DNA of 64,000 nucleotides, taken from Pseudomonas sp. (GTDB lineage: Bacteria > Pseudomonadota > Gammaproteobacteria > Pseudomonadales > Pseudomonadaceae). The notes beneath the pieces are model-generated. The model did not search any database. It worked only from the letters and a program-made list of their open reading frames with translations, and was not told the origin of the DNA. Below, in pieces: positions 1 through 64,000 of the stretch (positions within the stretch are counted from its first letter, which is position 1; each line of letters begins with the position of its first letter). Position numbers and translations under genes: made by a program. The stretch covers positions 248,001 to 312,000 of the forward strand of contig VMRT01000001.1 of assembly GCA_007713455.1 (NCBI GenBank). The letters run 5' to 3'.

Positions 1-398
1 GGGTGCTGGCGACCGACATTCTGCCGATGGGCGGGCTGGATAACGTCGACTTCGTGCAGGGCGACTTCACCGAGGATGCCGTTTTTCAGCAGATCCTCGA
101 CATGCTCGATGGCCGGCAGCCCGATCTGATCGTCTCCGACATCGCGCCGAACATCAGTGGCGTCGCCGCCGCCGACCAGGCTGCTTCGATGTACCTGGTC
201 GAGCTGACCCTCGACATGGTTCGCCAGGTGCTCAAGCCCGGCGGCAACTACGTGGTCAAGGTCTTCCAGGGCGAAGGCTCGGACGACTTTCTCAAGGATG
301 TGCGCAGCTCGTTCGAGAAGGTGTCGATCCGCAAACCGGAAGCATCGCGCCCGCGTTCGCGTGAGGTCTATCTGGTGGCGAAGGGGTTCAAGGGCTAA
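1..398 (+). CDS. rlmE: 23S rRNA 2'-O-ribose methyltransferase RlmE (3' part)
   Basis: C-terminal part of the FtsJ/RrmJ enzyme that methylates the 2'-OH of U2552 in 23S rRNA during late 50S assembly, using SAM. The gene enters from the left edge; the frame is open from base 3 (131 codons). Three of the four K-D-K-E catalytic residues are visible with E. coli spacing: Asp in SDIAPN (codon 46), Lys in VVKVFQG (codon 86) and Glu in SREVYLVA (codon 121). The first Lys lies outside the window. In other pseudomonads ftsH follows directly; here an ion channel gene follows instead. Confidence 0.93.
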   Translation, partial: VLATDILPMGGLDNVDFVQGDFTEDAVFQQILDMLDGRQPDLIVSDIAPNISGVAAADQAASMYLVELTLDMVRQVLKPGGNYVVKVFQGEGSDDFLKDVRSSFEKVSIRKPEASRPRSREVYLVAKGFKG

Positions 399-415
399 GG
401 GCACTTTCAGTGCCC
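399..415 (+). terminator. hairpin just after rlmE
   Basis: GGGCAC and GTGCCC form a 6-bp stem around a 5-nt loop directly after the rlmE stop codon. There is no T tract behind it, so it is only terminator-like. It suggests rlmE transcription ends here instead of running into ftsH. Confidence 0.4.
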
Positions 416-472
416 TGCCGCGCGTTCCGCTCCCGCTACACCCGAGCTGGCTGATACATCGATGGGCAATCA

Positions 473-1117
473 ATGCTGACCTACCTCGTGCGTTATCCCT
501 CGGCAGCGCTGCTGTTTGTCCAGCTGCTCGGCATCCTGCTGTACCCCTTCATGGAAAACACCCCGCTCGGCCGCGCTGCCTTTGGTGCATTCGGCGTTGT
601 GGTGCTGGTCCTGGCGTTGCGCATCGTCAACCGGAGCCCGACGCTGCATTCGCTGGCGTTCCTGATGGCCGCTGCGATCCTCGGACTGACGCTTGCCGTC
701 GAACTGACAGCCGTGCCCGGCCTGCACCTAGCGTTGGTCGTGACCGAGTCGATGTTCTACTTCTACGCGGCGGCTGGCCTGATCGGCTACATGATGGAAG
801 ACCAGCGCACGACGACGGACGAACTGTTTGCCGTCGGTGCCACCTTCACGCTGCTGGCGTGGGCGTTCGCCTACGCCTATGCGGCCTGCCAGCTCGTTGC
901 CCCAGGCAGTTTCGTCGCCAACCTGCAGCCGGATGAGCCTCGCTCGTGGATGGAACTGCTGTTTCTCAGCGTCACCGTACTCTCCGGTGTTGGCCTCGGT
1001 GACATCCTGCCGCTGCGGCCTGTGGCGCGGGCGCTGGTCATGCTCGAGGAAATTGCAGGGCTGATGTACATCGCCCTGGTCGTCTCGCGGGTAATCGGGC
1101 TGACCATCCGCCGTTAA
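473..1117 (+). CDS. two-pore-type ion channel family membrane protein
   Basis: A 214-residue integral membrane protein with about six hydrophobic segments. Near residues 170-178 it has a pore-loop-like motif SGVGLGD followed by a last helix, resembling the Ion_trans_2 potassium channel selectivity filter (TVGYGD) with Leu in place of Tyr. Earlier helices lack an obvious charged voltage sensor. It stands alone between rlmE and a convergent hydrolase gene. Potassium selectivity is inferred from the filter-like motif only. Confidence 0.7.
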   Translation: MLTYLVRYPSAALLFVQLLGILLYPFMENTPLGRAAFGAFGVVVLVLALRIVNRSPTLHSLAFLMAAAILGLTLAVELTAVPGLHLALVVTESMFYFYAAAGLIGYMMEDQRTTTDELFAVGATFTLLAWAFAYAYAACQLVAPGSFVANLQPDEPRSWMELLFLSVTVLSGVGLGDILPLRPVARALVMLEEIAGLMYIALVVSRVIGLTIRR

Positions 1118-1181
1118 TGACTCCTCCTGCAACGCCGCCCTTCCGAATGCCCTGCCGCTGAGAGAAACGCCAGGCAAGGCC

Positions 1182-1997
1182 TTAGCCGATCGCCCGCAAG
1201 AACCGTCCAACCCGCTCCAGCACTACGTCCGGCTGCTCGCGATGCGGCACGTGGCCGACGTCGGGCAGCAGCGCCTGTTCGACATGGCCGCCGGCGTGCT
1301 GGGCGATCAGTTGCGGGTGGCGTTCGGAGCCGAATTCGTCGTTGTCGCCATGGATGGCCAGTGCCGGGCAGCGGACTCGAGGCAGGGCGTGGGTGAGGGT
1401 CCAGGAGGCGAAGTCGGGCGCGAGCCAGGTGTCGATCCACGCGCTGAGTACCCAGTCGCTGCGCTCGCCGTGGTAGCGGCGCAGGCGTTCGCGCTGTGCG
1501 GGGTCGGAGAACCAGCTTCTGGCCTGGCGGATGCCTTCCAGCGTGCGGGGTTCGACGAAGGTGACCGCCGACATCGTGATTATCGCCTGGCAGGCTGCTG
1601 GATATTGCGCGGCGCAATGCACGGCCATGCTGCCGCCGACGCTGTGACCGACCACCACAAAACGCTCGATACCCAGATGGTCCAGCACTTGGGCGAAGCC
1701 ATGCGCGGCTTCATCTTCGACGAAGGTCGGCGCGGGCGGGGCGGTCAAACGGTCGGAGCGGCCGAAGCCCAGCCGGTCATAGGCGACCACCGTGCGGCCG
1801 GTAGCCTGGGCGAGTGCGGCGGGAAAGTCCTTCCACTGCTCGATGCAGCCGAGCGACTCGTGCAGCAGCAGGATCGGTGCGCAGTTCGGGCGCAGCGCGC
1901 CGGCGTCGGGGAACCAGCTGCGGACGAACATCTGCCCATGCGTGCTCTGCACCCAGAGGTCGGTCGGGGCGTTGCCGAGCGTTGCGCTAGTGGTCAT
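1182..1997 (-). CDS. alpha/beta fold hydrolase
   Basis: A 271-residue single-domain alpha/beta hydrolase. The nucleophile elbow is GHSVGG (Ser about 119), the acid is in IHGDNDE (Asp about 218 or 220) and the base in DVGHV (His about 249). The oxyanion region reads HESLG, and YDRLGFGRS follows the usual strand-4 loop. The start at 1997 is chosen because AGGAAAG precedes the ATG; an upstream in-frame start would add 12 residues lacking family character. No signal peptide, so cytoplasmic. Substrate unknown; esterases, haloperoxidase-like and C-C hydrolases share this fold. Confidence 0.8.
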   Translation of the reverse strand: MTTSATLGNAPTDLWVQSTHGQMFVRSWFPDAGALRPNCAPILLLHESLGCIEQWKDFPAALAQATGRTVVAYDRLGFGRSDRLTAPPAPTFVEDEAAHGFAQVLDHLGIERFVVVGHSVGGSMAVHCAAQYPAACQAIITMSAVTFVEPRTLEGIRQARSWFSDPAQRERLRRYHGERSDWVLSAWIDTWLAPDFASWTLTHALPRVRCPALAIHGDNDEFGSERHPQLIAQHAGGHVEQALLPDVGHVPHREQPDVVLERVGRFLRAIG

Positions 1998-2218
1998 GGA
2001 GGGCTTTCCTGAGCGGTGCGGACCACATAGCAATACTGGTCTTTTACGTAAACGTCAACATGCAGTGACGGATGTATCGACAGTGTGCTGCAGCCTTCGG
2101 GCAGCAATGCAGCCGAAACCCGCACTGCTGCGCGGGACAACGCACGGGCGTTCTGGAGGCAAATCAGGTCAGCGCAGGGTTGGAGCCTGACGGTATCGCC
2201 CGCTACGGCAGGAGCGCA

Positions 2219-3106
2219 TCAGCTCAGATAACGCTGGAACCAGGCGATGGTGCGTTGCCAGGCCAGCTCAGCCGCCTGCTCGTCGTAGCGCGGGGTGCTG
2301 TCGTTGTGAAAGCCATGCTGGGTGCCCGGGTAGATGTAGGCCTCGTAGTGCTTGCCGGCCGCCTTGAGCGCGGCTTCATAGGCGGGCCAGGTTTCATTGA
2401 CGCGCTCGTCGTGTTCGGCGAACTGGAACAGCAACGGTGCTTTAATCTTCTCCACATCCGCCGGATTGGCCTGACGGCCATAGAACGGCACTGCCGCTGC
2501 CAGTTCCGGGTATGCCACCGCGGCGGCATTGGCCACGCCACCGCCATAGCAGAAGCCGGTGATGCCGACCTTTTCGGTTGTGGCCTCATGCGCCATCAGC
2601 CATTCAATGGCGGCGAAGAAGTCGTTCATCAGTTTCTGCGGATCGACTGCGGCCTGCAGTTCGCGGCCCTTGTCGTCGTTGCCGGGATAGCCGCCGACCG
2701 AACTCAGCCCGTCCGGTGCGAGGGCGACGAAACCGGCTTTGGCCACGCGCCGTGCGACGTCTTCGATGTAGGGGTTGAGGCCGCGATTCTCGTGGACGAC
2801 AACGATGCCTGGCACCTTGCCCTCGGCCCTGGCCGGACGGACCAGGTAGGCGCGCACCTCACCGTGGCCGTTGGGCGATGGGTAGCTGACGTATTCGGCG
2901 AAGATGTCCGGATCGGTGAAGGCGACCTGCTGCGCCAACGCATAGTTGGGCGTGAGCGCATCGAGCACCGCCACGGCGGTCATGCTGCACAGCGTGAAGG
3001 CCGCGGCGCGGTCGAGGAATTCCCGGCGGCTGAGCTTGCCGTGGACGTAGAAGTCGTAGAGCTCGAGCAGTTCGGGGGCGAAGTCTTTCGCGGTAAGACG
3101 TTCCAT
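2219..3106 (-). CDS. dienelactone hydrolase family protein with Tat-type leader
   Basis: A 295-residue protein. Residues 25-31 carry a twin-arginine motif (SRREFL) followed by a hydrophobic stretch and ALA, so export by Tat to the periplasm is likely. The hydrolase domain has the DLH-type cysteine nucleophile in GFCYGGG (Cys 186), Asp about 233 (AEHDERV), His about 264 (TQHGF) and the Glu of VHENRG (106), which in dienelactone hydrolase positions the Cys. The family opens lactone rings of chlorocatechol breakdown, but Tat-exported members are widespread in pseudomonads without a known substrate. Likely single-gene unit. Confidence 0.85.
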   Translation of the reverse strand: MERLTAKDFAPELLELYDFYVHGKLSRREFLDRAAAFTLCSMTAVAVLDALTPNYALAQQVAFTDPDIFAEYVSYPSPNGHGEVRAYLVRPARAEGKVPGIVVVHENRGLNPYIEDVARRVAKAGFVALAPDGLSSVGGYPGNDDKGRELQAAVDPQKLMNDFFAAIEWLMAHEATTEKVGITGFCYGGGVANAAAVAYPELAAAVPFYGRQANPADVEKIKAPLLFQFAEHDERVNETWPAYEAALKAAGKHYEAYIYPGTQHGFHNDSTPRYDEQAAELAWQRTIAWFQRYLS

Positions 3107-3214
3107 CGGCGGCTCCGTCGAGTATCGAAAGCGATGCTGGGTGTTTGCGCTGACAGCGGGTGCAGCAGCCAGTGTAGTCAGCCAGGTTGGCGACGCAGCG
3201 ATTGCTGACGATCT

Positions 3215-4207
3215 TTACGGTGTTGAGCGCGGCGAGCGCGGGCCGGGTGGCTCGACGGGGGTCAGCTGGCCATCCTTGGCCAGGTGCAGGCGCAGGAAGT
3301 CTTCGGCAAGCAGTAGCTGGCCCGAGTAGAGCTCGCTGGCCTCGGCGCGCAGGTGCTCGATGGAGTGGCCGCGATTGGCATTCTTCTGGTAGCGCGCGCT
3401 GAAGTGGGTCAACACCAGGTTCGGCAGGCCCACCGTTTGCGCGAAGCGTGCCACCGATGCCGCCGTGCTGTGGCCAAAGTCATTGCGCGCGTCGTTGGCC
3501 ACCGCTTCGGTGTAGGTCGCCTCGTGCACCAGCAGCTGGGCGCCGCGGCAGGCCTCGGCAAGCAGTTCGGGACGATCATTGTCGCCGCCGATGACGATGC
3601 GTTGCGGCGCACGGCTGAAGCTCAGGTAGTCGTCGCTGCGCAGCATCCGGCCTTCGTGCTCGACATCGAAGCCGCGTGCCAGCTGGCCCCAGAGTGGGCC
3701 GCGGGGCACGCCGTCGCGTTCGAGGCGGTCGATGTCCAGCCGCGGATCAGGCCGGGCCTCGGTGAAGCTGTAGCCGTAGCAGGGCACACGGTGGGACAGG
3801 GCGGTGGCCTCGATGCGCATGTTCAGGTTGCGCCACTCGCCCAGCGATTCGACCGCGTGAAAGTCGAGGTCGTAGCCCAGCCAGCTCTGGCTCATCTCCA
3901 GCGTGGCGCGTACCCAGGTTTCGATGCCCTGCGGCGCGATGATCGTCAGTGGGGCCTTGCGTCCCATCATCCCGGCGCTGGCGAGCAGGCCGGGCAGGCC
4001 GTAGCAGTGGTCGCCATGTACATGGGTGATGCAGATGGCGCGCAGGTCGTGCAGCGACAGCGGCGTGCGCAACAGCCGGTGCTGGGTGCCTTCGCCGCAG
4101 TCAATCAGGTACCAGCTCCTGCCGGTGTCTTCCAGCAAGGCCAGGGCGGTGACATTGCGCGCGCGGGTGGGGGTGCCGGATGAAGTGCCGAGAAATAACA
4201 GATCCAC
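3215..4207 (-). CDS. rnz: ribonuclease Z
   Basis: Metallo-beta-lactamase-fold endonuclease that trims tRNA 3' trailers, 330 residues (E. coli form about 305, so a slightly long C-terminus rich in Pro/Arg). The zinc-binding signature HVHGDH is at residues 62-67; later ligands are seen in ALSHRVP, GGDND, HEATY and LTHFSARY. It starts with GTG; the preceding GGAAGGA serves as ribosome binding site. Neighbours are unrelated, so it is probably monocistronic. Confidence 0.93.
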
Positions 4208-4350
4208 GCCGCCGTTCCTTCCTGCCGTTCAACTGATCCGCGAAAGGTTGAGCCTTTGCCGGCGCCGCTGCAATTGCATTTTTGCGACGCCGCGGCCCTG
4301 ACCGGCTGGCTGGCCGAGCGCCGCGGACCTCGCACTGTCGCAGGGCCGCT

Positions 4351-5514
4351 TCAGAGGTACTTCAGCCAGCCAATGTCCCTGCGCCGTGCCTTGAGTTCGG
4401 CGAACCAGCGCACCGCCGGGAACAGCAGCACCGCCAGCGCCAGGGTACACAGCCACAGCGGCCACACCGCATCGAAGCCGAAGTGATTGCCGCGGTTCAG
4501 ACCCCAGATCGCCACGGCGGTGATGTAGAGCAACTTCAGCACGTACAGGTGCAGCAGGTAGAAGAACATCGGTGCCGCACCAAACACGCTGAGCGGTCGC
4601 AGCCAGGCGCGGCCCTGCTTGCGTTCGAAGTAACGCAGGAGCAGCAGGCCGCAACCCAGCGTCAGGCACAGGAACAGCAGCGACGGCGGGTATTTGGTGA
4701 CGTTGAACAGGCTCATCAGCGTGCGCAGGCCGTCCTCGCCGACAACCCAGGGCTGTTCGCCGTAGCTGTTGATCAGCCGCAGCAGAACAAAGGTCAGCAG
4801 GGCACCTTGAGTCCAGCCGCCCAGGTAGCGCTGGCGTCGCTCGGGGTCGGAGTTTCTGGCGAACCAAGGCCCGACAGCGTAGCCAAGGGCGATCACGCCG
4901 ATCCACGGCAGCAGCGGATAGGAAGTGCGCAACCGCAGGTTTTCCGAAACCTCGATCCAGCCGCGGTCGTGCAGGATGGCCCAGGGGACGTGCAACGCTG
5001 AGTCTGCGGAGAACTGCAGCGGGTCGAGCAGGTTGTGGCTGCCAATGATCACCAGTCCCAGCACGATCAGCGCAGGGCGCGGAAGCCAAAGCAGCGCCGA
5101 GAGCGCCAGCATGCTCAGGCCGATGGCCCAGATCACCTGCAGATAGATCACCTGAGGCGGGACCTGGAAAGTCCAGGCGAAGTTGACCAGGGTGAATTCC
5201 AGCGCCACCAGGAACAGCCCTCGTTTGAGCAGAAAGCTCGACACTGCACGGCGGTCCTGATGCTTTTCGCCATAAAGAAAGGCCGACAGGCCGGTGAGGA
5301 AGATGAATACCGGCGCGCAGAGATGCGCCAGGGTGCGGCTGAAGAACAGCGCCGGCTCGGTGACCGCCACATCCATCGGGTCGGGCACCTGCATATGCAG
5401 CAGGAAGGTTTCGCGGACATGGTCCAGCAGCATGAACAGGATCACCAGGCCGCGCAGCGCGTCGATGGATTGCAGACGCGCCGCGGCTGGCGGAGTGAAA
5501 TCGGGGGAGGGCAT
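4351..5514 (-). CDS. DUF1624 / heparan-alpha-glucosaminide N-acetyltransferase-like membrane protein
   Basis: A 387-residue polytopic membrane protein with about ten hydrophobic helices. It begins with the signature SIDALRGLVILFMLLDHVRE typical of DUF1624 and related membrane acyltransferases, where the conserved His in TM1 is proposed to accept an acetyl group. A start nine codons further upstream is possible. No partner genes suggest a substrate; modification of a cell-surface sugar is an inference from distant family members. Confidence 0.75.
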   Translation of the reverse strand: MPSPDFTPPAAARLQSIDALRGLVILFMLLDHVRETFLLHMQVPDPMDVAVTEPALFFSRTLAHLCAPVFIFLTGLSAFLYGEKHQDRRAVSSFLLKRGLFLVALEFTLVNFAWTFQVPPQVIYLQVIWAIGLSMLALSALLWLPRPALIVLGLVIIGSHNLLDPLQFSADSALHVPWAILHDRGWIEVSENLRLRTSYPLLPWIGVIALGYAVGPWFARNSDPERRQRYLGGWTQGALLTFVLLRLINSYGEQPWVVGEDGLRTLMSLFNVTKYPPSLLFLCLTLGCGLLLLRYFERKQGRAWLRPLSVFGAAPMFFYLLHLYVLKLLYITAVAIWGLNRGNHFGFDAVWPLWLCTLALAVLLFPAVRWFAELKARRRDIGWLKYL

Positions 5515-5638
5515 GAGCGGCTCACAGCAGGATGATCGCAATGCAGGCGCAGACTCGCTGCGCCCGCCGAAAGGTACGATACGTTATAACAAAAGTCGCT
5601 GCCTCTCCAGATGCGAATCAACCACGATAGTCCCCGGC

Positions 5639-5664
5639 GTAAAAGGGCTGAATGCTTCAGCCCT
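5639..5664 (-). terminator. intrinsic terminator overlapping the VOC gene stop
   Basis: On the minus strand AGGGCTGAA and TTCAGCCCT form a perfect 9-bp stem with a 3-nt loop followed by TTTTAC. The left arm includes the TGA stop codon of the VOC gene, so it ends the YciI-VOC transcript before the DUF1624 gene. Confidence 0.7.
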
Positions 5665-6076
5665 GCTCGCAGTTAACCATCCACGACACGCCGAAGCGGT
5701 CGGTGAGCATGCCGAAACGCTCGGCCCAGAAGGTTTTCTCCAGCGGCATGATCACCGTGCCGCCCTCGGCCAGTGCGGCGAACAGCTTTTCGCTTTCGTC
5801 CACGCTGGTCGGGTGCAGAGAAACCGAACATCCCTTGATGCCTTCGTACGGCCCGCCGCCACAGGTGTCGGGCAAGGAGTCGGAGGCCATCAGCACACCA
5901 TCGCCGAGGTTCAGGCAGGCGTGCATGATCCGCTCGCGGTACTCGGCGGGAAACTGCTCGGCATCCGGCGCCTGGGCAAAGGCCATCATTTCCAGCGTGC
6001 CGCCCAGCACATCCTTGTAGAAGGTGAACGCTTCTCGGGTGGTGCCGTCGAGGGTGAGGTAGGTGGTGATCTTCAT
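5657..6076 (-). CDS. VOC family protein (PhnB/glyoxalase-like)
   Basis: A 139-residue vicinal-oxygen-chelate protein of the PhnB/3-dmu-9_3-mt type: N-terminal TTYLTLDGTTREAFTFYKDVLGG, a middle GDGVLMASDS and C-terminal FGVSWMVN. Many members of this family have no known reaction; others bind or process small molecules. It is transcribed 16 bp downstream of a YciI-family gene, a pairing often seen with ECF sigma factors in other genomes, but no sigma factor is present here. Confidence 0.8.
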   Translation of the reverse strand: MKITTYLTLDGTTREAFTFYKDVLGGTLEMMAFAQAPDAEQFPAEYRERIMHACLNLGDGVLMASDSLPDTCGGGPYEGIKGCSVSLHPTSVDESEKLFAALAEGGTVIMPLEKTFWAERFGMLTDRFGVSWMVNCEQG

Positions 6077-6092
6077 TGCTTGCTCCTTGCGG

Positions 6093-6512
6093 TCATTGAT
6101 TGAGTTGCGCGCGCAGGCGGTCTTCCTGCTCGCGCAGTTCGGGGGTGAACTCGGCGCCGAAGTCTTCCGCTTCGAATATCTGGCGAATCTCGATTTCCGA
6201 ACCGCCGATGGCCGACTGCGGGCAACGCTTGACCCAGTCGACGGCCTCCTGCAACGAGGCGGTCTGGAACAGCCAGTAGCCGGCGATCAGCTCGCGGGTT
6301 TCGGCGAACGGGCCATCGGTGACGCTGCACTGGCCGTCGTTGAAACGGATGCGCGCGCCCTTGTGGCTGGGGTGCAGGCCCTCGCCGCCGAGCAGCACGC
6401 CGGCATTGGCCAGGTCTTCGTTGTAGCGGCCCATCGCCGTGAGAACGTCCTCGCTGGGCATCTCGCCGGCTTCGGTTTGTGGGGTGGCCTTGATCATCAC
6501 CATGAAACGCAT
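6093..6512 (-). CDS. YciI family protein (DGPF domain)
   Basis: A 139-residue protein with the YCII/DGPF signature: MRFMVMIKATPQTEAGEMPS at the start and VTDGPFAETRELIAGYW near residues 65-80. The fold is a ferredoxin-like dimer related to muconolactone isomerase; function is unproven. First gene of a two-gene unit with the VOC protein. Confidence 0.85.
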   Translation of the reverse strand: MRFMVMIKATPQTEAGEMPSEDVLTAMGRYNEDLANAGVLLGGEGLHPSHKGARIRFNDGQCSVTDGPFAETRELIAGYWLFQTASLQEAVDWVKRCPQSAIGGSEIEIRQIFEAEDFGAEFTPELREQEDRLRAQLNQ

Positions 6513-6631
6513 CGGTGGACTCCTTCAGTGGAATGGAAAGAGCCTAGACGGGCATACGGCAATTTCCGCCGGCTCCGATCATTGGTCGAACGGGCGCCGG
6601 AGGAATCGACAGGGTCGTTGAAAAATATTGC

Positions 6632-7381
6632 TTAGCGCAGGGGATAGGTCAGCAACAGCAGGTGCAGGCTGTTGACCGCAGCGTGCAGAAACACCGCAAC
6701 CCACAGGCGATCACCGGAGTAATGGAAGGCCAGGCCGTAGCTCAGACCGGCCAGCGTGGCGAGTCCGGCGAAACCGAAGCCGGCCGGCAGGTGCGCGGCG
6801 CCGAACAGGGCGGTCGCCAGGCCGATGCCGGCGACCGCACCGAAGCGTCCGACCAGTGCACGCTGCAGCAGGCCGCGAAAGATCAGCTCTTCGGCCAGGC
6901 AGGTGATGCCCAGGTTGATCAGCAGCCAGGGTAGGAACAGCGCCGGCCATTTCGGTTGCCAGCCCAGTACGCCGGAGACCAGCGCCAGCAGCGGGATGAG
7001 AATCAGACAGGCGCCTGACGCAAGCAGGGTGAGTCTGATCGAGCGCCAATCCGTTCGTGGCTGGCCCAGCCACCAGGCCAGCAGCAGTGCCGCGACCATC
7101 GCCTTGTCCGGGCTGATGCGCAATTGCCAGGGCGAGGCACCGCCCAGATCCTGCGGTGGGCCGAGCGGCAGCGGGCTGAAGCCGGGCAGCAGATGTGCGG
7201 CGAGCAACAGGGCGCCGAGCAGCGTACCGAACAGCCACGGCGAGTTGGGGATGTGCGGCTGAGCGACAAGCCAGCCAGCGAATAGCAGAACGGCCAGCGC
7301 GCCAACCGGCTCAATCATGCCGAGGGCCAGGCCGAGTGATAGCGCGACGACCGGAATGCAGTAGTGCAGCCTGCGAATCAC
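6632..7381 (-). CDS. CPBP family intramembrane glutamic endopeptidase
   Basis: A 249-residue membrane protein with about seven to eight helices and the three CAAX-protease/CPBP motifs: AEELIFRG (EExxxR) near residue 165, FGAAHLPAG near 192 and HAAVNSLH near 234. These form the glutamate-dependent intramembrane active site in Rce1-type proteases. The GTG start follows the stop of the upstream gene by one base, so translation is probably coupled. Bacterial members are linked to CAAX-like processing or peptide self-immunity; the substrate here is unknown. Confidence 0.85.
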   Translation of the reverse strand: MIRRLHYCIPVVALSLGLALGMIEPVGALAVLLFAGWLVAQPHIPNSPWLFGTLLGALLLAAHLLPGFSPLPLGPPQDLGGASPWQLRISPDKAMVAALLLAWWLGQPRTDWRSIRLTLLASGACLILIPLLALVSGVLGWQPKWPALFLPWLLINLGITCLAEELIFRGLLQRALVGRFGAVAGIGLATALFGAAHLPAGFGFAGLATLAGLSYGLAFHYSGDRLWVAVFLHAAVNSLHLLLLTYPLR

Positions 7382-7382
7382 A

Positions 7383-7937
7383 CTATTGCAGCCGATAACG
7401 CGCGAGCTCCTTTGGCGTGAGCACGCGCATGCGCCACGGTTCGATCAGCTGCATGTCGTCCGCCAGCCGCGTATTGACGCCCATGTCCCGCAAGTAGATG
7501 CGTGGTGCGCGGTGTGGTCGCTGGCTGATGGACTGCGCCGACTCGCCATTGGCTACGTAGGGCCGATGCAGGCCGACATAGCCGCGCACGGTGCGCTGCC
7601 GTCCCGCCGCCAGCAGATAGATGCAGCTGCCCTGGCAGACCGCGGTCGCCGGCACCAGGGCGTCGAAGCCCGTCTCGCGCAGCAGATAGCCCATGCGCAT
7701 GGCTTCCGCTGCGCTGCCGCCGATGTTGTCGAGGATCAGCAGCTTGCGCGCGTGTTTGCCAGGGTGGGCCATGATGCCCTTGAGCAGCGCCTCGTAGTCA
7801 CCCGGCGCAATCTGTTCGGTAACGCGCGCGACCAGCACCAGGCCCTGATCTTCATGTTCCAGCGGCAGCACCTCGACCTTGGCGTGGGCAGTGCAGGCGA
7901 ACAGCGCCAGTGCGCAGATGGTGACGAAGCGAAGCAT
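7383..7937 (-). CDS. predicted periplasmic ClpP/crotonase-fold protein
   Basis: A 184-residue protein with a cleavable-looking signal peptide (FVTICALALFACTAHA). The body contains LLILDNIGGSAAEAMRMG and a later CQGSCIYLLAAG, the pattern of COG3904-like ClpP-fold proteins in which a glycine loop precedes a helix carrying a Ser after the SC pair. A serine hydrolase role is possible but not proven. It is the first gene of a unit with the CPBP protease, one base apart, which hints at joint action in the envelope. Confidence 0.65.
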   Translation of the reverse strand: MLRFVTICALALFACTAHAKVEVLPLEHEDQGLVLVARVTEQIAPGDYEALLKGIMAHPGKHARKLLILDNIGGSAAEAMRMGYLLRETGFDALVPATAVCQGSCIYLLAAGRQRTVRGYVGLHRPYVANGESAQSISQRPHRAPRIYLRDMGVNTRLADDMQLIEPWRMRVLTPKELARYRLQ

Positions 7938-8035
7938 CGAGCGGGCAGTCCTGAAATGGGAGGTGGCGAAGATACCCGCAGCGCCGGCTTTCGCCTACTG
8001 CGACCTTCGCCCCTCGCTCGGGCCTGGATAGCGTG

Positions 8036-9286
8036 TCAGCGTGCGGCGTCTTCGGCGGACAATGCGCGAATCATCACCGTGGTGAGATACAGCCGCGGCG
8101 CGATGCTCGACAGCTCGATGTACTCGTCTTCCGAGTGCAGCCCGGCACCGACCACGCCCATGGTTTCCAGCACGGCTGGCTTGTCGCTGTCCGGCACGTA
8201 GGCGTAACCGGCATCGGTGCCGAAGCGCATGGCGATCGGCTCGATACGCTGGTCGATCTCGCCATACAGGCGCTGCGCGGTTTTCGCCAGGCGCTCCGAT
8301 GCCGGATTCTTCGCCAGCGGTGGACGGCCCTTGTCGACGCGCAGTTCGACGCGGGTGTCGTCGATCAGCTTGTTCTCGATGATCTTCTGCGCATCGGCGA
8401 GCACGCGTTGGGTCTCGCTGATATCGGAGTAGCGCATGTCTGCTTCGGCGGTCGCCTTGTTCGGGATGATGTTGCGCTTCTGACCGCCGGCGATCATGGT
8501 CCAGCTGACCGTGGTGCCCTTGTCCGGGTCGCCCAGGTCCTTGAGCTGCACCAGCTGGTGCGCCAGTTCCAGCACGGCGTTGCGACCTTCCTCAGGTGCG
8601 GAACCGGCGTGGGAGGATTTGCCCTTCACCTCCAGCATCACCGCATTGATGCCATTGGTGGCGGTGGTCACCGCATCGCGATCCGGCGGCTCGTAGGAAA
8701 AGACGTAGTCATGCTTGCGCGCGAGCTCGGTGATGATTTTCTTCGAGCCAGCCGAGCCCATTTCCTCGTCCGGGTTGAACAGCACGGTGATGGTGCCGTA
8801 GGCGTCGAACTGCTGCGCCTTGAGCAGCTCCAGCGCATGCAGAATCAGCGCCACTCCACCCTTGGCATCGGCCACGCCGGGGCCGTAGGCGCGCTGCTCA
8901 ACCATGCGGAACGGGCGCTCCGCCGCAGTGCCTTCGGCGAACACCGTGTCGTAATGCACCATCAGCAGGAAGTCCTTGCTGCCGCTGCCCTTGAGGGTGC
9001 CGACGATGTTGTCGCCGGCCGATGGCGTCGCCGCGCTGGTGCTGACCTCGGCGCCCAGCGCCTGCAGGCGCTCGACCAGCATCTGGCTGACCGTGGTCAG
9101 GCCCTCTGCCTGGCCGGTGCCGGTATCCACCGCCACCAGCTGTTTCACGGTTTCGATATAGTCGCTCTGCTCGGCCTTGGCCTGCTCGAGCAACTCGGCA
9201 GGTTTGATTTCGGCGGCCATGGCAGACAGTGAAGACAGGCAAAGCGCGACTGCAGCTGCAATCGGGGCGATGGCGCGGATGGGCAT
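8036..9286 (-). CDS. M20 family glutamate carboxypeptidase (CPG2-like), exported
   Basis: A 416-residue zinc peptidase close in layout to carboxypeptidase G2 of Pseudomonas sp. RS-16, which removes C-terminal glutamate from folates and peptides. There is an N-terminal signal peptide ending near AMAA. Two-zinc ligands are recognisable: MVHYDTV, GPGVADAKGG, NPDEEMGS, SYEPPDRD and the late His in LHSEDEY. The dimerisation domain lies between. The frame stays open far upstream, but the ATG at 9286 directly precedes the signal peptide. It is divergent from the HIT gene across 135 bp. Confidence 0.88.
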   Translation of the reverse strand: MPIRAIAPIAAAVALCLSSLSAMAAEIKPAELLEQAKAEQSDYIETVKQLVAVDTGTGQAEGLTTVSQMLVERLQALGAEVSTSAATPSAGDNIVGTLKGSGSKDFLLMVHYDTVFAEGTAAERPFRMVEQRAYGPGVADAKGGVALILHALELLKAQQFDAYGTITVLFNPDEEMGSAGSKKIITELARKHDYVFSYEPPDRDAVTTATNGINAVMLEVKGKSSHAGSAPEEGRNAVLELAHQLVQLKDLGDPDKGTTVSWTMIAGGQKRNIIPNKATAEADMRYSDISETQRVLADAQKIIENKLIDDTRVELRVDKGRPPLAKNPASERLAKTAQRLYGEIDQRIEPIAMRFGTDAGYAYVPDSDKPAVLETMGVVGAGLHSEDEYIELSSIAPRLYLTTVMIRALSAEDAAR

Positions 9287-9421
9287 CGGAACAACCTCGG
9301 CTCGGGGGTGATGAGCTTGAGAGCGCCGCCAGGCCCGCAACGTTCCGAAGCATCGCCGCGCACGTCGCAGCCGCGCGGAGAATGCTAATGTCTGCCTTTT
9401 CCACTTGCCGGAGAACTCCAG

Positions 9422-9865
9422 GTGTCCCTGACCACGCCCTACGACGCGCAGAACATCTTCGCCCAGATCATTCGCGGCGATGCGCCCTGCTACAAGCTCT
9501 ACGAGGATGACGACGTACTGGCCTTCCTCGACCTGTTCCCGCAGTCCTTCGGCCACACGCTGGTGATTCCCAAGCGCTCGGCGGCCTGCAACATCCTCGA
9601 TGTGGATACCGAAGCGCTGGCCAAGGTCATGGCCGTGGTGCAGAAGCTCACCCGCGTGATCGTCGACGAGCTGCAGCCCGACGGAGTGCAGGTCGCGCAG
9701 TTCAATGGCGCGCCGGCGGGGCAGACGGTGTTCCACATCCATGTGCATATCGTGCCGCGCTACTCGGGCGAAGGGCTCGGCATTCATGCCGCCGGCAAGG
9801 CTGATCCGGCCGAGCTGGAAGAGCTTCAGGCGCGCTTGCAGCAGCGCATCGCCACGCAGGCCTGA
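9422..9865 (+). CDS. HIT family nucleotide-binding hydrolase
   Basis: A 147-residue histidine-triad protein with the HIHVHIVP motif near residues 103-110 and the N-terminal FAQIIRGDAPCYKLYEDD. Such proteins hydrolyse AMP-linked phosphoramidates and similar adenosine conjugates via a His-AMP intermediate. Starts with GTG behind GGAG. The gene stands alone. Confidence 0.92.
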   Translation: MSLTTPYDAQNIFAQIIRGDAPCYKLYEDDDVLAFLDLFPQSFGHTLVIPKRSAACNILDVDTEALAKVMAVVQKLTRVIVDELQPDGVQVAQFNGAPAGQTVFHIHVHIVPRYSGEGLGIHAAGKADPAELEELQARLQQRIATQA

Positions 9866-9871
9866 GCCAGA

Positions 9872-9914
9872 CTGCGATGTCGTGGCGGGGTCAAACCCGC
9901 TGCGACCATCGCAG
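9872..9914. repeat. 43-nt stem-loop between the HIT gene and an ABC operon
   Basis: CTGCGATG and CATCGCAG form an 8-bp outer stem; inside, TCG/CGA and GCGGG/CCCGC form a second stem with a GTCAAA-type loop. It sits 7 bases after the HIT stop and has no T tract. It may be a factor-assisted terminator or a REP-like imperfect palindrome. Confidence 0.5.
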
Positions 9915-9973
9915 CAACCAACAGGCACCAAAGTACAATTCGTGCCCGCCTGGGGGCTTCGTACCCTGCGGGC

Positions 9974-10954
9974 ATGATGCTTTCATTGCCCTTCCTCACC
10001 CCGTTCATTCTGCGCGCTCGCCGAGCGCTGCTGGCGCTTGTGCTGCTGCCCCTGTGGGCGCAGGCGCAGGAGCTGCCGGTGCTGACCCTCAGCGTGCTGC
10101 AGTTCGGCACGCCGCACTGGGAGCTAGAGCATCTCAAGCGTCAGGGGCTGGACCGTGCCAACGGCTTCGAGCTGAAAGTGCGGCTGGTGGCCGATGTGCC
10201 GGCCTCGCGGCTGGCATTGACCAGCGGCAGCGTCGACGGCGCGGTGAGCGATCTGCTCTGGGCGCAGGCGCGTTACCAGGCCGGCACGGCCTATCGCTAC
10301 GTACCCTTTTCCTCGCAGATCGGCGAAGTGCTGGTGCCCGAAGGCAGCGCCATCCGCACGCTGGCTGACCTGCGCGGCAAGCGCATCGGCGTCGCTGGCG
10401 GGCCGGACGGGCTGGGCTGGCAATTGCTGCAGCATGCCGCGGCCCAGGACGGAATCGATCTGGCCAAACAGGCGACTGTTCAATACGCTGCACCGCCCCT
10501 GCTCAGCCAGGCGCTGCGCCGCGGTCAGGTAGATGCGCTGCTGACCTTCTGGCACTTCTCCGCGCGCATGCGTGGCGAGGGTGGAGTGCAGGTGGCGTTC
10601 GGTCTTGATGATCTGCTCCGATCATTGGAGCTTGATCCGCACCTGCCGGTGCTCGGCTATCTGTTTCCCGAATCCTGGGCCGTCGAGCATGAGGCGCTGC
10701 TGCAGCGCTTCGCCACGGCGTTGGGCCAGACCAAACACGAACTCGCCAGCGAGCCCGCGCACTGGCTGGCGCTCCGCCCGCTGATGCGTGCCGACGAGGA
10801 TGGCGTGTTCGCCGCGCTGCGTGACAGTTTCCTCGCCGGCATCCCGCAGCCGCTGGATGAGCGGCGTATCGCCGACCTGCAGCGACTGCTGACCCTCACC
10901 GGTGCCGATCCGGCGAAACTGATGCCGGCCGCGTCATTCCAGAGCACGCCATGA
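9974..10954 (+). CDS. ABC transporter substrate-binding protein (NMT1/THI5-like)
   Basis: A 326-residue periplasmic binding protein with an N-terminal signal peptide ending near AQAQE. The domain has the NMT1/SsuA-type layout: LQFGTPHWELEHLKRQGLD, then LADLRGKRIGVAGGPDGLGWQLL. Relatives bind sulfonates, nitrate, taurine or thiamine pyrimidine precursors. Its stop overlaps the permease start (ATGA), so the three genes to 12349 form one operon. No THI-box riboswitch is seen upstream, so the ligand stays open. Confidence 0.85.
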   Translation: MMLSLPFLTPFILRARRALLALVLLPLWAQAQELPVLTLSVLQFGTPHWELEHLKRQGLDRANGFELKVRLVADVPASRLALTSGSVDGAVSDLLWAQARYQAGTAYRYVPFSSQIGEVLVPEGSAIRTLADLRGKRIGVAGGPDGLGWQLLQHAAAQDGIDLAKQATVQYAAPPLLSQALRRGQVDALLTFWHFSARMRGEGGVQVAFGLDDLLRSLELDPHLPVLGYLFPESWAVEHEALLQRFATALGQTKHELASEPAHWLALRPLMRADEDGVFAALRDSFLAGIPQPLDERRIADLQRLLTLTGADPAKLMPAASFQSTP

Positions 10955-11712
10955 ACGGCTCGCGCTGGGCCTGCTGGATCGCCCTGCCATGCGCGGTGGC
11001 ACTCTGGACGCTGATTGCGCTGGTCGTGCAGACGCCGCTGCTGCCCACTCCGGCCGCCGTGTTCGACACCTTCTGGCAGGCCACGCAGAGCGGTGAGCTG
11101 CCCGAGCACCTGCTGGTAACCCTGCGCCGCGTGCTGTTCGCCTTCGTGCTGGCGATGGCGCTGGGCACGCTGCTTGGCGTATGGATGGGCCGCTCGCGGC
11201 TGGCCAATGCCGTGCTCGATCCGCTGCTGGTGCTGTTTCTCAACCTGCCGGCGCTGGTCACCATCATCCTGCTCTATGTCTGGTTCGGCCTGGTGGAAGC
11301 CGCGGCGGTGCTGGCGGTGGTGATCAACAAGGTGCCGAACGTGGCCGTCACCGTGCGCGAGGGCGCCCGCAGTATCGATCCCAAGCTGGAACAGATGGCC
11401 CTGGTCTACCGCTTCACCCGCTGGCAGCGGATCAGGCATGTCTGGCTGCCGCAGCTGTTTCCCTACCTGATGGCCGCCACCCGCGGTGGGCTGGCGCTGA
11501 TCTGGAAGATCGTGCTGGTGGTCGAGCTGCTCGGGCGCTCGGATGGCATCGGCTTTCAACTGCATATGGCCTTTCAGGTGTTCGACGTGGCGAGCATCCT
11601 CGCCTACAGCCTGGCGTTCATCGCCGTAGTCCAGCTGATCGAACTGGCGCTGTTGCAGCCGTTGGAGCGTCGCGCATCGTCCTGGCGCGAAGCGGGTGTG
11701 CGGCATGCTTGA
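10951..11712 (+). CDS. ABC transporter permease (NitT/TauT type)
   Basis: A 253-residue inner-membrane permease with about six helices. The cytoplasmic EAA loop is recognisable near residues 135-170 (EGARSIDPKLEQMALVYRFTRWQRIRHVWLP region), where it contacts the ATPase. It overlaps the binding protein by 4 bases and the ATPase gene by 8 bases. Confidence 0.9.
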   Translation: MNGSRWACWIALPCAVALWTLIALVVQTPLLPTPAAVFDTFWQATQSGELPEHLLVTLRRVLFAFVLAMALGTLLGVWMGRSRLANAVLDPLLVLFLNLPALVTIILLYVWFGLVEAAAVLAVVINKVPNVAVTVREGARSIDPKLEQMALVYRFTRWQRIRHVWLPQLFPYLMAATRGGLALIWKIVLVVELLGRSDGIGFQLHMAFQVFDVASILAYSLAFIAVVQLIELALLQPLERRASSWREAGVRHA

Positions 11713-12349
11713 GCTGCGCCTGGATGGCCGTCACCCCGTGCTGGGCGTGATCGATGCGCAGGTGCGCGAAGGCGATCGCATCTGTCTGCTCGGGCCGTCC
11801 GGTGTCGGCAAGACGACGCTGCTCAACGGCATCGCCGGGCTCGATCCGCAGCTGCAGTCGATGATCGAGCAGCGCCCCGGCTTGCGCGTCGGCTACCTGT
11901 TTCAGGAGCATCGCCTGCTGCCCTGGCGCACGGTGCGACAGAACCTGGCGCTGGTCGGCGCGGACGCGGCGGACATCGAGCGGCTGCTGGCCGAGGTCGG
12001 GCTGAGTGGTGCGGCTGACAGCCTGCCGGATCAGCTCTCGCTGGGCATGGCGCGCAGGGCCGCACTGGCGCGCTGTCTGGCGATCAATCCGGATCTGTTG
12101 CTGCTCGACGAACCCTTCGCGTCGCTGGATGCCGAGCGCGCCGCCGAGCTGCGCGGCCTGATCGCCCGCCTGCTGGATCAGCACCCGGACATGGCGATGA
12201 TCTGCGTGACCCACGATCCGCGCGATGCCGACGATCTGGCCAATCGCCTGTGGTACCTGAGCGGCGCCCCGGCGACATTGCGCTGCGATGAGCCGCCCGG
12301 CAGCGCCGTCAACCTCAGCCAACTGAGCGAGCGTCAGCGCAGCGCCTGA
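11705..12349 (+). CDS. ABC transporter ATP-binding protein
   Basis: A 214-residue nucleotide-binding subunit, shorter than the usual 250-270 of this class. Walker A is GPSGVGKTT, the Q-loop is in YLFQEHRLLPW, Walker B is LLLLDEPFASLD and the switch His is in VTHDPRDA. The signature LSGGQ is altered to LSLGM. ATG at 11705 overlaps the permease end; a start 9 bases earlier is also possible. It completes the importer with the two upstream genes. Confidence 0.88.
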   Translation: MLELRLDGRHPVLGVIDAQVREGDRICLLGPSGVGKTTLLNGIAGLDPQLQSMIEQRPGLRVGYLFQEHRLLPWRTVRQNLALVGADAADIERLLAEVGLSGAADSLPDQLSLGMARRAALARCLAINPDLLLLDEPFASLDAERAAELRGLIARLLDQHPDMAMICVTHDPRDADDLANRLWYLSGAPATLRCDEPPGSAVNLSQLSERQRSA

Positions 12350-12356
12350 GCGGCTT

Positions 12357-13622
12357 TCAACCGGTCAGCAGCTGCGTCAGCGCATGCAGCGCCAGGCCGA
12401 CCAGCCCGCCAACCAACGTGCCGTTGATGCGGATGTACTGCAGGTCCTTGCCGACGCTCTGTTCCAGCTGCTCGACCAGCTCGCGGCTTTCCCAATTCTC
12501 CACGCGCTGGGCGATATAGGCGCCGATCTGCCCGCGATAGCGCTCCAGCAGGCTGGGCGCGGCGGCCAGCAGTTGCTCGTTGATCCAGTTGCGCATGGAA
12601 TCGTCCGCCGCCAGGCCGTCACCGAGGCCGCGGCAGAGGCTGACGATGCGTCGGCCGACGCGTGAGTCGTCGCTGGCCAGGTCGCTTTCCAGCCAGGCCG
12701 TGAGTTCCTGCCAGAGATTGTCGAAATAGGCGCTGGTGGCAGGGTGCTCGAGGAGTTGCGCGAGGATGCGCTCGACCTCCAGGGCGTATTGCGGGCCCTG
12801 CTCCAGGCGCTCGATGTATTCACTGACGTGCTCGTCGAAGCGCTGGCGGATCAGGTGTTCGGGGTCGGCGGCGATCTCGGCGATCAGCGCGGACAGGCCG
12901 TCGACGAACTTGTTTGCCGACCAGCCGCTCACCGGCCGGCTCAGGCCGAGGTAGCGCAAGGTGCGGATTTCCCGGCTGATGGCATCGGCGACCAGCGCGC
13001 GGGTTTCTTTGTCCTGCATGATCGAATCGAGGCGGATCAGCAGCTCGTCGAGCATCGCCTGATGCCGTCCCTGGCCGGTCAGCACACGCAAAGCCTGGGC
13101 CAGCGGGGCGGAGAGGTCGAACTTGCGCAGCCGAGTGGTCACCTTGGCTTCGACGAAGGCACGCACGCGTTCGTCATGCAGCGCGGCGATGCCGAAATGC
13201 GCGATGCCGGTGAGCCGGCGGCCGACCGCTTCGGCATTGCTCGGATGACGCAACCAGCCGGCCAGGCGCGAGGCGATGTCGAGTTCCTGCAGCTTGGCCA
13301 GCACCAGCGGCGTGGCGAGGAAATGCGTGGTGATGAAGCTGGACAGGTTCTGCCCGATGCGCGCCTTGCTGCGCGGGATGATCGCCGTGTGCGGGATCGG
13401 CAGGCCCAGCGGGTGGCGGAACAATGCGGTGACGGCGAACCAATCGGCGATCGCGCCGATCATGGCGGCTTCGGCGAACGAGGCGACGTAGCCCCAGGCC
13501 GGGTGGCTGGCTTCGAAGCGTGTCGCGACGATGTAGAGCAGGGCGGCCAGTAGCAACAGAAGGCCGGCGACCAGCTTCATGCGCGAAACCGGTGACTGCC
13601 AGGCGCTGATCAAGGAGCGCAT
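12357..13622 (-). CDS. DUF445 family membrane protein
   Basis: A 421-residue protein of the DUF445 family. Two hydrophobic helices lie near the N-terminus (LVAGLLLLLAALLYIVATRF and YVASFAEAAMIGAIADWFAVTALF) and one at the very end (INGTLVGGLVGLALHALTQ). Between is a long, charged helical domain. The conserved GAIADWFAVTALFRHPLGLPIPHTAIIP block is diagnostic. Function is unknown. It is convergent with the ABC operon, 7 bp apart. Confidence 0.88.
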   Translation of the reverse strand: MRSLISAWQSPVSRMKLVAGLLLLLAALLYIVATRFEASHPAWGYVASFAEAAMIGAIADWFAVTALFRHPLGLPIPHTAIIPRSKARIGQNLSSFITTHFLATPLVLAKLQELDIASRLAGWLRHPSNAEAVGRRLTGIAHFGIAALHDERVRAFVEAKVTTRLRKFDLSAPLAQALRVLTGQGRHQAMLDELLIRLDSIMQDKETRALVADAISREIRTLRYLGLSRPVSGWSANKFVDGLSALIAEIAADPEHLIRQRFDEHVSEYIERLEQGPQYALEVERILAQLLEHPATSAYFDNLWQELTAWLESDLASDDSRVGRRIVSLCRGLGDGLAADDSMRNWINEQLLAAAPSLLERYRGQIGAYIAQRVENWESRELVEQLEQSVGKDLQYIRINGTLVGGLVGLALHALTQLLTG

Positions 13623-13715
13623 GCAGGTCCTCGTCGTTGATGGTGGGCGAATTGAGTGTCTACCGGGGTAGACAGCGAAGCAACGCCATGAGGTCAGCGT
13701 TTGTATGAAAAGCTG

Positions 13716-13950
13716 TAGGTCGGGGTGAAGTCCACCATGGGCGTTGCGGTGTTTTGGCTCACGCCCCTGTGGTGTCGCGGCGTTGTGGTGGGCTGAAGCC
13801 CACCCTACGGACGGAACGTAGATCGATGAGGGGCAAGCTCACAGGAGAGGCTTTTGCTCTGTAGGGTGGGCTTTAGCCCACCGACGGTGTTACGCCCCCC
13901 GTGGCGGGCTGAAGCCCACCCTACGGATTGAGCTGGGGCCGTAGGGTGGT
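13716..13950. repeat. cluster of GTAGGGTGGGC..GCCCACC intergenic palindromes
   Basis: Within the 362-bp gene-free stretch 13623-13984 there are three clear copies of a palindrome built on GTGGGCT(G/T)(A/T)AGCCCAC flanked by GTAGG or CCTAC: 13787-13810 (followed by CTACGG), 13861-13882 (preceded by GTAGG) and about 13903-13926. Degenerate or half copies are at about 13715-13736 and 13940-13950. Copies occur in both orientations, as in a BIME-like cluster. These elements are typical of P. stutzeri-group genomes. Spacers are irregular, so this is not a CRISPR. The rest of the stretch shows nothing recognisable. Confidence 0.8.
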
Positions 13951-13984
13951 TATCGCGTTCTACATCCAGCGGGAGGTCACTGGA

Positions 13985-14383
13985 TCAGACCTCGTCTTCT
14001 TCCTCGCGAATCAGCACGTACTCGCCTTCGGCATCGTTCAGGCAATCCCAGACGTAGAACATCGAGACTTTGCCCGGGCCTTCGGTCACGGCGGCGTAGT
14101 CGCCGGGTACGGCGGTGAAGTAGACGCCGGAATCGGGCGCAGCCTGACAGGCGATGCGGCCGGTGACGAAGGCTTCAGGCGAGGTGCCGTCGAAGTAGTC
14201 GTCACGGTCCGTGGCATCCCATTCGGCGGGCGGCTGGAAAGGCCCCGAAATGATGATGCGTGCGTCTCCAAGGTCCTGCTCTTCCGCTTCCTCGTCATAT
14301 TCGTCGGGGCGGTACAGGGTGCATTCCAGGGCGTCCGGGTTTTCGAGAATGGCCGCGCGGGATTGTGGGGTAAGTGTCTGCAT
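13985..14383 (-). CDS. small acidic protein of unknown function
   Basis: A 132-residue protein rich in Asp/Glu (for example YDEEAEEQD and IREEEDEV), without a signal peptide or membrane helix. I do not recognise the family. The start at 14383 (ATG) is preferred over an upstream open stretch that lacks coding character. It faces away from the acidic protein genes at 14619 and 14864. Confidence 0.65.
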   Translation of the reverse strand: MQTLTPQSRAAILENPDALECTLYRPDEYDEEAEEQDLGDARIIISGPFQPPAEWDATDRDDYFDGTSPEAFVTGRIACQAAPDSGVYFTAVPGDYAAVTEGPGKVSMFYVWDCLNDAEGEYVLIREEEDEV

Positions 14384-14618
14384 GGAATCTCCGACTGCGG
14401 TTGTGTGAGTGGGCAGTGTGGTGGAGCTGAACGGGCAGCGCAATCGGTTGGATGGTCGCGCTTGTTCCTGCGCAAGTGGGCGGGCCGTAGAAAGCCCATT
14501 TCGGCGGCTTCGAGTTGTAGCGACAACCTTCGGACCGCCGGCACGTCGCGCCACGAACGCGGCGCCGTTTGGCGCCTCCAATCGTTATCAGCCACACATC
14601 GCAATAGGCGAGGCAACC

Positions 14619-14807
14619 ATGAAACCGGACGAGCAGCTAGCAGGCGATGAGCCTGATGTGACCATGACCGACGCGGGCGAGAAGGAGCCTGGTGAAGATC
14701 CGGACTTCGACGAAGATCCTTCGCGCCTTGACGATCCCGATGAGCCAGAAGTGCTGCCAGACGATCCGGACATCCAGGGCGACGACGGCTCCAGCCAGCC
14801 TGAATAG
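14619..14807 (+). CDS. very acidic 62-residue protein
   Basis: A 62-residue protein in which about 40 percent of residues are Asp or Glu, with many Pro (EDPDFDEDPSRLDDPDEPEV). It is probably disordered. ATG follows GGCGAGGCAACC; a strong terminator lies 18 bases after the stop, supporting a real small gene. Unknown function; a DNA-mimic or ion-binding role would be speculation. Confidence 0.55.
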   Translation: MKPDEQLAGDEPDVTMTDAGEKEPGEDPDFDEDPSRLDDPDEPEVLPDDPDIQGDDGSSQPE

Positions 14808-14825
14808 CTCCTTACCTACCTCAGT

Positions 14826-14844
14826 CCCGCCATTGGCGGGTTTT
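14826..14844 (+). terminator. intrinsic terminator
   Basis: CCCGCC and GGCGGG form a 6-bp stem with a 3-nt loop followed by TTTT, directly downstream of the acidic 62-residue protein gene. Confidence 0.75.
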
Positions 14845-14863
14845 CCGAAGCAGAGGAATCTCC

Positions 14864-15073
14864 ATGAACATCTATCAGGTCAGGCCTACCGAAATGGGCT
14901 GGGAGCTGGAAGACCAGCAATCGCAGGAAACCGTGTTGCGTACCCTCACCAAGGACGAGATGTATAGCGCCCTGGACGCCTTCATGGAGGGCCGCACGGC
15001 ATCGGTCGAAGTCATCGGGCGCGACGGTGAGCTGGAAGAAGAGCGGCCCTATCCAGGCAGCCATCACCTGTAG
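14864..15073 (+). CDS. DUF2188-like small protein
   Basis: A 69-residue soluble protein beginning MNIYQVRPTEMGWELED, with a pattern like DUF2188 proteins (short beta strands, W and E rich) and ending in VEVIGRDGELEEERPY. AGAGGAA lies before the ATG. No partner function is evident. Confidence 0.65.
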   Translation: MNIYQVRPTEMGWELEDQQSQETVLRTLTKDEMYSALDAFMEGRTASVEVIGRDGELEEERPYPGSHHL

Positions 15074-15158
15074 CGGACACAGGGTAATTTCCTTCAATAA
15101 GGTGGCGTTCTGAGCCAGTAGTCTGCTGCCCTTCTTCGGATTGGCAAGTAGAGCACTT

Positions 15159-15746
15159 ATGGACCTTTATCTCTCCATGGCCGCGTTCGCCCTGGCGTCT
15201 TCGATCACGCCCGGGCCGGTCAATCTGGTGGCGTTGAACTGCGGCGCACGCTTTGGTTTTCGCGCCAGCGTCCGACACATTGCCGGCGCTACCATTGGTT
15301 TTACCTTGTTGTTATTGCTCATCGGCCTCGGCCTTTATGAGCTGCTGGAACGCGCGCCAATGCTGATGCGTGGCATCCAGTGGGGCGGTGTGGCTTTTCT
15401 GTTGTATATGGCCTGGCGCCTGGCGGCGGACGATGGCCGGCTAGAACCAACCGCGGCGCCCAGCGGCCCCTCGTTGTTCGATGGCGCGCTGATGCAATGG
15501 CTCAACCCCAAGGCATGGCTGGCGTCCGTGGCTGGCATGGGCCTGTTTGCCGCTAATGGTGATGTGCTGCGAGTCTGGCTGTTCGCCGGTCTGTATTTTC
15601 TGATCTGTTACGCGTCGATCGCGTGCTGGGCTGGCGCGGGCGCATTCCTCAGTCGGTTTCTGCAGCAGCCGTCGCGAGTGCGTTGGCTCAATCGCACGAT
15701 GGCGGTCCTGCTGGCCGGCAGCGCCCTTTATCTAGTGGCCGGTTGA
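15159..15746 (+). CDS. LysE family amino-acid exporter
   Basis: A 195-residue inner-membrane protein with six helices and the LysE/RhtB hallmark ASSITPGPVNLVALNCGARFG near residues 10-30, and WLNPKAWL near residue 110. The family exports amino acids or analogues. The start at 15159 (MDLYLS) fits the family; 18 bases upstream is an alternative. The 3' end overlaps the convergent AraC gene by 15 bases. LysE exporters are often next to their regulator, so the AraC gene may control it. Confidence 0.88.
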   Translation: MDLYLSMAAFALASSITPGPVNLVALNCGARFGFRASVRHIAGATIGFTLLLLLIGLGLYELLERAPMLMRGIQWGGVAFLLYMAWRLAADDGRLEPTAAPSGPSLFDGALMQWLNPKAWLASVAGMGLFAANGDVLRVWLFAGLYFLICYASIACWAGAGAFLSRFLQQPSRVRWLNRTMAVLLAGSALYLVAG

Positions 15747-16583
15747 GCCCGAGCCGGTGCGATCGCGGTATTGCCCAGGCGTTGCTGCCAGCTGGCGTTT
15801 GAAGGTGCGCTGGAAGTGCGCTTGGTCTGCGAAGCCTGCGGCCAGCGCGACCTCCGCGAGGTCGTGACCTTGGCGAAGCCAATACTGGCTGCGCTGGATA
15901 CGACGATTGAGCAGATAGGCATGCGGCGTCATGCCGTAGTGCTGCTTGAAGGTACGGATCAGGTAGGAGGGCGACAGCCCGGCGGCCTGGCAAATGTCTT
16001 CCAGGCGCAGCGCGCGGGTGCAGTTTTCGGCAATGTAGTCTGCTGCGCGGCTCAGTTGCAGCAGCGGCTCGCCGCACGATTCCGGCGGTGCGGGCGCCAG
16101 CGTTTGCTGCAGCAAGGTGAAATACTCGATTGCGGCGCTCTGCTTGTGCAGGATGTCGGCCTGCGGATCGAGTAGCACGGCATATAGCCGAGTCAGCCCG
16201 TCGAACAGCGTCGGGTCGAGACTCTGGATCGGCGCATAGGGCACGAAGGTGCCGTCGACACTGGCGCCCAGTTCCAGCTGCAGCGACCCCAGCCAGCGCG
16301 CGTCGACATAGAACATGAGATAGGACCAGGCCTGGCCGTCGATGGGGTTGCAGGCATGAACCGTCTGCGGGTTGATGATCACCAGCGCGCCCTGGGCGAC
16401 GCACTCCCGAGCGTCGCCGTTGAAATAGGTACTGGCGCCTGCGGTGATCGCGCCGACGGAGAAGGTTTCGTGGCAATGCGGTGAGTAGCAGACCTTGCGG
16501 CCATCGGCCACGGCGCGCGCTTCGAGAAAGGGCAGGGCGGCATCGCGCCAGAAGCGTGGCTGGCTGTCGTCCGGTATGTTCAC
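15732..16583 (-). CDS. AraC family transcriptional regulator
   Basis: A 283-residue regulator: N-terminal cupin-like sensor (CYSPHCHETFSVGAI) and C-terminal double helix-turn-helix from about residue 180 (ICQAAGLSPSYLIRTFKQHYGMTPHAYLLNRRI, then EVALAAGFADQAHFQRTFKRQLAATPGQYR). The 3' end runs into the LysE gene. It is divergent from a lipoprotein gene across 113 bp. Confidence 0.9.
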   Translation of the reverse strand: MNIPDDSQPRFWRDAALPFLEARAVADGRKVCYSPHCHETFSVGAITAGASTYFNGDARECVAQGALVIINPQTVHACNPIDGQAWSYLMFYVDARWLGSLQLELGASVDGTFVPYAPIQSLDPTLFDGLTRLYAVLLDPQADILHKQSAAIEYFTLLQQTLAPAPPESCGEPLLQLSRAADYIAENCTRALRLEDICQAAGLSPSYLIRTFKQHYGMTPHAYLLNRRIQRSQYWLRQGHDLAEVALAAGFADQAHFQRTFKRQLAATPGQYRDRTGSGSTGH

Positions 16584-16696
16584 GTTCCACCTGCCGCTAT
16601 CGATACGAAAATAAGGTCAGACTCTAGCAATCATTCCGTGCTCTGGCATGCTCGACGGCCACGGCAAGCCGTTTCGTCCTCAGCCAAGGAGCTCAC

Positions 16697-17122
16697 ATGC
16701 GCCTGACCCTCGTTTTTCCTGCACTACTGGCCCTGGCGGGCTGCTCTTCGTGGCAGCCCGATGCCGAGAACATCGAACCGGTGCCGGCCGAGCGGGTGCT
16801 GGCCTACCAACAGCCCCTGGAGAACGCCGGTGAGGTGGTGGTGACGCGGGATTTCGGCTTGCGTGGCGGCGGCTGCTACATCGCCGTGATGATCGATCGT
16901 GAGCTGGCGGCGCGCATCCACGTCGGCGAGGTGGTGCGTTTTCAGGTGCCGGCCGGTGCGCGGATCGTCAGCATCGGCACCGATCCGCTGGACGACACGC
17001 TGTGTGGCAAGCTCAGCCTGCGCCGCGAGAAACTGGCGCAGGTGCAGGCGGGGCAGACGCTGGAATATCGCGTCATCAGCGACAACCGCATTGGCTTCGA
17101 TATCGTGCCGGTCGAGCCCTGA
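16697..17122 (+). CDS. small lipoprotein
   Basis: A 141-residue protein with a type II signal peptide and lipobox LALAGC (Cys about 16). The mature part has GGGCYIAVMIDRELAARIHVGEVVRFQVPAG, a beta-rich pattern resembling DUF2846-like lipoproteins. Envelope location is clear; function unknown. Confidence 0.75.
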   Translation: MRLTLVFPALLALAGCSSWQPDAENIEPVPAERVLAYQQPLENAGEVVVTRDFGLRGGGCYIAVMIDRELAARIHVGEVVRFQVPAGARIVSIGTDPLDDTLCGKLSLRREKLAQVQAGQTLEYRVISDNRIGFDIVPVEP

Positions 17123-17131
17123 TGCGGCGGA

Positions 17132-17482
17132 TTACTTGATCACCGTCCGCGCAGTCTTCAGATAGTCCGCGCCGTAGCTGCTGACTTCGTCGGCGCTCTC
17201 GGCTTCCGAGGCGATGTGGATTTCCTCCAGGGTGTCGTTCAGCCCGTCCATTTCCTCGACGATTTTCTCCAGCGCCGCTTTCAGCGTGTAGGTCAGTTCG
17301 TGGATCTGCGCCATGTTCTCCGGTGTCTGCTCCTGCGCCAGGGCCTGGTCGAGGCGGGTGTTGTATTCGGAGAATTGCTTCACCGCCTCGGCCAAGTTGC
17401 TAGGTGGCGGTGCCTCGGCGAAGGCATGGCTGGCGACGATGGTGGTCAGCGCCAGAGCGGCGGTCCGGATAAGCGTTTTCAC
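17132..17482 (-). CDS. DUF6746-like periplasmic protein
   Basis: A 116-residue exported protein with signal peptide TAALALTTIVASHAFAEAP and an all-helical mature part (about 90 residues). The GTG start at 17482 is preceded by AGGGA at a good distance. The family seems to be a small helical periplasmic protein with unknown role. Convergent with the lipoprotein gene. Confidence 0.7.
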   Translation of the reverse strand: MKTLIRTAALALTTIVASHAFAEAPPPSNLAEAVKQFSEYNTRLDQALAQEQTPENMAQIHELTYTLKAALEKIVEEMDGLNDTLEEIHIASEAESADEVSSYGADYLKTARTVIK

Positions 17483-17953
17483 GACAGGTCCCTTGCTGAA
17501 TTTGGTCGGGCGCGAAGGTATCACCTGCGGGTACTGACGCTGTGTAGTAGCGCACAGTCTGCGCTGCGCCATTAGTCGCATGTCTTATCGCATGGACCGT
17601 CGGGGCAGTGAAGTTCAACGGCAGTGCAGGCGAGGCTACTGCCGCGTCGGTGAACCGACCTTGCTGCGCAATGTGCTGCCCCGGCCGCTCTGGCATGCAG
17701 CTTGCGATGATTTTTCATTAAAGGGCGACCATGCTTGGCCGATATGATCTCGCGTGCTGGCATTTCGCCTTTGCTCGGCAGGCGTCTCTAGAACCAACAA
17801 CAAGATCACGCTCCCGCTTCCTCTTCCGCGATTCGCGTCCTGCAACAGGACCACGCGGCACGTCCCTCGCCCGACGCGCCGGTTCGACCGTTATGCCTCA
17901 CTTTTGCCAATTTGCCGCTCCTCACGAACGGCACGCCATATGGAGAAGAACGA
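17483..17953. other. 471-bp gene-free stretch upstream of a chemoreceptor
   Basis: No convincing coding sequence. It holds the promoter region of the small helical periplasmic protein (minus strand) and the presumed promoter of the chemoreceptor, including a sigma-54-like element at 17691. If that promoter is used the chemoreceptor mRNA has an untranslated leader of roughly 240 bases. Confidence 0.6.
17691..17706 (+). promoter_or_regulatory. sigma-54-like -24/-12 promoter
   Basis: TGGCATGCAGCTTGCG has the GG and GC dinucleotides 10 bases apart and matches TGGCACGN4TTGCW closely. The only downstream gene on this strand is the chemoreceptor at 17954. No enhancer-binding site was identified, so use of this promoter is inferred. 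Confidence 0.45.
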
Positions 17954-19573
17954 ATGATGCAGCAACTGACAATCCGTGCCCGCCTGCTGATTCTGGTCGG
18001 GGCCATGCTTGCGGCCTGCCTGGTGATCGGGCTGACCGGGCTCAACGCCCAGCAGCGCAGCGTCGCCGGGCTCAACACTGTGTACCTGCATAGCGTCGTG
18101 CCGCTGCGTGACCTCAAGCTGATCGCCGACCTGTACGCGGTGAAGATCGTCGATACCACCCACAAGACTCGCAGCGGCATGCTCAGCTATGGCCAGGCGC
18201 GTGACGAGGTGCGCAACGCCCGCACCGAGATCAACCGTCTCTGGAGTGCGTACCTGAACACCCGACTGGTTGACGCCGAGCGACTGATCGCGACGCGCAT
18301 CGAAACCCTGATGAAGGCCGCGGACGAACCACTCGATGCGCTCGAGCGTACGCTGGACCGGCACAGCGAAGAGCGGCTGGCGGCGTTCGTCATCAACGAT
18401 CTGTATCCGCTGATCGACCCCATCTCCGAAGGCTTCAGCGAGCTGATTCATCTGCAACTGGGCGAAGCCAAGGCCGAATACGACGAGGCGTTGGCGCTGT
18501 ACGAGCGCAACCGGGTGCTGAATATCGGCCTGTTGCTGGCACTGCTGATTGGCGGCGGCCTGTTCGCCATGGTCCTGCTGCGCAGCATCAGCCGGCCGCT
18601 GGAAGAGCTGAAGCAGGCAGCCGCATCGGTGGCGGCGGGTGATTTGAGTCGCACCATCGAGTGTCGCGGCAAGGACGAAATCACCGAGGTGCAGCAGTCG
18701 ATCCGTCAGATGCAGCGCACCCTGCGCGATACGCTGCAGGACATCCAGGGCTCGGCAACCCAGCTGGCGTCGGCTGCCGAGGAGCTGCACGCGGTCACCC
18801 AGCACACCGCCCAGGGCATCCATCAGCAGAACGAGGAAGTGCAGATGGCCGCCACCGCGGTCACCGAGATGTCCGCCGCGGTGGACGAAGTGGCCGGCAA
18901 CGCCAACCGCACCTCCGATGCTTCGCGCGATGCCGAGACGGTCGCCGACGACGGACGCCGCCAGGTGACTGCCACGCGGCAGACCATCGACCAGCTGAGC
19001 GACAAGCTGCAGCAGACCGCGGCCACCGTGACCCACCTGGCCCAAGAGGCTGCGAGCATCGGGCAGGTGGTGGATGTGATTCGCGCGATCGCCGACCAGA
19101 CCAATCTGCTCGCGCTCAACGCCGCCATCGAGGCCGCGCGGGCCGGCGAAGCTGGACGTGGATTCGCGGTGGTCGCCGACGAGGTGCGTAACCTCGCGCA
19201 GCGCACGCAGAGCTCGACCCAGGAGATTGAACGCATGATCGGCGCGATCCAGAGCGCTACCGAGCAATCGGTGCGCGACATGCAGCAGAGCAGTGAATTC
19301 GCTACGCGCAGCCAGACCATGGCCGGCGAAGCGGATCAGGCGCTGGGGCTGATCGCCGAGCGTGTCGGGCAGATCAACGAGATGAACCTGGTGATCGCCA
19401 GCGCCGCCGAGGAACAGGCCCAGGTCGCGCGGGAGGTGGATCGCAACCTGGTGGCCATCCGCGACATCTCAGAGCAGAGCGCCACCGGCGCGCAGCAGAC
19501 CTCGGTGGCCAGCGACGAGCTGGCGCGCCTGGCGACGCAGCTCAACCAGCTGGTCGGGCGCTTCCGTCTGTAA
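17954..19573 (+). CDS. methyl-accepting chemotaxis protein (4HB-type sensor)
   Basis: A 539-residue chemoreceptor. TM1 near residues 10-30, periplasmic four-helix-bundle-like sensor to about 185, TM2 ([21 protein letters not shown]), HAMP domain ([23 protein letters not shown] region), then the signalling domain with the hairpin tip [24 protein letters not shown]. It sends ligand signals to CheA/CheW. The ligand cannot be read from the sequence. ATG at 17954 or 17957. Confidence 0.92.
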
Positions 19574-19590
19574 GCGAAAAGATGGGCTGA

Positions 19591-19626
19591 CGCGGTCGGG
19601 ACATGCATTGTCGCAATCCGACCGCG
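19591..19626. terminator. hairpin after the chemoreceptor gene
   Basis: CGCGGTCGG and CCGACCGCG form a perfect 9-bp stem around an 18-nt loop that itself contains GACA/TGTC. It lies 18 bases after the stop of the chemoreceptor. No T tract; terminator-like. Confidence 0.45.
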
Positions 19627-19692
19627 AACCCGGCTGCACGAATGCATTCCTATGTACGGAGTTTCCCGATTCGTACCGAACAGGAGTCGCGC

Positions 19693-20706
19693 GTGAAAAC
19701 AGCCGTGTCCGCCCTGGCGCTTGCCGCCGGTCTAACCCTGAGCCTGCCGCTGCTGGCCGAAAGCCGAACCGCATACGGCCCGCAGCTGGAAGGCTTCAGC
19801 TATCCGCACCCGCTCAAGCACTACCGTTTCGAGTCCCAGGGCAAGGCGCTGGAAATGGCCTTCATGGACGTCGAGCCGCAGGGCAAGGCGAACGGCCGCA
19901 CGGCGCTATTGCTGCATGGCAAGAACTTCTGCGGGGCGACCTGGGAGCGCACCATCGAGGTGCTCAGCCAGGCCGGTTACCGGGTGATCGCTCCCGATCA
20001 GGTCGGTTTCTGCAGCTCGAGCAAGCCCGAGGGCTACCAGTTCAGCTTCGCCCAGCTGGCGCACAACACCCAGGCGCTGCTGGAGCAGGAGAGCATCGAG
20101 CAGGTCACCGTGATCGGCCATTCCATGGGTGGCATGCTGGCGACGCGACTGGCGCTGAACTACCCACAGCGAGTCGAGCAGCTGGTGCTGGTCAACCCCA
20201 TCGGTCTGGAAGACTGGCAGGCAGAAGGCGTGCCCTACGCCTCGATCGATCAGCTCTACCAGTCGGAACTCAAGACCGACTTCGACAGCATCAAGGCCTA
20301 CCAGCAGAAGTTCTACTACAACGGCAGCTGGAAGCCGGAGTACAACCGTTGGGTCGGCATGCTCGCCGGAATGTATGCCGGGGACGGCAAGGAACAGGTC
20401 GCCTGGAACCAGGCACAGACCTCGGAGATGGTCTTTACCCAGCCGGTGATCCATGAGTTTTCGCGGATCAGGACGCCGACCTTGCTGCTGATCGGCGGGC
20501 TGGATCGCACCGCGCCGGGCGCCAACCGTGCGCCGCAGGATGTCGCCAAGCGCCTGGGCAACTATCCCGAGCTGGGCCGCCAGGCGGCCGCGATGATTCC
20601 CGACGCCAAGCTGGTGGCCTTCCCCGATCTGGGGCATTCACCCCAGGTGGAGGCGCCGGACGAGTTTCACCGTGCCTTGCTCGAAGGGCTGGAGGCGAGG
20701 CGCTAA
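19693..20706 (+). CDS. exported alpha/beta hydrolase
   Basis: A 337-residue protein with signal peptide (VSALALAAGLTLSLPLLAES). Hydrolase motifs: LLHGKNFCG (oxyanion), GHSMGGMLATR (Ser nucleophile about 160), GGLDRTAPG (Asp) and DLGHSPQ (His). The GTG start at 19693 follows AGGAG by 5 bases. Acts in the periplasm or outside; substrate unknown. It is convergent with another alpha/beta hydrolase gene 6 bp away. Confidence 0.85.
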   Translation: MKTAVSALALAAGLTLSLPLLAESRTAYGPQLEGFSYPHPLKHYRFESQGKALEMAFMDVEPQGKANGRTALLLHGKNFCGATWERTIEVLSQAGYRVIAPDQVGFCSSSKPEGYQFSFAQLAHNTQALLEQESIEQVTVIGHSMGGMLATRLALNYPQRVEQLVLVNPIGLEDWQAEGVPYASIDQLYQSELKTDFDSIKAYQQKFYYNGSWKPEYNRWVGMLAGMYAGDGKEQVAWNQAQTSEMVFTQPVIHEFSRIRTPTLLLIGGLDRTAPGANRAPQDVAKRLGNYPELGRQAAAMIPDAKLVAFPDLGHSPQVEAPDEFHRALLEGLEARR

Positions 20707-20712
20707 GGCCGG

Positions 20713-21660
20713 TCAGCCGCGCTCCGCAGCTTTTGCCGGGGGCGGTTGCGTGGCACCCAGGCGCTGCTCGCCGGATTCGAGCAGCGCCTGCAACGCTCGG
20801 CCATAGGCGCCGAGCGCCACGCGCAGACTGTTGTTGTGGGTAGCGCCCTCGACCAGCAGCAACTGCTTGGGCTGGCGCGCGGCCTCATACAGCTGCTCGC
20901 TGAAACGCGGCGGCACATAGCGGTCATCAGTGCCGTGCACCACCAGCAGCGGCATGCCGATCTGGTCGATCTTCTCCAGCGAATCGAACTTCTGCGACAG
21001 CAGCCAGCGCACCGGCAGCGAGGTGTCGGACACGGCTGTCGCCACGTCGGCCAGCGAGGTGAAGGTCGACTCGATGATCAGCGCGCGCGCCTCGGCCGGT
21101 ACGCTGTCGCGCTCGGCCTGCTGCCCGAGTTCGGCAGCCAGGTCGACAGCCACCGCGCCGCCGAGGGAATGCCCGTAGATGAAGCGCTTGCCGGCGTCCG
21201 GCTGCAGCGTCTTCAGGCGCTCCCAGCTGATGCGCGCGTCGGCATAGACGCTGCGTTCCGACGGCAGATCGCCAAGGCTCTGGCCGAAGCCGCGGTAGTC
21301 GATGGCCAGCACCGAGAAGCCCAGCGCGCGCAGCTGTTCCAGACGAAAAAGGTGGCCGGTGAGGTTCCAGCGCACGCCGTGCAGGTAGAGCAGGGCGGGC
21401 GCATCGGCGTTGGCGGCCGGCCACCACCAGGCATGAATGTTTTGCTCGTCACCGAACGCGGAGTCGGTCAGCTGCAGCTCCTCGACGCCACGCGGCAGGC
21501 CGCTGAACCAGGACGCGGTGCCCGGTTCGATACGGAACACCAGCTCGCGCTCTTTCTGTTCGAGCACCGAACAGCCGACCGGAAGACCGACGGCGAACAG
21601 GGTAATCAGCAGCAGGCAGAGCCGCCGGGCTTTGCTGCGGAACAGGAAGAAATGCTGCAA
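20713..21660 (-). CDS. alpha/beta hydrolase, probable lipoprotein
   Basis: A 315-residue protein. N-terminal hydrophobic stretch followed by a lipobox-like GLPVGC (Cys about 30). Hydrolase domain: YLHGVRWN, DYRGFGQS, YGHSLGGAVA (Ser nucleophile), HGTDDRYVPP (Asp) and EGATHNN (His). Resembles membrane-associated serine hydrolases of the BEM46/ABHD13 type. TTG appears to be the start; a downstream start would remove part of the signal peptide. Confidence 0.78.
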   Translation of the reverse strand: MQHFFLFRSKARRLCLLLITLFAVGLPVGCSVLEQKERELVFRIEPGTASWFSGLPRGVEELQLTDSAFGDEQNIHAWWWPAANADAPALLYLHGVRWNLTGHLFRLEQLRALGFSVLAIDYRGFGQSLGDLPSERSVYADARISWERLKTLQPDAGKRFIYGHSLGGAVAVDLAAELGQQAERDSVPAEARALIIESTFTSLADVATAVSDTSLPVRWLLSQKFDSLEKIDQIGMPLLVVHGTDDRYVPPRFSEQLYEAARQPKQLLLVEGATHNNSLRVALGAYGRALQALLESGEQRLGATQPPPAKAAERG

Positions 21661-21791
21661 GGTCAGGGTCTCGAAATCAGGAATCGTAGATAGGACCCGC
21701 TTGCCGAATGATCTGCAAGGCGGGCCATCGCTTCACTGATTACTGCATGTTGCGCGCCATTGTCGTCACGAGCGGACGGCCGGCTATGGCC

Positions 21792-23018
21792 TCAGGAGCA
21801 GCAGGTCGCCTGCCCGGCATCGGCGTCCTGCACCGCGCGCTCGATCTTCCATGCCCAGGCGAACACCAGCAGACCGCCAACGGCGGTAGCCGCGCCGATA
21901 TAGCCCGTGGATGTCCAGCCGAAGCCGGCGGTGATCGCCAGCCCGCCCAGCCACGGCCCAAGGGCGTTGGCGATGTTGAAGGCGGCATGATTGGACGCCG
22001 CGGCGAGGGTCTGCGCATCCGCGGCGACATCCATCAGGTGGGTCTGCAGCGCGGGCGACAGCGAGACCATGGTGCCCACCGCGAATACCGCCGGAAAGAT
22101 CGTCCACACCGAGTGCGCTGCCAGCGGGAATACCAGCAGCACCAGCGCGCTCCACAGCAAGAGCCAGGCAACCGCCTTGAAGCGCAGCCGATCGAACAGC
22201 CAGCCGCCGACCAGATTGCCGACGATGCCGCCAAGGCCGAACGCGGCGAGGGCAAACGGAATCCAGCCGGCGCTAACGCCGGTGACGTTCAGCAACGTCG
22301 GCGCCATGTAGCTGAACACACAGAACATGCCGGCGAAGCCGATCGAGCTGATCGCCAGCGCCAGCCAGACCTGTGGCCGATTGAAGGCGCGGATTTCGTG
22401 CAGCGGGCTGTTGCGCGGTTCGTTGCGGTTCGGCGGCAGGAACAGCGCCACCAGCAGCACCGTCAGCAGGGCGATGGCACCGACCAGGGCGAACGCATAG
22501 CGCCAGCTCGCCCATTGCCCGAGCCAGGTGGCCAGCGGGTTGCCGATCAGGATTGCCACGGTCAGCCCCATCAGCACGCGGGCGACGGCCTGGGCGCGTT
22601 TGTCCGGCGGCACCATGGAAGCAGCCACCAGCATCGCCACGCCGAAATAGGCACCGTGGGGCAGGCCGGTGACGAAGCGAAAGATCATCAGCGTCGAGTA
22701 ATCCGGCGCCAGGGCGCTGGCGAAGTTGCCCAAGGCGAAGAAACCCATCAGCAACAGCAGAAGGTGCCGGCGGAACAGCCGTGAGCCGAGGATCGCCAGT
22801 AACGGTGCGCCCACCACCACGCCCAGGGCGTAGGTGCTGATCACGTTGCCGACCTGGGGTTCGCTGATGCCCAGCCCCTCGGCCACGTTCGGCATCAGGC
22901 CCATGATGGCGAACTCACCGGTGCCGATGGCGAAGCCACCCATGGCCAGCGCCAGCTCGAGCAGCAATACGGCGCGGGCGGAAAGGGGCGGAGTCGCTGT
23001 GGTGGCTGGCGCCGTCAT
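21792..23018 (-). CDS. MFS transporter, DHA1 family
   Basis: A 408-residue membrane protein with 12 helices. GTGEFAIMGLMPNVAEGLGISEPQVG in the first helices is typical of the AraJ/YdhP/PbuE group of drug or nucleoside efflux proteins. ATG at 23018 is preferred; the frame is open upstream but without membrane-protein character. It is divergent from a chemoreceptor gene. Confidence 0.88.
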   Translation of the reverse strand: MTAPATTATPPLSARAVLLLELALAMGGFAIGTGEFAIMGLMPNVAEGLGISEPQVGNVISTYALGVVVGAPLLAILGSRLFRRHLLLLLMGFFALGNFASALAPDYSTLMIFRFVTGLPHGAYFGVAMLVAASMVPPDKRAQAVARVLMGLTVAILIGNPLATWLGQWASWRYAFALVGAIALLTVLLVALFLPPNRNEPRNSPLHEIRAFNRPQVWLALAISSIGFAGMFCVFSYMAPTLLNVTGVSAGWIPFALAAFGLGGIVGNLVGGWLFDRLRFKAVAWLLLWSALVLLVFPLAAHSVWTIFPAVFAVGTMVSLSPALQTHLMDVAADAQTLAAASNHAAFNIANALGPWLGGLAITAGFGWTSTGYIGAATAVGGLLVFAWAWKIERAVQDADAGQATCCS

Positions 23019-23399
23019 GGTTACCTCGTCGCGTCGAAAAGGGGCGGCATTATTCACGCTGGTTCGCGCAGGTAAAGCCCTACCGCCAAAGAAGGAGATG
23101 CACTGGGTGTTTGGGAGTGCGTCGGCGCGCCGGAGTTCGCCCGTCCCGAACGGAAATTCACGGGGCCTGCCGCAGCCAACAGGCCCATCCGGATGGATGG
23201 TCGGCTGGCGCCGTTTTCCTGGCTCCCGTTCTTGATCGTGGTCACGGTGACCGCCCGGTCGGCTCCGTATTTTGCGCGGCAACTCCCGCGCGTTCGGTTG
23301 CCACTCTCAGTCTGGCTTTAGCCAGGCGCCGCGTCCGGAGTGCCACGACGTCGAGCGGCGCCGTGCAGTGCCACGTCACGTCACGTCAGGACATGTCCC
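23019..23399. other. 381-bp divergent intergenic region
   Basis: Between the MFS gene (minus) and a chemoreceptor (plus). It contains a 13-nt palindrome GGTCACGGTGACC at 23240 and a short hairpin CTGGCT-TT-AGCCAG at 23312-23325. I found no coding sequence and no clear sigma-28 or sigma-54 promoter. Confidence 0.5.
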
Positions 23400-25421
23400 A
23401 TGAAATTGCTGTTTTCCCCCGCCGAACTGTTGATGAACCGGCTCAGCTATCCGATCAAATTCGGTGTGCTGGGGCTGCTGGTCTTCCTTGCCTTCGCCAG
23501 CCTGATGCTGACCCTCGCCGGCCAGCTCAACCGCACCATCGAGCGAGCGGAGAGCGAGCTGGTCGCCACAGCGCTGGCGCGCCCCTTGTCGAGCCTGATT
23601 GAGCTGACCCAGCAGCATCGCGGCGTGTCCGCCATGCTGCTCGGCGGCAACACGGACATGGCGGATCGGCGCTCCGCCCTGCAAACCCGTGTCGATACCG
23701 CACTGGTCGAGATGAGCCAGGCACTGGCCGAGGACAAGCGCGGCACGCGCGAGTGGCAGGCGATCGGTCGAGACTGGGATGGCATCAAGCGGGCCGTGCA
23801 GAGCTGGTCCCAGCCGCAAAGCTATGACGCGCACACCGCGCTGATCGCCCAACTACTGGACTTCCAGACCCAGGTGGCGGACGCCTACGGGCTGACCTTC
23901 GATCCCGAGCCGCAGACCTATTACCTGATGACCACCGCGGTTAGCCGCATGCCGTTTCTGATCGAGCGGCTGGGCCGCCTGCGCGGTAGTGCCTCGGCGA
24001 TACTGGCCAGGGGCGAGATGAGCGAGCCGCAACGCACTGCGCTGATTGTGCTGACCGAGCAAATCAAGTCGGCGACCCAGGACATGGAGCGCAGTATCGA
24101 CAAGGTGGTTGCCGAGCGGCCGGAACTCCAGCCGCCGTTGAGCCGCGCCGTCGCCACCATGCGCGAACGTGGCCAGGTGATCAATGCGGTGGTGCAGGAC
24201 ATGGTGGTGCGTGCTGACTTCAGCAGCACCTCGTCAGCGCAGTTCTTCGACATGACCACCGAGGCGATCAGCATCGGCTATGCGCAGATGCGCGACGTGC
24301 TGCTGCCAAGCCTGGACGGCCTGCTCGAACAGCGTATCGAGGACGCCCGACAGGTGCTGCTCGGCAACCTGACCGTGCTGCTGGTGGTGCTGGCGGTGAT
24401 CGGCTATCTCTCGGTGGGTGCCTATCTGTCGGTGATGGCCAGCATCCGCAGCCTGCGCGCCGGCAGCGGGCGGCTCGCCGCTGGCGATCTGACAACCCAT
24501 ATCGATCTGGCTGCGCGCGACGAGCTGCGCTTCGTCGCCGGCAGCTTCAACGACATGGCTGACGCCATGCGCGGGCTGATCGGCAGCATCAAGAACAACT
24601 CCGACCATGTCGCCGACTCGGCGCGCAGCCTGGTTACCGCCTCGGAGCAGATCCATGTCGCCTCGCAGTGCCAGAGCGACGCCGCATCGAGCATGGCGGC
24701 GGCGGTCGAAGAAATGACCGTCGGCATCGAGAGCATCGCGCGCAACGCGGGCGAGGCCGATGCACTGGCGCATCGCTCTGGCGAACTGTCGCGTCAGGGC
24801 GGTGAGATCGTCGCCGCGGTGGTCGATGAAATCAGCCAGATCGCCGTATCGGTGGGCGACTCGGCGCGTACTGTGGCCGAGCTGGGCGAACGCTCCGGGC
24901 AGATATCGGCCATCGTCGGGGTGATCGGTGACATCGCCGCACAGACCAATCTGCTGGCGCTGAATGCGGCGATCGAAGCGGCGCGGGCCGGTGACCAGGG
25001 GCGCGGCTTCGCCGTGGTGGCCGATGAGGTGCGCAAGCTGGCCGAGCGTACCGCCAATTCCACCAAGGAGATCGCGCAGATGGTTGCGGCCATCCAGCAA
25101 GGCACAGAGGGCGCGGTACATGGCATGGAGCAGGGTGTGGTGCGAGTCAATGAGGGCGTCGCACGCGCGCAGCGGGCCGGCGAGGCCATGGGTGGCATTC
25201 GCGAGGCGGCCAATCAGGTGCTGTCCACCGTGGCGGAGATCTCCAATGCCTTGCGCGAGCAGAGCGCGGCGTCCGCCGAGATCGCCCAGCAGGTGACCAC
25301 CATTGCGCGCATGGCCGAGGAGAACGGTGAGGCGGTAGGCAGCAATCACCACACTGCCAGCCGCCTCAGCGACCTTGCTGGCACCCTGCTGGACAACGTC
25401 AGCCGCTTCAAGGCGAGTTGA
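23400..25421 (+). CDS. methyl-accepting chemotaxis protein with long helical sensor
   Basis: A 673-residue chemoreceptor. TM1 near residues 20-40, an about 290-residue periplasmic helical domain with [16 protein letters not shown], a pattern seen in nitrate/nitrite-sensing-like (NIT) sensors, TM2 ([20 protein letters not shown]), HAMP, and the signalling hairpin [31 protein letters not shown] at 23400 follows CAGGAC. NIT-type ligand recognition is a guess from the helical RG motif. Confidence 0.92.
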
Positions 25422-25433
25422 GCACGTGTGCAG

Positions 25434-25457
25434 CGACGGCGCCACGTGGCGCCGTCG
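25434..25457. terminator. 24-bp perfect palindrome between convergent genes
   Basis: CGACGGCGCCAC and GTGGCGCCGTCG form a perfect inverted repeat with no spacer, 12 bases after the chemoreceptor stop and 17 bases before the end of the convergent DUF3147 gene. Likely a shared hairpin terminator, although no T tract follows on either strand. Confidence 0.5.
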
Positions 25458-25474
25458 GCCTTAACGCCAGGCGG

Positions 25475-25825
25475 TCACAGCAGCTCTATGCCGAAGGGGC
25501 GCATGAGCAGCGCGAACAGCCCGAAACAGACGACCGTGATGCCTGCGCTGGCCAGCAGTGCCAGCCAGAACCCCAGCCGTGGGAGCAGCAGCGGAAACGC
25601 CAGGAACATCGGCAGGGTCGGCAGGACATACCAGAAGGTATGCCAGGCGTGGTTGGCGATCTTCTCCGGCGATTGCTTCTCCAGGTACAGCCAGATCAGC
25701 GTGAGGAGGGTGATGAGCGGCAGCGCGGCAATGAAGCCGCCGAGCTTGTCGCTACGCTTGGCCACCTCCGATACCAGCACGACCATGGCAGCGGTCAGCG
25801 CGTATTTGGTGATGATCCAGGACAT
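25475..25825 (-). CDS. DUF3147 family membrane protein
   Basis: A 116-residue protein with four hydrophobic segments, e.g. YALTAAMVVLVSEVAKRSDKLGG, typical of DUF3147. The ATG at 25825 gives the family length. Function unknown. It lies downstream of the membrane-anchor gene on the same strand with a 67-bp gap. Confidence 0.8.
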   Translation of the reverse strand: MSWIITKYALTAAMVVLVSEVAKRSDKLGGFIAALPLITLLTLIWLYLEKQSPEKIANHAWHTFWYVLPTLPMFLAFPLLLPRLGFWLALLASAGITVVCFGLFALLMRPFGIELL

Positions 25826-25892
25826 GGGTTTCTCCCGTACGAGCCGCAGGCCTGGCCGCGTTTGGCCAGTGCTGCGGCGCCGAAAACGAAAC

Positions 25893-26573
25893 TCAGAACA
25901 CCTGTTCGATGGTGATGTATTCGCCATCGGTGCGCAGGGTGAGTTTCACCGTCTCGTTGGTGCGGTTTCGCCAGAACCAGCCGTGCTTGCCGTCGAACGC
26001 GGCGACCAGTTCACCCTGCAGCTCAGGCGCATTCTTGCCCTTGCCATAGCCATGGTAGAAGCCCTTCGGTGCCTTGTAGGGATCGCCGTGGGTGTCGTAG
26101 TTGAGGCGCCCGCCATTGGCCGTCCAGTGGAAGTTCGCCTTGGCGCCTTCCTTCATTTCCAGCTTGATCTCGGTGGCCTGGTTGGGCTTGAGTGTCAGGT
26201 TCACCTCGTGCTGCTGGGTGGCGACTTTTGGTGGCGCCGGTTGCGCAGGCGTTGGCGCCGCCGCCGGGGCTGGCTCGGCCTGTGCCGCCACCGGTTCCTC
26301 CTTGTCCGGCGTTGTTGCGCCAGGTTCGGCTGGAGCGGCTTCGGCCGGTGGCTGCGCTTCGGTCGCGGCTTCCTCGGCCAGGGTCTGCTTCAGCTCGCCC
26401 ATCTGGGTCAGGCCCAGCAGTCGGCCGGCACCGGTCGGATCAATGGCGTACTCGGCGGGCATCACCACGGTTACCAGCAGCACGCCGGCGGCGATCAGGG
26501 CGATGAGGGTGGAGCGCAGCAGCTGGCCGCTGCTGGGCAGCTCGCTCAGGTCGGGACGTTGGTCGTTGTACAT
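25893..26573 (-). CDS. transmembrane anchor protein of HupE-type cluster
   Basis: A 226-residue protein with one TM helix near residues 20-42 (STLIALIAAGVLLVTVVMPAEYAIDP), a long Ala/Pro/Glu-rich linker (about residues 60-115) and a C-terminal beta domain (VNLTLKPNQATEIKLEMKEG...GWFWRNRT) facing the periplasm. Similar single-TM anchor proteins sit beside HupE/UreJ genes; the pair here is 12 bp apart. The C-terminal domain probably binds another envelope component. Precise role unknown. Confidence 0.75.
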   Translation of the reverse strand: MYNDQRPDLSELPSSGQLLRSTLIALIAAGVLLVTVVMPAEYAIDPTGAGRLLGLTQMGELKQTLAEEAATEAQPPAEAAPAEPGATTPDKEEPVAAQAEPAPAAAPTPAQPAPPKVATQQHEVNLTLKPNQATEIKLEMKEGAKANFHWTANGGRLNYDTHGDPYKAPKGFYHGYGKGKNAPELQGELVAAFDGKHGWFWRNRTNETVKLTLRTDGEYITIEQVF

Positions 26574-26585
26574 GGGGCAAATTCC

Positions 26586-27317
26586 TTACGAAGACAGGGC
26601 CAGGCCGGTGAGCTGGTAGCCCATCAGCAGGAAACCGGCGCTCATCATGGCGACGTTGGCGGTGTAGGCGTGGCGCCAGAAGCCGGCGGTGCGCCGCCAG
26701 TAGCCCATGGCAATGAGGATGGCGCTCAGCGCCAGCAGCTGGCCGATCTCGACGCCGACGTTGAAGGCGATCAGGTTGGCGATCAGGCCATCGGCGGCAA
26801 TCTCGTATTCGAGAATCTTGGTCGCCAGGCCGAAGCCATGGATCAGGCCGAACACCAGCGTCGCGGCGCGGGTATCGGGCTGATAGCCGAACCAGCGTTG
26901 AAAGGCGCCGAGGTTGTCCAGTGCCTTGTAGACGACCGAGAAACCGATGATGGCGTCGATCAGATAGGCGCTGATGCTGATCTCCATCAGCACGCCGAGC
27001 AGCAGGGTGACCGAGTGGCCCACTGCGAACAGGGTGACGTAGAGCCCGACGTCCTTGAGTCGGTAGAGGAAGAAGATCACCCCGAAAAGGAACAGCAGGT
27101 GGTCGTAGCCGGTGATCATGTGCTTGGCGCCGAGGTAGACGAACGGCAGCAGCATCACGCCGGAGCTTTCCTGGATGAAGCCCTTGTCGCCTTCGGCCAC
27201 GCCATGGGCGAGTGCGTCGGGCACGAGGAAGAACAGCAGCATGCCGAAAACCGGCAGCAGCGGGTGGCGCAGGCGTGCGTAAAACGCAGCGAGCCCGCGC
27301 AGGGATTGCGAATGCAT
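26586..27317 (-). CDS. HupE/UreJ family membrane protein
   Basis: A 243-residue protein with about seven helices. HupE/UreJ marks: DALAHG after a signal-like first helix, GAKHMITGYDHLLFLFGVIFFL (His and Asp in the GxxHxxxGxDH motif) and VFGLIHGFGLA. HupE and UreJ proteins are nickel/cobalt importers, but many paralogues lie away from hydrogenase or urease genes, as here. ATG at 27317 follows CTCAGGACC. It leads a likely operon with the anchor protein. Confidence 0.85.
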   Translation of the reverse strand: MHSQSLRGLAAFYARLRHPLLPVFGMLLFFLVPDALAHGVAEGDKGFIQESSGVMLLPFVYLGAKHMITGYDHLLFLFGVIFFLYRLKDVGLYVTLFAVGHSVTLLLGVLMEISISAYLIDAIIGFSVVYKALDNLGAFQRWFGYQPDTRAATLVFGLIHGFGLATKILEYEIAADGLIANLIAFNVGVEIGQLLALSAILIAMGYWRRTAGFWRHAYTANVAMMSAGFLLMGYQLTGLALSS

Positions 27318-27338
27318 GGAATGGTCCTGAGCTGGTGA

Positions 27339-27360
27339 AAAGAGGTCGCCTGAGGCGACC
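27339..27360 (-). terminator. intrinsic terminator
   Basis: On the minus strand GGTCGCC-TCA-GGCGACC is followed by TCTTTTC. It separates the His-rich protein gene from the HupE gene, so these two are probably separate transcripts or read-through linked. Confidence 0.7.
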
Positions 27361-27375
27361 GCGGTCGCAGCAGGA

Positions 27376-27732
27376 TCAGGCGCGAGGTGGGCGCTCGATG
27401 CGTGACACCGGCCCTTCAGGCAGCGCGCGCCGTGGCCAGGCTGGCAGGTCGGCGCGCTCGGGCTGCGCAGACAGGCTGAGCTGAAGCATGGGATGGGGTG
27501 TTTCGTGGATGTGATCGCCAAGCGCGTGCACGTGTTGCAGCTGGCACAGCGTGCAGTTGCCGGGCTGCCATTCATGGCTGGGAGCGTGATGATGGTGATC
27601 GTCGTGCCAGTGGGCGTCAGCACCGTGCTGAGCCGCGCCGTTCAGCCACGACAGCGCATGGCCGCCCCAGCCCATCAGCATGGCGATGAGCAGTGCGGAT
27701 ACCAGCGGGGTCTTGAGGCGTTGGCGGATCAT
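27376..27732 (-). CDS. DUF2946-like His-rich membrane-associated protein
   Basis: A 118-residue protein with an N-terminal hydrophobic leader (LVSALLIAMLMGWGGHALSWL), a histidine-rich run (HGADAHWHDDHHHHAPSH, residues about 37-54) and a CTLCQLQH motif near 60, the kind of CxxC motif found in DUF2946 proteins linked to copper or other metal handling. Its place beside a HupE-type permease supports metal binding. Function is inferred. Confidence 0.65.
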   Translation of the reverse strand: MIRQRLKTPLVSALLIAMLMGWGGHALSWLNGAAQHGADAHWHDDHHHHAPSHEWQPGNCTLCQLQHVHALGDHIHETPHPMLQLSLSAQPERADLPAWPRRALPEGPVSRIERPPRA

Positions 27733-27938
27733 CAGCGATCTCGTGTTGCAGGCGTCGCACGCAAAGCAGGGTATGCCGTTTCGCCTGACACCGCGCGCTG
27801 CGCATCGTCAGGTCGACGCGATTCTGGCAGCCATCGTCGGATCTGTCTGCGTGTACTGCCATTGCTCGGCTAATTTCCCTTCCGCCTTGGTAGTAGTCTG
27901 AGCGCCCGCGGACGCTGGGCACCGGTGCCACTGGCTGC

Positions 27939-29786
27939 TCATAGCGGCCAGATCCAGAGAATCGCCGGTACGGCGCAGAGCACCACCAGAATCGACAGCG
28001 GCAGGCCCAGCCGCCAGTAGTCACCGAAGCGGTAGCCACCCGGCGCCATCACCAGCGTGTTGGACTGATGCCCGATGGGCGTGAGGAAAGCACAGGACGC
28101 ACCGATCGCGACCGCCATCAGGAACGGATCGACTGACGCATCCATGCCGCGTGCCAGGCTGATCGCCACCGGGGCAGCGAGGACCGCGGCGGCCGCATTG
28201 TTGACCACGTTGGAGATCAGCATCACTGCCACCATCAGCAGCGCCAGCGTCGCTGCAGGTGGCAGTGAATGGCCAACCGACAGCAGGGCGTCGGCGATCA
28301 GCTGCGAGCCCCCGCTGGTTTCCAGCGCCTGGCCGACCGGCAGCATGGCCGCGACCAGCACGATGACCGACATATCGATGCTGTCGTAGATGCGGCCCAT
28401 GGGAATCAACCCGACCAGGATCATCACCAGCGCGCCGGTGACCAGCGCGGTAGCGGCCGGCACCAGGCCGATGGCGATAATTGCCAGGGTGATGGCGAAG
28501 ATGGCGCTGGCCAGCAGCACGTTGCGCGGGGTGGTGATGCTCAGCCCGCGGGACGCCAGCGGAAGGCAGCCCAAGCTGTTCAGGCTCGACTGCAGGGCAT
28601 CCTCGCGGGCCTGCAGCAGCAGGATGTCGCCCGTGGCGAAGCGGATCTTGCCGAGCCGTTGGCGCAGGCGCTGCCCCTGGCGGGCGACGGCCAGCACGTT
28701 GACGCCGTGACGTTCGCGCAGGTCGAGGCCGCTGGCGGTCGTGCCCACCAGTATCGAGCCGGGGGAGATGATGGCTTCGGCCAGGGCCAGCTCGCCGTGC
28801 CGGCTCTTGTGATTCTTTTCGGTCCTCTCGTCTTCGAGCGCCTGTTCGGCGGCCTTCTGCTCGTTCTGTGCCTTGTCCTCCTGCTCGTCAACATTGGCCG
28901 CCAGCTCGACGCCGGTGACGTCGAGCAGCGCCTTGAGACTGTCCGAATCCGCTTCCACCAGCAGGATGTCGCCCTCGCGCAGCACCTCGTAGGTGGACGG
29001 CATGCGCTGGCGCTCGTCACCGCGCACCAGGGCGATCACCTGCACATCGGCTTCGTCCTTCACTGCATTGATCAGCGCGTGCAGGGTGCGCCCGGCGTGC
29101 TTGCAGCTTTCCGGCACTCGCACTTCGGTGAGGTAGGTGCTGATCTCGAACAGATCGCCGTTGCCTTCCTGCTCCTGCCGCCGCGGCACCAGCCGCCAGC
29201 CAAGCAGCGCTATGAACAGCACGCCGGCGACGGTCACCGCAGCGCCCACCGGGAGAAAGGCGAACATGCCGAACGGCGCCTCGCCAGCCTCGGCGCGATA
29301 GCCAGCGATGATCAGGTTGGGCGGGGTGCCGATCAGCGTCAGGGTGCCACCAAGCAGCGAACCGAACGCCAGCGGCATCAGCAGGTAGGACGGCGACCGG
29401 CCACTCTGGCGCGACATCCAGATCGCCACCGGCATGAACAGCGCCAGCGCGCCGACGTTGTTCATGAAGCCCGAGCTGAGCGCGACGATCCCGGTCAGCG
29501 CGGCGACCTGTGCCCACGGCCGCTCGCCGACCTGCATCAGACGTCGCGCCACGGAATCCACCACGCCGGCGTTGAGCAGTCCGCGGCTGAGGACCAGCAC
29601 CGCGGCCACCGAGATCACGGCGGGATGGCCGATGCCGGAGAACACCTCGTCCGCCGGCACGACGCCGGTCAGTGCGCAGGCGAGCAGCGCGCTGAGGGCG
29701 ACCAGGTCGTAACGCCAGCGATTCCAGACGAACAGCACCAGCGTTGCCGCCAGTACGCCAAAGACGATCAGCTGTTCGCCGGTCAT
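27939..29786 (-). CDS. SLC13 family permease with two TrkA-C (RCK_C) domains
   Basis: A 615-residue carrier: two membrane halves with about 12 helices in all, e.g. FGSLLGGTLTLIGTPPNLIIAGYRA (the family loop near residue 140) and VVNNAAAAVLAAPVAISLA, separated by a cytoplasmic region with two RCK_C domains and a charged linker (EQEDKAQNEQKAAEQALEDE). The family moves sulfate, di- and tricarboxylates with sodium or protons. The ATG at 29786 follows GGAGAAAAATTC. Substrate not determinable. Confidence 0.88.
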   Translation of the reverse strand: MTGEQLIVFGVLAATLVLFVWNRWRYDLVALSALLACALTGVVPADEVFSGIGHPAVISVAAVLVLSRGLLNAGVVDSVARRLMQVGERPWAQVAALTGIVALSSGFMNNVGALALFMPVAIWMSRQSGRSPSYLLMPLAFGSLLGGTLTLIGTPPNLIIAGYRAEAGEAPFGMFAFLPVGAAVTVAGVLFIALLGWRLVPRRQEQEGNGDLFEISTYLTEVRVPESCKHAGRTLHALINAVKDEADVQVIALVRGDERQRMPSTYEVLREGDILLVEADSDSLKALLDVTGVELAANVDEQEDKAQNEQKAAEQALEDERTEKNHKSRHGELALAEAIISPGSILVGTTASGLDLRERHGVNVLAVARQGQRLRQRLGKIRFATGDILLLQAREDALQSSLNSLGCLPLASRGLSITTPRNVLLASAIFAITLAIIAIGLVPAATALVTGALVMILVGLIPMGRIYDSIDMSVIVLVAAMLPVGQALETSGGSQLIADALLSVGHSLPPAATLALLMVAVMLISNVVNNAAAAVLAAPVAISLARGMDASVDPFLMAVAIGASCAFLTPIGHQSNTLVMAPGGYRFGDYWRLGLPLSILVVLCAVPAILWIWPL

Positions 29787-30015
29787 GAATTTTTCTCCAA
29801 GCCGCCAGGAACCCGCAGCGCGTCGGCGCCTTGGTTCGGGGCGGTAATGCCAGTGGAAACCAGGATGAGGTATTGCGCTGCAGGCCACCTGGCTGCAGGG
29901 GTAATGCGGCTGTCATAAACAGACTGCGGTCGCTGCGCAAAGGTGCCGGCAGGTTATGGCAAAAATGTGCGCTGCGGGGCAAGGTGGCGGCACAACAATT
30001 CGAAAGGTCCTTGCC

Positions 30016-30972
30016 ATGCCCGAGTCCGTTGCCCTGCACTGCACCGATGGTTTCACCCTCGCCGCGCAGCTGTGGCGTCCGGCAGGCGCCGAGCGCGGCG
30101 CGGTGATCATCAGCTGCGCCACCGGGGTGCTGTCGCGCTATTACGCACGCTACGCGAGCTTTCTCACTGAGCACGGTTTTACTGCACTGACCTACGACTT
30201 TCGTGGCATCGGCGGCTCGCGGCCGCAGCGCCTGCGCGACATGCGGATGCGTTGGCGCGACTGGGGTGAATACGACTTCGATGCCGCGGTGCGCTATATG
30301 CGTGAGCGTGATCCGCACGGGCTGCTGGTTGCAGTGGGGCATAGCGCCGGTGGCTTTATGCCGGGCTTTGCCGCTGCTGCAAGTCAGGTGGACCGCTACC
30401 TCAACGTGGCCGGGCAGTACGCCTACTGGCGCGACTACGCCGCTGATCAGCGCCTGCGTATGTACGCCAAATGGCACCTGTTCATGCCCGCGGTTACCCG
30501 GCTGGCTGGCTATTTTCCCGGCCGGCGCTTCGGCTGGCTGGAAGATCTGCCGGCGGGCGTCGCGCTGGAGTGGTCCCGGCGCGGCGCGCGCCTGGAAGAC
30601 AGCTACCCGCCTGACGAACACGAACTGCTGTTTAGCCGCTTCGCCGCGATTCGCGCGCCGATCCTCGCGGTCAGCACCAGCGACGACGAGTTCGCCACGC
30701 CGGCCGCCATGCGCCGCGGGCTGGGCTACTTTCGCAACAGCCCGCGGCAGCTGGTGCAGCTCAATGCCCGCGCGATGGGCTTCGAGCGCATCGGCCATTT
30801 CGGCCTGTTCCACGACCGGCACCGCAACGGCTTCTGGTGCGAGTCGCTGGAATGGATCGCCGAGGGCCGCAATCCCTGGCTGGCCGATGCGGTCATCGAG
30901 GCGGGTGCAGCGCCGAACAGCGACGCAGCCATTCCCTTCGGCGCGCCGTCGGGCTATAAGCCTGGCCCATGA
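30016..30972 (+). CDS. alpha/beta hydrolase (YheT-like/COG4757)
   Basis: A 318-residue cytoplasmic hydrolase: IISCATGVLSRYYARYA, FRGIGGSRP, VGHSAGGFMPG (Ser nucleophile about 113), STSDDEFATPAAM (Asp), IGHFGLFHD (His). Layout matches the COG4757 group of predicted hydrolases. It overlaps the next gene by 4 bases, so both are cotranscribed. Substrate unknown. Confidence 0.83.
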   Translation: MPESVALHCTDGFTLAAQLWRPAGAERGAVIISCATGVLSRYYARYASFLTEHGFTALTYDFRGIGGSRPQRLRDMRMRWRDWGEYDFDAAVRYMRERDPHGLLVAVGHSAGGFMPGFAAAASQVDRYLNVAGQYAYWRDYAADQRLRMYAKWHLFMPAVTRLAGYFPGRRFGWLEDLPAGVALEWSRRGARLEDSYPPDEHELLFSRFAAIRAPILAVSTSDDEFATPAAMRRGLGYFRNSPRQLVQLNARAMGFERIGHFGLFHDRHRNGFWCESLEWIAEGRNPWLADAVIEAGAAPNSDAAIPFGAPSGYKPGP

Positions 30973-31445
30973 ACAAGACCGCCCTTCAGCAGCAGATCAT
31001 CGCCACCCTCGAAGCCGACCGCGAGGTGGCCAAGGCCGTGCTGGCCGCGACCCACGAGGCCGCCACCCATGCCGAGAGCAAGGCCGAGAACAAGTACGAC
31101 ACCCGCGGGCTGGAAGCCGCCTACCTCGCCGACGGGCAAAGACGGCGTCTGCACGAGATCGAGACAGCGCTGGCCGCCTACCGCAACCTGCATCCGACCA
31201 TCGGCTCGGACGAGTACGTGCGGGTCGGAGCGCTGCTTTGCCTGGAGCACGATGGCGTCGAACGCTGGTTCTTCCTAGGCCCGGATGCCGCGGGGCTGAA
31301 ACTGCAGCATGAAGGCCGGGAGATTCTGGTGATCTCGCCGCGTTCGCCGTTGGGGCACGGGCTGCTGGGGCGCAGGATCGGTGACGAAGTGGAGCTGCGG
31401 GTCAACGGCCAGCCGCAGTGCTACGAGGTGCTGGAGATTCACTAG
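30969..31445 (+). CDS. GreA/GreB-family elongation factor-like protein
   Basis: A 158-residue protein. An N-terminal charged helical region (about 1-75) is followed by a C-terminal FKBP-like domain with SPRSPLGHGLLGRRIGDEVELRV, the Gre factor signature that binds RNA polymerase. The N-terminal coiled coil lacks the obvious conserved acidic tip pair of GreA/GreB at the expected place, so transcript-cleavage activity is uncertain. Overlap with the hydrolase gene (ATGA) is unusual for a transcription factor. Confidence 0.75.
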   Translation: MNKTALQQQIIATLEADREVAKAVLAATHEAATHAESKAENKYDTRGLEAAYLADGQRRRLHEIETALAAYRNLHPTIGSDEYVRVGALLCLEHDGVERWFFLGPDAAGLKLQHEGREILVISPRSPLGHGLLGRRIGDEVELRVNGQPQCYEVLEIH

Positions 31446-31473
31446 GGCAACTGCTTGTTTCGGGCTGGTCTGG

Positions 31474-31519
31474 GGTAGGCGCGATTCGCGGTCAAGAGCG
31501 CTCCCACGCTGCGCCTACC
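31474..31519. repeat. Pseudomonas REP palindrome
   Basis: GGTAGGCGC and GCGCCTACC flank a core that, on the minus strand, reads GTGGGAGCGCTCTTGACCGCG, a variant of the Pseudomonas REP sequence GTGGGAGCGGGCTTGCCCGCG. It lies between the convergent Gre-like gene and topB and probably acts as a stop for both transcripts. Confidence 0.75.
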
Positions 31520-31553
31520 GAGTCTGGAAACGTAACCACCCCCGAGCTGTGGC

Positions 31554-33494
31554 TCAGTCTGCGGTTGCCGGCTTGCGTCGGCGAGCCGGTTTGCGTGGTG
31601 CGGCGCTGCGTTTCTTCTTCCATGGTTTTCCGCCGCGGCCGGCGGCCATCGGCGGGCCGCTGATGGTCATGCGCAGACCGGCGCAACGTTCGACCAGCTT
31701 GCTCATCCACGCCGACTGTTTGGCGACGAATTCTTCCAGCGGCATCTCGCCGCTCTGCACCATGTCCAGCGCCTGCTCCCAGATCGCCGTAGTCCCGGGA
31801 TCGGCGATCGGCCGCGGCACGGCGTCGATCAGGCTGAACGCCGCCGGCGTCGCCGCCAGCGCCTTGCCCTGGCGAACCAGATAGCCGCGGTCGAGCAGGC
31901 CCTGGATGATGCCGGCGCGGGTCGCCTCGGTGCCGATGCCGGTGGTGTCCTTGAGTTTCTGTTTCAACCGCGGGTCATCCACCAGCTTGGCGACGTTCTT
32001 CATCGCCTTGATCAGGTCGCCTTCGGTGAAGGGTTTCGGCGGCTGGGTCTGCTGGTCCTTGAGCGTGATCTCGCCCACCGCGTAGTCCTGGTCTTGTTGC
32101 AATGCCGGAAGGCTCTGCGGCGCGGCTGCTTCGCGATTGCCCTGTGCCGGCGCCAGCGCTTCGGGCATGGCGCGCTTCCAGCCCGGTTCGACGATGCGCT
32201 TGCCCACCGCCCGCAGCGCCTGGCCGGCGCAGTCGAAGTCGGCCTGGGTGCGGTCGTACTCGTGGTTGGGCAGGAACTGCGCCAGGTAGCGCGCGCGGAT
32301 CAACTCATACACCGCGCGCGGGCGCCCGGCCAGGCGTTCCAGACCTCGCGCCGCGGCGGTGGGGATGATGCCGTGGTGGGCGCCGACCTTGGCGTCGTTC
32401 CAGGCCCGCGAGCGGCGCGACAGGTCCAGATGCGGCTGCAGCGCCGCGAGCGTCGGGTCGGCTTGAGTCAGCGCAGCGACGATGGCCCGCGCTTCGCCGT
32501 GCTGGCTCAGCGGCAGGTAGCCGCAATCGCTGCGCGGATAGGTGATCAGCTTGTGGGTTTCGTACAGTGCCTGGGCAATATCGAGGGTTTCCTGGGCACC
32601 GAGGCCGAGCTTCTTCGAGCAGACTTCCTGCAGCGTGCCGAGATCGAACGGCAAGGGTGCGGCCTCGCGCTGGCGCTCGGTCTTGAGCTTCAGCAGGCGA
32701 GCGCTGGCGGCGTTGCGCATGGCGTCCGCAGCCTGCTGCGCACGAGCCTGATCGAGGCAGCGGCCCTGGTCATCGCAATGGTCGTCCGGCGCCTGCCATT
32801 GCGCGGTGAACGCGTTGCCATCGGCGAGCAGATGCACATCGATGGCCCAGAACGGCACCGGGATGAAGTCGGCGATGCTGCGGTCGCGGTCCACTACCAG
32901 ACGCAGCGTTGGCGTCTGCACGCGGCCCACCGGCAGCACGCCCTGGTAGCCGGACTGGCGGCCGAGCAGGGTGAACAGCCGGCTCATGTTCATGCCGATC
33001 AGCCAGTCGGCACGCGAGCGGCCGAGGGCGGCATGGTAGAGATTGAAAGTCTCGGCGCCGGGCTTGAGCGCGGCCAGCGCCTTGCGGATGGAGGCGTCGT
33101 CCAGCGCCGACAGCCATAACCGGCGGATTGGCCCGCGATAGCGGCAGTGCTCGACCAGCTCGCGGGCGATCATCTCGCCTTCGCGGTCGGCGTCGGTGGC
33201 GATCACCAGTTCGCTGCATTCGCCGAGCAGGCGCTTGACCGCCTTGAACTGGCTGGCGGTCTTCGGCTTGACCAGCATCTTCCAGCGTTCCGGCACGATC
33301 GGCAGGTCCGCCAGAACCCAGCGCTTGTAGCGCGGGTCGTAGGCGTCTGGCGGCGCGGTTTCCAGCAGATGGCCGATGCACCAGGTCACCGTCACCCCGG
33401 CGCCCTGCAGGCAACCGTCGCCACGCCGGTTGGCGCCGAGCACCTTGGCGATGTCGCGGGCCTGGGAAGGTTTTTCGCAGAGATAGAGTTGCAT
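31554..33494 (-). CDS. topB: DNA topoisomerase III
   Basis: Type IA topoisomerase of 646 residues that decatenates DNA, working with RecQ in many bacteria. TOPRIM motifs: CEKPSQA (Glu 7) and DADREGE (101-107). The active-site Tyr is in LITYPRSDCGYL (Tyr 319, E. coli Tyr 328). The C-terminus is Lys/Arg-rich (KKRSAAPRKPARRRKPA), a likely DNA-binding tail. No zinc-ribbon cysteines are visible. A LexA-type box lies 69-84 bases upstream of the start. Confidence 0.93.
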   Translation of the reverse strand: MQLYLCEKPSQARDIAKVLGANRRGDGCLQGAGVTVTWCIGHLLETAPPDAYDPRYKRWVLADLPIVPERWKMLVKPKTASQFKAVKRLLGECSELVIATDADREGEMIARELVEHCRYRGPIRRLWLSALDDASIRKALAALKPGAETFNLYHAALGRSRADWLIGMNMSRLFTLLGRQSGYQGVLPVGRVQTPTLRLVVDRDRSIADFIPVPFWAIDVHLLADGNAFTAQWQAPDDHCDDQGRCLDQARAQQAADAMRNAASARLLKLKTERQREAAPLPFDLGTLQEVCSKKLGLGAQETLDIAQALYETHKLITYPRSDCGYLPLSQHGEARAIVAALTQADPTLAALQPHLDLSRRSRAWNDAKVGAHHGIIPTAAARGLERLAGRPRAVYELIRARYLAQFLPNHEYDRTQADFDCAGQALRAVGKRIVEPGWKRAMPEALAPAQGNREAAAPQSLPALQQDQDYAVGEITLKDQQTQPPKPFTEGDLIKAMKNVAKLVDDPRLKQKLKDTTGIGTEATRAGIIQGLLDRGYLVRQGKALAATPAAFSLIDAVPRPIADPGTTAIWEQALDMVQSGEMPLEEFVAKQSAWMSKLVERCAGLRMTISGPPMAAGRGGKPWKKKRSAAPRKPARRRKPATAD

Positions 33495-33562
33495 GGAGGC
33501 TGTGACGGCAGCGGTCGATGGCGCGAAGCATGTGCACAAACGGCGCTTCAGGCAATCTTTAT

Positions 33563-33578
33563 CTGTATGTGCATACAG
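33563..33578. promoter_or_regulatory. LexA (SOS) box
   Basis: CTGTATGTGCATACAG matches CTGT-N8-ACAG exactly and is nearly fully symmetric, as in strong LexA boxes. It is 69 bases upstream of topB (minus) and 106 bases upstream of the DUF3079 gene (plus), so it could control either or both. Confidence 0.7.
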
Positions 33579-33683
33579 TTGTTGTGCGCCGATACCGGTC
33601 GTTCTTGAGCATGATCAAGTCTGGCGGCGGCGAGGAGGCTTAGCCTGTGGCCACTGCAACAACGCCAGAAAAAGGCACGCGCA

Positions 33684-33896
33684 ATGGCCAAGAAATTTCC
33701 CCTCGAACCTTCCCACCCCGAACGTGTGTGCTGGGGCTGCGACCGCTATTGCCCGGCCACTTCGATGGCCTGTGGCAACGGCGCGGGCCGCACCCAGCAT
33801 CCGGCGGAAATGTTCGGTGAGGACTGGTATCTGGACGAATGCTGGGGCATCGACCCGGAGCTGATCGCCAAGACCCGCAAGGAGTCGTCGACCTGA
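33684..33896 (+). CDS. DUF3079 small Cys-rich protein
   Basis: A 70-residue soluble protein of the DUF3079 type (starting MAKKFPLEPSHPERVCWGCDRYCP). Four cysteines (CWGCDRYC and a later C, plus ECWG near the end) may bind metal. Role unknown. It is divergent from topB and convergent with the carrier gene. Confidence 0.8.
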   Translation: MAKKFPLEPSHPERVCWGCDRYCPATSMACGNGAGRTQHPAEMFGEDWYLDECWGIDPELIAKTRKESST

Positions 33897-33903
33897 TGCT
33901 GCG

Positions 33904-35133
33904 CTAGGCGCGATCGGCGAAACGCTGCACCACCACACTGCCGATGATGTCGCCCTCGACGTTGACTGCCGTGCGCACCGTGTCCAGCAGGCGGTCGATC
34001 GGCAGCAGGATCGCCACCGCTTCGGCCGGTAGGCCGACCGCCTGCAACACCATCACCATGGTCACCATGCCGGCGCTGGGAATTCCCGGCGCGCCGGTCG
34101 AGGCGATCATCGCGGTGAAGAACACCACCGCCTGCTGCGCCAGGCTCAACTCGATACCCATCAGATTGGCGACGAACAGCGCAGCCGCCGCTTCGTAGAG
34201 CGCTGTGCCGTCCATGTTCATGGTCGCGCCCAGCGGCAGCACGAAGCCGGCGATGCCTGGGCGCACCTTGAGGTTGTCCTCCGCGCAACGCAGGGAGATC
34301 GGCAATGTCGCCGCACTGGAGCTGGTGGCGAACGCCGTGATCAGCGCCTCGCGGGTTCCACGGAAAAACCACAGCGGCGACTTGCCGGTCGTGAGGAAGA
34401 GAATGCCTGGCAGCACCACGATGCCATGAAACAGTGTGGTGGCGAACACCAGCACGATGAAACCGCCGACGGCGCTGAGCAGCGCCACATCCTGCTCGGC
34501 CACCAGCTTGATCAGTAGCGCGAGGATGCCCAGCGGCGCCAGGCGCATGATCCAGCTGATGATGCGCATCATCAGCTCGAGGAATTCCTGCAGCACCACG
34601 AGGATATTGCGGTAGCGGTCGCCGCCGGCCACCAGGGCGATGCCGATGAACATGGCGAACACCACGACGGCTAGGATGCTGCCGTTGGCCAGCGCGGCGA
34701 AGGGGTTCTGGAACAGGTTGGCGAAGAAGTGCAGGAAGAACTCCGGCAACGTCAGCTGACGCGCCTCGAAGTTATTCATCGCCTCGGCGAACAGATCCAG
34801 CGACAGCCCCGCGCCCGGCTTGAAGATGTTCGCCGCGACCAGCGCCACCAGCATCGCCGCACTGGTGGTGAGGGTGAAGTAGACCAGCGCGCCGCCCCAG
34901 ACTCGGTGCACCTGATGGTGCGCCTGCAGATTGGCCACGCCGACCACGATGGAGGTGAAGATCAGCGGGATCAGCACCATCTTCAGCAGGCCGATGAAGA
35001 TGCTCCCGGCCAGGGTGCTTGCATAGAGCACGCCCTCGCGTACGGGTGCGTCGGTCGGCAGTGTGCCGGTCAGCCAGCCGATGGCGACACCCAGGCAGGC
35101 CGCGACAAGAATCTGCAGGTTGAGACTGGGCAA
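33904..35133 (-). CDS. dicarboxylate/amino acid:cation symporter (DAACS)
   Basis: A 409-residue carrier of the GltP/DctA family: eight helices plus two re-entrant loops. Diagnostic elements are ITAFATSSSAATLPIS (HP1), LPLGATMNMDGTALYEA (NMDGT, sodium and substrate site) and TGAPGIPSAG (HP2). The start is read as TTG at 35133, 8 bases after GAGGAG, because upstream in-frame codons give a non-hydrophobic leader. Substrate probably glutamate/aspartate or C4-dicarboxylate. Confidence 0.87.
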   Translation of the reverse strand: MPSLNLQILVAACLGVAIGWLTGTLPTDAPVREGVLYASTLAGSIFIGLLKMVLIPLIFTSIVVGVANLQAHHQVHRVWGGALVYFTLTTSAAMLVALVAANIFKPGAGLSLDLFAEAMNNFEARQLTLPEFFLHFFANLFQNPFAALANGSILAVVVFAMFIGIALVAGGDRYRNILVVLQEFLELMMRIISWIMRLAPLGILALLIKLVAEQDVALLSAVGGFIVLVFATTLFHGIVVLPGILFLTTGKSPLWFFRGTREALITAFATSSSAATLPISLRCAEDNLKVRPGIAGFVLPLGATMNMDGTALYEAAAALFVANLMGIELSLAQQAVVFFTAMIASTGAPGIPSAGMVTMVMVLQAVGLPAEAVAILLPIDRLLDTVRTAVNVEGDIIGSVVVQRFADRA

Positions 35134-35327
35134 AGGGGTGGCTCCTCGGATCGGTAGCGGTGGCGCTAAGCAAAAGAATGAACGCTGCGGCAAAAGTTCG
35201 CATCGCGCGGGGCGCAATCATACAGACGCAACGCAACCGACGTGCCAATGACCTGGCGTCGGCTGGCCGCTGACAAAAGCCACGCAGCTGGGTTTTCATG
35301 ACCGGGCAGGTAGAAGAGGCGCGAGTC

Positions 35328-35651
35328 ATGAGCGATCAGGACATCGAACAACGCATCGCCCGCGACATCGCCAGATGGCAGCGCGGCGTGCAGGAAAAAG
35401 GCGAACCGCTGGTGGTGGACGAAGGCTGGCTGCAGACGCCACCGGGCCTGCGCTTGCCGTTCTCGGTGCTGAAGAGCGCCGGGGTGCCGCCACGGGAAGT
35501 GGAGCTGCTGGCGCAGCGTGCCGCGTTGCGCGAACGGCTGGAGGCCTGTGCCGATACGCAGCAGCGCGCGCGGCTGGAGCGCGAGCTGAGCGAGCTGGAG
35601 CAGCACATCGCCTTCCGGCTGGAGGCGTTGCAGCGCCTGGGCCGCGGTTGA
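35328..35651 (+). CDS. DUF1992 (DnaJ homologue subfamily C member 28-like)
   Basis: A 107-residue soluble, helical protein of the DUF1992 type: IEQRIARDIARWQRGVQEK, GKxx-like LPFSVLKSAGVPPREVELL, then a coiled region. Related proteins accompany DnaJ-like factors in eukaryotes; bacterial role unknown. ATG at 35328 chosen for family length. Confidence 0.75.
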   Translation: MSDQDIEQRIARDIARWQRGVQEKGEPLVVDEGWLQTPPGLRLPFSVLKSAGVPPREVELLAQRAALRERLEACADTQQRARLERELSELEQHIAFRLEALQRLGRG

Positions 35652-35723
35652 GCGCTGGTGACTGGTGTTCGCCCGGCGCTGGAGTAGCATGCGCATTCGG
35701 TCAATTCCTAAGGGGAGAAGCAC

Positions 35724-36449
35724 GTGGCTACAGCACGAATCGGATTTCTGCCGGCGGCGTTGATCGCCGCGGCGGTGGCTTTCGCCGGTTGGTCGGTGGG
35801 GCAGGGTGTGGAGCGTTTTCGCATGGCTGACCGCACGGTGACGGTCAAGGGCCTGGCGGAGATGGACGTGAAGAGCGACTTCGCGGTGTGGACGCTGGGC
35901 TTTCGCCGTGGTGGCGATCAGTTCGCCGAGGTGCAGAAGGGGCTGAGCGAGGATCGCCAGTTGGTGCTGGATTTCCTCCGCGAGCAGGGCTTCACCGACG
36001 CGGAGATCGAAGTGCGACCGTTGCAGGTCCAGGATCTGCTGGCGCGTGAATGGGCCTCGCGTGATGTGGCGCTGCGCTTCAACGGCCAGGGTCAGGTGCT
36101 GGTCAAGTCCGAGCGCGTCGACGCGGTGGGTAAGGCGGCCAATGCCATTGATCCGCTGATCTTGGCCGGTGTTCAGCTGGATACCGAGATGAACGGCTTC
36201 GCCGGGCCGCGTTATCAGTTGCGTGGCTTCAACGAGCTCAAGCCGCAATTGCTGGAAGCGGCTACCAGCAATGCCCGTGAACAGGCGACGCGTTTTGCCG
36301 AGGATGCCGGTGCCACGCTGGGGCGCTTGAAGAGTGCCAACCAGGGGGTGATTCGGGTTATCGATGACGATGGCAGCGATATGGACAGTGGGCGGACCGT
36401 GGGGAAACGGCTGCGGGTGGTGAGTACGTTTGAGTACACGTTGGATTGA
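35724..36449 (+). CDS. SIMPL domain-containing protein (DUF541)
   Basis: A 241-residue protein with an N-terminal membrane helix or signal peptide (IGFLPAALIAAAVAFAGWSVGQG) and a SIMPL/DUF541 domain (VTVKGLAEMDVKSDFAVWTLGF... to ...LRVVSTFEYTL). SIMPL proteins are envelope-located; the E. coli member YggE relates to oxidative stress. GTG start behind AGGGGAG. Confidence 0.85.
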   Translation: MATARIGFLPAALIAAAVAFAGWSVGQGVERFRMADRTVTVKGLAEMDVKSDFAVWTLGFRRGGDQFAEVQKGLSEDRQLVLDFLREQGFTDAEIEVRPLQVQDLLAREWASRDVALRFNGQGQVLVKSERVDAVGKAANAIDPLILAGVQLDTEMNGFAGPRYQLRGFNELKPQLLEAATSNAREQATRFAEDAGATLGRLKSANQGVIRVIDDDGSDMDSGRTVGKRLRVVSTFEYTLD

Positions 36450-36519
36450 TATGGGGCTGAGTCTCTGAATGACGCGCCAACCGCCTGCCAAGGCGGATCA
36501 ACCGCACTGCCCAAGCGCT

Positions 36520-36546
36520 TTTAAGCCCGGTAGCCCATGGCTTAAA
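36520..36546 (+). terminator. inverted repeat after the SIMPL gene
   Basis: TTTAAGCC and GGCTTAAA are 11 bases apart, about 70 bases after the SIMPL stop; a smaller CCGCCT-GCCA-AGGCGG hairpin lies at 36481-36496. They may end the SIMPL transcript or belong to the Fic promoter region. Confidence 0.35.
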
Positions 36547-36555
36547 GGTTAGACA

Positions 36556-36586
36556 GTGAGCCGATTAGCCGGCATTATCGGCTCAC
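36556..36586. promoter_or_regulatory. operator palindrome 1 upstream of fic
   Basis: GTGAGCCGAT and ATCGGCTCAC form a perfect 10-bp inverted repeat with an 11-bp spacer. It sits 51-81 bases before the Fic start and shares half-sites with a second palindrome, pointing to a dimeric regulator, plausibly the winged-helix domain of the Fic protein itself. Confidence 0.6.
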
Positions 36587-36590
36587 CAAA

Positions 36591-36619
36591 TGAGCCGAAT
36601 AAGCCCGTTAATCGGCTCA
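36591..36619. promoter_or_regulatory. operator palindrome 2 upstream of fic
   Basis: TGAGCCGA and TCGGCTCA form an 8-bp inverted repeat with a 13-bp spacer, ending 17 bases before the Fic ATG and covering its ribosome-binding region edge (AGAGGAG at 36621). Its centre is about 34 bp (a little over three helical turns) from that of palindrome 1. Confidence 0.6.
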
Positions 36620-36636
36620 CAGAGGAGCCAGCCCTC

Positions 36637-37770
36637 ATGAATGACCCGCTCTGGATCTGGCAGCAGCCCGATTGGCCGCACTTTAGCTGGCAAGCCGACG
36701 CACTTGCTCCGCTGCTGCGTACCTGCAGCCAGGCTCAGGGGCGCTTGCTCGGGATGCTCGGTGCCGTGGGCAGTGACACGGAGGTGCAAAGCAGCCTGGA
36801 TGCCATGCTGCAGAACATCGTCACCTCATCAGCCATCGAGGGTGAGCAGCTGGATGTCGGCTCCGTGCGCTCGTCACTGGCGCGGCGCCTGGGGCTGAAC
36901 GAAGAAGGCCGCATCACCTCGCGTTCCGAAGGCCTGGCGGAACTGCTGCTTGATGCCACCCGCGCGTATCAGCAGCCGCTCGATCTGCAGAGGCTGTTCA
37001 CCTGGCATGGCTGGTTGTTCCCCAGCGATGGTGACTTACTGGCCCGCCCGTTACGCATCGGTATGCTGCGCGGCGAGGAGCCCATGCAGGTAGTTTCCGG
37101 GAGACTCGACCGCCCTACCGTGCATTTCGAAGCGCCACCCCGCGCCGGGCTGGAAGAACAACTGGACGGCTTCCTTGCCTGGTTCGAGAGCAGCCGCCGC
37201 GATGCAGGCCTCGACCCATTTCTACGAGCCGGCATTGCGCACTTCTGGTTCGTCACCCTGCACCCCTTCGATGACGGCAACGGCCGCCTTACGCGTGCCA
37301 TCACTGACCTGGCACTGGCTCAGGGAGAACAGCAGGCCATCCGCTTTTACGCCGTGTCGGCGAGCATCCTCGATGACCGCGCCGGCTATTACCGCATCCT
37401 GGAAGCGAGCCAGAAAGGCACGCTGGATATCACCGCCTGGTTGCAATGGTTCCTCGCCACGCTGCTCAAGAGCATGGAGCAGGCCCTTGCTCGTATCGAC
37501 CGCGTGCTGGTCAAGGCACGCTTCTGGCAGGCTCATCGTAGCCAAACCCTGTCTGCCGAGCAGATCAAAGTGCTTAACCGCCTGCTCGATGGCGGCGAGA
37601 GAGGTTTCGAGAACGGCATCAGCGCCGCGCAATACCAGGCCGTGGCCAAGGTCTCTAAAGCCACCGCCACGCGCCATCTGAGCGACCTTGTCGAGAAGGG
37701 CTGCCTGGCCAGACTCCCGGGCGGCGGACGCAGCACGCGCTACCAGATACAGCACTCGGCACACGCTTGA
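36637..37770 (+). CDS. Fic family protein with DUF4172 and winged-helix domain
   Basis: A 377-residue Fic AMPylase-type protein. N-terminal DUF4172 domain; inhibitory helix motif SSAIEGE (64-70, class II Fic with the autoinhibitory Glu); catalytic loop HPFDDGNGRLTR (209-220); C-terminal winged helix-turn-helix (KVSKATATRHLSDLVEKGCL region, about 335-360) with a beta hairpin (LPGGGRSTRYQ). The ATG at 36637 lies behind AGAGGAG; the upstream open frame only translates the operator repeats. Likely moves AMP onto a target protein and autoregulates its gene. No separate antitoxin is present. Confidence 0.9.
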   Translation: MNDPLWIWQQPDWPHFSWQADALAPLLRTCSQAQGRLLGMLGAVGSDTEVQSSLDAMLQNIVTSSAIEGEQLDVGSVRSSLARRLGLNEEGRITSRSEGLAELLLDATRAYQQPLDLQRLFTWHGWLFPSDGDLLARPLRIGMLRGEEPMQVVSGRLDRPTVHFEAPPRAGLEEQLDGFLAWFESSRRDAGLDPFLRAGIAHFWFVTLHPFDDGNGRLTRAITDLALAQGEQQAIRFYAVSASILDDRAGYYRILEASQKGTLDITAWLQWFLATLLKSMEQALARIDRVLVKARFWQAHRSQTLSAEQIKVLNRLLDGGERGFENGISAAQYQAVAKVSKATATRHLSDLVEKGCLARLPGGGRSTRYQIQHSAHA

Positions 37771-37790
37771 AAAAGTGAGTCGCCCAACAG

Positions 37791-37837
37791 CGCGAAACCA
37801 GGCTTTCATCAACTCCTTGGATAGCCCTGGTTCCGCG
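37791..37837. terminator. hairpin between fic and the ABC permease
   Basis: CGCGAAACCAGG and CCTGGTTCCGCG pair with a single mismatch around a 23-nt loop, in the gap between the convergent fic and ABC permease genes. No T tract; probably a shared terminator. Confidence 0.45.
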
Positions 37838-37857
37838 TAGCCAACCGGCCCGACAAA

Positions 37858-38784
37858 TCAATGCCCCGGCTGCCAAGGCTGCCCCAGCGACACCGGCGCG
37901 TACAACCGCGTACGGATCGCATCCCGCGACAGCAGCACCAGCACCAGAATGGTCGCCACATACGGCAGCATCGCCAGCAGGTTGCCGGGGATCGCCAGGC
38001 CGAGGCCCTGCGCCACCAGGTGCAGGATGCTGGCCAGGCCGAACAGGTACGCGCCGAGCAGGACGCGGCTCACTCGCCAGCTGGCGAACACCACTAGGGC
38101 CAGGGCGATCCAGCCGCGGCCGGCGGTCATGTTTTCCGCCCACATCGGCGTGTAGGCGAGCGACATGTAGCCGCCGGCAAGCCCTGCCATTCCGCCGCCG
38201 AACATCACCGCCAGGGTGCGCACGCGCAGTACCGGCAGGCCCATGGCGCTGGCGGCGTTGGGGTTTTCGCCGACGGCCTGGATGATCAGGCCGATGCGGC
38301 TTTTCAGCAGCACCCAGGCCACCAGCGCGAACAGTGCGAAGGACAGGTACACCAGCAGATCCTGGGCGAACAGCATGCGGCCGATCACGGGGATCTCGCT
38401 GAGCAGCGGAATGGCGATCGGCTCGAAGCCGGCCAGCGGCTTGCCGACCCAGCTGGCACCAACGAAGGACGAAAGGCCGACGCCGAAGATGGTCAGCGCC
38501 AGGCCGGTGGCGACCTGGTTGGCATTGAAGCCCAGCGCCACCATGGCGAACAGCAGCGACAGCAGCACGCCGGCCAGGCAGGCGAACAGCACGCCGAGCC
38601 AGAGGTTGCCGCTGGCGAAGGCGACGATGAAACCGATCACCGCGCCGAACAGCATCATGCCCTCCTGGCCGAGGTTGAGTACGCCGGTCTTCTCGCACAC
38701 CAGCTCGCCGAGGGCGACCAGCAGCAGCGGCGTACCGGTGCGGATCATGGCGTAGAAGATATTGGTCAGCAGATCCATGTCCAT
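37858..38784 (-). CDS. nucleoside-type ABC transporter permease (second)
   Basis: A 308-residue permease of the BPD_transp_2 type used with BMP-family binding proteins, like NupQ/YufQ nucleoside importers. GVLNLGQEGMMLFGAVIGF near residue 33 and the QAVGENPNAASAMGLPVLRVR loop (about 185-205) are typical. A start 6 bases downstream is possible. Last gene of the three-gene unit. Confidence 0.88.
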   Translation of the reverse strand: MDMDLLTNIFYAMIRTGTPLLLVALGELVCEKTGVLNLGQEGMMLFGAVIGFIVAFASGNLWLGVLFACLAGVLLSLLFAMVALGFNANQVATGLALTIFGVGLSSFVGASWVGKPLAGFEPIAIPLLSEIPVIGRMLFAQDLLVYLSFALFALVAWVLLKSRIGLIIQAVGENPNAASAMGLPVLRVRTLAVMFGGGMAGLAGGYMSLAYTPMWAENMTAGRGWIALALVVFASWRVSRVLLGAYLFGLASILHLVAQGLGLAIPGNLLAMLPYVATILVLVLLSRDAIRTRLYAPVSLGQPWQPGH

Positions 38785-38849
38785 CGGTCAGGCCTCGAAC
38801 TTCAAACGGTAGGCAGCGGGTGAAAAGGGCAGTAGCGCAGTGCGGACGA

Positions 38850-39956
38850 TCATGTGGCCGGCGCCTCTTTGGCGCTGACAAGCGCCGGTTTTCGTGCCCA
38901 CAGCTTCAGCCGCGGGCGGTAGAGGATCAGTACGTCGCAGGCGAGCAGGAAGAACAGCACCATGCCCTGGAACAGCTGCGTGATTGATTGCGGCAGGTTG
39001 GCGGCCATCTGCGCGTTCTCGCCACCGAGGTAGAGCAGCGCCATCAGCAGACTCGCGAAGACGATACCGATGGGGTTCAGGCGACCGAGGAAGGCCACGG
39101 TGATCGCCGCGTAGCCATAGCCCGGTGAAACTTGCGGCACCAGTTGGCCGATTGGCCCGGCGACTTCGGCGACGCCGGCCAGCCCTGCCAGGCCGCCGCT
39201 GATCAGCAGAGCGATCCACACCAGCTTCTTGTCGCGGAAGCCGACAAAGCCGGCGGCGCGCTTGTCCAGGCCGAGCACCTTGATCTGGAAGCCAAGAAAA
39301 CTCTTCTGCAGCAGCACCCAGACCACCACCAGCGCCAGCAGGGCGAAGTAGAAACCGCCATGCACGCGCAGCCCTTCGATCAGCTCGGGCAGCCGGGTGG
39401 CGTCGCCGAACATCGCCGACTCGGGGAAGTTGAAGCCTTCCGGGTCCTTCAGCGGGCCGTGCACGGCGAACAGCAGCAGGTTCAGCGCAATGTAGTTGAG
39501 CATGATGCTGGTGAGGATTTCGTTGGCGTTGAACGCCGTCTTCAGCCAGGCGCAGAGCCCGGCCCAGGCGGCACCGCCAAGGGTGCCGAGCAGCAGTGTC
39601 AGCACCAGTGCCCAGCGCGAATCCCAGTCGATGATGTTGACCGCCAGCGCGCTGCCGGCCAGGGCGCCGATGAGCAGCTGGCCTTCGGCACCGATGTTCC
39701 AGATGCGTGCGTTGTAGACCACCGCCAGGCCGAGGGCGCAAAGCAGGATCGGCAGCGCCTTGACCAGCAGTTCGGAGACGCCGTAGAGATCGCCGAGCGG
39801 GTCGATCAGCAGCACCTTGAGGGTTTCCAGCGGCGGATGGCCGAGCAGCGCGAACAGCAGCGCGCCGCTCAGCAGCGTCAGCAGTGCCGCCAGCAATGGC
39901 GAGAACCAGAGCATGGCCCGTGAGGCCTCGCCGCGGGGTTGCAGGGATAACAGCAT
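38850..39956 (-). CDS. nucleoside-type ABC transporter permease (first)
   Basis: A 368-residue permease of the BPD_transp_2 family (NupP/YufP-like), larger than its partner because of an N-terminal extension. WNIGAEGQLLIGALAGS and the cytoplasmic QIKVLGLDKRAAGFVGFRDKKLVW loop are recognisable. The gap to the ATPase gene is 12 bp and to the second permease 65 bp. Confidence 0.88.
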   Translation of the reverse strand: MLLSLQPRGEASRAMLWFSPLLAALLTLLSGALLFALLGHPPLETLKVLLIDPLGDLYGVSELLVKALPILLCALGLAVVYNARIWNIGAEGQLLIGALAGSALAVNIIDWDSRWALVLTLLLGTLGGAAWAGLCAWLKTAFNANEILTSIMLNYIALNLLLFAVHGPLKDPEGFNFPESAMFGDATRLPELIEGLRVHGGFYFALLALVVVWVLLQKSFLGFQIKVLGLDKRAAGFVGFRDKKLVWIALLISGGLAGLAGVAEVAGPIGQLVPQVSPGYGYAAITVAFLGRLNPIGIVFASLLMALLYLGGENAQMAANLPQSITQLFQGMVLFFLLACDVLILYRPRLKLWARKPALVSAKEAPAT

Positions 39957-39968
39957 GATGGATTCTCG

Positions 39969-41549
39969 TCAGGCGGCAGAGGTGGAAACAGGGGTGTCGC
40001 TGGTATCGAACTGGCCAGCCATCCAGCGGCCGACTTCGACCGGGCAGGTGCTGGCAGTAGCGCGCTGTGGCGACAGCCGGCCGTCGCTCAGGGCGGCGAT
40101 GCGGTCGCTGATCTGGAACAGCTCCTCGAGGTCTTCGGAGATCACCAGGATCGCCGCGCCGGCATCGCGCAGTTCGATCAGCGCGCGGTGGATCGCCGCG
40201 GCCGCGCCGACATCCACGCCCCAGGTCGGGTGCGCGGCGATCAGCAGCTTCGGCTGCTGCAGGATCTCGCGCCCGAGGATGAATTTCTGCAGGTTGCCGC
40301 CGGACAGGCTTGCCGCCGGGGTTTGGGCATCCGGTGTCTTCACGGCGAAACGCTGGATGACCTGTTCGGCGAAGGCGCGCACCTTGCCGCGGCGGATCAT
40401 GCCCTGCTCGACCATTCCGGTCTGTTGATAGGCGGTGAGCAGGCCGTTGTCGGCCAGGCTCATGCTCGGCACCGCGCCGTGACCGAGGCGTTCGGCCGGC
40501 ACGAAGGCCATGCCGTGGCGACGGCGGGCGTCGGGGCGCAGGTGGGCGACGTCGTCACCGAGAATGCGGATGTGCATGGCCTGGGCTGCAGGCAGGCGCT
40601 GTTCGCCACTGAGCAGGGCGAGCAGTTCGTCCTGGCCGTTGCCGGCGACTCCCGCGATACCGACGATCTCGCCGGCGCGCACTTCCAGGTCCACCTCTTC
40701 GAGGGACACGCCGAACGGATCGGCGTTGTGCCAGGACAGCCGCTCGACCCGCAGGAACGGCGCGCGGCCCTCGCTCTTCGGGTATTCGGCTTCCAGCCCC
40801 TCGGCATCGCCGACCATCAGCCGCGCCAGTTCCAGGTCCGAGCATTCGGCCGGCACGCACTCGCCGGACACGCGGCCGGCGCGCAGCACCGTGGCGCTCT
40901 GGCACAGCGCGCGCACCTCGTTGAGCTTGTGGCTGATGAACAGGATGCTGCAGCCCTCGGCCGCCAGCCGGCGCAGGGTGACGAAGAGCTCGTCGGCCTC
41001 CTGCGGGGTGAGCACCGAGGTCGGTTCGTCGAGGATCAGCAGGCGGATGTCCTGCATCAGGCAACGGATGATCTCCACCCGCTGGCGCTCGCCGATGGAC
41101 AGGCTGTGCACCAGCCGTTGCGGCTCCAGCGGCATGCCGTAACGCTGCGAGACCTCGCGGATCTTCGGCTCCAGCTGCTTTGGCGTACCGGCCTTGGCGC
41201 CCAGCGCCAGGGCGATGTTCTCCGCTACCGAGAGCGTCTCGAACAGCGAGAAGTGCTGGAACACCATGCCGATGCCGCGTTCGCGGGCCTGGGCCGGGTC
41301 GCGCATGGTCACCCGTTCGCCCTGCCAGTGGATTTCGCCGGCGTCCGGCTGGGTCACGCCGTAGATGATCTTCATCAGCGTGCTCTTGCCGGCGCCGTTC
41401 TCGCCGAGCAGGGCGTGGATCTCGCCCGGCTGGATCGACAGGTCGATACGGTCGTTGGCCAGGCAGCCTGGGTACTGTTTGGTTATGCCGCAGAGCTTGA
41501 GGTGCGCGGTCTGGGATTCGGGCATGGAGGCGTCCGCTGGGTTTTTCAT
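39969..41549 (-). CDS. nucleoside-type ABC transporter ATP-binding protein (two NBDs)
   Basis: A 526-residue protein with two tandem ATPase domains. First: Walker A GENGAGKST, signature LSIGERQRVEI, Walker B LLILDEPTSV. Second: Walker A-like GVAGNGQDEL (degenerate, as in this class), signature LSGGNLQKFIL, and switch region ISEDLEEL. This layout is that of NupO/YufO and RbsA. ATG at 41549; an internal ATG eight codons later is possible. No binding-protein gene adjoins, so the solute receptor must lie elsewhere. Confidence 0.9.
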   Translation of the reverse strand: MKNPADASMPESQTAHLKLCGITKQYPGCLANDRIDLSIQPGEIHALLGENGAGKSTLMKIIYGVTQPDAGEIHWQGERVTMRDPAQARERGIGMVFQHFSLFETLSVAENIALALGAKAGTPKQLEPKIREVSQRYGMPLEPQRLVHSLSIGERQRVEIIRCLMQDIRLLILDEPTSVLTPQEADELFVTLRRLAAEGCSILFISHKLNEVRALCQSATVLRAGRVSGECVPAECSDLELARLMVGDAEGLEAEYPKSEGRAPFLRVERLSWHNADPFGVSLEEVDLEVRAGEIVGIAGVAGNGQDELLALLSGEQRLPAAQAMHIRILGDDVAHLRPDARRRHGMAFVPAERLGHGAVPSMSLADNGLLTAYQQTGMVEQGMIRRGKVRAFAEQVIQRFAVKTPDAQTPAASLSGGNLQKFILGREILQQPKLLIAAHPTWGVDVGAAAAIHRALIELRDAGAAILVISEDLEELFQISDRIAALSDGRLSPQRATASTCPVEVGRWMAGQFDTSDTPVSTSAA

Positions 41550-41773
41550 GACCAGGGTGTAGCAAAAAGCTGGCCAGGCAGTCAGGAATTGAGGTGCGAC
41601 GTGGCCACGGCAGCTGCGCCACCGGTTGGCCATGCGACGATGTTAGCCGGTGCATCGCTTTGGTGCTTCACTCGGTGACGCCGTCGTGTCGATGCACTGC
41701 CATGGGGCGGGACGACCGCGGGCCGGATGGGCTGCTAAGCTAACCGTCCTCTCCGCTTCCACCGGTTGCCTGC

Positions 41774-42694
41774 ATGAACCAGATGGACCTTCATTCCGCC
41801 GAGGAAACGATTGCCCAGCGTGCCGCCCTGGCGCGGCTGATCGATGGCCTCTTGCGCGACGACGGCATGCATCCCACCGCGATTGACGATCTTTACCTGA
41901 TCCGCTGCAGCGCGCCGAGCGAACTGGTGCACGGGCTGCACAAGCCGGCGCTGTGCATCATCGTGCAGGGCAGCAAGGAGGTGCGCCTGGGTGACGAGCT
42001 GTACACCTACGATGCGCTGCACTACCTGGTGGTATCGGTCACCGTGCCGGTGGCTGGTCGCGTGCTGGAGGCCTCGTCCGGCGAGCCGTACCTGTGCATC
42101 CGCCTGGATATCGACCCGGCAATGGTCGCCACTCTGGTGGCCGACAGCGCGCAGTTAAGCCAGCCCGTGGAAGGGCCGGCGCGCGGGGTCTATCTGGATC
42201 GCATCGATGCGCCGTTGCTCGACGCCACGCTGCGTCTGGTGCGACTGCTCGCCAGTCCGCAGGACATCCCGGTGCTGGCGCCGCTGGCCATGCGCGAGAT
42301 CTTTTACCGGCTGCTCTGCGGCCGGCAGGGGCGCCACCTGCATGAGATCGCAGTGCGCGACAGCCAGGGCCATCGTGTCACCCGCGCCATCGAATGGCTG
42401 AACCGCAATTACGTCGAACCGCTGCGCATCGACGAACTGGCACAGCGGGTCAACCTCAGCAGCTCGACGTTGCATCACCGCTTCAAGGCGCTCACCGCGA
42501 TGAGCCCGCTGCAGTACCAGAAGCAGCTGCGCCTGCAGGAGGCGCGGCGGCTGCTGATCGCCGAGGGGCTCGATGTGTCCAGCGCCGGCTACCGGGTCGG
42601 CTACGAAAGCCCCTCGCAGTTCAGCCGCGAGTACAGCCGGCTGTTCGGCGCCTCGCCGGTGAAGGATCTTGCGCGGCTGCGCAGCACCGCGTAA
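41774..42694 (+). CDS. AraC family regulator with AraC_N sensor
   Basis: A 306-residue regulator. The N-terminal AraC_N cupin (PALCIIVQGSKEVRLGDELYTYD) is the type found with SDR/oxidoreductase genes; the C-terminal HTH begins near residue 195 (ITRAIEWLNRNYVEPLRIDELAQRVNLSSSTLHHRFKALTAMSPLQYQKQLRLQ). It is convergent with the CMD and SDR genes, which it may regulate, and divergent from the nucleoside-type ABC unit across 224 bp. Confidence 0.9.
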   Translation: MNQMDLHSAEETIAQRAALARLIDGLLRDDGMHPTAIDDLYLIRCSAPSELVHGLHKPALCIIVQGSKEVRLGDELYTYDALHYLVVSVTVPVAGRVLEASSGEPYLCIRLDIDPAMVATLVADSAQLSQPVEGPARGVYLDRIDAPLLDATLRLVRLLASPQDIPVLAPLAMREIFYRLLCGRQGRHLHEIAVRDSQGHRVTRAIEWLNRNYVEPLRIDELAQRVNLSSSTLHHRFKALTAMSPLQYQKQLRLQEARRLLIAEGLDVSSAGYRVGYESPSQFSREYSRLFGASPVKDLARLRSTA

Positions 42695-42695
42695 T

Positions 42696-43151
42696 TCAGC
42701 GCGACGCCGGGTCCGGCACCTCGCGCAATGCCTGAGCGGCATCGATGGCGCGGGGAAAGCCGGCGGTCACGGTGGTCAGGTAGATCACCTCCTTGAGCTC
42801 CTCACAGGTGACGCCCAGACGCAACGCGTAGCCGGCATGCACCTTCATGTACTGCAGATTGCCCTGCGCGGCGAAGGCGGCGATCACTGCTAGCTGGCGG
42901 GTGCGATCATCCAGCTCGCTGCGCCCCCAGACATCGCCGAAGGCGTACTGGGTGATCCCCTCGGCGAGAAACGGATAGTCCTCGCGCAGCGCCTCGAGCA
43001 CCGGTTGCCCGGCACCGCCGGACAGGTGCTCGATGACCGCCATGCCACGCTCGTGGCGCTCGTTGCCGGCGGCTTCCAGCGAGGCGAAGGTCAGCGAGCC
43101 GAACACGGCCAGGTACGCCGCGGCCAGGGTGTTGCCTGTACGAAGGCTCAT
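42696..43151 (-). CDS. carboxymuconolactone decarboxylase family protein
   Basis: A 151-residue protein with the CMD fold (WGRSELDDRTRQLAVIAAFAAQGNLQYMKVHAGYALRLGVTCEELKEVI). It lacks the AhpD CxxC pair, so it is unlikely to be a peroxidase; gamma-carboxymuconolactone decarboxylase-like. One base separates its end from the AraC gene. Follows the SDR gene in the same operon (10-bp gap). Confidence 0.85.
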   Translation of the reverse strand: MSLRTGNTLAAAYLAVFGSLTFASLEAAGNERHERGMAVIEHLSGGAGQPVLEALREDYPFLAEGITQYAFGDVWGRSELDDRTRQLAVIAAFAAQGNLQYMKVHAGYALRLGVTCEELKEVIYLTTVTAGFPRAIDAAQALREVPDPASR

Positions 43152-43161
43152 GGCGGCATCC

Positions 43162-43899
43162 TCAGTAGGGGCTGGCGGTGGGGCGCACCACCAGCTCGCT
43201 GACGTCGACATCGGCCGGCTGGTCGATGGCATAGGCGATGGCGCGGGCGATGGCGTCGGCCGGAATGGCGATGCGGCGGAAGTCGTCCATGGCCGAGCGG
43301 GCGGTGTCATCGGAAATGCTCTCGGCCAGTTCCGATTCGGTGACGCCGGGCGAAACCAGGGTCACGCGAATATCGCCGCCGACCTCCTGACGCAGGCCCT
43401 CGGAGATGGCGCGCACCGCGTACTTGGTGGCGCAGTACACCGCCGCGGTCGGGCTCACCGCGTAGGCGCCGATGGAGGCGATGTTGACGAACTGGCCGGC
43501 GCGCTGGCGCTGCATCAGCGGCAGGCCGGCGGCGATGCCGTGCAGCACGCCACGGATGTTCACGTCGATCATGCGGTTCCACTCGTCGACCTTCAGCGCA
43601 TCCAGCGGCGAAAGCGGCATCACCCCTGCGTTGTTGATGATCACGTCGACGCGGCCGAAGCGCTGTTCGGCGAAGTCGACGAAGGCCTGGGTGTCCTCGC
43701 GGCTGGTTACGTCCAGCGCGCGGCAGGCGGCTACGCCACCGCGTTCGCCGATCTCGGCGACCAGCTTTTCCAGCCGGTCCAGACGCCGCGCCCCCAGCAC
43801 GACAGTTGCGCCCTGGGCCGCCAGCAGGCGGGCCGTGGCTTCACCGATGCCGCTGCTGGCGCCGGTGATGAGTACGACTTTGCCGGTGATGTTCGACAT
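43162..43899 (-). CDS. SDR family oxidoreductase
   Basis: A 245-residue classical short-chain dehydrogenase: TGASSGIGEAT (nucleotide loop, 12-22), NNAG (about 90), catalytic Ser in IASIG and YCATK (Tyr/Lys about 155-159). ARR after the second strand favours NADP(H). Upstream member of a two-gene unit with the CMD protein, next to an AraC regulator, a common arrangement for a small detoxification module. Confidence 0.9.
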   Translation of the reverse strand: MSNITGKVVLITGASSGIGEATARLLAAQGATVVLGARRLDRLEKLVAEIGERGGVAACRALDVTSREDTQAFVDFAEQRFGRVDVIINNAGVMPLSPLDALKVDEWNRMIDVNIRGVLHGIAAGLPLMQRQRAGQFVNIASIGAYAVSPTAAVYCATKYAVRAISEGLRQEVGGDIRVTLVSPGVTESELAESISDDTARSAMDDFRRIAIPADAIARAIAYAIDQPADVDVSELVVRPTASPY

Positions 43900-44021
43900 G
43901 GGGTTGTCCTCCGCAAATGGATTCGGGCGACGTCGGTGACGCCGTGGTTCGAATACTGCGATGGAGGACGGTGCCGGCGTTATGGCGATCCTGCCGGGCG
44001 CTTGCCTGATTCTGGCGCTGC

Positions 44022-44492
44022 CTACCAGATGCCTTCGTGCAGGGCAGCAGCCTCGTCTTCCAGCAGCGGCCCGACGACTTCGACCTTGCGCTGGCCGGCC
44101 TCGAAGACGATGCGGCAAGGCAGGTCCAGCGTCGGGTTCTCCGGATGGTTGCCGGTGATGTCCTTCAGGCTGCGCTCGGAAAGCCCATAGACCACGCGAC
44201 CCAGGCCGACCCAGTAGGCGGCCCCGGCGCACATGGCGCAGGGCTCGGCGGAGGTGTACATGGTGCAGCGCGAGAGGTACTCCGGCGTGTAGCGGGTCGA
44301 GGCTCGGGTCATCAGTACACGCTCGGCGTGGCCGGTCATGTCGTGGTCGGGCATGTAGGCGTTGCCCTGTTCCAGCAGTACTTCACCGTCCGGCCCGACC
44401 AGGATGGCGCCGAACGGGTGGGTGCCGTTTTCCAGCGCGCGGCGGGCGACGTCGAAGCTTTTGCGCAGCAGGGCGAGATCGTCGAGAGGCAT
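44022..44492 (-). CDS. nucleobase deaminase (guanine/cytosine deaminase type)
   Basis: A 156-residue zinc deaminase of the CMP/dCMP-deaminase fold: HAE (55-57) and PCAMC (Cys 85 and 88) bind zinc. The layout (PFGAILVGPDGEVLLEQGNAYMPDHDMTGHAE) fits the GuaD-like group, so guanine deaminase is the likeliest activity; cytosine deaminase or a related heterocycle deaminase remains possible. Last gene of the minus-strand importer/oxygenase unit. Confidence 0.83.
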   Translation of the reverse strand: MPLDDLALLRKSFDVARRALENGTHPFGAILVGPDGEVLLEQGNAYMPDHDMTGHAERVLMTRASTRYTPEYLSRCTMYTSAEPCAMCAGAAYWVGLGRVVYGLSERSLKDITGNHPENPTLDLPCRIVFEAGQRKVEVVGPLLEDEAAALHEGIW

Positions 44493-44528
44493 GGCGATAT
44501 CCAGACTGAGATGAAGAAGTGGTGGGCT

Positions 44529-45320
44529 TCAGTGCCCCGCCTTGGGCAGGCTCCAGGGAAAGCAGACCTTCTGCAGCAGCCCGATCAGGTGGAACAGCAC
44601 CAGGCTGATTACCACCAGCATCATCAGCGCAGCGAACGCCTGGGGCACCTGGAACATCGAGGTGGAGAAGTTGATGAAATAGCCCAGGCCTTTTTCCGCC
44701 GCGACGAACTCGGCGACCACCGCACCGATCACCGCCAGGGTGATGGAGATGCGCAGCGCTGAAAACAGGTGCGGAATCGCATAGGGCAGACGGATGTTGC
44801 GGTACTCACGGGCTTTGGAAGCGCCGAGCGAGCGCGACAGCTCCACCAGCTCCTCTGGCGTCGCCAGTAGGCCGGTGACGCAGGACACCACGATGGGGAA
44901 GAAGGCGATGAGGAAGGTGATGAACACCCGCGGCAGGTCGCCGGCGCCCATCACCACCACGATGATCGGTGCTACCGCGACGATTGGCGTGGACTGCACG
45001 ATCACCAGCAGCGGATACAGCGTGCGCGACATCAGTCGCGAGGACGCCAGGGCGATGGCCAGCGGGATGCCGATCAGGATCGACAGGCCGTAGCCCATCA
45101 GCGTTACCCGCAGCGTGGCGAAGATATGCTCGGCCCAGGCACCGAGGCCGACCTTCTGCGTCGCCGCGAAGATGGCGCTGGGTGAGGGCAGCACGAAGCT
45201 CGGCAGCTTGAGCAGGCGGCAGGCGGCTTCCCAGATCAGCAGCAGAACGAGCAGGGCGAGCCAGGGCGCGAAACGGGCGGCCTGGGCCGTCAGGCGCAGC
45301 GCCTTGGGCTTAATGGGCAT
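44529..45320 (-). CDS. ABC transporter permease (NitT/TauT type)
   Basis: A 263-residue permease of the SsuC/TauC type with six helices; cytoplasmic loop ELVELSRSLGASKAREYRNIRLPYAIPHLFSALRIS. ATG at 45320 overlaps the ATPase stop by 11 bases. A more upstream start (45362) would lie inside the ATPase gene. Confidence 0.88.
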   Translation of the reverse strand: MPIKPKALRLTAQAARFAPWLALLVLLLIWEAACRLLKLPSFVLPSPSAIFAATQKVGLGAWAEHIFATLRVTLMGYGLSILIGIPLAIALASSRLMSRTLYPLLVIVQSTPIVAVAPIIVVVMGAGDLPRVFITFLIAFFPIVVSCVTGLLATPEELVELSRSLGASKAREYRNIRLPYAIPHLFSALRISITLAVIGAVVAEFVAAEKGLGYFINFSTSMFQVPQAFAALMMLVVISLVLFHLIGLLQKVCFPWSLPKAGH

Positions 45321-46110
45321 GGCGCGAGAAGACTTTGCGGCGGATATGGTTGGCGAGCTCATTGAAACGGGGCTCCGTGAGGGTCTGCATGGACCGCGGA
45401 CGCGGCAGGTCGACGTCGATGATTTCCTGAACGCGGCCGGGGCGTGCCGACATCACCAGGATGCGGTCGGCCAGCAGCAGCGCTTCGGGAATCGAGTGGG
45501 TGATGAACAGCACCGTCTTCGGACGCTGGGTCCAGATATTCAGCAGCTCCAGGCTCAGCTCGTCGCGGGTCAGGGCGTCGAGTGCCGAGAACGGCTCGTC
45601 CATCAGCAGGATTTCCGGGTCGTGCAGCAACGCCCGGGCAATCGCCGCGCGCTGCTGCATGCCGCCGGAGAGTTCGTCCGGGCGCTTGTTGCCGAATTCC
45701 TTGAGCCCCACCAGTTCCAGCAGCTCCTCGCCGCGGGTGATCTCTTGGGCGGTGACACGGCCGTACTTGTGGCGCATGGGAAAGGTCAGGTTGTCGCGGA
45801 TGTTCAGCCAGGGCAGCAGCGTCGGCTTCTGGAAGACGATGCCGATCTCGTCGCGCGGGCCGTCCACCGGGCTGCCGTAGATGCTGACCTGGCCGTGGGT
45901 CGGTCTTACCAGCCCGGCGAGGATGCGCAGCAGCGTGGACTTGCCGCAGCCCGAGGGGCCGAGCACGGCGATGAACTCGTGGCGGCCGATGTCGAAACTG
46001 GCGTTGTCCAGCGCCACCACCTCGCTGCCATCGGAGGAGGTGAAGACCTGGCTGACCCGATCGAAGCTGATGTTGGGGCGCGGTGTGGCGGGCAGGACGG
46101 CAGCGTTCAT
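45310..46110 (-). CDS. ABC transporter ATP-binding protein (NitT/TauT type)
   Basis: A 266-residue ATPase with Walker A GPSGCGKST, Q-loop VFQKPTLLPW, signature LSGGMQQR, Walker B ILLMDEPFSALD and switch His in ITHSIPEA. Together with the adjacent permease and binding protein it makes one importer. Four bases after the binding protein gene end on the same strand. Confidence 0.92.
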   Translation of the reverse strand: MNAAVLPATPRPNISFDRVSQVFTSSDGSEVVALDNASFDIGRHEFIAVLGPSGCGKSTLLRILAGLVRPTHGQVSIYGSPVDGPRDEIGIVFQKPTLLPWLNIRDNLTFPMRHKYGRVTAQEITRGEELLELVGLKEFGNKRPDELSGGMQQRAAIARALLHDPEILLMDEPFSALDALTRDELSLELLNIWTQRPKTVLFITHSIPEALLLADRILVMSARPGRVQEIIDVDLPRPRSMQTLTEPRFNELANHIRRKVFSRHAH

Positions 46111-46114
46111 GGCT

Positions 46115-47092
46115 TCACTCGCTCAGGCTGGTGTCGATGGCGCTGGCCGGGTCGAGGGCATCAATCTGCATGCCCTGCGCCTTGGCGACCCATTCCCAGG
46201 TGGTGGCCAGCCGCTTGGCGTCGAAGCCCGGGCCCTCGGCATCGCTGATCTCGTTCTGCATCAGCGGCACCGAGGCGACGAATTGCTCTTCGGCCTGCTG
46301 CTGGTCGACTTCGGCAACCTTCTTTTTCAGCGCCGCCGCCGCTGCAGCCGGGTCGGCGATGGCGTTCTTCTGTGCCTGCCGGTAGGCCTTGACGAACTTC
46401 TTGGCGACCTCGGGATGGCTCTGCACGAAGCGCTGCGACGCTACCAGCGACAGGCCGTAGCCCTCGAAGCCGTATTCCGACCAGGGGATGGTCTTCAGCG
46501 TCTTGTCCGCTTCGCCGAGGGCACGGACGAAGCCGGGCGCGACGGTCAGCCAGTTGATGGTGGCGTCCACCTTGCCAGTGGCGAGCATCGGTGCCAGCGC
46601 GCCGGGGTCGAGCTTGAGCAGCTTGACGCTGGCCGGGTCGATGCCGTTGCGCTGCAGCAGCAGCGGCCAAACCACGTTGGAGGCGGAGAAGGTCGGGGTG
46701 GCGACCGTCTTGCCGACGATGTCCTTGAAGCTCTCGATGCCCGAGCCTTCGGTAGTGAAGAAGGCGTCCGGCTGCTTGTTGTAGATCGGTGCCACCGCCA
46801 CCACCGGCACCTCGCCCTGGGCCTTGGCCTGCAGCAGCGAGGCCAGGCCGGCCGAGCCGAAGTCGGCGCTGTTGGTGGCCAGCTTGGTCACCACGTCGCT
46901 GCCACCGCGGGCACTGGCGATCTCCACTTCGATGCCTTCGGCGGCGAACAGGCCCTGTTCGACACCGAGGTAGATCGCCGCCTTGTCGCCGGCCGGCAGC
47001 CAGTCGTTGAGCCAGCGGACCTTGTCGGCGGCCAGGGCGGATTGGCTGAACAGCGCGAGCAGGGCGCTGGCGAGCAGGGTTCTGTTGAACAT
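46115..47092 (-). CDS. ABC transporter substrate-binding protein (NMT1/THI5-like)
   Basis: A 325-residue periplasmic binding protein with signal peptide ending ALAADK. WLNDWLPAGDKAAIYLGVEQGLFAAEGIEVEIASARGGSD resembles pyrimidine/thiamine-precursor binding proteins of the NMT1 family. Located with a 2OG oxygenase and base deaminase, so a heterocyclic base is a plausible ligand (inference). Confidence 0.87.
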   Translation of the reverse strand: MFNRTLLASALLALFSQSALAADKVRWLNDWLPAGDKAAIYLGVEQGLFAAEGIEVEIASARGGSDVVTKLATNSADFGSAGLASLLQAKAQGEVPVVAVAPIYNKQPDAFFTTEGSGIESFKDIVGKTVATPTFSASNVVWPLLLQRNGIDPASVKLLKLDPGALAPMLATGKVDATINWLTVAPGFVRALGEADKTLKTIPWSEYGFEGYGLSLVASQRFVQSHPEVAKKFVKAYRQAQKNAIADPAAAAAALKKKVAEVDQQQAEEQFVASVPLMQNEISDAEGPGFDAKRLATTWEWVAKAQGMQIDALDPASAIDTSLSE

Positions 47093-47142
47093 GGTGAAGC
47101 TCCTTGAAGGTTCGGCGTGTTGAGCGCGATGCAATAAACGGG

Positions 47143-47892
47143 TCAGCGCACGGGATGTGGTTGGCGCGCGAAGAAATCCAGCAGGGCGGCGAGCAGCGCG
47201 TCGGGCATGGCCAGTTGCGGCGCATGGCCACAATCGAGGCGCACGCGCTCGGCACCCGGCACCAGTTGCTGCATGCGCTGCTGCACCCGTGGCAGCACGG
47301 AGCGGTCCTTCGTGGCTTCGATATACAGCCGCGGCAGACGACCGAAACGCGCGGCCGTCCACTGTGCGGCGATATCGCGGCCGCCGTCGGGCTGCACCGT
47401 CAGGCGGCGCGCGGCAGTGATCGCGGCCTGTGCCGGTGCATCGTGAAAGAACAGGGTGCAGGCGGCATCGCCCGGTACGCGGCTGCCGCCGGGCGCGGCC
47501 TCGAGATAGGGGCCGATGCCGCTGACCTCGGGAAAGTCGCGGGCGAGCTCGGCACAGAGTTCGCCGAAGCCCATGCCGCTGGGCAGCATCATGCCGGCGA
47601 CATAGGCGACCCCGGCGATGCGCTCGGCGTAACGTTCGGCTATGGCGGTGGCGGTGATGCCGCCGCCGGAATGAGCGACCAGATGGATTGGGCCGGGCAG
47701 CGTCTCGATCAGCGCGCCGACGTGTTCGACGTAGCGCTGCAGCGAGACCTCGGCGAGCGGCGTGGCGTCGCTGCCGTTGCCCGGCAGATCGACCGCGTGC
47801 GGTCGGTGGCCGGCATCGCGCAGGCCATCCTGCAGCGAATCCCAGACCCAGCTACCGGCCCAGGCCCCGTGGATGAGGACGACGTCAGCCAT
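47143..47892 (-). CDS. alpha/beta fold hydrolase
   Basis: A 249-residue hydrolase starting VVLIHGAWAGSWVWDSL (oxyanion HGAW), nucleophile in AHSGGGITA (Ser about 77), acid in EATKDRSV, base in DCGHAPQ. This resembles esterase/hydroxynitrile-lyase-like enzymes (methylketone or amide hydrolases). It overlaps the 2OG oxygenase gene by 8 bases, so the two are translated together and probably act in sequence. Confidence 0.85.
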   Translation of the reverse strand: MADVVLIHGAWAGSWVWDSLQDGLRDAGHRPHAVDLPGNGSDATPLAEVSLQRYVEHVGALIETLPGPIHLVAHSGGGITATAIAERYAERIAGVAYVAGMMLPSGMGFGELCAELARDFPEVSGIGPYLEAAPGGSRVPGDAACTLFFHDAPAQAAITAARRLTVQPDGGRDIAAQWTAARFGRLPRLYIEATKDRSVLPRVQQRMQQLVPGAERVRLDCGHAPQLAMPDALLAALLDFFARQPHPVR

Positions 47893-48865
47893 AGGTCCTC
47901 CGGTACATCTCGCGGTGGTGTTCTTCCACCGTCACCGCGGGGTAGCGCGGCGCCTCGCCGGGCGCGAGGCAGGTCGGCAGGCACTCGACCACATGGTCCG
48001 GGTTGCCGCTGAAGAAGAACGGCACGCTGTAGCGCTCGCGTCCGGACATGTTGACCACCCGGTGCAGCGTCGAACGGTACTGGTCGTTGGTCCAGCGGGC
48101 AATCATGTCGCCCAGATTGACCACATAGGTGCCGGGCACGGGCACTGCGTGAATCCAGCTCTTGCTGTGACGATCCCAGACCTGCAGGCCGGGGTTCTCG
48201 TCCTGCAGAAGCAGCGTCAGCCCGCCGAAATCGGTATGCGCGCCACAGCCCTTTTCGCCGGGCGCGGCGTTGGCCGGCTGCGGCGGGTAATGCAGCAGGC
48301 GCAGGGTGCTCATGGAGTCGCGGCAGAAGCCGGCGAAATGTTCCTCCGGCAGTTGCAGCGACAGCGCGATGGCCCCCATCAGCCGATTCGCCAGTGCATT
48401 CATCGCGTCGCGATAGCGCTCCACCGTCGGGCGAAACTCCGCGAGCTCGCTCGGCCACTGGTTGGCACCATGGTTGAAACGCCCGGCCAGTACCCGCGGG
48501 TCGTCCTCGGCCAGCTCCTCGCCGATGTAGAAGCCTTCCTTGAGATCGGCCGGCGCACCGGCTTCCAGCACCTGACCGCGCAACGGCTCATAGCCGCGAT
48601 TGGCGTTCGAGAACACCTTGTCCAGCGCGCGCTTGCCGGCTTCCGGCTGAGCGAAGAAAGTCCGCGCCTGCTCGAACACCGCCTGTTGTAGTGCGGGGTC
48701 GACACCATGGTTGGCGACGCAGAAGAAGCCGACCTCGCGACAGGCCGCACCGATACGTTCGGCCACGGCAGTGCGGTAGGCAAGGTCGGGAGAAAACAGC
48801 CCGGCGATATCGATCAGCGGCAGCGCGGCGGCTTCGAGATGGCGGGCACAAAGGGACTGGTTCAT
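47885..48865 (-). CDS. isopenicillin N synthase-like 2OG-Fe(II) oxygenase
   Basis: A 326-residue enzyme. DIOX_N domain at the start (ALPLIDIAGLFSP), then the jelly-roll 2OG domain with iron ligands HTD (His 210, Asp 212) and His 268 (RSTLHRV) and 2OG-binding RYS (278-280). Such enzymes oxidise small molecules; thymine 7-hydroxylase and xanthine-type hydroxylases belong to the broad class. First gene of a six-gene minus-strand unit ending with the deaminase. Confidence 0.88.
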   Translation of the reverse strand: MNQSLCARHLEAAALPLIDIAGLFSPDLAYRTAVAERIGAACREVGFFCVANHGVDPALQQAVFEQARTFFAQPEAGKRALDKVFSNANRGYEPLRGQVLEAGAPADLKEGFYIGEELAEDDPRVLAGRFNHGANQWPSELAEFRPTVERYRDAMNALANRLMGAIALSLQLPEEHFAGFCRDSMSTLRLLHYPPQPANAAPGEKGCGAHTDFGGLTLLLQDENPGLQVWDRHSKSWIHAVPVPGTYVVNLGDMIARWTNDQYRSTLHRVVNMSGRERYSVPFFFSGNPDHVVECLPTCLAPGEAPRYPAVTVEEHHREMYRRTYG

Positions 48866-49181
48866 GGCTCGATCCTGCTCTGCCGACGCGAAATGGCGGT
48901 CGGCGAGCGCAGTATCGAACCGAGCCGGCTGTGCGCAGAAGCAGAGATTATCGAGCACAGCGATGCCGTTTCGGCAGCACCTTCCGGTGCTTCAAAAGGA
49001 GGCGGAAGGTGTTTCTGAAAGGTGCACTGCAAGGGGCCGGCGTTGTGGCGTTTTCAAATCTGACGCAGAAATATGCGACGTTCGCGCACCATATGGGGGC
49101 GGTTATCCCGCTTGCAGAAAAGGCAATTATTTTTTCGGGCCAAACAGGAAGGCGTCAGTCATGAGCGCCTTCCGCCTCGCT
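48866..49181. other. 316-bp gene-free stretch
   Basis: Between the oxygenase unit start and the end of the hybrid kinase gene. It holds the presumed promoter of the oxygenase unit and a terminator-like hairpin at 49147-49173. No coding sequence or other clear site was found. Confidence 0.5.
49147..49173 (-). terminator. hairpin after the hybrid kinase gene
   Basis: GGAAGGCG and CGCCTTCC pair around an 11-nt loop just beyond the stop of the minus-strand kinase. On that strand it is followed by TGTTT only, so a weak terminator at best. Confidence 0.4.
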
Positions 49182-51389
49182 CTAGGGTGTGTTGACCGCG
49201 TCGAGAAGGGCCTCGGCCAGGGTCTGGCTGGTGAAGGGTTTGGCTAGCACACGCAGCCCGTGCTCGGCAGCGAGACGCTCGGTGTAGCCTGTCGCGAGGA
49301 TGATGGGCAGTTCGGGATACAGGCCTTGCGCTTCCGCCGCAAGACCAACCCCGTCCAGCCGTCCGGGCATGACGATATCCGAAAGAAGCACATCGATAGG
49401 CGGGCGCGTGTCATCGGCGAGCCTGGCCAGGGCTGAATCCGCGTCCTGCGCCTCGTCGACCAAATAGCCCAGTTCCTCAAGCATCGACATCACCACCTCG
49501 CGCACCTCGGCGTCGTCGTCGACCAAGAGCACCCGTGTGGTTCGGTTGGCACGTTCCGGTGCCTTCTCTACCGGGCCAGCCGGTTCGCTGCGGTGTTCGA
49601 CGCGTGGCAGCAGGAGGCGGACGCGCGTGCCCCTGCCGACTTCGCTGTCGATCGCTACCGCGCCGCCTGATTGGTGCGCGAAGCCATAGACCTGCGCCAG
49701 ACCGAGGCCCGTTCCCTCGCCGATGGCCTTGGTTGTGAAGAAAGGCTCGAATGCCCGCGCCTGGACCTCCTTGCTCATTCCACAACCTGTGTCGAGGACG
49801 TCGACGGCGAGATAGGTCCTTGTCCCCAGGCTTGGCAGGGCGATGTCTCCATGCGCCACGTCGTGCAGGCTGATGCTCAACGGACCGCCGTCTGGCATGG
49901 CGTCCCGTGCATTGATCGCCAGGTTGAGGATGGCCAGCTCGCATTGCACCGGGTCCAGCGCCGCCGGCCATGGGCGGTCCGGCAAGTCGAGCTGTAGAAC
50001 GACGTTATTGGGCAACGCGCCGGTCAGCAGTTCGTGCATGCCGAGAATCAATGCGCGCAAGTCGAGCTGCTCGACATCTCCAGTGCGGTTTCGACTGAAG
50101 GTCATCAGGTGCCGCGTAAGGCGGGTAGCCCGTTGAGCCGAACGCTGGCATGCCTCGATGGCGCGCTTGGCTCGGGGGTTTGGACTCAGCATGTCGGCCA
50201 GCTGCAAGCCGACGGTCATGCTTTGCAGAAGGTTATTGAACTCGTGCGATATACCCGCGGTGAGGTTGCCCAGCGCTTCAAGTTTCTGGCCCTGCAGCAG
50301 CGCCCGATGCGAGCGTTCGGCCTGGGCGACGGCTTCCTCGACCCGCTCTGCCATTTCCTGGCTCGAGCGGTGAATGGTCTTGCTGGCCTGGGCAAGTACC
50401 TGCGCGGTCCGGTCGGTCTCGTCCATGCCGGTCCGAGGTGCCTCGAAGACTTCCCCTCGGGCCAAGGCACCGGCTGCCTGGTCGAGTTGAGTCAAGGGGC
50501 GGGTGATGGTGCGGCCGAGCGCAATGGCCAGTCCGATCGCCGCCGCGAGCACCAGCAGGATGCCGATGGCAGCGGTTCCGATGGGCTTCAATACGCTTGC
50601 GAGCAGGTCCTCACGGGGAATGCCGATCAGTACCGTCCAGCCTGAACTTTCACCACGGCTGATAAAAGAAACCACGCGTTGATTGTCGCGGGTGACGGAA
50701 ATCAGCTTGCCTTGGCGAGTCGCTAGCCCGCGCAAATCGGCGACGAAGTTGTCGTCCGCGGCTTCACCTACATGGCTGCTGGGGTCCCGGGTGCGCGCAA
50801 CGATAGTGTGTGTCTGGTCCAGAACGGCACCAAGCCAGCGCTCGGGAAGCTCCTGAGCTTGCAGCAGGGCTTCGATGCGGCTGACCGGAAACTTCATGGT
50901 CAGGTAGTAGACGACTCGGCCGTCACGCATCACCGGGCGGTGAATGGCGACGCTGTGCACGCGCGTCAACGGGTCGCGAAACATCGGACTGACGTCTAGC
51001 AGCGGGGTGTTCTCGAAGCCTGGCAGGCTCGGTGGCATCGGCAACGGCGCGCCAAAAGGGTAGTCCGTATCAGCCAGGGGCACGCCGTTCGGGTCGAATA
51101 TGGTTACGCCGGTGGCTATCGGTTGAACGGTCTGCTGTAGACGTTCATGAAACGCACGCAGATCGCCACTCACCAGTGTTGGCGAGGCGGCCAGCGTCGT
51201 GACCACTGCGCCGAAGCGATCAAGTTCGCGCTCAACGGCAAGACTTACGCCGCGCGTGGTCTCGTACATACTTTGGTCGATCTGCTGTGACTGCGCTCGG
51301 TAAACCGAATAGGTTGCAAACAGCGCGAAGGCCAGCGCCGGTGCGATGACGGCGATGACCAGCCAGATGAGACGGGCGCGTATCGACAC
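49182..51389 (-). CDS. hybrid sensor histidine kinase (dCache-HAMP-HisKA-HATPase-REC)
   Basis: A 735-residue hybrid kinase. Signal-anchor TM1, periplasmic dCache-like sensor (to about 270), TM2 ([21 protein letters not shown]), HAMP, H-box GISHEFNNLLQ (phospho-His near 380), N/G boxes (NLAINARDAMPDGG, DTGCGM, GTGLGLAQVYG), then a receiver domain whose phospho-Asp is in DVLLSDIVMPG. GTG at 51389 is preferred; TTG eight codons upstream is an alternative. It is 237 bp downstream of the KaiC-linked kinase and may belong to the same signalling group. Confidence 0.9.
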   Translation of the reverse strand: MSIRARLIWLVIAVIAPALAFALFATYSVYRAQSQQIDQSMYETTRGVSLAVERELDRFGAVVTTLAASPTLVSGDLRAFHERLQQTVQPIATGVTIFDPNGVPLADTDYPFGAPLPMPPSLPGFENTPLLDVSPMFRDPLTRVHSVAIHRPVMRDGRVVYYLTMKFPVSRIEALLQAQELPERWLGAVLDQTHTIVARTRDPSSHVGEAADDNFVADLRGLATRQGKLISVTRDNQRVVSFISRGESSGWTVLIGIPREDLLASVLKPIGTAAIGILLVLAAAIGLAIALGRTITRPLTQLDQAAGALARGEVFEAPRTGMDETDRTAQVLAQASKTIHRSSQEMAERVEEAVAQAERSHRALLQGQKLEALGNLTAGISHEFNNLLQSMTVGLQLADMLSPNPRAKRAIEACQRSAQRATRLTRHLMTFSRNRTGDVEQLDLRALILGMHELLTGALPNNVVLQLDLPDRPWPAALDPVQCELAILNLAINARDAMPDGGPLSISLHDVAHGDIALPSLGTRTYLAVDVLDTGCGMSKEVQARAFEPFFTTKAIGEGTGLGLAQVYGFAHQSGGAVAIDSEVGRGTRVRLLLPRVEHRSEPAGPVEKAPERANRTTRVLLVDDDAEVREVVMSMLEELGYLVDEAQDADSALARLADDTRPPIDVLLSDIVMPGRLDGVGLAAEAQGLYPELPIILATGYTERLAAEHGLRVLAKPFTSQTLAEALLDAVNTP

Positions 51390-51626
51390 GAAGCAAGTTC
51401 CTGATCGGAGCAAGAGTCAATGCGGGTTCGGCATCATGTATGAGCCCGTTGCTTTCGTAGGGCCTAGTCAGAAGACCGCAGGCGCGCCGGCTTGTTACGA
51501 CGTTACAGACCAATGACGGCATCGAACCAACCGAACTTCAGCGGGAACACCTGCGCGTCGCCTCGGCTGAAGGTGGGCTGACGGATTGGCCGACCCGCCT
51601 GGAACGCCCCGTAAGGAAGGGGTGGA

Positions 51627-53295
<1,669 letters not shown>

Positions 53296-53312
<17 letters not shown>

Positions 53313-54822
53313 GCTCGTCTGTCAGTAGCTGAGTCGCATCACCGGTGTATTCCGGTGTGCCCGATAAGATGCCGCTGAAGTGACTGAGCGGCGGTCCGAC
53401 CTCGAGGCCGGCGCTACTGAGGCGATATTCACGGACGGTGTTTTCATGCCGTCCGCTGCGCTTTTTCACCACTGACAAGGCCCGGCGAACGACGCCGGCA
53501 TGCTCGAAGTAGCGCTGCATGATAACCGCATCGCTTAGATAGCTGATATCCACAGGCGTATCCATTGGGCCGACCAGGCCATGCTGGGCGAGCACCATGA
53601 TGCTGATCACACCTTTCTGGCCCAGATAACTCAACAGCTCGTGCATCTGCAGAATCAGGAATCGGCCATCAGGCATCGCGTGCAGATAGCCGTTGAGGCT
53701 GTCCAGAATCACCAGGCCGGCCCCCCGCACCTCTACGCTCTGGCGAACCGCGGCGGTGAACTCGCCGGGCGACAGCTCGGCCGGGTCGACCTGTTGCAGA
53801 TGCAGCAGCCCCTGTTCGATCCACGGTTCCATGGGCAGCCCCAGCGCACGACCACGCGCCAGCAGGGTGCCGATGTTCTCATCGAAGACAAAGAAGGCGA
53901 CCTGCTCGCCGCGCTTGCACGCGGCAACCGCATAGCTCAACGCCAACGAGGATTTGCCGACGCCCGCAGCGCCAACCAGCAGCGCGTTGGTCCCGCGCTC
54001 CAGCCCGCCACCGAGCATCTTGTCCAGCGCGGGATTACCAGACGAGGCCAACTCGCCGGTAAACGGAGAGTGATGCTCCGCAGCGATGAGGCGCGGATAG
54101 ATCTGCAGTCCGCCCTTGCGGATGGCGAAGTCGTGATAGCCGCCGCGAAACTGGATGCCACGCATTTTGATGACCCGCAGTCGCCTGCGTTCGGCACCGT
54201 AGTCGATGGCCAGCTGCTCGAGCATCACCACGCCATGGGAGATCGAGTGCAACTGTAGGTCGCCCATCTCCGAGGTTTGGTCGTCGAGCAGAATCACCGT
54301 GCAGCGGCGTGTGGTGAAGAAGTGCTTGAGCGCCAGCACCTGCCGGCGATAGCGCAGCGGGCTTTGTGCCAGCAGGCGCATTTCTGAAAGGCTGTCGAAA
54401 ATCACCCGTGTTGGGTTGGTTTTGGTTACACGGTCGAAGACCTGCTGCGTGGTTTCGCTCAGCTCCATTTCCGCCGGATGCAGCACGGTCAGTTCAAGGT
54501 CAGGGTCGAGGCTGGCTTCCGGCGAGACCAGCTCGAACACGTCAATGCCGTCGAGCGTCCAGCCGTGGCGCTTGGCAACCAGCTCCAATTCGGCCTGGGT
54601 TTCCGACAGCGTAACGTAGAGAACACGTTCGCCCTGGCGCACGCCTTCGAGCAAAAATTGCAGTGCAATGGTGGTTTTACCGGCGCCTGGGCTGCCTTCA
54701 TACAGATACATACGGTTGGGGTCGAGACCGCCGCCGAGGATGTCGTCCAGCCCCTCGCTGCCGGTGGAAATACGTGGTGCTTCATCGTCTGGTTGGAAGG
54801 GAAGATCATTGAAATCGGTCAT
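53296..54822 (-). CDS. double-domain KaiC-like ATPase
   Basis: A 508-residue RecA/KaiC-family protein with two domains. Domain 1: Walker A GSPGAGKTT (43-51), Walker B VIFDS (140-144). Domain 2: Walker A GAAGVGKSS (284-292), Walker B LVILDS (370-375). Domain 2 carries the acidic pair DE in FVFDEN; domain 1 has only SE (TLSETQAE) in place of the usual EE. KaiC forms hexamers that bind ATP; outside cyanobacteria such proteins act in signalling. ATG preceded by AAGGAG. No kaiA or kaiB nearby. First gene of the operon with the hybrid kinase. Confidence 0.9.
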
Positions 54823-55257
54823 TCCGTTCTCCTTAACGCAGGCTCCGCTGCGTGTTTCGTTCCGGCACCTGTGCGTCCACGTAGGACGAAGTCTGGTGGG
54901 GAACACGCCCGTTCTTTTGCCTTGTAGGCTGGTCGGGCCATAAGCCGCTCAAGTCATCGCCGAGTGCTGCGTCGTGCACGTTAAATAGGTGCTTTCGACA
55001 GGCGACAGCTGAGGGGCGCAGTCATCTAATCCGACTCATCTTGTGCCGCCCCGTTCCGCATGAGCGCATGCTGGCTGTCGCCTCAAGCGCCAATTTCAGG
55101 CGGCTCAAGCGGTCTCAAAGCCCCGCCAGCTGCCGCTTCGTTTGTTTTGCTCGGGGCGCTTTGAGCGAGCCGTTTGCGCAACAGACTGCAACCATTCACC
55201 CTTGGCTCACGGCACGGGCTGGCCCATGATCGGCCTTTGCCTTCACAGGTTGCTGGC
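54823..55257. other. 435-bp divergent intergenic region
   Basis: Between the KaiC-like operon (minus) and the ABC1 kinase gene (plus). It has a 10-bp inverted repeat AGGCGACAGC (55000-55009) / GCTGTCGCCT (55074-55083) 64 bp apart, whose meaning is unclear. No coding sequence or clear promoter consensus was seen. Confidence 0.45.
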
Positions 55258-56565
55258 ATGTCTCGATTCTCTCGTCCATCGGCTTCGGCGCTGGGTCGCT
55301 TTCTGCAACTGGGTGGCACCGGTGCGCGCATCGCCGGCAACCTGCTGGTGCAGCGCATCACGCCGGGCAAGACGCGTATCGACTGGGTGCCTGTTGGCGA
55401 ATTGCTCGGTGATGCGCTTGGGCAGATGAAGGGCCCGGTGTTGAAGCTCGGTCAGCAGGCCTCGCAATGGCAGGATCTGCTGCCCGAGCCGATCAGCGCC
55501 GCGCTGGCGCGCTTGCAGAATCAGGTGCCTTCGCTGCCGTTCGATGCGCTGGAAGCCAATCTGCAGCGCCTCTACGACGGCAAGTTGTACGAACTGTTCG
55601 AGTCCATCGAGCCCGAGCCAGCCGCGGCCGCCTCGTTGGGGCAGGTGCACCGCGCCCGGGATCGGCAGGGCCGGGCGCTGATCATGAAGGTCCAGTACCC
55701 CGGCATCCGCGCCATCTGCGATGCCGACTTGCGCCAGTTGCGGCGCTTGATGCCGCTGGGCCGATTGTTCGGCACGCCGCCCTCGCGTCTCGATGCGGTC
55801 TATATCGAGCTGCAACGGGCTATCGACGAAGAATTGGACTACGACGCCGAGCGCGCCAATCTCGAAGCCTTCCGCGAGCACTTCAGCAACTGGCCGGGCA
55901 TCCGCATTCCCTTTGCCGCGGGCGAACTCTGCCGGCCCGGCGTGCTGGTGCTGGAAGACCTGCCGGGCCGCTCCATGGCCGAGGTCGAACAGGCCCCGGC
56001 GGAGGTGCGCCAGCGCCTGGCCGAAACCCTCTGCGAATGGCTGGCCGAGCAGGCATTCGGTCTGCAACGGCTGCATACCGATCCGCATCCCGGCAACCTC
56101 GCCTGGACCGAGTCCGGCGAGCTGGTGGTCTACGATTTCGGCAGTGTGCTGCGCCTGGAACCGCGTTTGCTGGCGGGCTACGTACAGATATTCGAAGCAC
56201 TGCGTGGTACCTCCAGCGAGGCGCTGGAGCCCGGTTTTCAGGCCCTGGGCGGACGCCAGCCGGGAAGCACGCCGCCGCACGGGCTGTACCGAAGCATTCA
56301 CCTGATGCTGCACCCGCTGTTGCAACCCGGTGCGCAATGGGACTTCCGCGAAGCGGCGCTGCATCAACGGCTGTCCGAGCTGTTCCCATTGATGATGTCC
56401 GCACTCGGCAGCCTGCAACCGGCTTCCGGCACCTTGCTGATCAACCGCACCCTGGAAGGCCATTACTGGAACCTCTACCGGCTCGGCGCTTGCCTGCCCA
56501 TCGCCGACCTGCTCGCCGAGCATATCGAACGCTGGCGCAGCGAAGCCGGCGCCCGTCGACCGTAA
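55258..56565 (+). CDS. ABC1/AarF/UbiB family atypical kinase
   Basis: A 435-residue protein of the ABC1 family: KLGQQASQWQDLLPEP (KxGQ motif), ATP-binding Lys in IMKVQYPGI, catalytic and metal loops HTDPHPGN and YDFGS. UbiB-type members assist ubiquinone synthesis; this is a paralogue and its partner is unknown. ATG at 55258 follows CACAGGTTGCTGGC. The next gene is the truncated SDR 14 bases downstream. Confidence 0.88.
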   Translation: MSRFSRPSASALGRFLQLGGTGARIAGNLLVQRITPGKTRIDWVPVGELLGDALGQMKGPVLKLGQQASQWQDLLPEPISAALARLQNQVPSLPFDALEANLQRLYDGKLYELFESIEPEPAAAASLGQVHRARDRQGRALIMKVQYPGIRAICDADLRQLRRLMPLGRLFGTPPSRLDAVYIELQRAIDEELDYDAERANLEAFREHFSNWPGIRIPFAAGELCRPGVLVLEDLPGRSMAEVEQAPAEVRQRLAETLCEWLAEQAFGLQRLHTDPHPGNLAWTESGELVVYDFGSVLRLEPRLLAGYVQIFEALRGTSSEALEPGFQALGGRQPGSTPPHGLYRSIHLMLHPLLQPGAQWDFREAALHQRLSELFPLMMSALGSLQPASGTLLINRTLEGHYWNLYRLGACLPIADLLAEHIERWRSEAGARRP

Positions 56566-56579
56566 ATCTGGAGATCGTC

Positions 56580-57094
56580 ATGCCGTTGGAATCATTCCCC
56601 GAAGGATTTCGTGCGCTCGTCATCGGCGCATCCGGTGGCATCGGCGCCGCATTGGTCGATGCCTTGCGCAGCGATCCGCGCTGCGCCTCGGTCATTGCGC
56701 TGAGTCGCTCGTCCGAGCCGGCGCTCGACCTGACCGATCCCGCCAGCATCGAACAGGCCGCGGCCAGCGTGGCGGGGCAGGGGCCGTTTCACCTGATCAT
56801 CAACGCCGCCGGCGTGCTGCACGGTGGCGACTTCATGCCGGAGAAGCGCCTGGCCGATCTCAACCAGGCGCAGCTGCTCGCCACCTTCCAGATCAACACC
56901 TTCGGCCCGGCCATGCTGCTGCGCCACTTCAGCGGCCTACTCGACCGCCAGCGCGGCGTGTTCGCCATGCTCTCGGCCAAGGTCGGCAGCATCGGCGATA
57001 ACCGCCTCGGCGGCTGGTACAGCTACCGCGCCTCCAAGGCCGCGCTGAACATGCTGATCAAGACTGCTTCCATCGAGGTGCGCCGTAGCCAACA
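56580..57094 (+). pseudogene. SDR (CsgA/C-factor-like), 3' truncated
   Basis: The first about 169 residues of an SDR enzyme: GASGGIG (16-22), NAAG (about 75-78), and YRASK active site (Tyr 149, Lys 153), then the homology stops after EVRR. Reading on in frame gives about 76 unrelated residues to a stop at 57315-57317; those codons overlay the gamma-glutamyltransferase frame. The final third of the fold (substrate loop and C-terminus) is missing, so it is probably inactive. It is 14 bp behind the ABC1 kinase gene. Confidence 0.82.
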
Positions 57095-58282
57095 GTGGCC
57101 GACCAGCAATTCCAGTACCGCGAGGACGCCATCGGGCTGTTCAACGGCACGACCAACTTCGAGGATTACTTCGGCAGCATGCGGCCCGGTTCCACCTTCC
57201 GCCAGCCAGAGCTGGCCGAGACGCTGGAGCGCATCGCCGACAAGGGGCCCGATGATTTCTACAAAGGCAAGACCGCCGACTTGCTGGTTGCGCAGATGCA
57301 GCGTGACGACGGGCTGATCACCAAGGAGGACCTGGCCGACTACCGCGTCAAATGGCGCGAGCCGATGCGCGTCGACTGGCAGGGCAACAGCCTCTACACC
57401 GCGCCGCTGCCCAGCTCCGGCGGCATCGCCCTGGCACAGCTGATCGGCATGAAGGAGCAGCGCGCCGCCGACTTCAAGGGCGTCGAGCTGAATTCGGCAC
57501 GCTACATCCACTTGCTGGCGGAGATCGAGAAACGCGTCTTTGCCGACCGTGCCGACTACCTCGGTGACCCGGACTATTCCGACGTGCCGGTCGCGAAGCT
57601 GACCTCGCCCGAGTACCTGAAGCAGCGCGCAGCCGAAATCAACCCCACGGCCATATCCGAAACCGAGAAGGTGCGTCCGGGCCTCGAATCGACACAGACG
57701 ACCCACTTCTCCATCGTCGATGCCGACGGCAACGCGGTCAGCAACACCTACACCCTCAACCTGGACTACGGCAGCGGCGTGGTGGTCAAGGGTGCCGGCT
57801 TCCTGCTCAACGACGAGATGGACGACTTCAGTGCCAAGCCGGGCGTTGCCAATGCCTTCGGTGTGGTCGGTAGCGACGCCAACGCTATCGAGCCGGGCAA
57901 ACGCATGCTGTCTTCGATGAGCCCGAGCATCGTCACGCGCGACGGCAAGGTCAGCCTGGTGCTCGGTACGCCGGGCGGCTCGCGTATCTTTACCTCGATC
58001 TTTCAGGTGCTAAACAACGTCTACGACTTCGACATGCCGCTGGAAAAAGCCGTGGCTGCGCAACGCGTGCACCATCAGCTGTTGCCGAAGGACACCATCT
58101 ATTACGACGCCCATGCACCGTTGACCGGCGAGGTTGCCGACGAGCTGAAAGCCATGGGCTACACGCTGGAGGATCAGGGCTGGCTGATGGGCGATATCCA
58201 GGCGATACGAGTCGACGGCACGCGCCTGCAGACCGGGTCAGACCCGCGAGGGCGTGGCGTTGGGATGGTCGTTAAACCCTGA
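57095..58282 (+). pseudogene. ggt: gamma-glutamyltransferase, 5' truncated
   Basis: A 395-codon piece of gamma-glutamyltransferase, which splits glutathione in the periplasm. The self-cleavage/catalytic Thr is in TQTTHFSIVD (about codon 202), and SSGG, YADRAEYLGDPD-type VFADRADYLGDPDYSDVP and the late GxxGGSRI (PGGSRI) motifs are intact. About 190 N-terminal residues are absent, including the signal peptide and the large-subunit active-site Arg, compared with E. coli GGT (580). GTG at 57095 only marks where the frame opens; the gene is broken. Confidence 0.85.
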
Positions 58283-58336
58283 TGGGCGAGGGGAGAGAGC
58301 AAGCGGAGGGAATCGCTGCGGTCTTGTGAAGCGTCA

Positions 58337-58360
58337 TGCGCCGCAGCGGGCTGCGGCGCA
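58337..58360 (+). terminator. hairpin terminator after ggt remnant
   Basis: TGCGCCGCAG and CTGCGGCGCA form a perfect 10-bp stem with a CGGG loop, followed by TAAGG. A stable hairpin but without a T tract; probably the original ggt terminator. Confidence 0.55.
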
Positions 58361-58413
58361 TAAGGTTCAGCTTTCAACGCGGCACATGGGCTGTGCGGCG
58401 TTGAGCGGGATGC

Positions 58414-58806
58414 TTACTGCGGGCGGTAGATGGCGCACAGCTTGTTGCCGTCAGGGTCGCGCACATAGCTGAGGTGCAACGCGCCGAGGCTGGTTTCGCG
58501 CAGTCCCGGCGGGTCCTCGCAGGTCGTCCCGCCATGGGCCACGCCTACATCGTGAAACGCCTTGACCTGTTCGGCCGAGCTGCACTTGAAACCAATCGTG
58601 CCGCCGTTGCCGACGGTCGCTTCCTCACCGTTGATGGGTTCGGTGACACCGAACAGGCTGCCGTCGTGGCGGTAGAACAGACGCGTGTGCCCGGACGGAG
58701 CCAAATTGCGAAGCGGCTCACCTGCGCCGAGTACGCCGAGCACGGCATCGTAAAACCGCTTCGACCGTTCAATATCATTCGAACCGACCATTACATGGTT
58801 GAGCAT
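58414..58806 (-). CDS. VOC family protein (glyoxalase-like)
   Basis: A 130-residue glyoxalase-fold protein: MLNHVMVGSNDIERSKRFYDAVLGVLG and LSYVRDPDGNKLCAIYRP. Metal-binding His/Glu positions fit small glyoxalase/dioxygenase-like enzymes, but no substrate is evident. Convergent with the ggt remnant. Confidence 0.87.
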   Translation of the reverse strand: MLNHVMVGSNDIERSKRFYDAVLGVLGAGEPLRNLAPSGHTRLFYRHDGSLFGVTEPINGEEATVGNGGTIGFKCSSAEQVKAFHDVGVAHGGTTCEDPPGLRETSLGALHLSYVRDPDGNKLCAIYRPQ

Positions 58807-58973
58807 GGGGGCCTCGCTATGTGGTTTGGAGTTGTGCGGCTATGGAGCAGGCACTCTAGCATTGGGAGGAAGAGGGGGGCAGACGGTTGGTTTGGGGGCG
58901 AGCCCGGATGATCAGCATCCGCTTCCGGCCGCAAGTAGCCATCAGCTATCTGTCGAAACCTGCCGCTAGCGGA

Positions 58974-59231
58974 TCATCTGCGATTGTCCTTTTGTAACTC
59001 CAGCAGGCAGAAGACAACCATGGCCGGCAGCACCCGCGCGGCGCATGAGACCAATGAGCGCGCCAGCCACGCGCCGAAGACAGTCGCCGAGTATGCCGCC
59101 AGCAAGCGCCACCCGGCCGGCTGCAGCTGCTGCGGCCCGAGCAAGCCGGTGGCGCCGACCAAGGCGAATCCCCATGCGCTCAAGACCAGCCCGTCGAACC
59201 GGCCGTGGATGATCAGCCACTGAGGCGTCAC
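58974..59231 (-). CDS. small two-helix membrane protein
   Basis: An 85-residue protein with two or three hydrophobic segments (GLVLSAWGFALVGATGLLGP and SATVFGAWLARSLVSCAARVLPAMVVFCLLEL). High third-position GC on this strand supports coding. GTG at 59231 is the likely start, though its ribosome site is weak and the frame is open upstream. I do not recognise the family. Confidence 0.5.
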   Translation of the reverse strand: MTPQWLIIHGRFDGLVLSAWGFALVGATGLLGPQQLQPAGWRLLAAYSATVFGAWLARSLVSCAARVLPAMVVFCLLELQKDNRR

Positions 59232-59327
59232 TGAACCCCGTGGAGTGCCTTTGGCCGCAGTGGCTGAGCAATGCGGCAGACGCCACTCCCACGATCGCAC
59301 TGACTCGACAACCAAGAGGAGGCGCTC

Positions 59328-60368
59328 ATGCGCCACGGTGATATTTCCAGCAGTCCCGATACCGTCGGCGTAGCCGTCGTCAACTACAAGATGCCGCGCC
59401 TGCACACCCGCGCCGAGGTGCTCGACAACGCGCGCAAGATCGCCGAGATGATCAAGGGCATGAAGCTCGGCCTGCCGGGCATGGACCTGGTGGTGTTCCC
59501 CGAATACAGCACCATGGGGATCATGTACGACCCCGGCGAGATGATGGAAACCGCCACCATCATTCCCGGCGAGGAAACCGCGATCTTCTCGGCTGCCTGT
59601 CGCGAGGCACGGACCTGGGGCATCTTCTCGCTCACCGGCGAGCGCAACGAAGACCCGGGCAAGGCGCCTTACAACACGCTGGTGCTGATCGACGATCAGG
59701 GCGAGATCGTGCAGAAGTACCGCAAGTGCATCCCCTGGTGCCCGATCGAGGGCTGGTATCCGGGTGATCGCACCTACGTCTCGGAAGGCCCCAAGGGCAT
59801 GAAGATCAGCCTGATCATCTGCGACGACGGCAACTATCCCGAGATCTGGCGCGACTGTGCGATGAAGGGTGCCGAGCTGATCGTGCGTTGCCAGGGCTAC
59901 ATGTACCCGGCCAAGGAGCAGCAGGTGCTGATGTCCAAGACCATGGCCTGGGCCAACAACTGCTATGTCGCGGTGGCCAACGCTGCAGGCTTCGACGGCG
60001 TCTACAGCTACTTCGGTCACTCGGCGATCATCGGCTTCGACGGTCGCACCCTGGGCGAGTGCGGCGAGGAGGAAATGGGTATCCAGTACGCCCAGCTGTC
60101 CATCTCGCAGATCCGCGACGCCCGTGCCAACGACCAGTCGCAGAACCACCTGTTCAAGCTGCTGCACCGCGGCTACACCGGCGTCTACAACTCCGGTGAC
60201 GGTGACAAGGGTGTGGCTGACTGTCCGTTCGAGTTCTACCGCACCTGGGTGCTGGATACGCAGAAGGCGCAGGAAAACGTCGAGGCCATGACCCGCGCCA
60301 CTGTCGGGGTCGCCGACTGCCCGGTGTACGAGCTGCCGCACGCGGGGCGGGAGCGAACGCTGGGTTGA
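59328..60368 (+). CDS. amiE: aliphatic amidase
   Basis: 346-residue nitrilase-superfamily enzyme that hydrolyses short aliphatic amides (acetamide, propionamide) to acid and ammonia. It is nearly collinear with P. aeruginosa AmiE: catalytic Glu 59 (VFPEY), Lys 133 (KYRKC) and Cys 165 ([10 protein letters not shown]). A strong AGAGGAGG site precedes the ATG. In P. aeruginosa the order is amiE-B-C-R-S; here only amiE and a broken amiB remain, and no AmiR-dependent leader could be identified. Confidence 0.95.
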
Positions 60369-60403
60369 AGGGGCGCACGTTCAATACTCTGCACCGGGGG
60401 CCC

Positions 60404-61455
60404 ATGCCGTTCGTGAATGACCTGATCGATCACAACCGTACCCAGATCGCGCAAGCCAGCGATCGGGCGGGCCAAGGGCCGATGCCGGCGTCGCGCTTCC
60501 TGTTCGACGTCGAGACCGTCATGGCGCTGCTGCGCAGTCGTATCGTCGGCCAGGATGCGGTGCTGAGCGAAATCGAGGCGATGCTTCGCGTGGTCAAGGC
60601 CGGAATAGGCGATCCCGAACGTCCGCTGACGGTCAATCTCTTCCTCGGCCCGACCGGGGTTGGCAAGACCGAGATCGTCCGTCTGCTGGCCCACGCCATT
60701 CATGGCAAGCCGGACGCCTTCTGCCGCATCGACATAAATACCCTGGCCCAGGAACACTACGCCGCCGCGCTCACCGGAGCCCCGCCCGGCTACGTGGGCA
60801 GCAAGGAAGGCACCACCCTGTTCGACGCCGAGGCCATCGCCGGAAGCTTCAGCCGGCCCGGTATCGTGCTGTTCGACGAGCTGGAGAAGGCCAGTCCGAA
60901 AGTCGTGCGCAGCTTGCTCAATGTGCTGGATAGCGGACGACTGACCTTGGCTGCTGGCAACCGAACCCTGGATTTCCGCAACGCGCTGGTGTTCATGACC
61001 AGCAATGTCGGCGCACGGTCCGTAGCGCGTTGCGAAGCCGCAGCGTCCGGCAGGCGCTGCATCGGCATTTCGATCCGGAGTTTCTCAATCGCATCGACCG
61101 CACGCTGCAGTTCGAGAGCATCCAGGGCGATCGGCTGAAGGCAGTGCTCGATGTCGAACTGGGCAAGCTGGCACAGCGCCTGGCCCGACAGGGCGTACGG
61201 TTGCAGGTCGATGAGGCCGTCAAACGCGCCATCTGCCGCACGCACGACTCGCGCTTCGGTGCGCGCGACCTCAGCCGGCGGCTGCGCACGCGCCTGGAGC
61301 CAGCGTTGGCGGAAGCCCTGTTGCGCGATCCCGCCGAGCGGGTATGGCGAGCGGTGCTGCAAGACGGTGCGATCGGTGGAGCCGCTCGCGAGCCACTAGC
61401 AGCGAACTCTCCAGCAGAGCGGTCGTCCCATTTTCTAGACCGCACATTTCACTGA
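60404..61455 (+). pseudogene. amiB: AmiB-like AAA+ ATPase, frameshifted
   Basis: ClpA/B-type single AAA+ protein as found second in the P. aeruginosa ami operon. Frame 1 (60404 to about 61015): Walker A GPTGVGKTE, the loop APPGYVGSKEG, Walker B IVLFDELEKAS, sensor 1 FMTSNVGAR. The reading then shifts by one base and continues from about 61015-61030 as HFDPEFLNRIDR... to sensor 2 region DSRFGARDLSRRL, ending at 61455. A one-base loss (or two-base gain) near 61012-61030 would explain it; a sequencing error is an alternative. Total span matches a 350-residue protein. Confidence 0.85.
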
Positions 61456-61469
61456 TTGGGGAAACATCG

Positions 61470-62345
61470 ATGGCCATGCTGGACACCCGCGGTATCGGGG
61501 CCGTGACCTTGCTCAAGCGTACGTTCAAGGAATTCGGCAACGACGACATGTCGACCTATGCCTCGGCGCTGGCATACCGTGGCCTGTTCTCGATGTTTCC
61601 GTTCCTGCTGTTTCTCATCGCCTTGCTCGGCTTTCTCGATCTGCAGAATTTCTTCGACTGGTTGCGCATGCAGGCCGCACTGGCCCTGCCGCCGATGGCG
61701 ATGGAGCAGATCAATCCGGTCATTGACCAGTTGCAGGAACAGAAGGCGGGGCTGCTGTCGTTCGGTATCGTCGTGGCGCTATGGACGGCCTCGGTCGGTT
61801 TTCGCTCGCTGATGAATGCGATGAACCGCGCCTACGACGTGGAGGAGGGGCGACCGAGCTGGAAGCTGATCCTGCTTTCGTTGGCCTATACCGTGGGCAT
61901 CGCCGTGCTGCTGCTGTTGTCGGCCGGGCTGATGATCGTCGGGCCGCAGGTGATGGAGTGGCTGGCTTCGCAGGTCGGCCTGAAGGACATCGTCGTGCTG
62001 CTTTGGACCTGGCTGCGCTGGCCGGTGATCGTGCTCATGCTGATGCTGGTAGTGGCGCTGCTGTACTACGTGGCACCGGATGTGAAGCAGGAGTTTCGCT
62101 TCATCACGCCGGGCTCGGTGCTAGCCGTACTGGTGTGGATTCTGGCCTCGATCGCGTTCGGCATCTATGTGCAGAACTTCGCCGACTACAACGCGACCTA
62201 CGGCAGCATCGGCGCCATCATCGTCTTGCTGCTTTATCTGTACATCTCCTCGGCGGTGCTGCTGTTCGGTGCCGAACTCAATGCGGTGATCGAACACGCT
62301 TCGGTCGAAGGCAAGGACCCGGGCGAGAAGGTGCCGGACGCCTGA
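61470..62345 (+). CDS. YihY/virulence factor BrkB family membrane protein
   Basis: A 291-residue inner-membrane protein with six helices and the YihY hallmarks: STYASALAYRGLFSMFPFLLFLIALLG early, SLMNAMNRAYDVEEGRPSW in the middle and YNATYGSIGAIIVLLLYLYISSAVLLFGAELNAV at the end. Function remains unknown (the old RNase BN name was an error). ATG at 61470 follows GGGGAAA; the 3' end of amiB is 14 bases upstream. Confidence 0.88.
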   Translation: MAMLDTRGIGAVTLLKRTFKEFGNDDMSTYASALAYRGLFSMFPFLLFLIALLGFLDLQNFFDWLRMQAALALPPMAMEQINPVIDQLQEQKAGLLSFGIVVALWTASVGFRSLMNAMNRAYDVEEGRPSWKLILLSLAYTVGIAVLLLLSAGLMIVGPQVMEWLASQVGLKDIVVLLWTWLRWPVIVLMLMLVVALLYYVAPDVKQEFRFITPGSVLAVLVWILASIAFGIYVQNFADYNATYGSIGAIIVLLLYLYISSAVLLFGAELNAVIEHASVEGKDPGEKVPDA

Positions 62346-62499
62346 GACGCCGTCTGGCGCTCCGCTGCGAACAACCCTTCTACGTAACGGTCATCTATTT
62401 CATTACAGAATTATTCCGCAGGGATTGCGGAGCATGCCGCTGACGCGCGACGTGCCCGGCGAGGCCGGAGTTCTGCTATGGGACCGACGGAGAAGTACC

Positions 62500-63615
62500 T
62501 TGCATATCGCGGATATGACCATGTTCTACGCGCCCGCCAGTGGTGGCGTGCGCACCTACCTCGAGGCGAAGCATCGCAGGCTGCAGCTTTACTCCGGCGT
62601 GCGGCACAGCATTCTGGTGCCGGGCGGCGATTACAGTCACAACGATGGCCTCTATGAGGTGCCGGCACCGATCCTGCCTTTCGGCAAGGGCTACCGCTTT
62701 CCGATCCGCCGCGCGCCCTGGCGCAATCTGCTGCGTTCGCTGCGTCCCGATCTGATCGAGGTCGGCGATCCCTACATGACCGCATGGGCGGCACTGGATG
62801 CCGGGCGCCGGCTCAATGTTCCGGTCATTGGTTTCTATCACTCCGACCTGCCACTGTTGGTCAGTAACCGTATCGGCAGCTGGCTGGGCACTAACCTCAA
62901 CGGCTACGTTTCAAAACTGTACGGCAGTTTCGACCGGGTTTTGGCACCCAGCGAAGTGATGGCCGACAAGCTCTTGCACCTCGGCGTGAAGAACGTCTTC
63001 GTGCAGCCCCTGGGGGTTGATCTGGACACCTTCTGCCCCGAGCGGCGCGACCCCGATCTGCGCCGCGAGCTGGGCCTGGCCGACGACACCCGGCTGATGA
63101 TCTTTGCCGGGCGCGGTTCGCGGGAGAAGAACCTGCACATCCTGCTGGAAACCGCGCGCCAGCTCGGCAAGCCGTACCACCTGTTGCTGGTGGGTTCGAG
63201 CATGCCGCAGCGGGTGCCGGACAACGTCACGGTGATCGACCGCTTCTGTTGTGCCAGCGAAGTGGCGCGCTACATGGCCAGTAGCGATGTGCTGCTGCAT
63301 GCCGGCAATCAGGAGACGTTCGGCCTGGTGGCGCTCGAAGCCATGGCCAGCGGTATTCCGGTGATCGCCGCGCGTGCCGGTGCGTTGCCGGAGCTGGTGC
63401 CGTTCTACACCGGGCGCCTGTGTCGGCCGCTCGACCCGAGGGCCATGGCGCATACCGTGCGCGAGCTGTTCGAAGACGATCCGCGACTGCTCGGACAGCA
63501 GGCGCGCCAGCATGTCGAGGCGCACCATGCCTGGGATGCCGTGGTGGCGGGATTGCTCGCCCATTATCACGCGGTGCTCGGCACAGCGGACCTGCCGGTA
63601 GCCGTACATGGATGA
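62500..63615 (+). CDS. glycosyltransferase family 4 protein
   Basis: A 371-residue GT-B enzyme: ASGGVRTYLEAK (N-terminal donor/acceptor loop), YHSDLP, and the C-terminal donor site FAGRGSREKNLHILLE with EX7E-like ETFGLVALEAMA. A TTG start at 62500 is favoured because GGAG lies seven bases before it and the family begins HIADMTMFYAPASGG; ATG at 62434 is the alternative. Overlaps the next gene by 8 bases. Probably transfers a hexose to a lipid or surface glycan. Confidence 0.87.
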   Translation: MHIADMTMFYAPASGGVRTYLEAKHRRLQLYSGVRHSILVPGGDYSHNDGLYEVPAPILPFGKGYRFPIRRAPWRNLLRSLRPDLIEVGDPYMTAWAALDAGRRLNVPVIGFYHSDLPLLVSNRIGSWLGTNLNGYVSKLYGSFDRVLAPSEVMADKLLHLGVKNVFVQPLGVDLDTFCPERRDPDLRRELGLADDTRLMIFAGRGSREKNLHILLETARQLGKPYHLLLVGSSMPQRVPDNVTVIDRFCCASEVARYMASSDVLLHAGNQETFGLVALEAMASGIPVIAARAGALPELVPFYTGRLCRPLDPRAMAHTVRELFEDDPRLLGQQARQHVEAHHAWDAVVAGLLAHYHAVLGTADLPVAVHG

Positions 63616-64000
63616 GGCTGCTCTGACGCTGGTGCTGCACGACGTGGCCGCGGAAACCTGGCCGGACTACCGGCCCTTCGTCGAGGCGGTGGACGCCATC
63701 GGCGGTGTACCGATCACCTGGCTGGTGGTCCCGGACTTTCATCAGCGCAATCCGCTGGAGCGACAGCCGGAGTTTTGCCGGCTACTGGACCAGCGTGTGC
63801 AACGTGGTGACGAACTGGTGCTACACGGCTGCTATCACGCCGATCTCGAGCCCGCGCCGAAGACGCCGCGGGACTGGTTCATGCGCCGGGTGTACACCCA
63901 TGAAGGCGAGTTCTATGGCCTTGACGAACGGGCTGCCGGTGAACGGCTGGCGCATGGCCTGGAGCTGTTCCGGCGCCAGCGATGGCCGCTGCATGGCTTC
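63608..64000 (+). CDS. DUF2334 polysaccharide deacetylase-like protein (5' part)
   Basis: The first 131 codons of a DUF2334-type deacetylase, running off the window. Start MDEAALTLVLHDVAAETWPDY, with LHD near residue 11 and LHGCYH near residue 75, which fit the metal-binding Asp/His of carbohydrate esterase family 4-like folds. It overlaps the glycosyltransferase gene by 8 bases, so the two probably modify the same glycan or glycolipid. Confidence 0.8.
   Translation, partial: MDEAALTLVLHDVAAETWPDYRPFVEAVDAIGGVPITWLVVPDFHQRNPLERQPEFCRLLDQRVQRGDELVLHGCYHADLEPAPKTPRDWFMRRVYTHEGEFYGLDERAAGERLAHGLELFRRQRWPLHGF

What the first reader, a model, noticed from the sequence alone, without database searches (positions are those of the whole stretch)
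36556..37770. Fic protein with two tandem operator palindromes
Two palindromes sharing TGAGCCGAT half-sites with centres 34 bp apart cover the promoter of a DUF4172-Fic-winged-helix gene. The HTH on the enzyme itself is a natural ligand, suggesting that AMPylation or oligomer state controls autorepression. No antitoxin gene is next to it; the inhibitory Glu is internal.
Basis: partly seen in the sequence, partly recalled or inferred. Interest (0 to 1): 0.6.

Follow-up and report, generated by a model that had tools for sequence, protein, structure and literature searches.

The report
Fic enzyme with its own operators
A bacterial AMP-transferring (Fic) enzyme carries its own DNA-binding domain and, judging from hundreds of relatives, very probably binds two matching palindromes over its own promoter to switch its gene off; the arrangement is widespread among such enzymes and makes their DNA target testable.

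Summary
Two 29-bp palindromes (TGAGCCGA-N13-TCGGCTCA; 36557-36585 and 36591-36619, centres 34 bp apart) are the only exact copies in the window and in the genome. The gene starts at ATG 36637, not 36556. A sigma-70-like promoter (TAGACA-17-CATTAT, 36550-36578) runs into palindrome 1. The protein is DUF4172-Fic-winged helix, closest to CbFic2 (8CIL).

Comparison says the operators belong to the Fic protein itself. In 293 homologs the 29-bp geometry persists (165/167 at >=60% identity, 96/126 below; shuffles give about 8 and 9), while the half-site changes (TGAGCCGA, TGCGGAGA, TGGCGTGA, TGAGTTAT and others) together with the recognition helix: block 339-348 ranks first of 368. Tandem spacings cluster at 34, 44-45 and 54-56 bp, one helical turn apart. 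The unit shared between genomic contexts runs from the -35 to about the stop.

Best explanation: autorepression by a Fic dimer on each palindrome, as shown for CccR. That DNA binding also switches catalysis is inferred from CbFic2. New variant of a known kind; no bench data.

The parts
36550..36555 (+). -35-like hexamer TAGACA
   Evidence: only sigma-70-like hit in 36440-37900, shuffles mean 0.2; same place relative to palindrome 1 (-21 from its centre, 17-bp spacer) in 91 of 162 homologs, no promoter of 8/12 or better found in 56 of 162
36557..36585 (.). operator palindrome P1, TGAGCCGA-N13-TCGGCTCA, centre 36571; covers promoter spacer and -10
   Evidence: conserved in homologs
36573..36578 (+). 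-10-like hexamer CATTAT in the right part of P1
36591..36619 (.). operator palindrome P2, centre 36605, 34 bp from P1; lies in the predicted leader
   Evidence: 34-bp spacing in 137 of 140 adjacent pairs and in 13 of 13 genus loci
36622..36627 (+). ribosome-binding site GAGGAG (by eye)
36637..37770 (+). fic gene, 377 aa (ATG start)
36652..36897 (+). DUF4172 (residues 6-87); in CbFic2 this part holds the crystal dimer interface
   Evidence: Pfam PF13776 E 4e-32; PMC10628234 passage
36826..36843 (+). inhibitory motif SSAIEG, residues 64-69, Glu68
36976..37317 (+). Fic domain (residues 114-227)
   Evidence: Pfam PF02661 E 1.1e-11
37261..37296 (+). Fic active-site motif HPFDDGNGRLTR (residues 209-220)
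37546..37752 (+). C-terminal winged helix (about residues 304-372)
   Evidence: predicted model; aligned to 8cil
37657..37695 (+). recognition helix (residues 341-353); residues 339-348 covary with operator bases
37705..37749 (+). wing (residues 357-371); Gly363/Gly364 covary with inner operator bases 7, 8, 10

Best explanation
This is a self-regulating Fic enzyme. The winged helix at its C-terminus binds the half-site TGAGCCGAATA; a DUF4172-mediated dimer places two winged helices 21 bp (two helical turns, about 71 A) apart on one 29-bp palindrome. One dimer on P1 covers the promoter spacer and the -10; a second on P2, 34 bp away, covers the first transcribed bases. Together they shut off transcription of fic, so the enzyme is kept scarce (negative feedback). 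Its own operators are its only evident targets: no regulon and no antitoxin were found. Shown (computationally): the palindromes, promoter overlap, conservation, fixed geometry, helical phasing, covariation with the DNA-reading residues. Inferred: binding, repression, co-operation of the two dimers. Inferred more weakly, from CbFic2: operator-bound dimers are in the deAMPylating or inactive state, and free monomers AMPylate.
For: Palindromes unique in the genome. Promoter runs into P1 (same register in 91 of 162 homologs with a palindrome). All 13 full-length genus homologs of 84% identity or more keep both palindromes 34 bp apart; 20 of the 26 palindromes have all 8 arm pairs, 5... for each; the worst has 6 of 8. 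29-bp palindromes (any register) in 165/167 homologs of >=60% identity and 96/126 below 60% (shuffles 8.4 and 9.15; coding control 27/167 and 10/126). Spacing 34 bp in 137/140 adjacent pairs; in the <60% homologs 46 of 50 pairs are 34, 44-45 or 54-56 bp. Half-sites change but geometry stays; operator differences track residues 339-348 best of 368 ten-residue blocks after correcting for overall divergence (r 0.536; best block ending before residue 325 is 0.315; 0 of 999 permutations reach the value for 338-348), also with other controls. Position 3 A/C goes with Ala/Asp342 (r 0.91); inner positions 7, 8, 10 go with wing Gly363/364. No second protein with this winged helix in the genome (next E 0.19). 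Shared unit = promoter + operators + ORF. Precedents: CccR, footprint on its own promoter and derepression in the deletion (PMC9755527, passages seen); CbFic2, DNA of 20 bp or more induces the dimer (PMC10628234, first parts of sections 15 and 16 seen).
Against: No binding or expression data for this protein. 30 of 126 homologs below 60% identity show no palindrome under my rule. Part of the covariation is clade structure: residue 229 in the Fic core follows position 3 almost as well as residue 342 (0.88 against 0.91), and residue 78 follows positions 7, 8 and 10 nearly as well as the wing (0.77, 0.61, 0.62 against 0.81, 0.77, 0.74). 6 of 24 phylogenetically independent pairs with different operators have no difference in residues 339-348. 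Without the TGCGG class the margin over non-wHTH blocks shrinks to 0.48 against 0.41. CbFic2 bound random DNA with nanomolar affinity (PMC10628234), so specificity is not a given. CccR's operator has a different spacing (N26). Orphan operators without an intact fic exist in related genomes. The promoter is a consensus match only, and no such promoter was found in 56 of 162 homologs.
Confidence: 0.86

Rival explanations
1. A different, unlinked regulator binds the palindromes and controls fic.
For: No direct binding data for Fic; related genomes carry orphan operators without an intact fic.
Against: Half-site changes follow the Fic protein's own recognition helix and wing; the sites are shared together with the gene between genomic contexts; only these two exact sites in the genome; no other protein with this winged helix there.
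Confidence: 0.05
2. The protein binds the sites but activates its own promoter, or the sites serve mainly to switch its catalytic state.
For: CbFic2 activity changes on DNA binding (PMC10628234); in CccR repression and toxicity were separable (PMC9755527, passages).
Against: P1 covers the -10 and spacer, and P2 would cover the first transcribed bases (the start of transcription is inferred), positions that usually repress; CccR represses from palindromes near its -35 and -10.
Confidence: 0.06
3. The repeats act as RNA hairpins in the leader (attenuator or translational control).
For: P2 would form a hairpin just before the ribosome-binding site.
Against: P1 covers the -10 and would not be transcribed; all four half-sites share one sequence, which RNA pairing does not need; leader folding is not exceptional (z -1.56, 20 of 200 shuffles as good); the three Rfam matches are far below their gathering scores and on the other strand; in 44 of the 89 distant homologs counted a palindrome centred at -14 reaches into the start codon.
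Confidence: 0.02
4. The palindromes are ends or targets of a mobile element rather than operators.
For: The gene sits in several contexts (6 upstream and 4 downstream clusters among 13 loci), and operator-only scars exist.
Against: The exact pattern does not recur at the 3' side of the gene; the sites keep register with the promoter and with each other; covariation with the winged helix.
Confidence: 0.01

Closest known systems
CccR (Yersinia pseudotuberculosis; PDB 7XUX; PMC9755527, passages seen)
   Same: Fic protein with C-terminal HTH that binds inverted repeats in its own promoter and represses itself; dimer needed; inhibitory helix internal.
   Different: Footprint AGATAATCAT-N26-ATGATAATCT, one pair of repeats; here TGAGCCGA-N13-TCGGCTCA, two tandem palindromes. 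Low sequence similarity (7xux: E 1.7e-5; Z 23.9, rmsd 11.2, 323 aligned). CccR is a secreted T6SS effector acting on FtsZ; nothing of that was tested here.
CbFic2 (Coxiella burnetii CBU_0822; PDB 8CIL; PMC10628234)
   Same: Same domain order over the full length, 45% identity in the structural alignment, Z 40.7, rmsd 2.8, 349 aligned; DNA binding by the winged helix, DNA-induced dimer.
   Different: Random DNA was used and a specific sequence was left open; shown to modify histone H3. No operator is reported in the parts I read (abstract, passages, first parts of sections 15 and 16).
SoFic (Shewanella oneidensis SO_4266; PDB 3EQX/3ZCN)
   Same: Fic protein with winged helix (3zcn Z 25.7, rmsd 10.1, 341 aligned); PADLOC SoFic model match, E 1.5e-36, residues 24-371.
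   Different: Far below the NCBIfam SoFic equivalog cut-off (52.7 against 550 bits); DNA binding of SoFic not shown to date according to PMC10628234.
Doc/FicT-type toxin-antitoxin modules (recalled)
   Same: Fic fold; small autoregulated locus.
   Different: No antitoxin gene found; inhibitory motif and DNA-binding domain are both in the one protein.

Membership tests
class II Fic AMP-transferases | Fic motif HPFx[D/E]GN[G/K]R | tested here: met
   HPFDDGNGRLTR, residues 209-220
class II Fic AMP-transferases | inhibitory [S/T]xxxE[G/N] helix N-terminal to the Fic core | tested here: met
DUF4172-Fic-winged-helix proteins (CbFic2 group) | DUF4172, Fic and C-terminal winged helix in this order | tested here: met
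   PF13776 and PF02661 above cut-off; the winged-helix Pfam model DIP2311-like_C is below its cut-off (22.2 against 27), but the domain is in the predicted model and aligns to 8cil
DUF4172-Fic-winged-helix proteins (CbFic2 group) | DNA-induced dimer, switch from AMPylation to deAMPylation | not testable with these tools
   needs purified protein
CccR-type autorepressing Fic proteins | inverted repeats over the own promoter | tested here: met
CccR-type autorepressing Fic proteins | 26-bp spacer between half-sites | tested here: not met
   13-bp spacer here and in the homologs with a palindrome
CccR-type autorepressing Fic proteins | measured autorepression and specific binding | not testable with these tools
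   needs gel shift and reporter
CccR-type autorepressing Fic proteins | secretion by T6SS, AMPylation of FtsZ | not tested
   -
SoFic equivalog (NCBIfam NF046030) | score above 550 bits | tested here: not met
   52.7 bits
SoFic as anti-phage defence gene (PADLOC) | match to the PADLOC SoFic model and protection against phage | tested here: inconclusive
   E 1.5e-36 over residues 24-371, no cut-off given; protection not testable
Fic/Doc toxin-antitoxin module | adjacent antitoxin gene | tested here: not met
   neighbours are SIMPL and a convergent ABC permease; no separate ORF of 30 aa or more on the + strand between the SIMPL gene and the fic frame

The most novel reading that the evidence does not exclude
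The operator DNA is the antitoxin. Because the locus is tightly autorepressed, the few Fic molecules in a cell are mostly held as dimers on their own two palindromes, in the DNA-bound deAMPylating or inactive state described for CbFic2. Loss, dilution or degradation of the host chromosome (for example by an infecting phage) would both release the enzyme as an AMPylating monomer and lift repression, making the gene a sensor of its own operators. Orphan operators left behind by fic loss would then mark former carriers.
Probability: 0.07. Interest if true: 0.85.

Novelty: new variant of a known kind. Interest (0 to 1): 0.56.

Why it matters
The authors of the CbFic2 structure left open whether such enzymes read a specific sequence. 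For this family the answer appears to be yes, and the sequences are now readable: a 29-bp palindrome with two half-sites 21 bp apart, an outer part that goes with the recognition helix and an inner part that goes with the wing; 11 different half-site octamers occur in two or more of 142 representatives. That gives defined DNA ligands for testing whether operator binding switches AMPylation to deAMPylation, a natural series for studying how the specificity of a winged helix evolves, and reason to think that autorepression, shown for CccR, is common in a large and often transferred class of Fic enzymes that needs no separate antitoxin.

Tried and rejected
RNA hairpin or riboswitch: no Rfam family near its cut-off, leader fold unremarkable. 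Regulon: no surplus of related sites in the genome. Another protein with the same winged helix in the genome: none. Other Fic genes of the same genome: L001 and L003 have no perfect 8-bp-arm palindrome of this geometry upstream. SoFic proper and SoFic-like (NF046030 hits), looked at as an extension: half-sites such as TGTCGATA/TGTCGAAA recur upstream by eye, but perfect 8-bp arms with a 13-bp spacer are in only 5 of 30 and with an 11-bp spacer in 6 of 30 (3 of 33 loci dropped as short), so the same geometry is not claimed. The notebook first took 7cb8 for CccR; it is 7XUX, 7cb8 is a Mycobacterium marinum protein. Literature: searches listed no paper on operators for this group beyond CccR and CbFic2 (open-access library only; most listed papers were seen as listings, not read); one search used whole-word terms, returned 0 papers and is too narrow to count. 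Structures absent from the 50 rows are not evidence of anything.

Rows dropped: one search covered 351 loci; 34 were dropped (28 with identical proteins, 3 short, 2 partial, 1 with under 100 bases upstream), and the remaining 24 that are not among the 293 had no hit at its E-value limit. One search used the 251 of 293 with a TG..CA palindrome and 142 representatives below 85% identity; the TG..CA filter fixes positions 1 and 2 by construction. The five >=60% homologs without a strict palindrome are near-variants (L092, L246, L291), a run of N (L238) and L118, whose match starts at residue 39 so that its start was probably miscalled.

Full report
What is there. The window is from a Stutzerimonas genome (its genus mate G043 has a contig of the same length as the named S. 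stutzeri KOS6 locus L171). Upstream of a 377-aa gene (ATG 36637 to stop 37770) lie two palindromes of the form TGAGCCGA-N13-TCGGCTCA, 36557-36585 and 36591-36619, centres 34 bp apart. They are the only exact copies in the 64-kb window (0 in 100 shuffles) and in the 4.7-Mb genome. The only sigma-70-like promoter found in 36440-37900 is TAGACA (36550-36555), 17 bp, CATTAT (36573-36578): the -10 lies in the right part of P1, and transcription would start at about 36585, between P1 and P2 (inference). The stated start 36556 is an alternative GTG; close homologs start at the equivalent of 36637.

The protein. Pfam gives DUF4172 (residues 6-87) and Fic (114-227); a third, winged-helix model is below its cut-off. 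The motifs are SSAIEG (Glu68) and HPFDDGNGRLTR. AlphaFold2 (36-row alignment; pLDDT 89.0, pTM 0.87) shows helices 307-318, 330-337 and 341-353 and strands 357-359 and 369-371, i.e. a winged helix with recognition helix 341-353. The best solved relative is 8cil, CbFic2 of Coxiella burnetii: E 2.2e-103, Z 40.7, 349 aligned residues, 2.8 A, 45% identity. The NCBIfam SoFic cut-off is not met; the PADLOC SoFic model matches over residues 24-371, E 1.5e-36.

Conservation of the operators. In the genus, 40 of 56 genomes have some match to the protein; 13 of 56 have a full-length copy of 84% identity or more (loci L004-L016), and one more, L018, is a distant full-length homolog (43-47%) with a TGCGG-type palindrome. 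All 13 keep both palindromes at exactly 34 bp; of the 26 palindromes 19 have all 8 arm pairs, 6 have 7 and one has 6 (the For line gives the same loci less exactly, and one search is the reference). These 13 loci fall into 6 upstream and 4 downstream context clusters; between loci in different contexts (L004 against L009, L010, L015) similarity begins at locus bases 1413-1416, i.e. window 36549-36552, the -35, and ends at 2613-2631, at or up to 21 bases before the stop codon at 2632-2634. Promoter, operators and gene thus persist and seem to travel as one unit.

Wider sampling (family, class and phylum searches, plus 80 named loci; regions) gave 351 loci and 293 distinct homologs (dropped rows under Tried and rejected). 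An odd-centred 29-bp palindrome with at least 7 of 8 arm pairs, in any register, lies upstream in 165 of 167 homologs of at least 60% identity and 96 of 126 below 60%; shuffled upstreams gave means of 8.4 and 9.15, a coding stretch 27 of 167 and 10 of 126. In the first group 130 of 167 have two palindromes, 5 three, 27 one and 5 none by a stricter TG..CA rule (6 of 8 pairs), and 137 of 140 adjacent spacings are exactly 34 bp. The half-site consensus from 604 half-sites is TGAGCCGA(A/T)TA. A promoter whose -35 begins 21 bp before the P1 centre with a 17-bp spacer was found in 91 of 162, none of sufficient score in 56 of 162.

Same geometry, different letters. Among distant homologs the half-site changes: TGCGG(A/T/C/G)GA, TGAG(T/C)TAT, TGGCGTGA, TGAGGCGA, TGAGGTGA, TGATTAAT, TGAAGCGA, TGATTTGA and others, with the 29-bp length kept. 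In the 89 distant homologs sorted, adjacent palindromes are 34, 44-45 or 54-56 bp apart in 46 of 50 cases, i.e. 34 plus zero, one or two helical turns. A palindrome centred at -14, reaching the first base of the start codon, occurs in 16 of 18 of the TGnnnnAT class, 19 of 46 of the TGCGG class, 7 of 17 of the mixed rest and 2 of 8 of the TGAGCC-like.

Covariation. For 142 representatives I correlated operator differences (positions 3-8) with residue differences after removing the effect of overall divergence. The best single columns are 341, 342, 348, 229, 345, 339, 333, 340 and 330: all but 229 are in the helix-turn-helix. Among 368 ten-residue blocks, 339-348 is first (r 0.536); the best block ending before residue 325 reaches 0.315; for block 338-348 none of 999 permutations reached the observed value (largest 0.17 against 0.538). 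Between proteins 45-60% identical in the core, residues 339-348 are 92% identical when operators agree (612 pairs) and 45% when they differ by two or more bases (1742 pairs); at 30-45% the figures are 80% (81 pairs) and 54% (4086), at 60-80% 98% (2442) and 81% (15). Position 3 (A or C) goes with residue 342 (Ala or Asp, r 0.91); positions 7, 8 and 10 go with wing residues 363 and 364. Controls: with divergence taken from only one half of the core, helix-turn-helix blocks still lead (0.583 against 0.350; 0.530 against 0.329); without the TGCGG class the wing (0.481) and helix (0.447) lead, but the best other block is 0.414. Against: residue 229 follows position 3 nearly as well (0.88), residue 78 follows positions 7, 8 and 10 (0.77, 0.61, 0.62), and for position 4 columns 86 and 35 equal the best wHTH column, so part of the signal is shared ancestry. 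Of 24 phylogenetically independent pairs with different operators, 6 have no difference in residues 339-348, five of them differing in one half-site base only. In bins of equal core identity the differing pairs carry more helix changes in five of six bins (bins of 1 to 8 pairs).

How it most likely works. A DUF4172-linked dimer reads the two half-sites of a palindrome; 21 bp between half-site centres is about 71 A, close to the 70.2 A between the DNA-reading helices of the CccR dimer and in line with the 20-bp DNA needed for CbFic2 dimerisation (PMC9755527 passages; PMC10628234 section 15 part 1). Dimers on P1 and P2 block the promoter. This is what was shown for CccR: more promoter activity in the deletion, DNase I footprint, binding lost on mutating the repeats. 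Whether the bound dimer of this protein is the deAMPylating form, as proposed for CbFic2, is an inference; the CbFic2 authors themselves found the crystal dimer hard to fit to 20 bp of DNA without rearrangement. By its recognition helix, seen in the alignment, CbFic2 resembles the small class found with TGAGGCGA (2 of 3 members); this is a prediction, not tested.

Orphan operators. An exact operator pattern occurs in 148 of 338 family genomes, its reversed control in none of the rows. Twenty regions were taken from the printed matches because no intact fic lay beside the site; one of them (L412) also holds an intact fic elsewhere, the other 19 do not. Seven of the 20 show fic coding remnants next to such a palindrome, one more is marginal, and the rest show the operator only. 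Nine of the 20 lie before a NERD-domain gene (named in one, L417; the other eight by similar N-terminal sequence). I read these as scars of fic loss, but retained function is not excluded.

Verdict. New, as far as my searches go, are the operator architecture, the helical phasing and the family-wide covariation.

Noticed in passing
L412-L431 (orphan operators in related genomes): Intact 29-bp operators without a neighbouring intact fic; 7 of 20 regions keep fic coding remnants, most others only the operator, 9 of 20 before a NERD-domain gene. Scars of gene loss, or sites kept for another use.
   Followed up: partly
L017, L020-L023 and a second copy in G047:C1:2199246-2200375: Disrupted fic copies recur in the genus; by eye L020 and L022 keep both palindromes and L017 and L021 one, as if two tandem sites had recombined.
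   Followed up: partly
L352-L354, L382-L391 (SoFic proper) and L397-L411 (SoFic-like): Several upstreams hold recurring half-sites TGTCGATA/TGTCGAAA, or TGTATAGAAA (by eye), suggesting that SoFic-type enzymes have own-promoter operators too; geometry less regular.
   Followed up: partly
L097, L139: Three tandem palindromes (L097) and a single one (L139) before fic, by eye: operator number varies by whole units.
   Followed up: no
distant homologs such as L123, L124, L158, L163: By eye a TTGnGC-17-CAnAAT promoter ends six bases before the ATG, which the last palindrome touches: possible leaderless, operator-embedded start.
   Followed up: no
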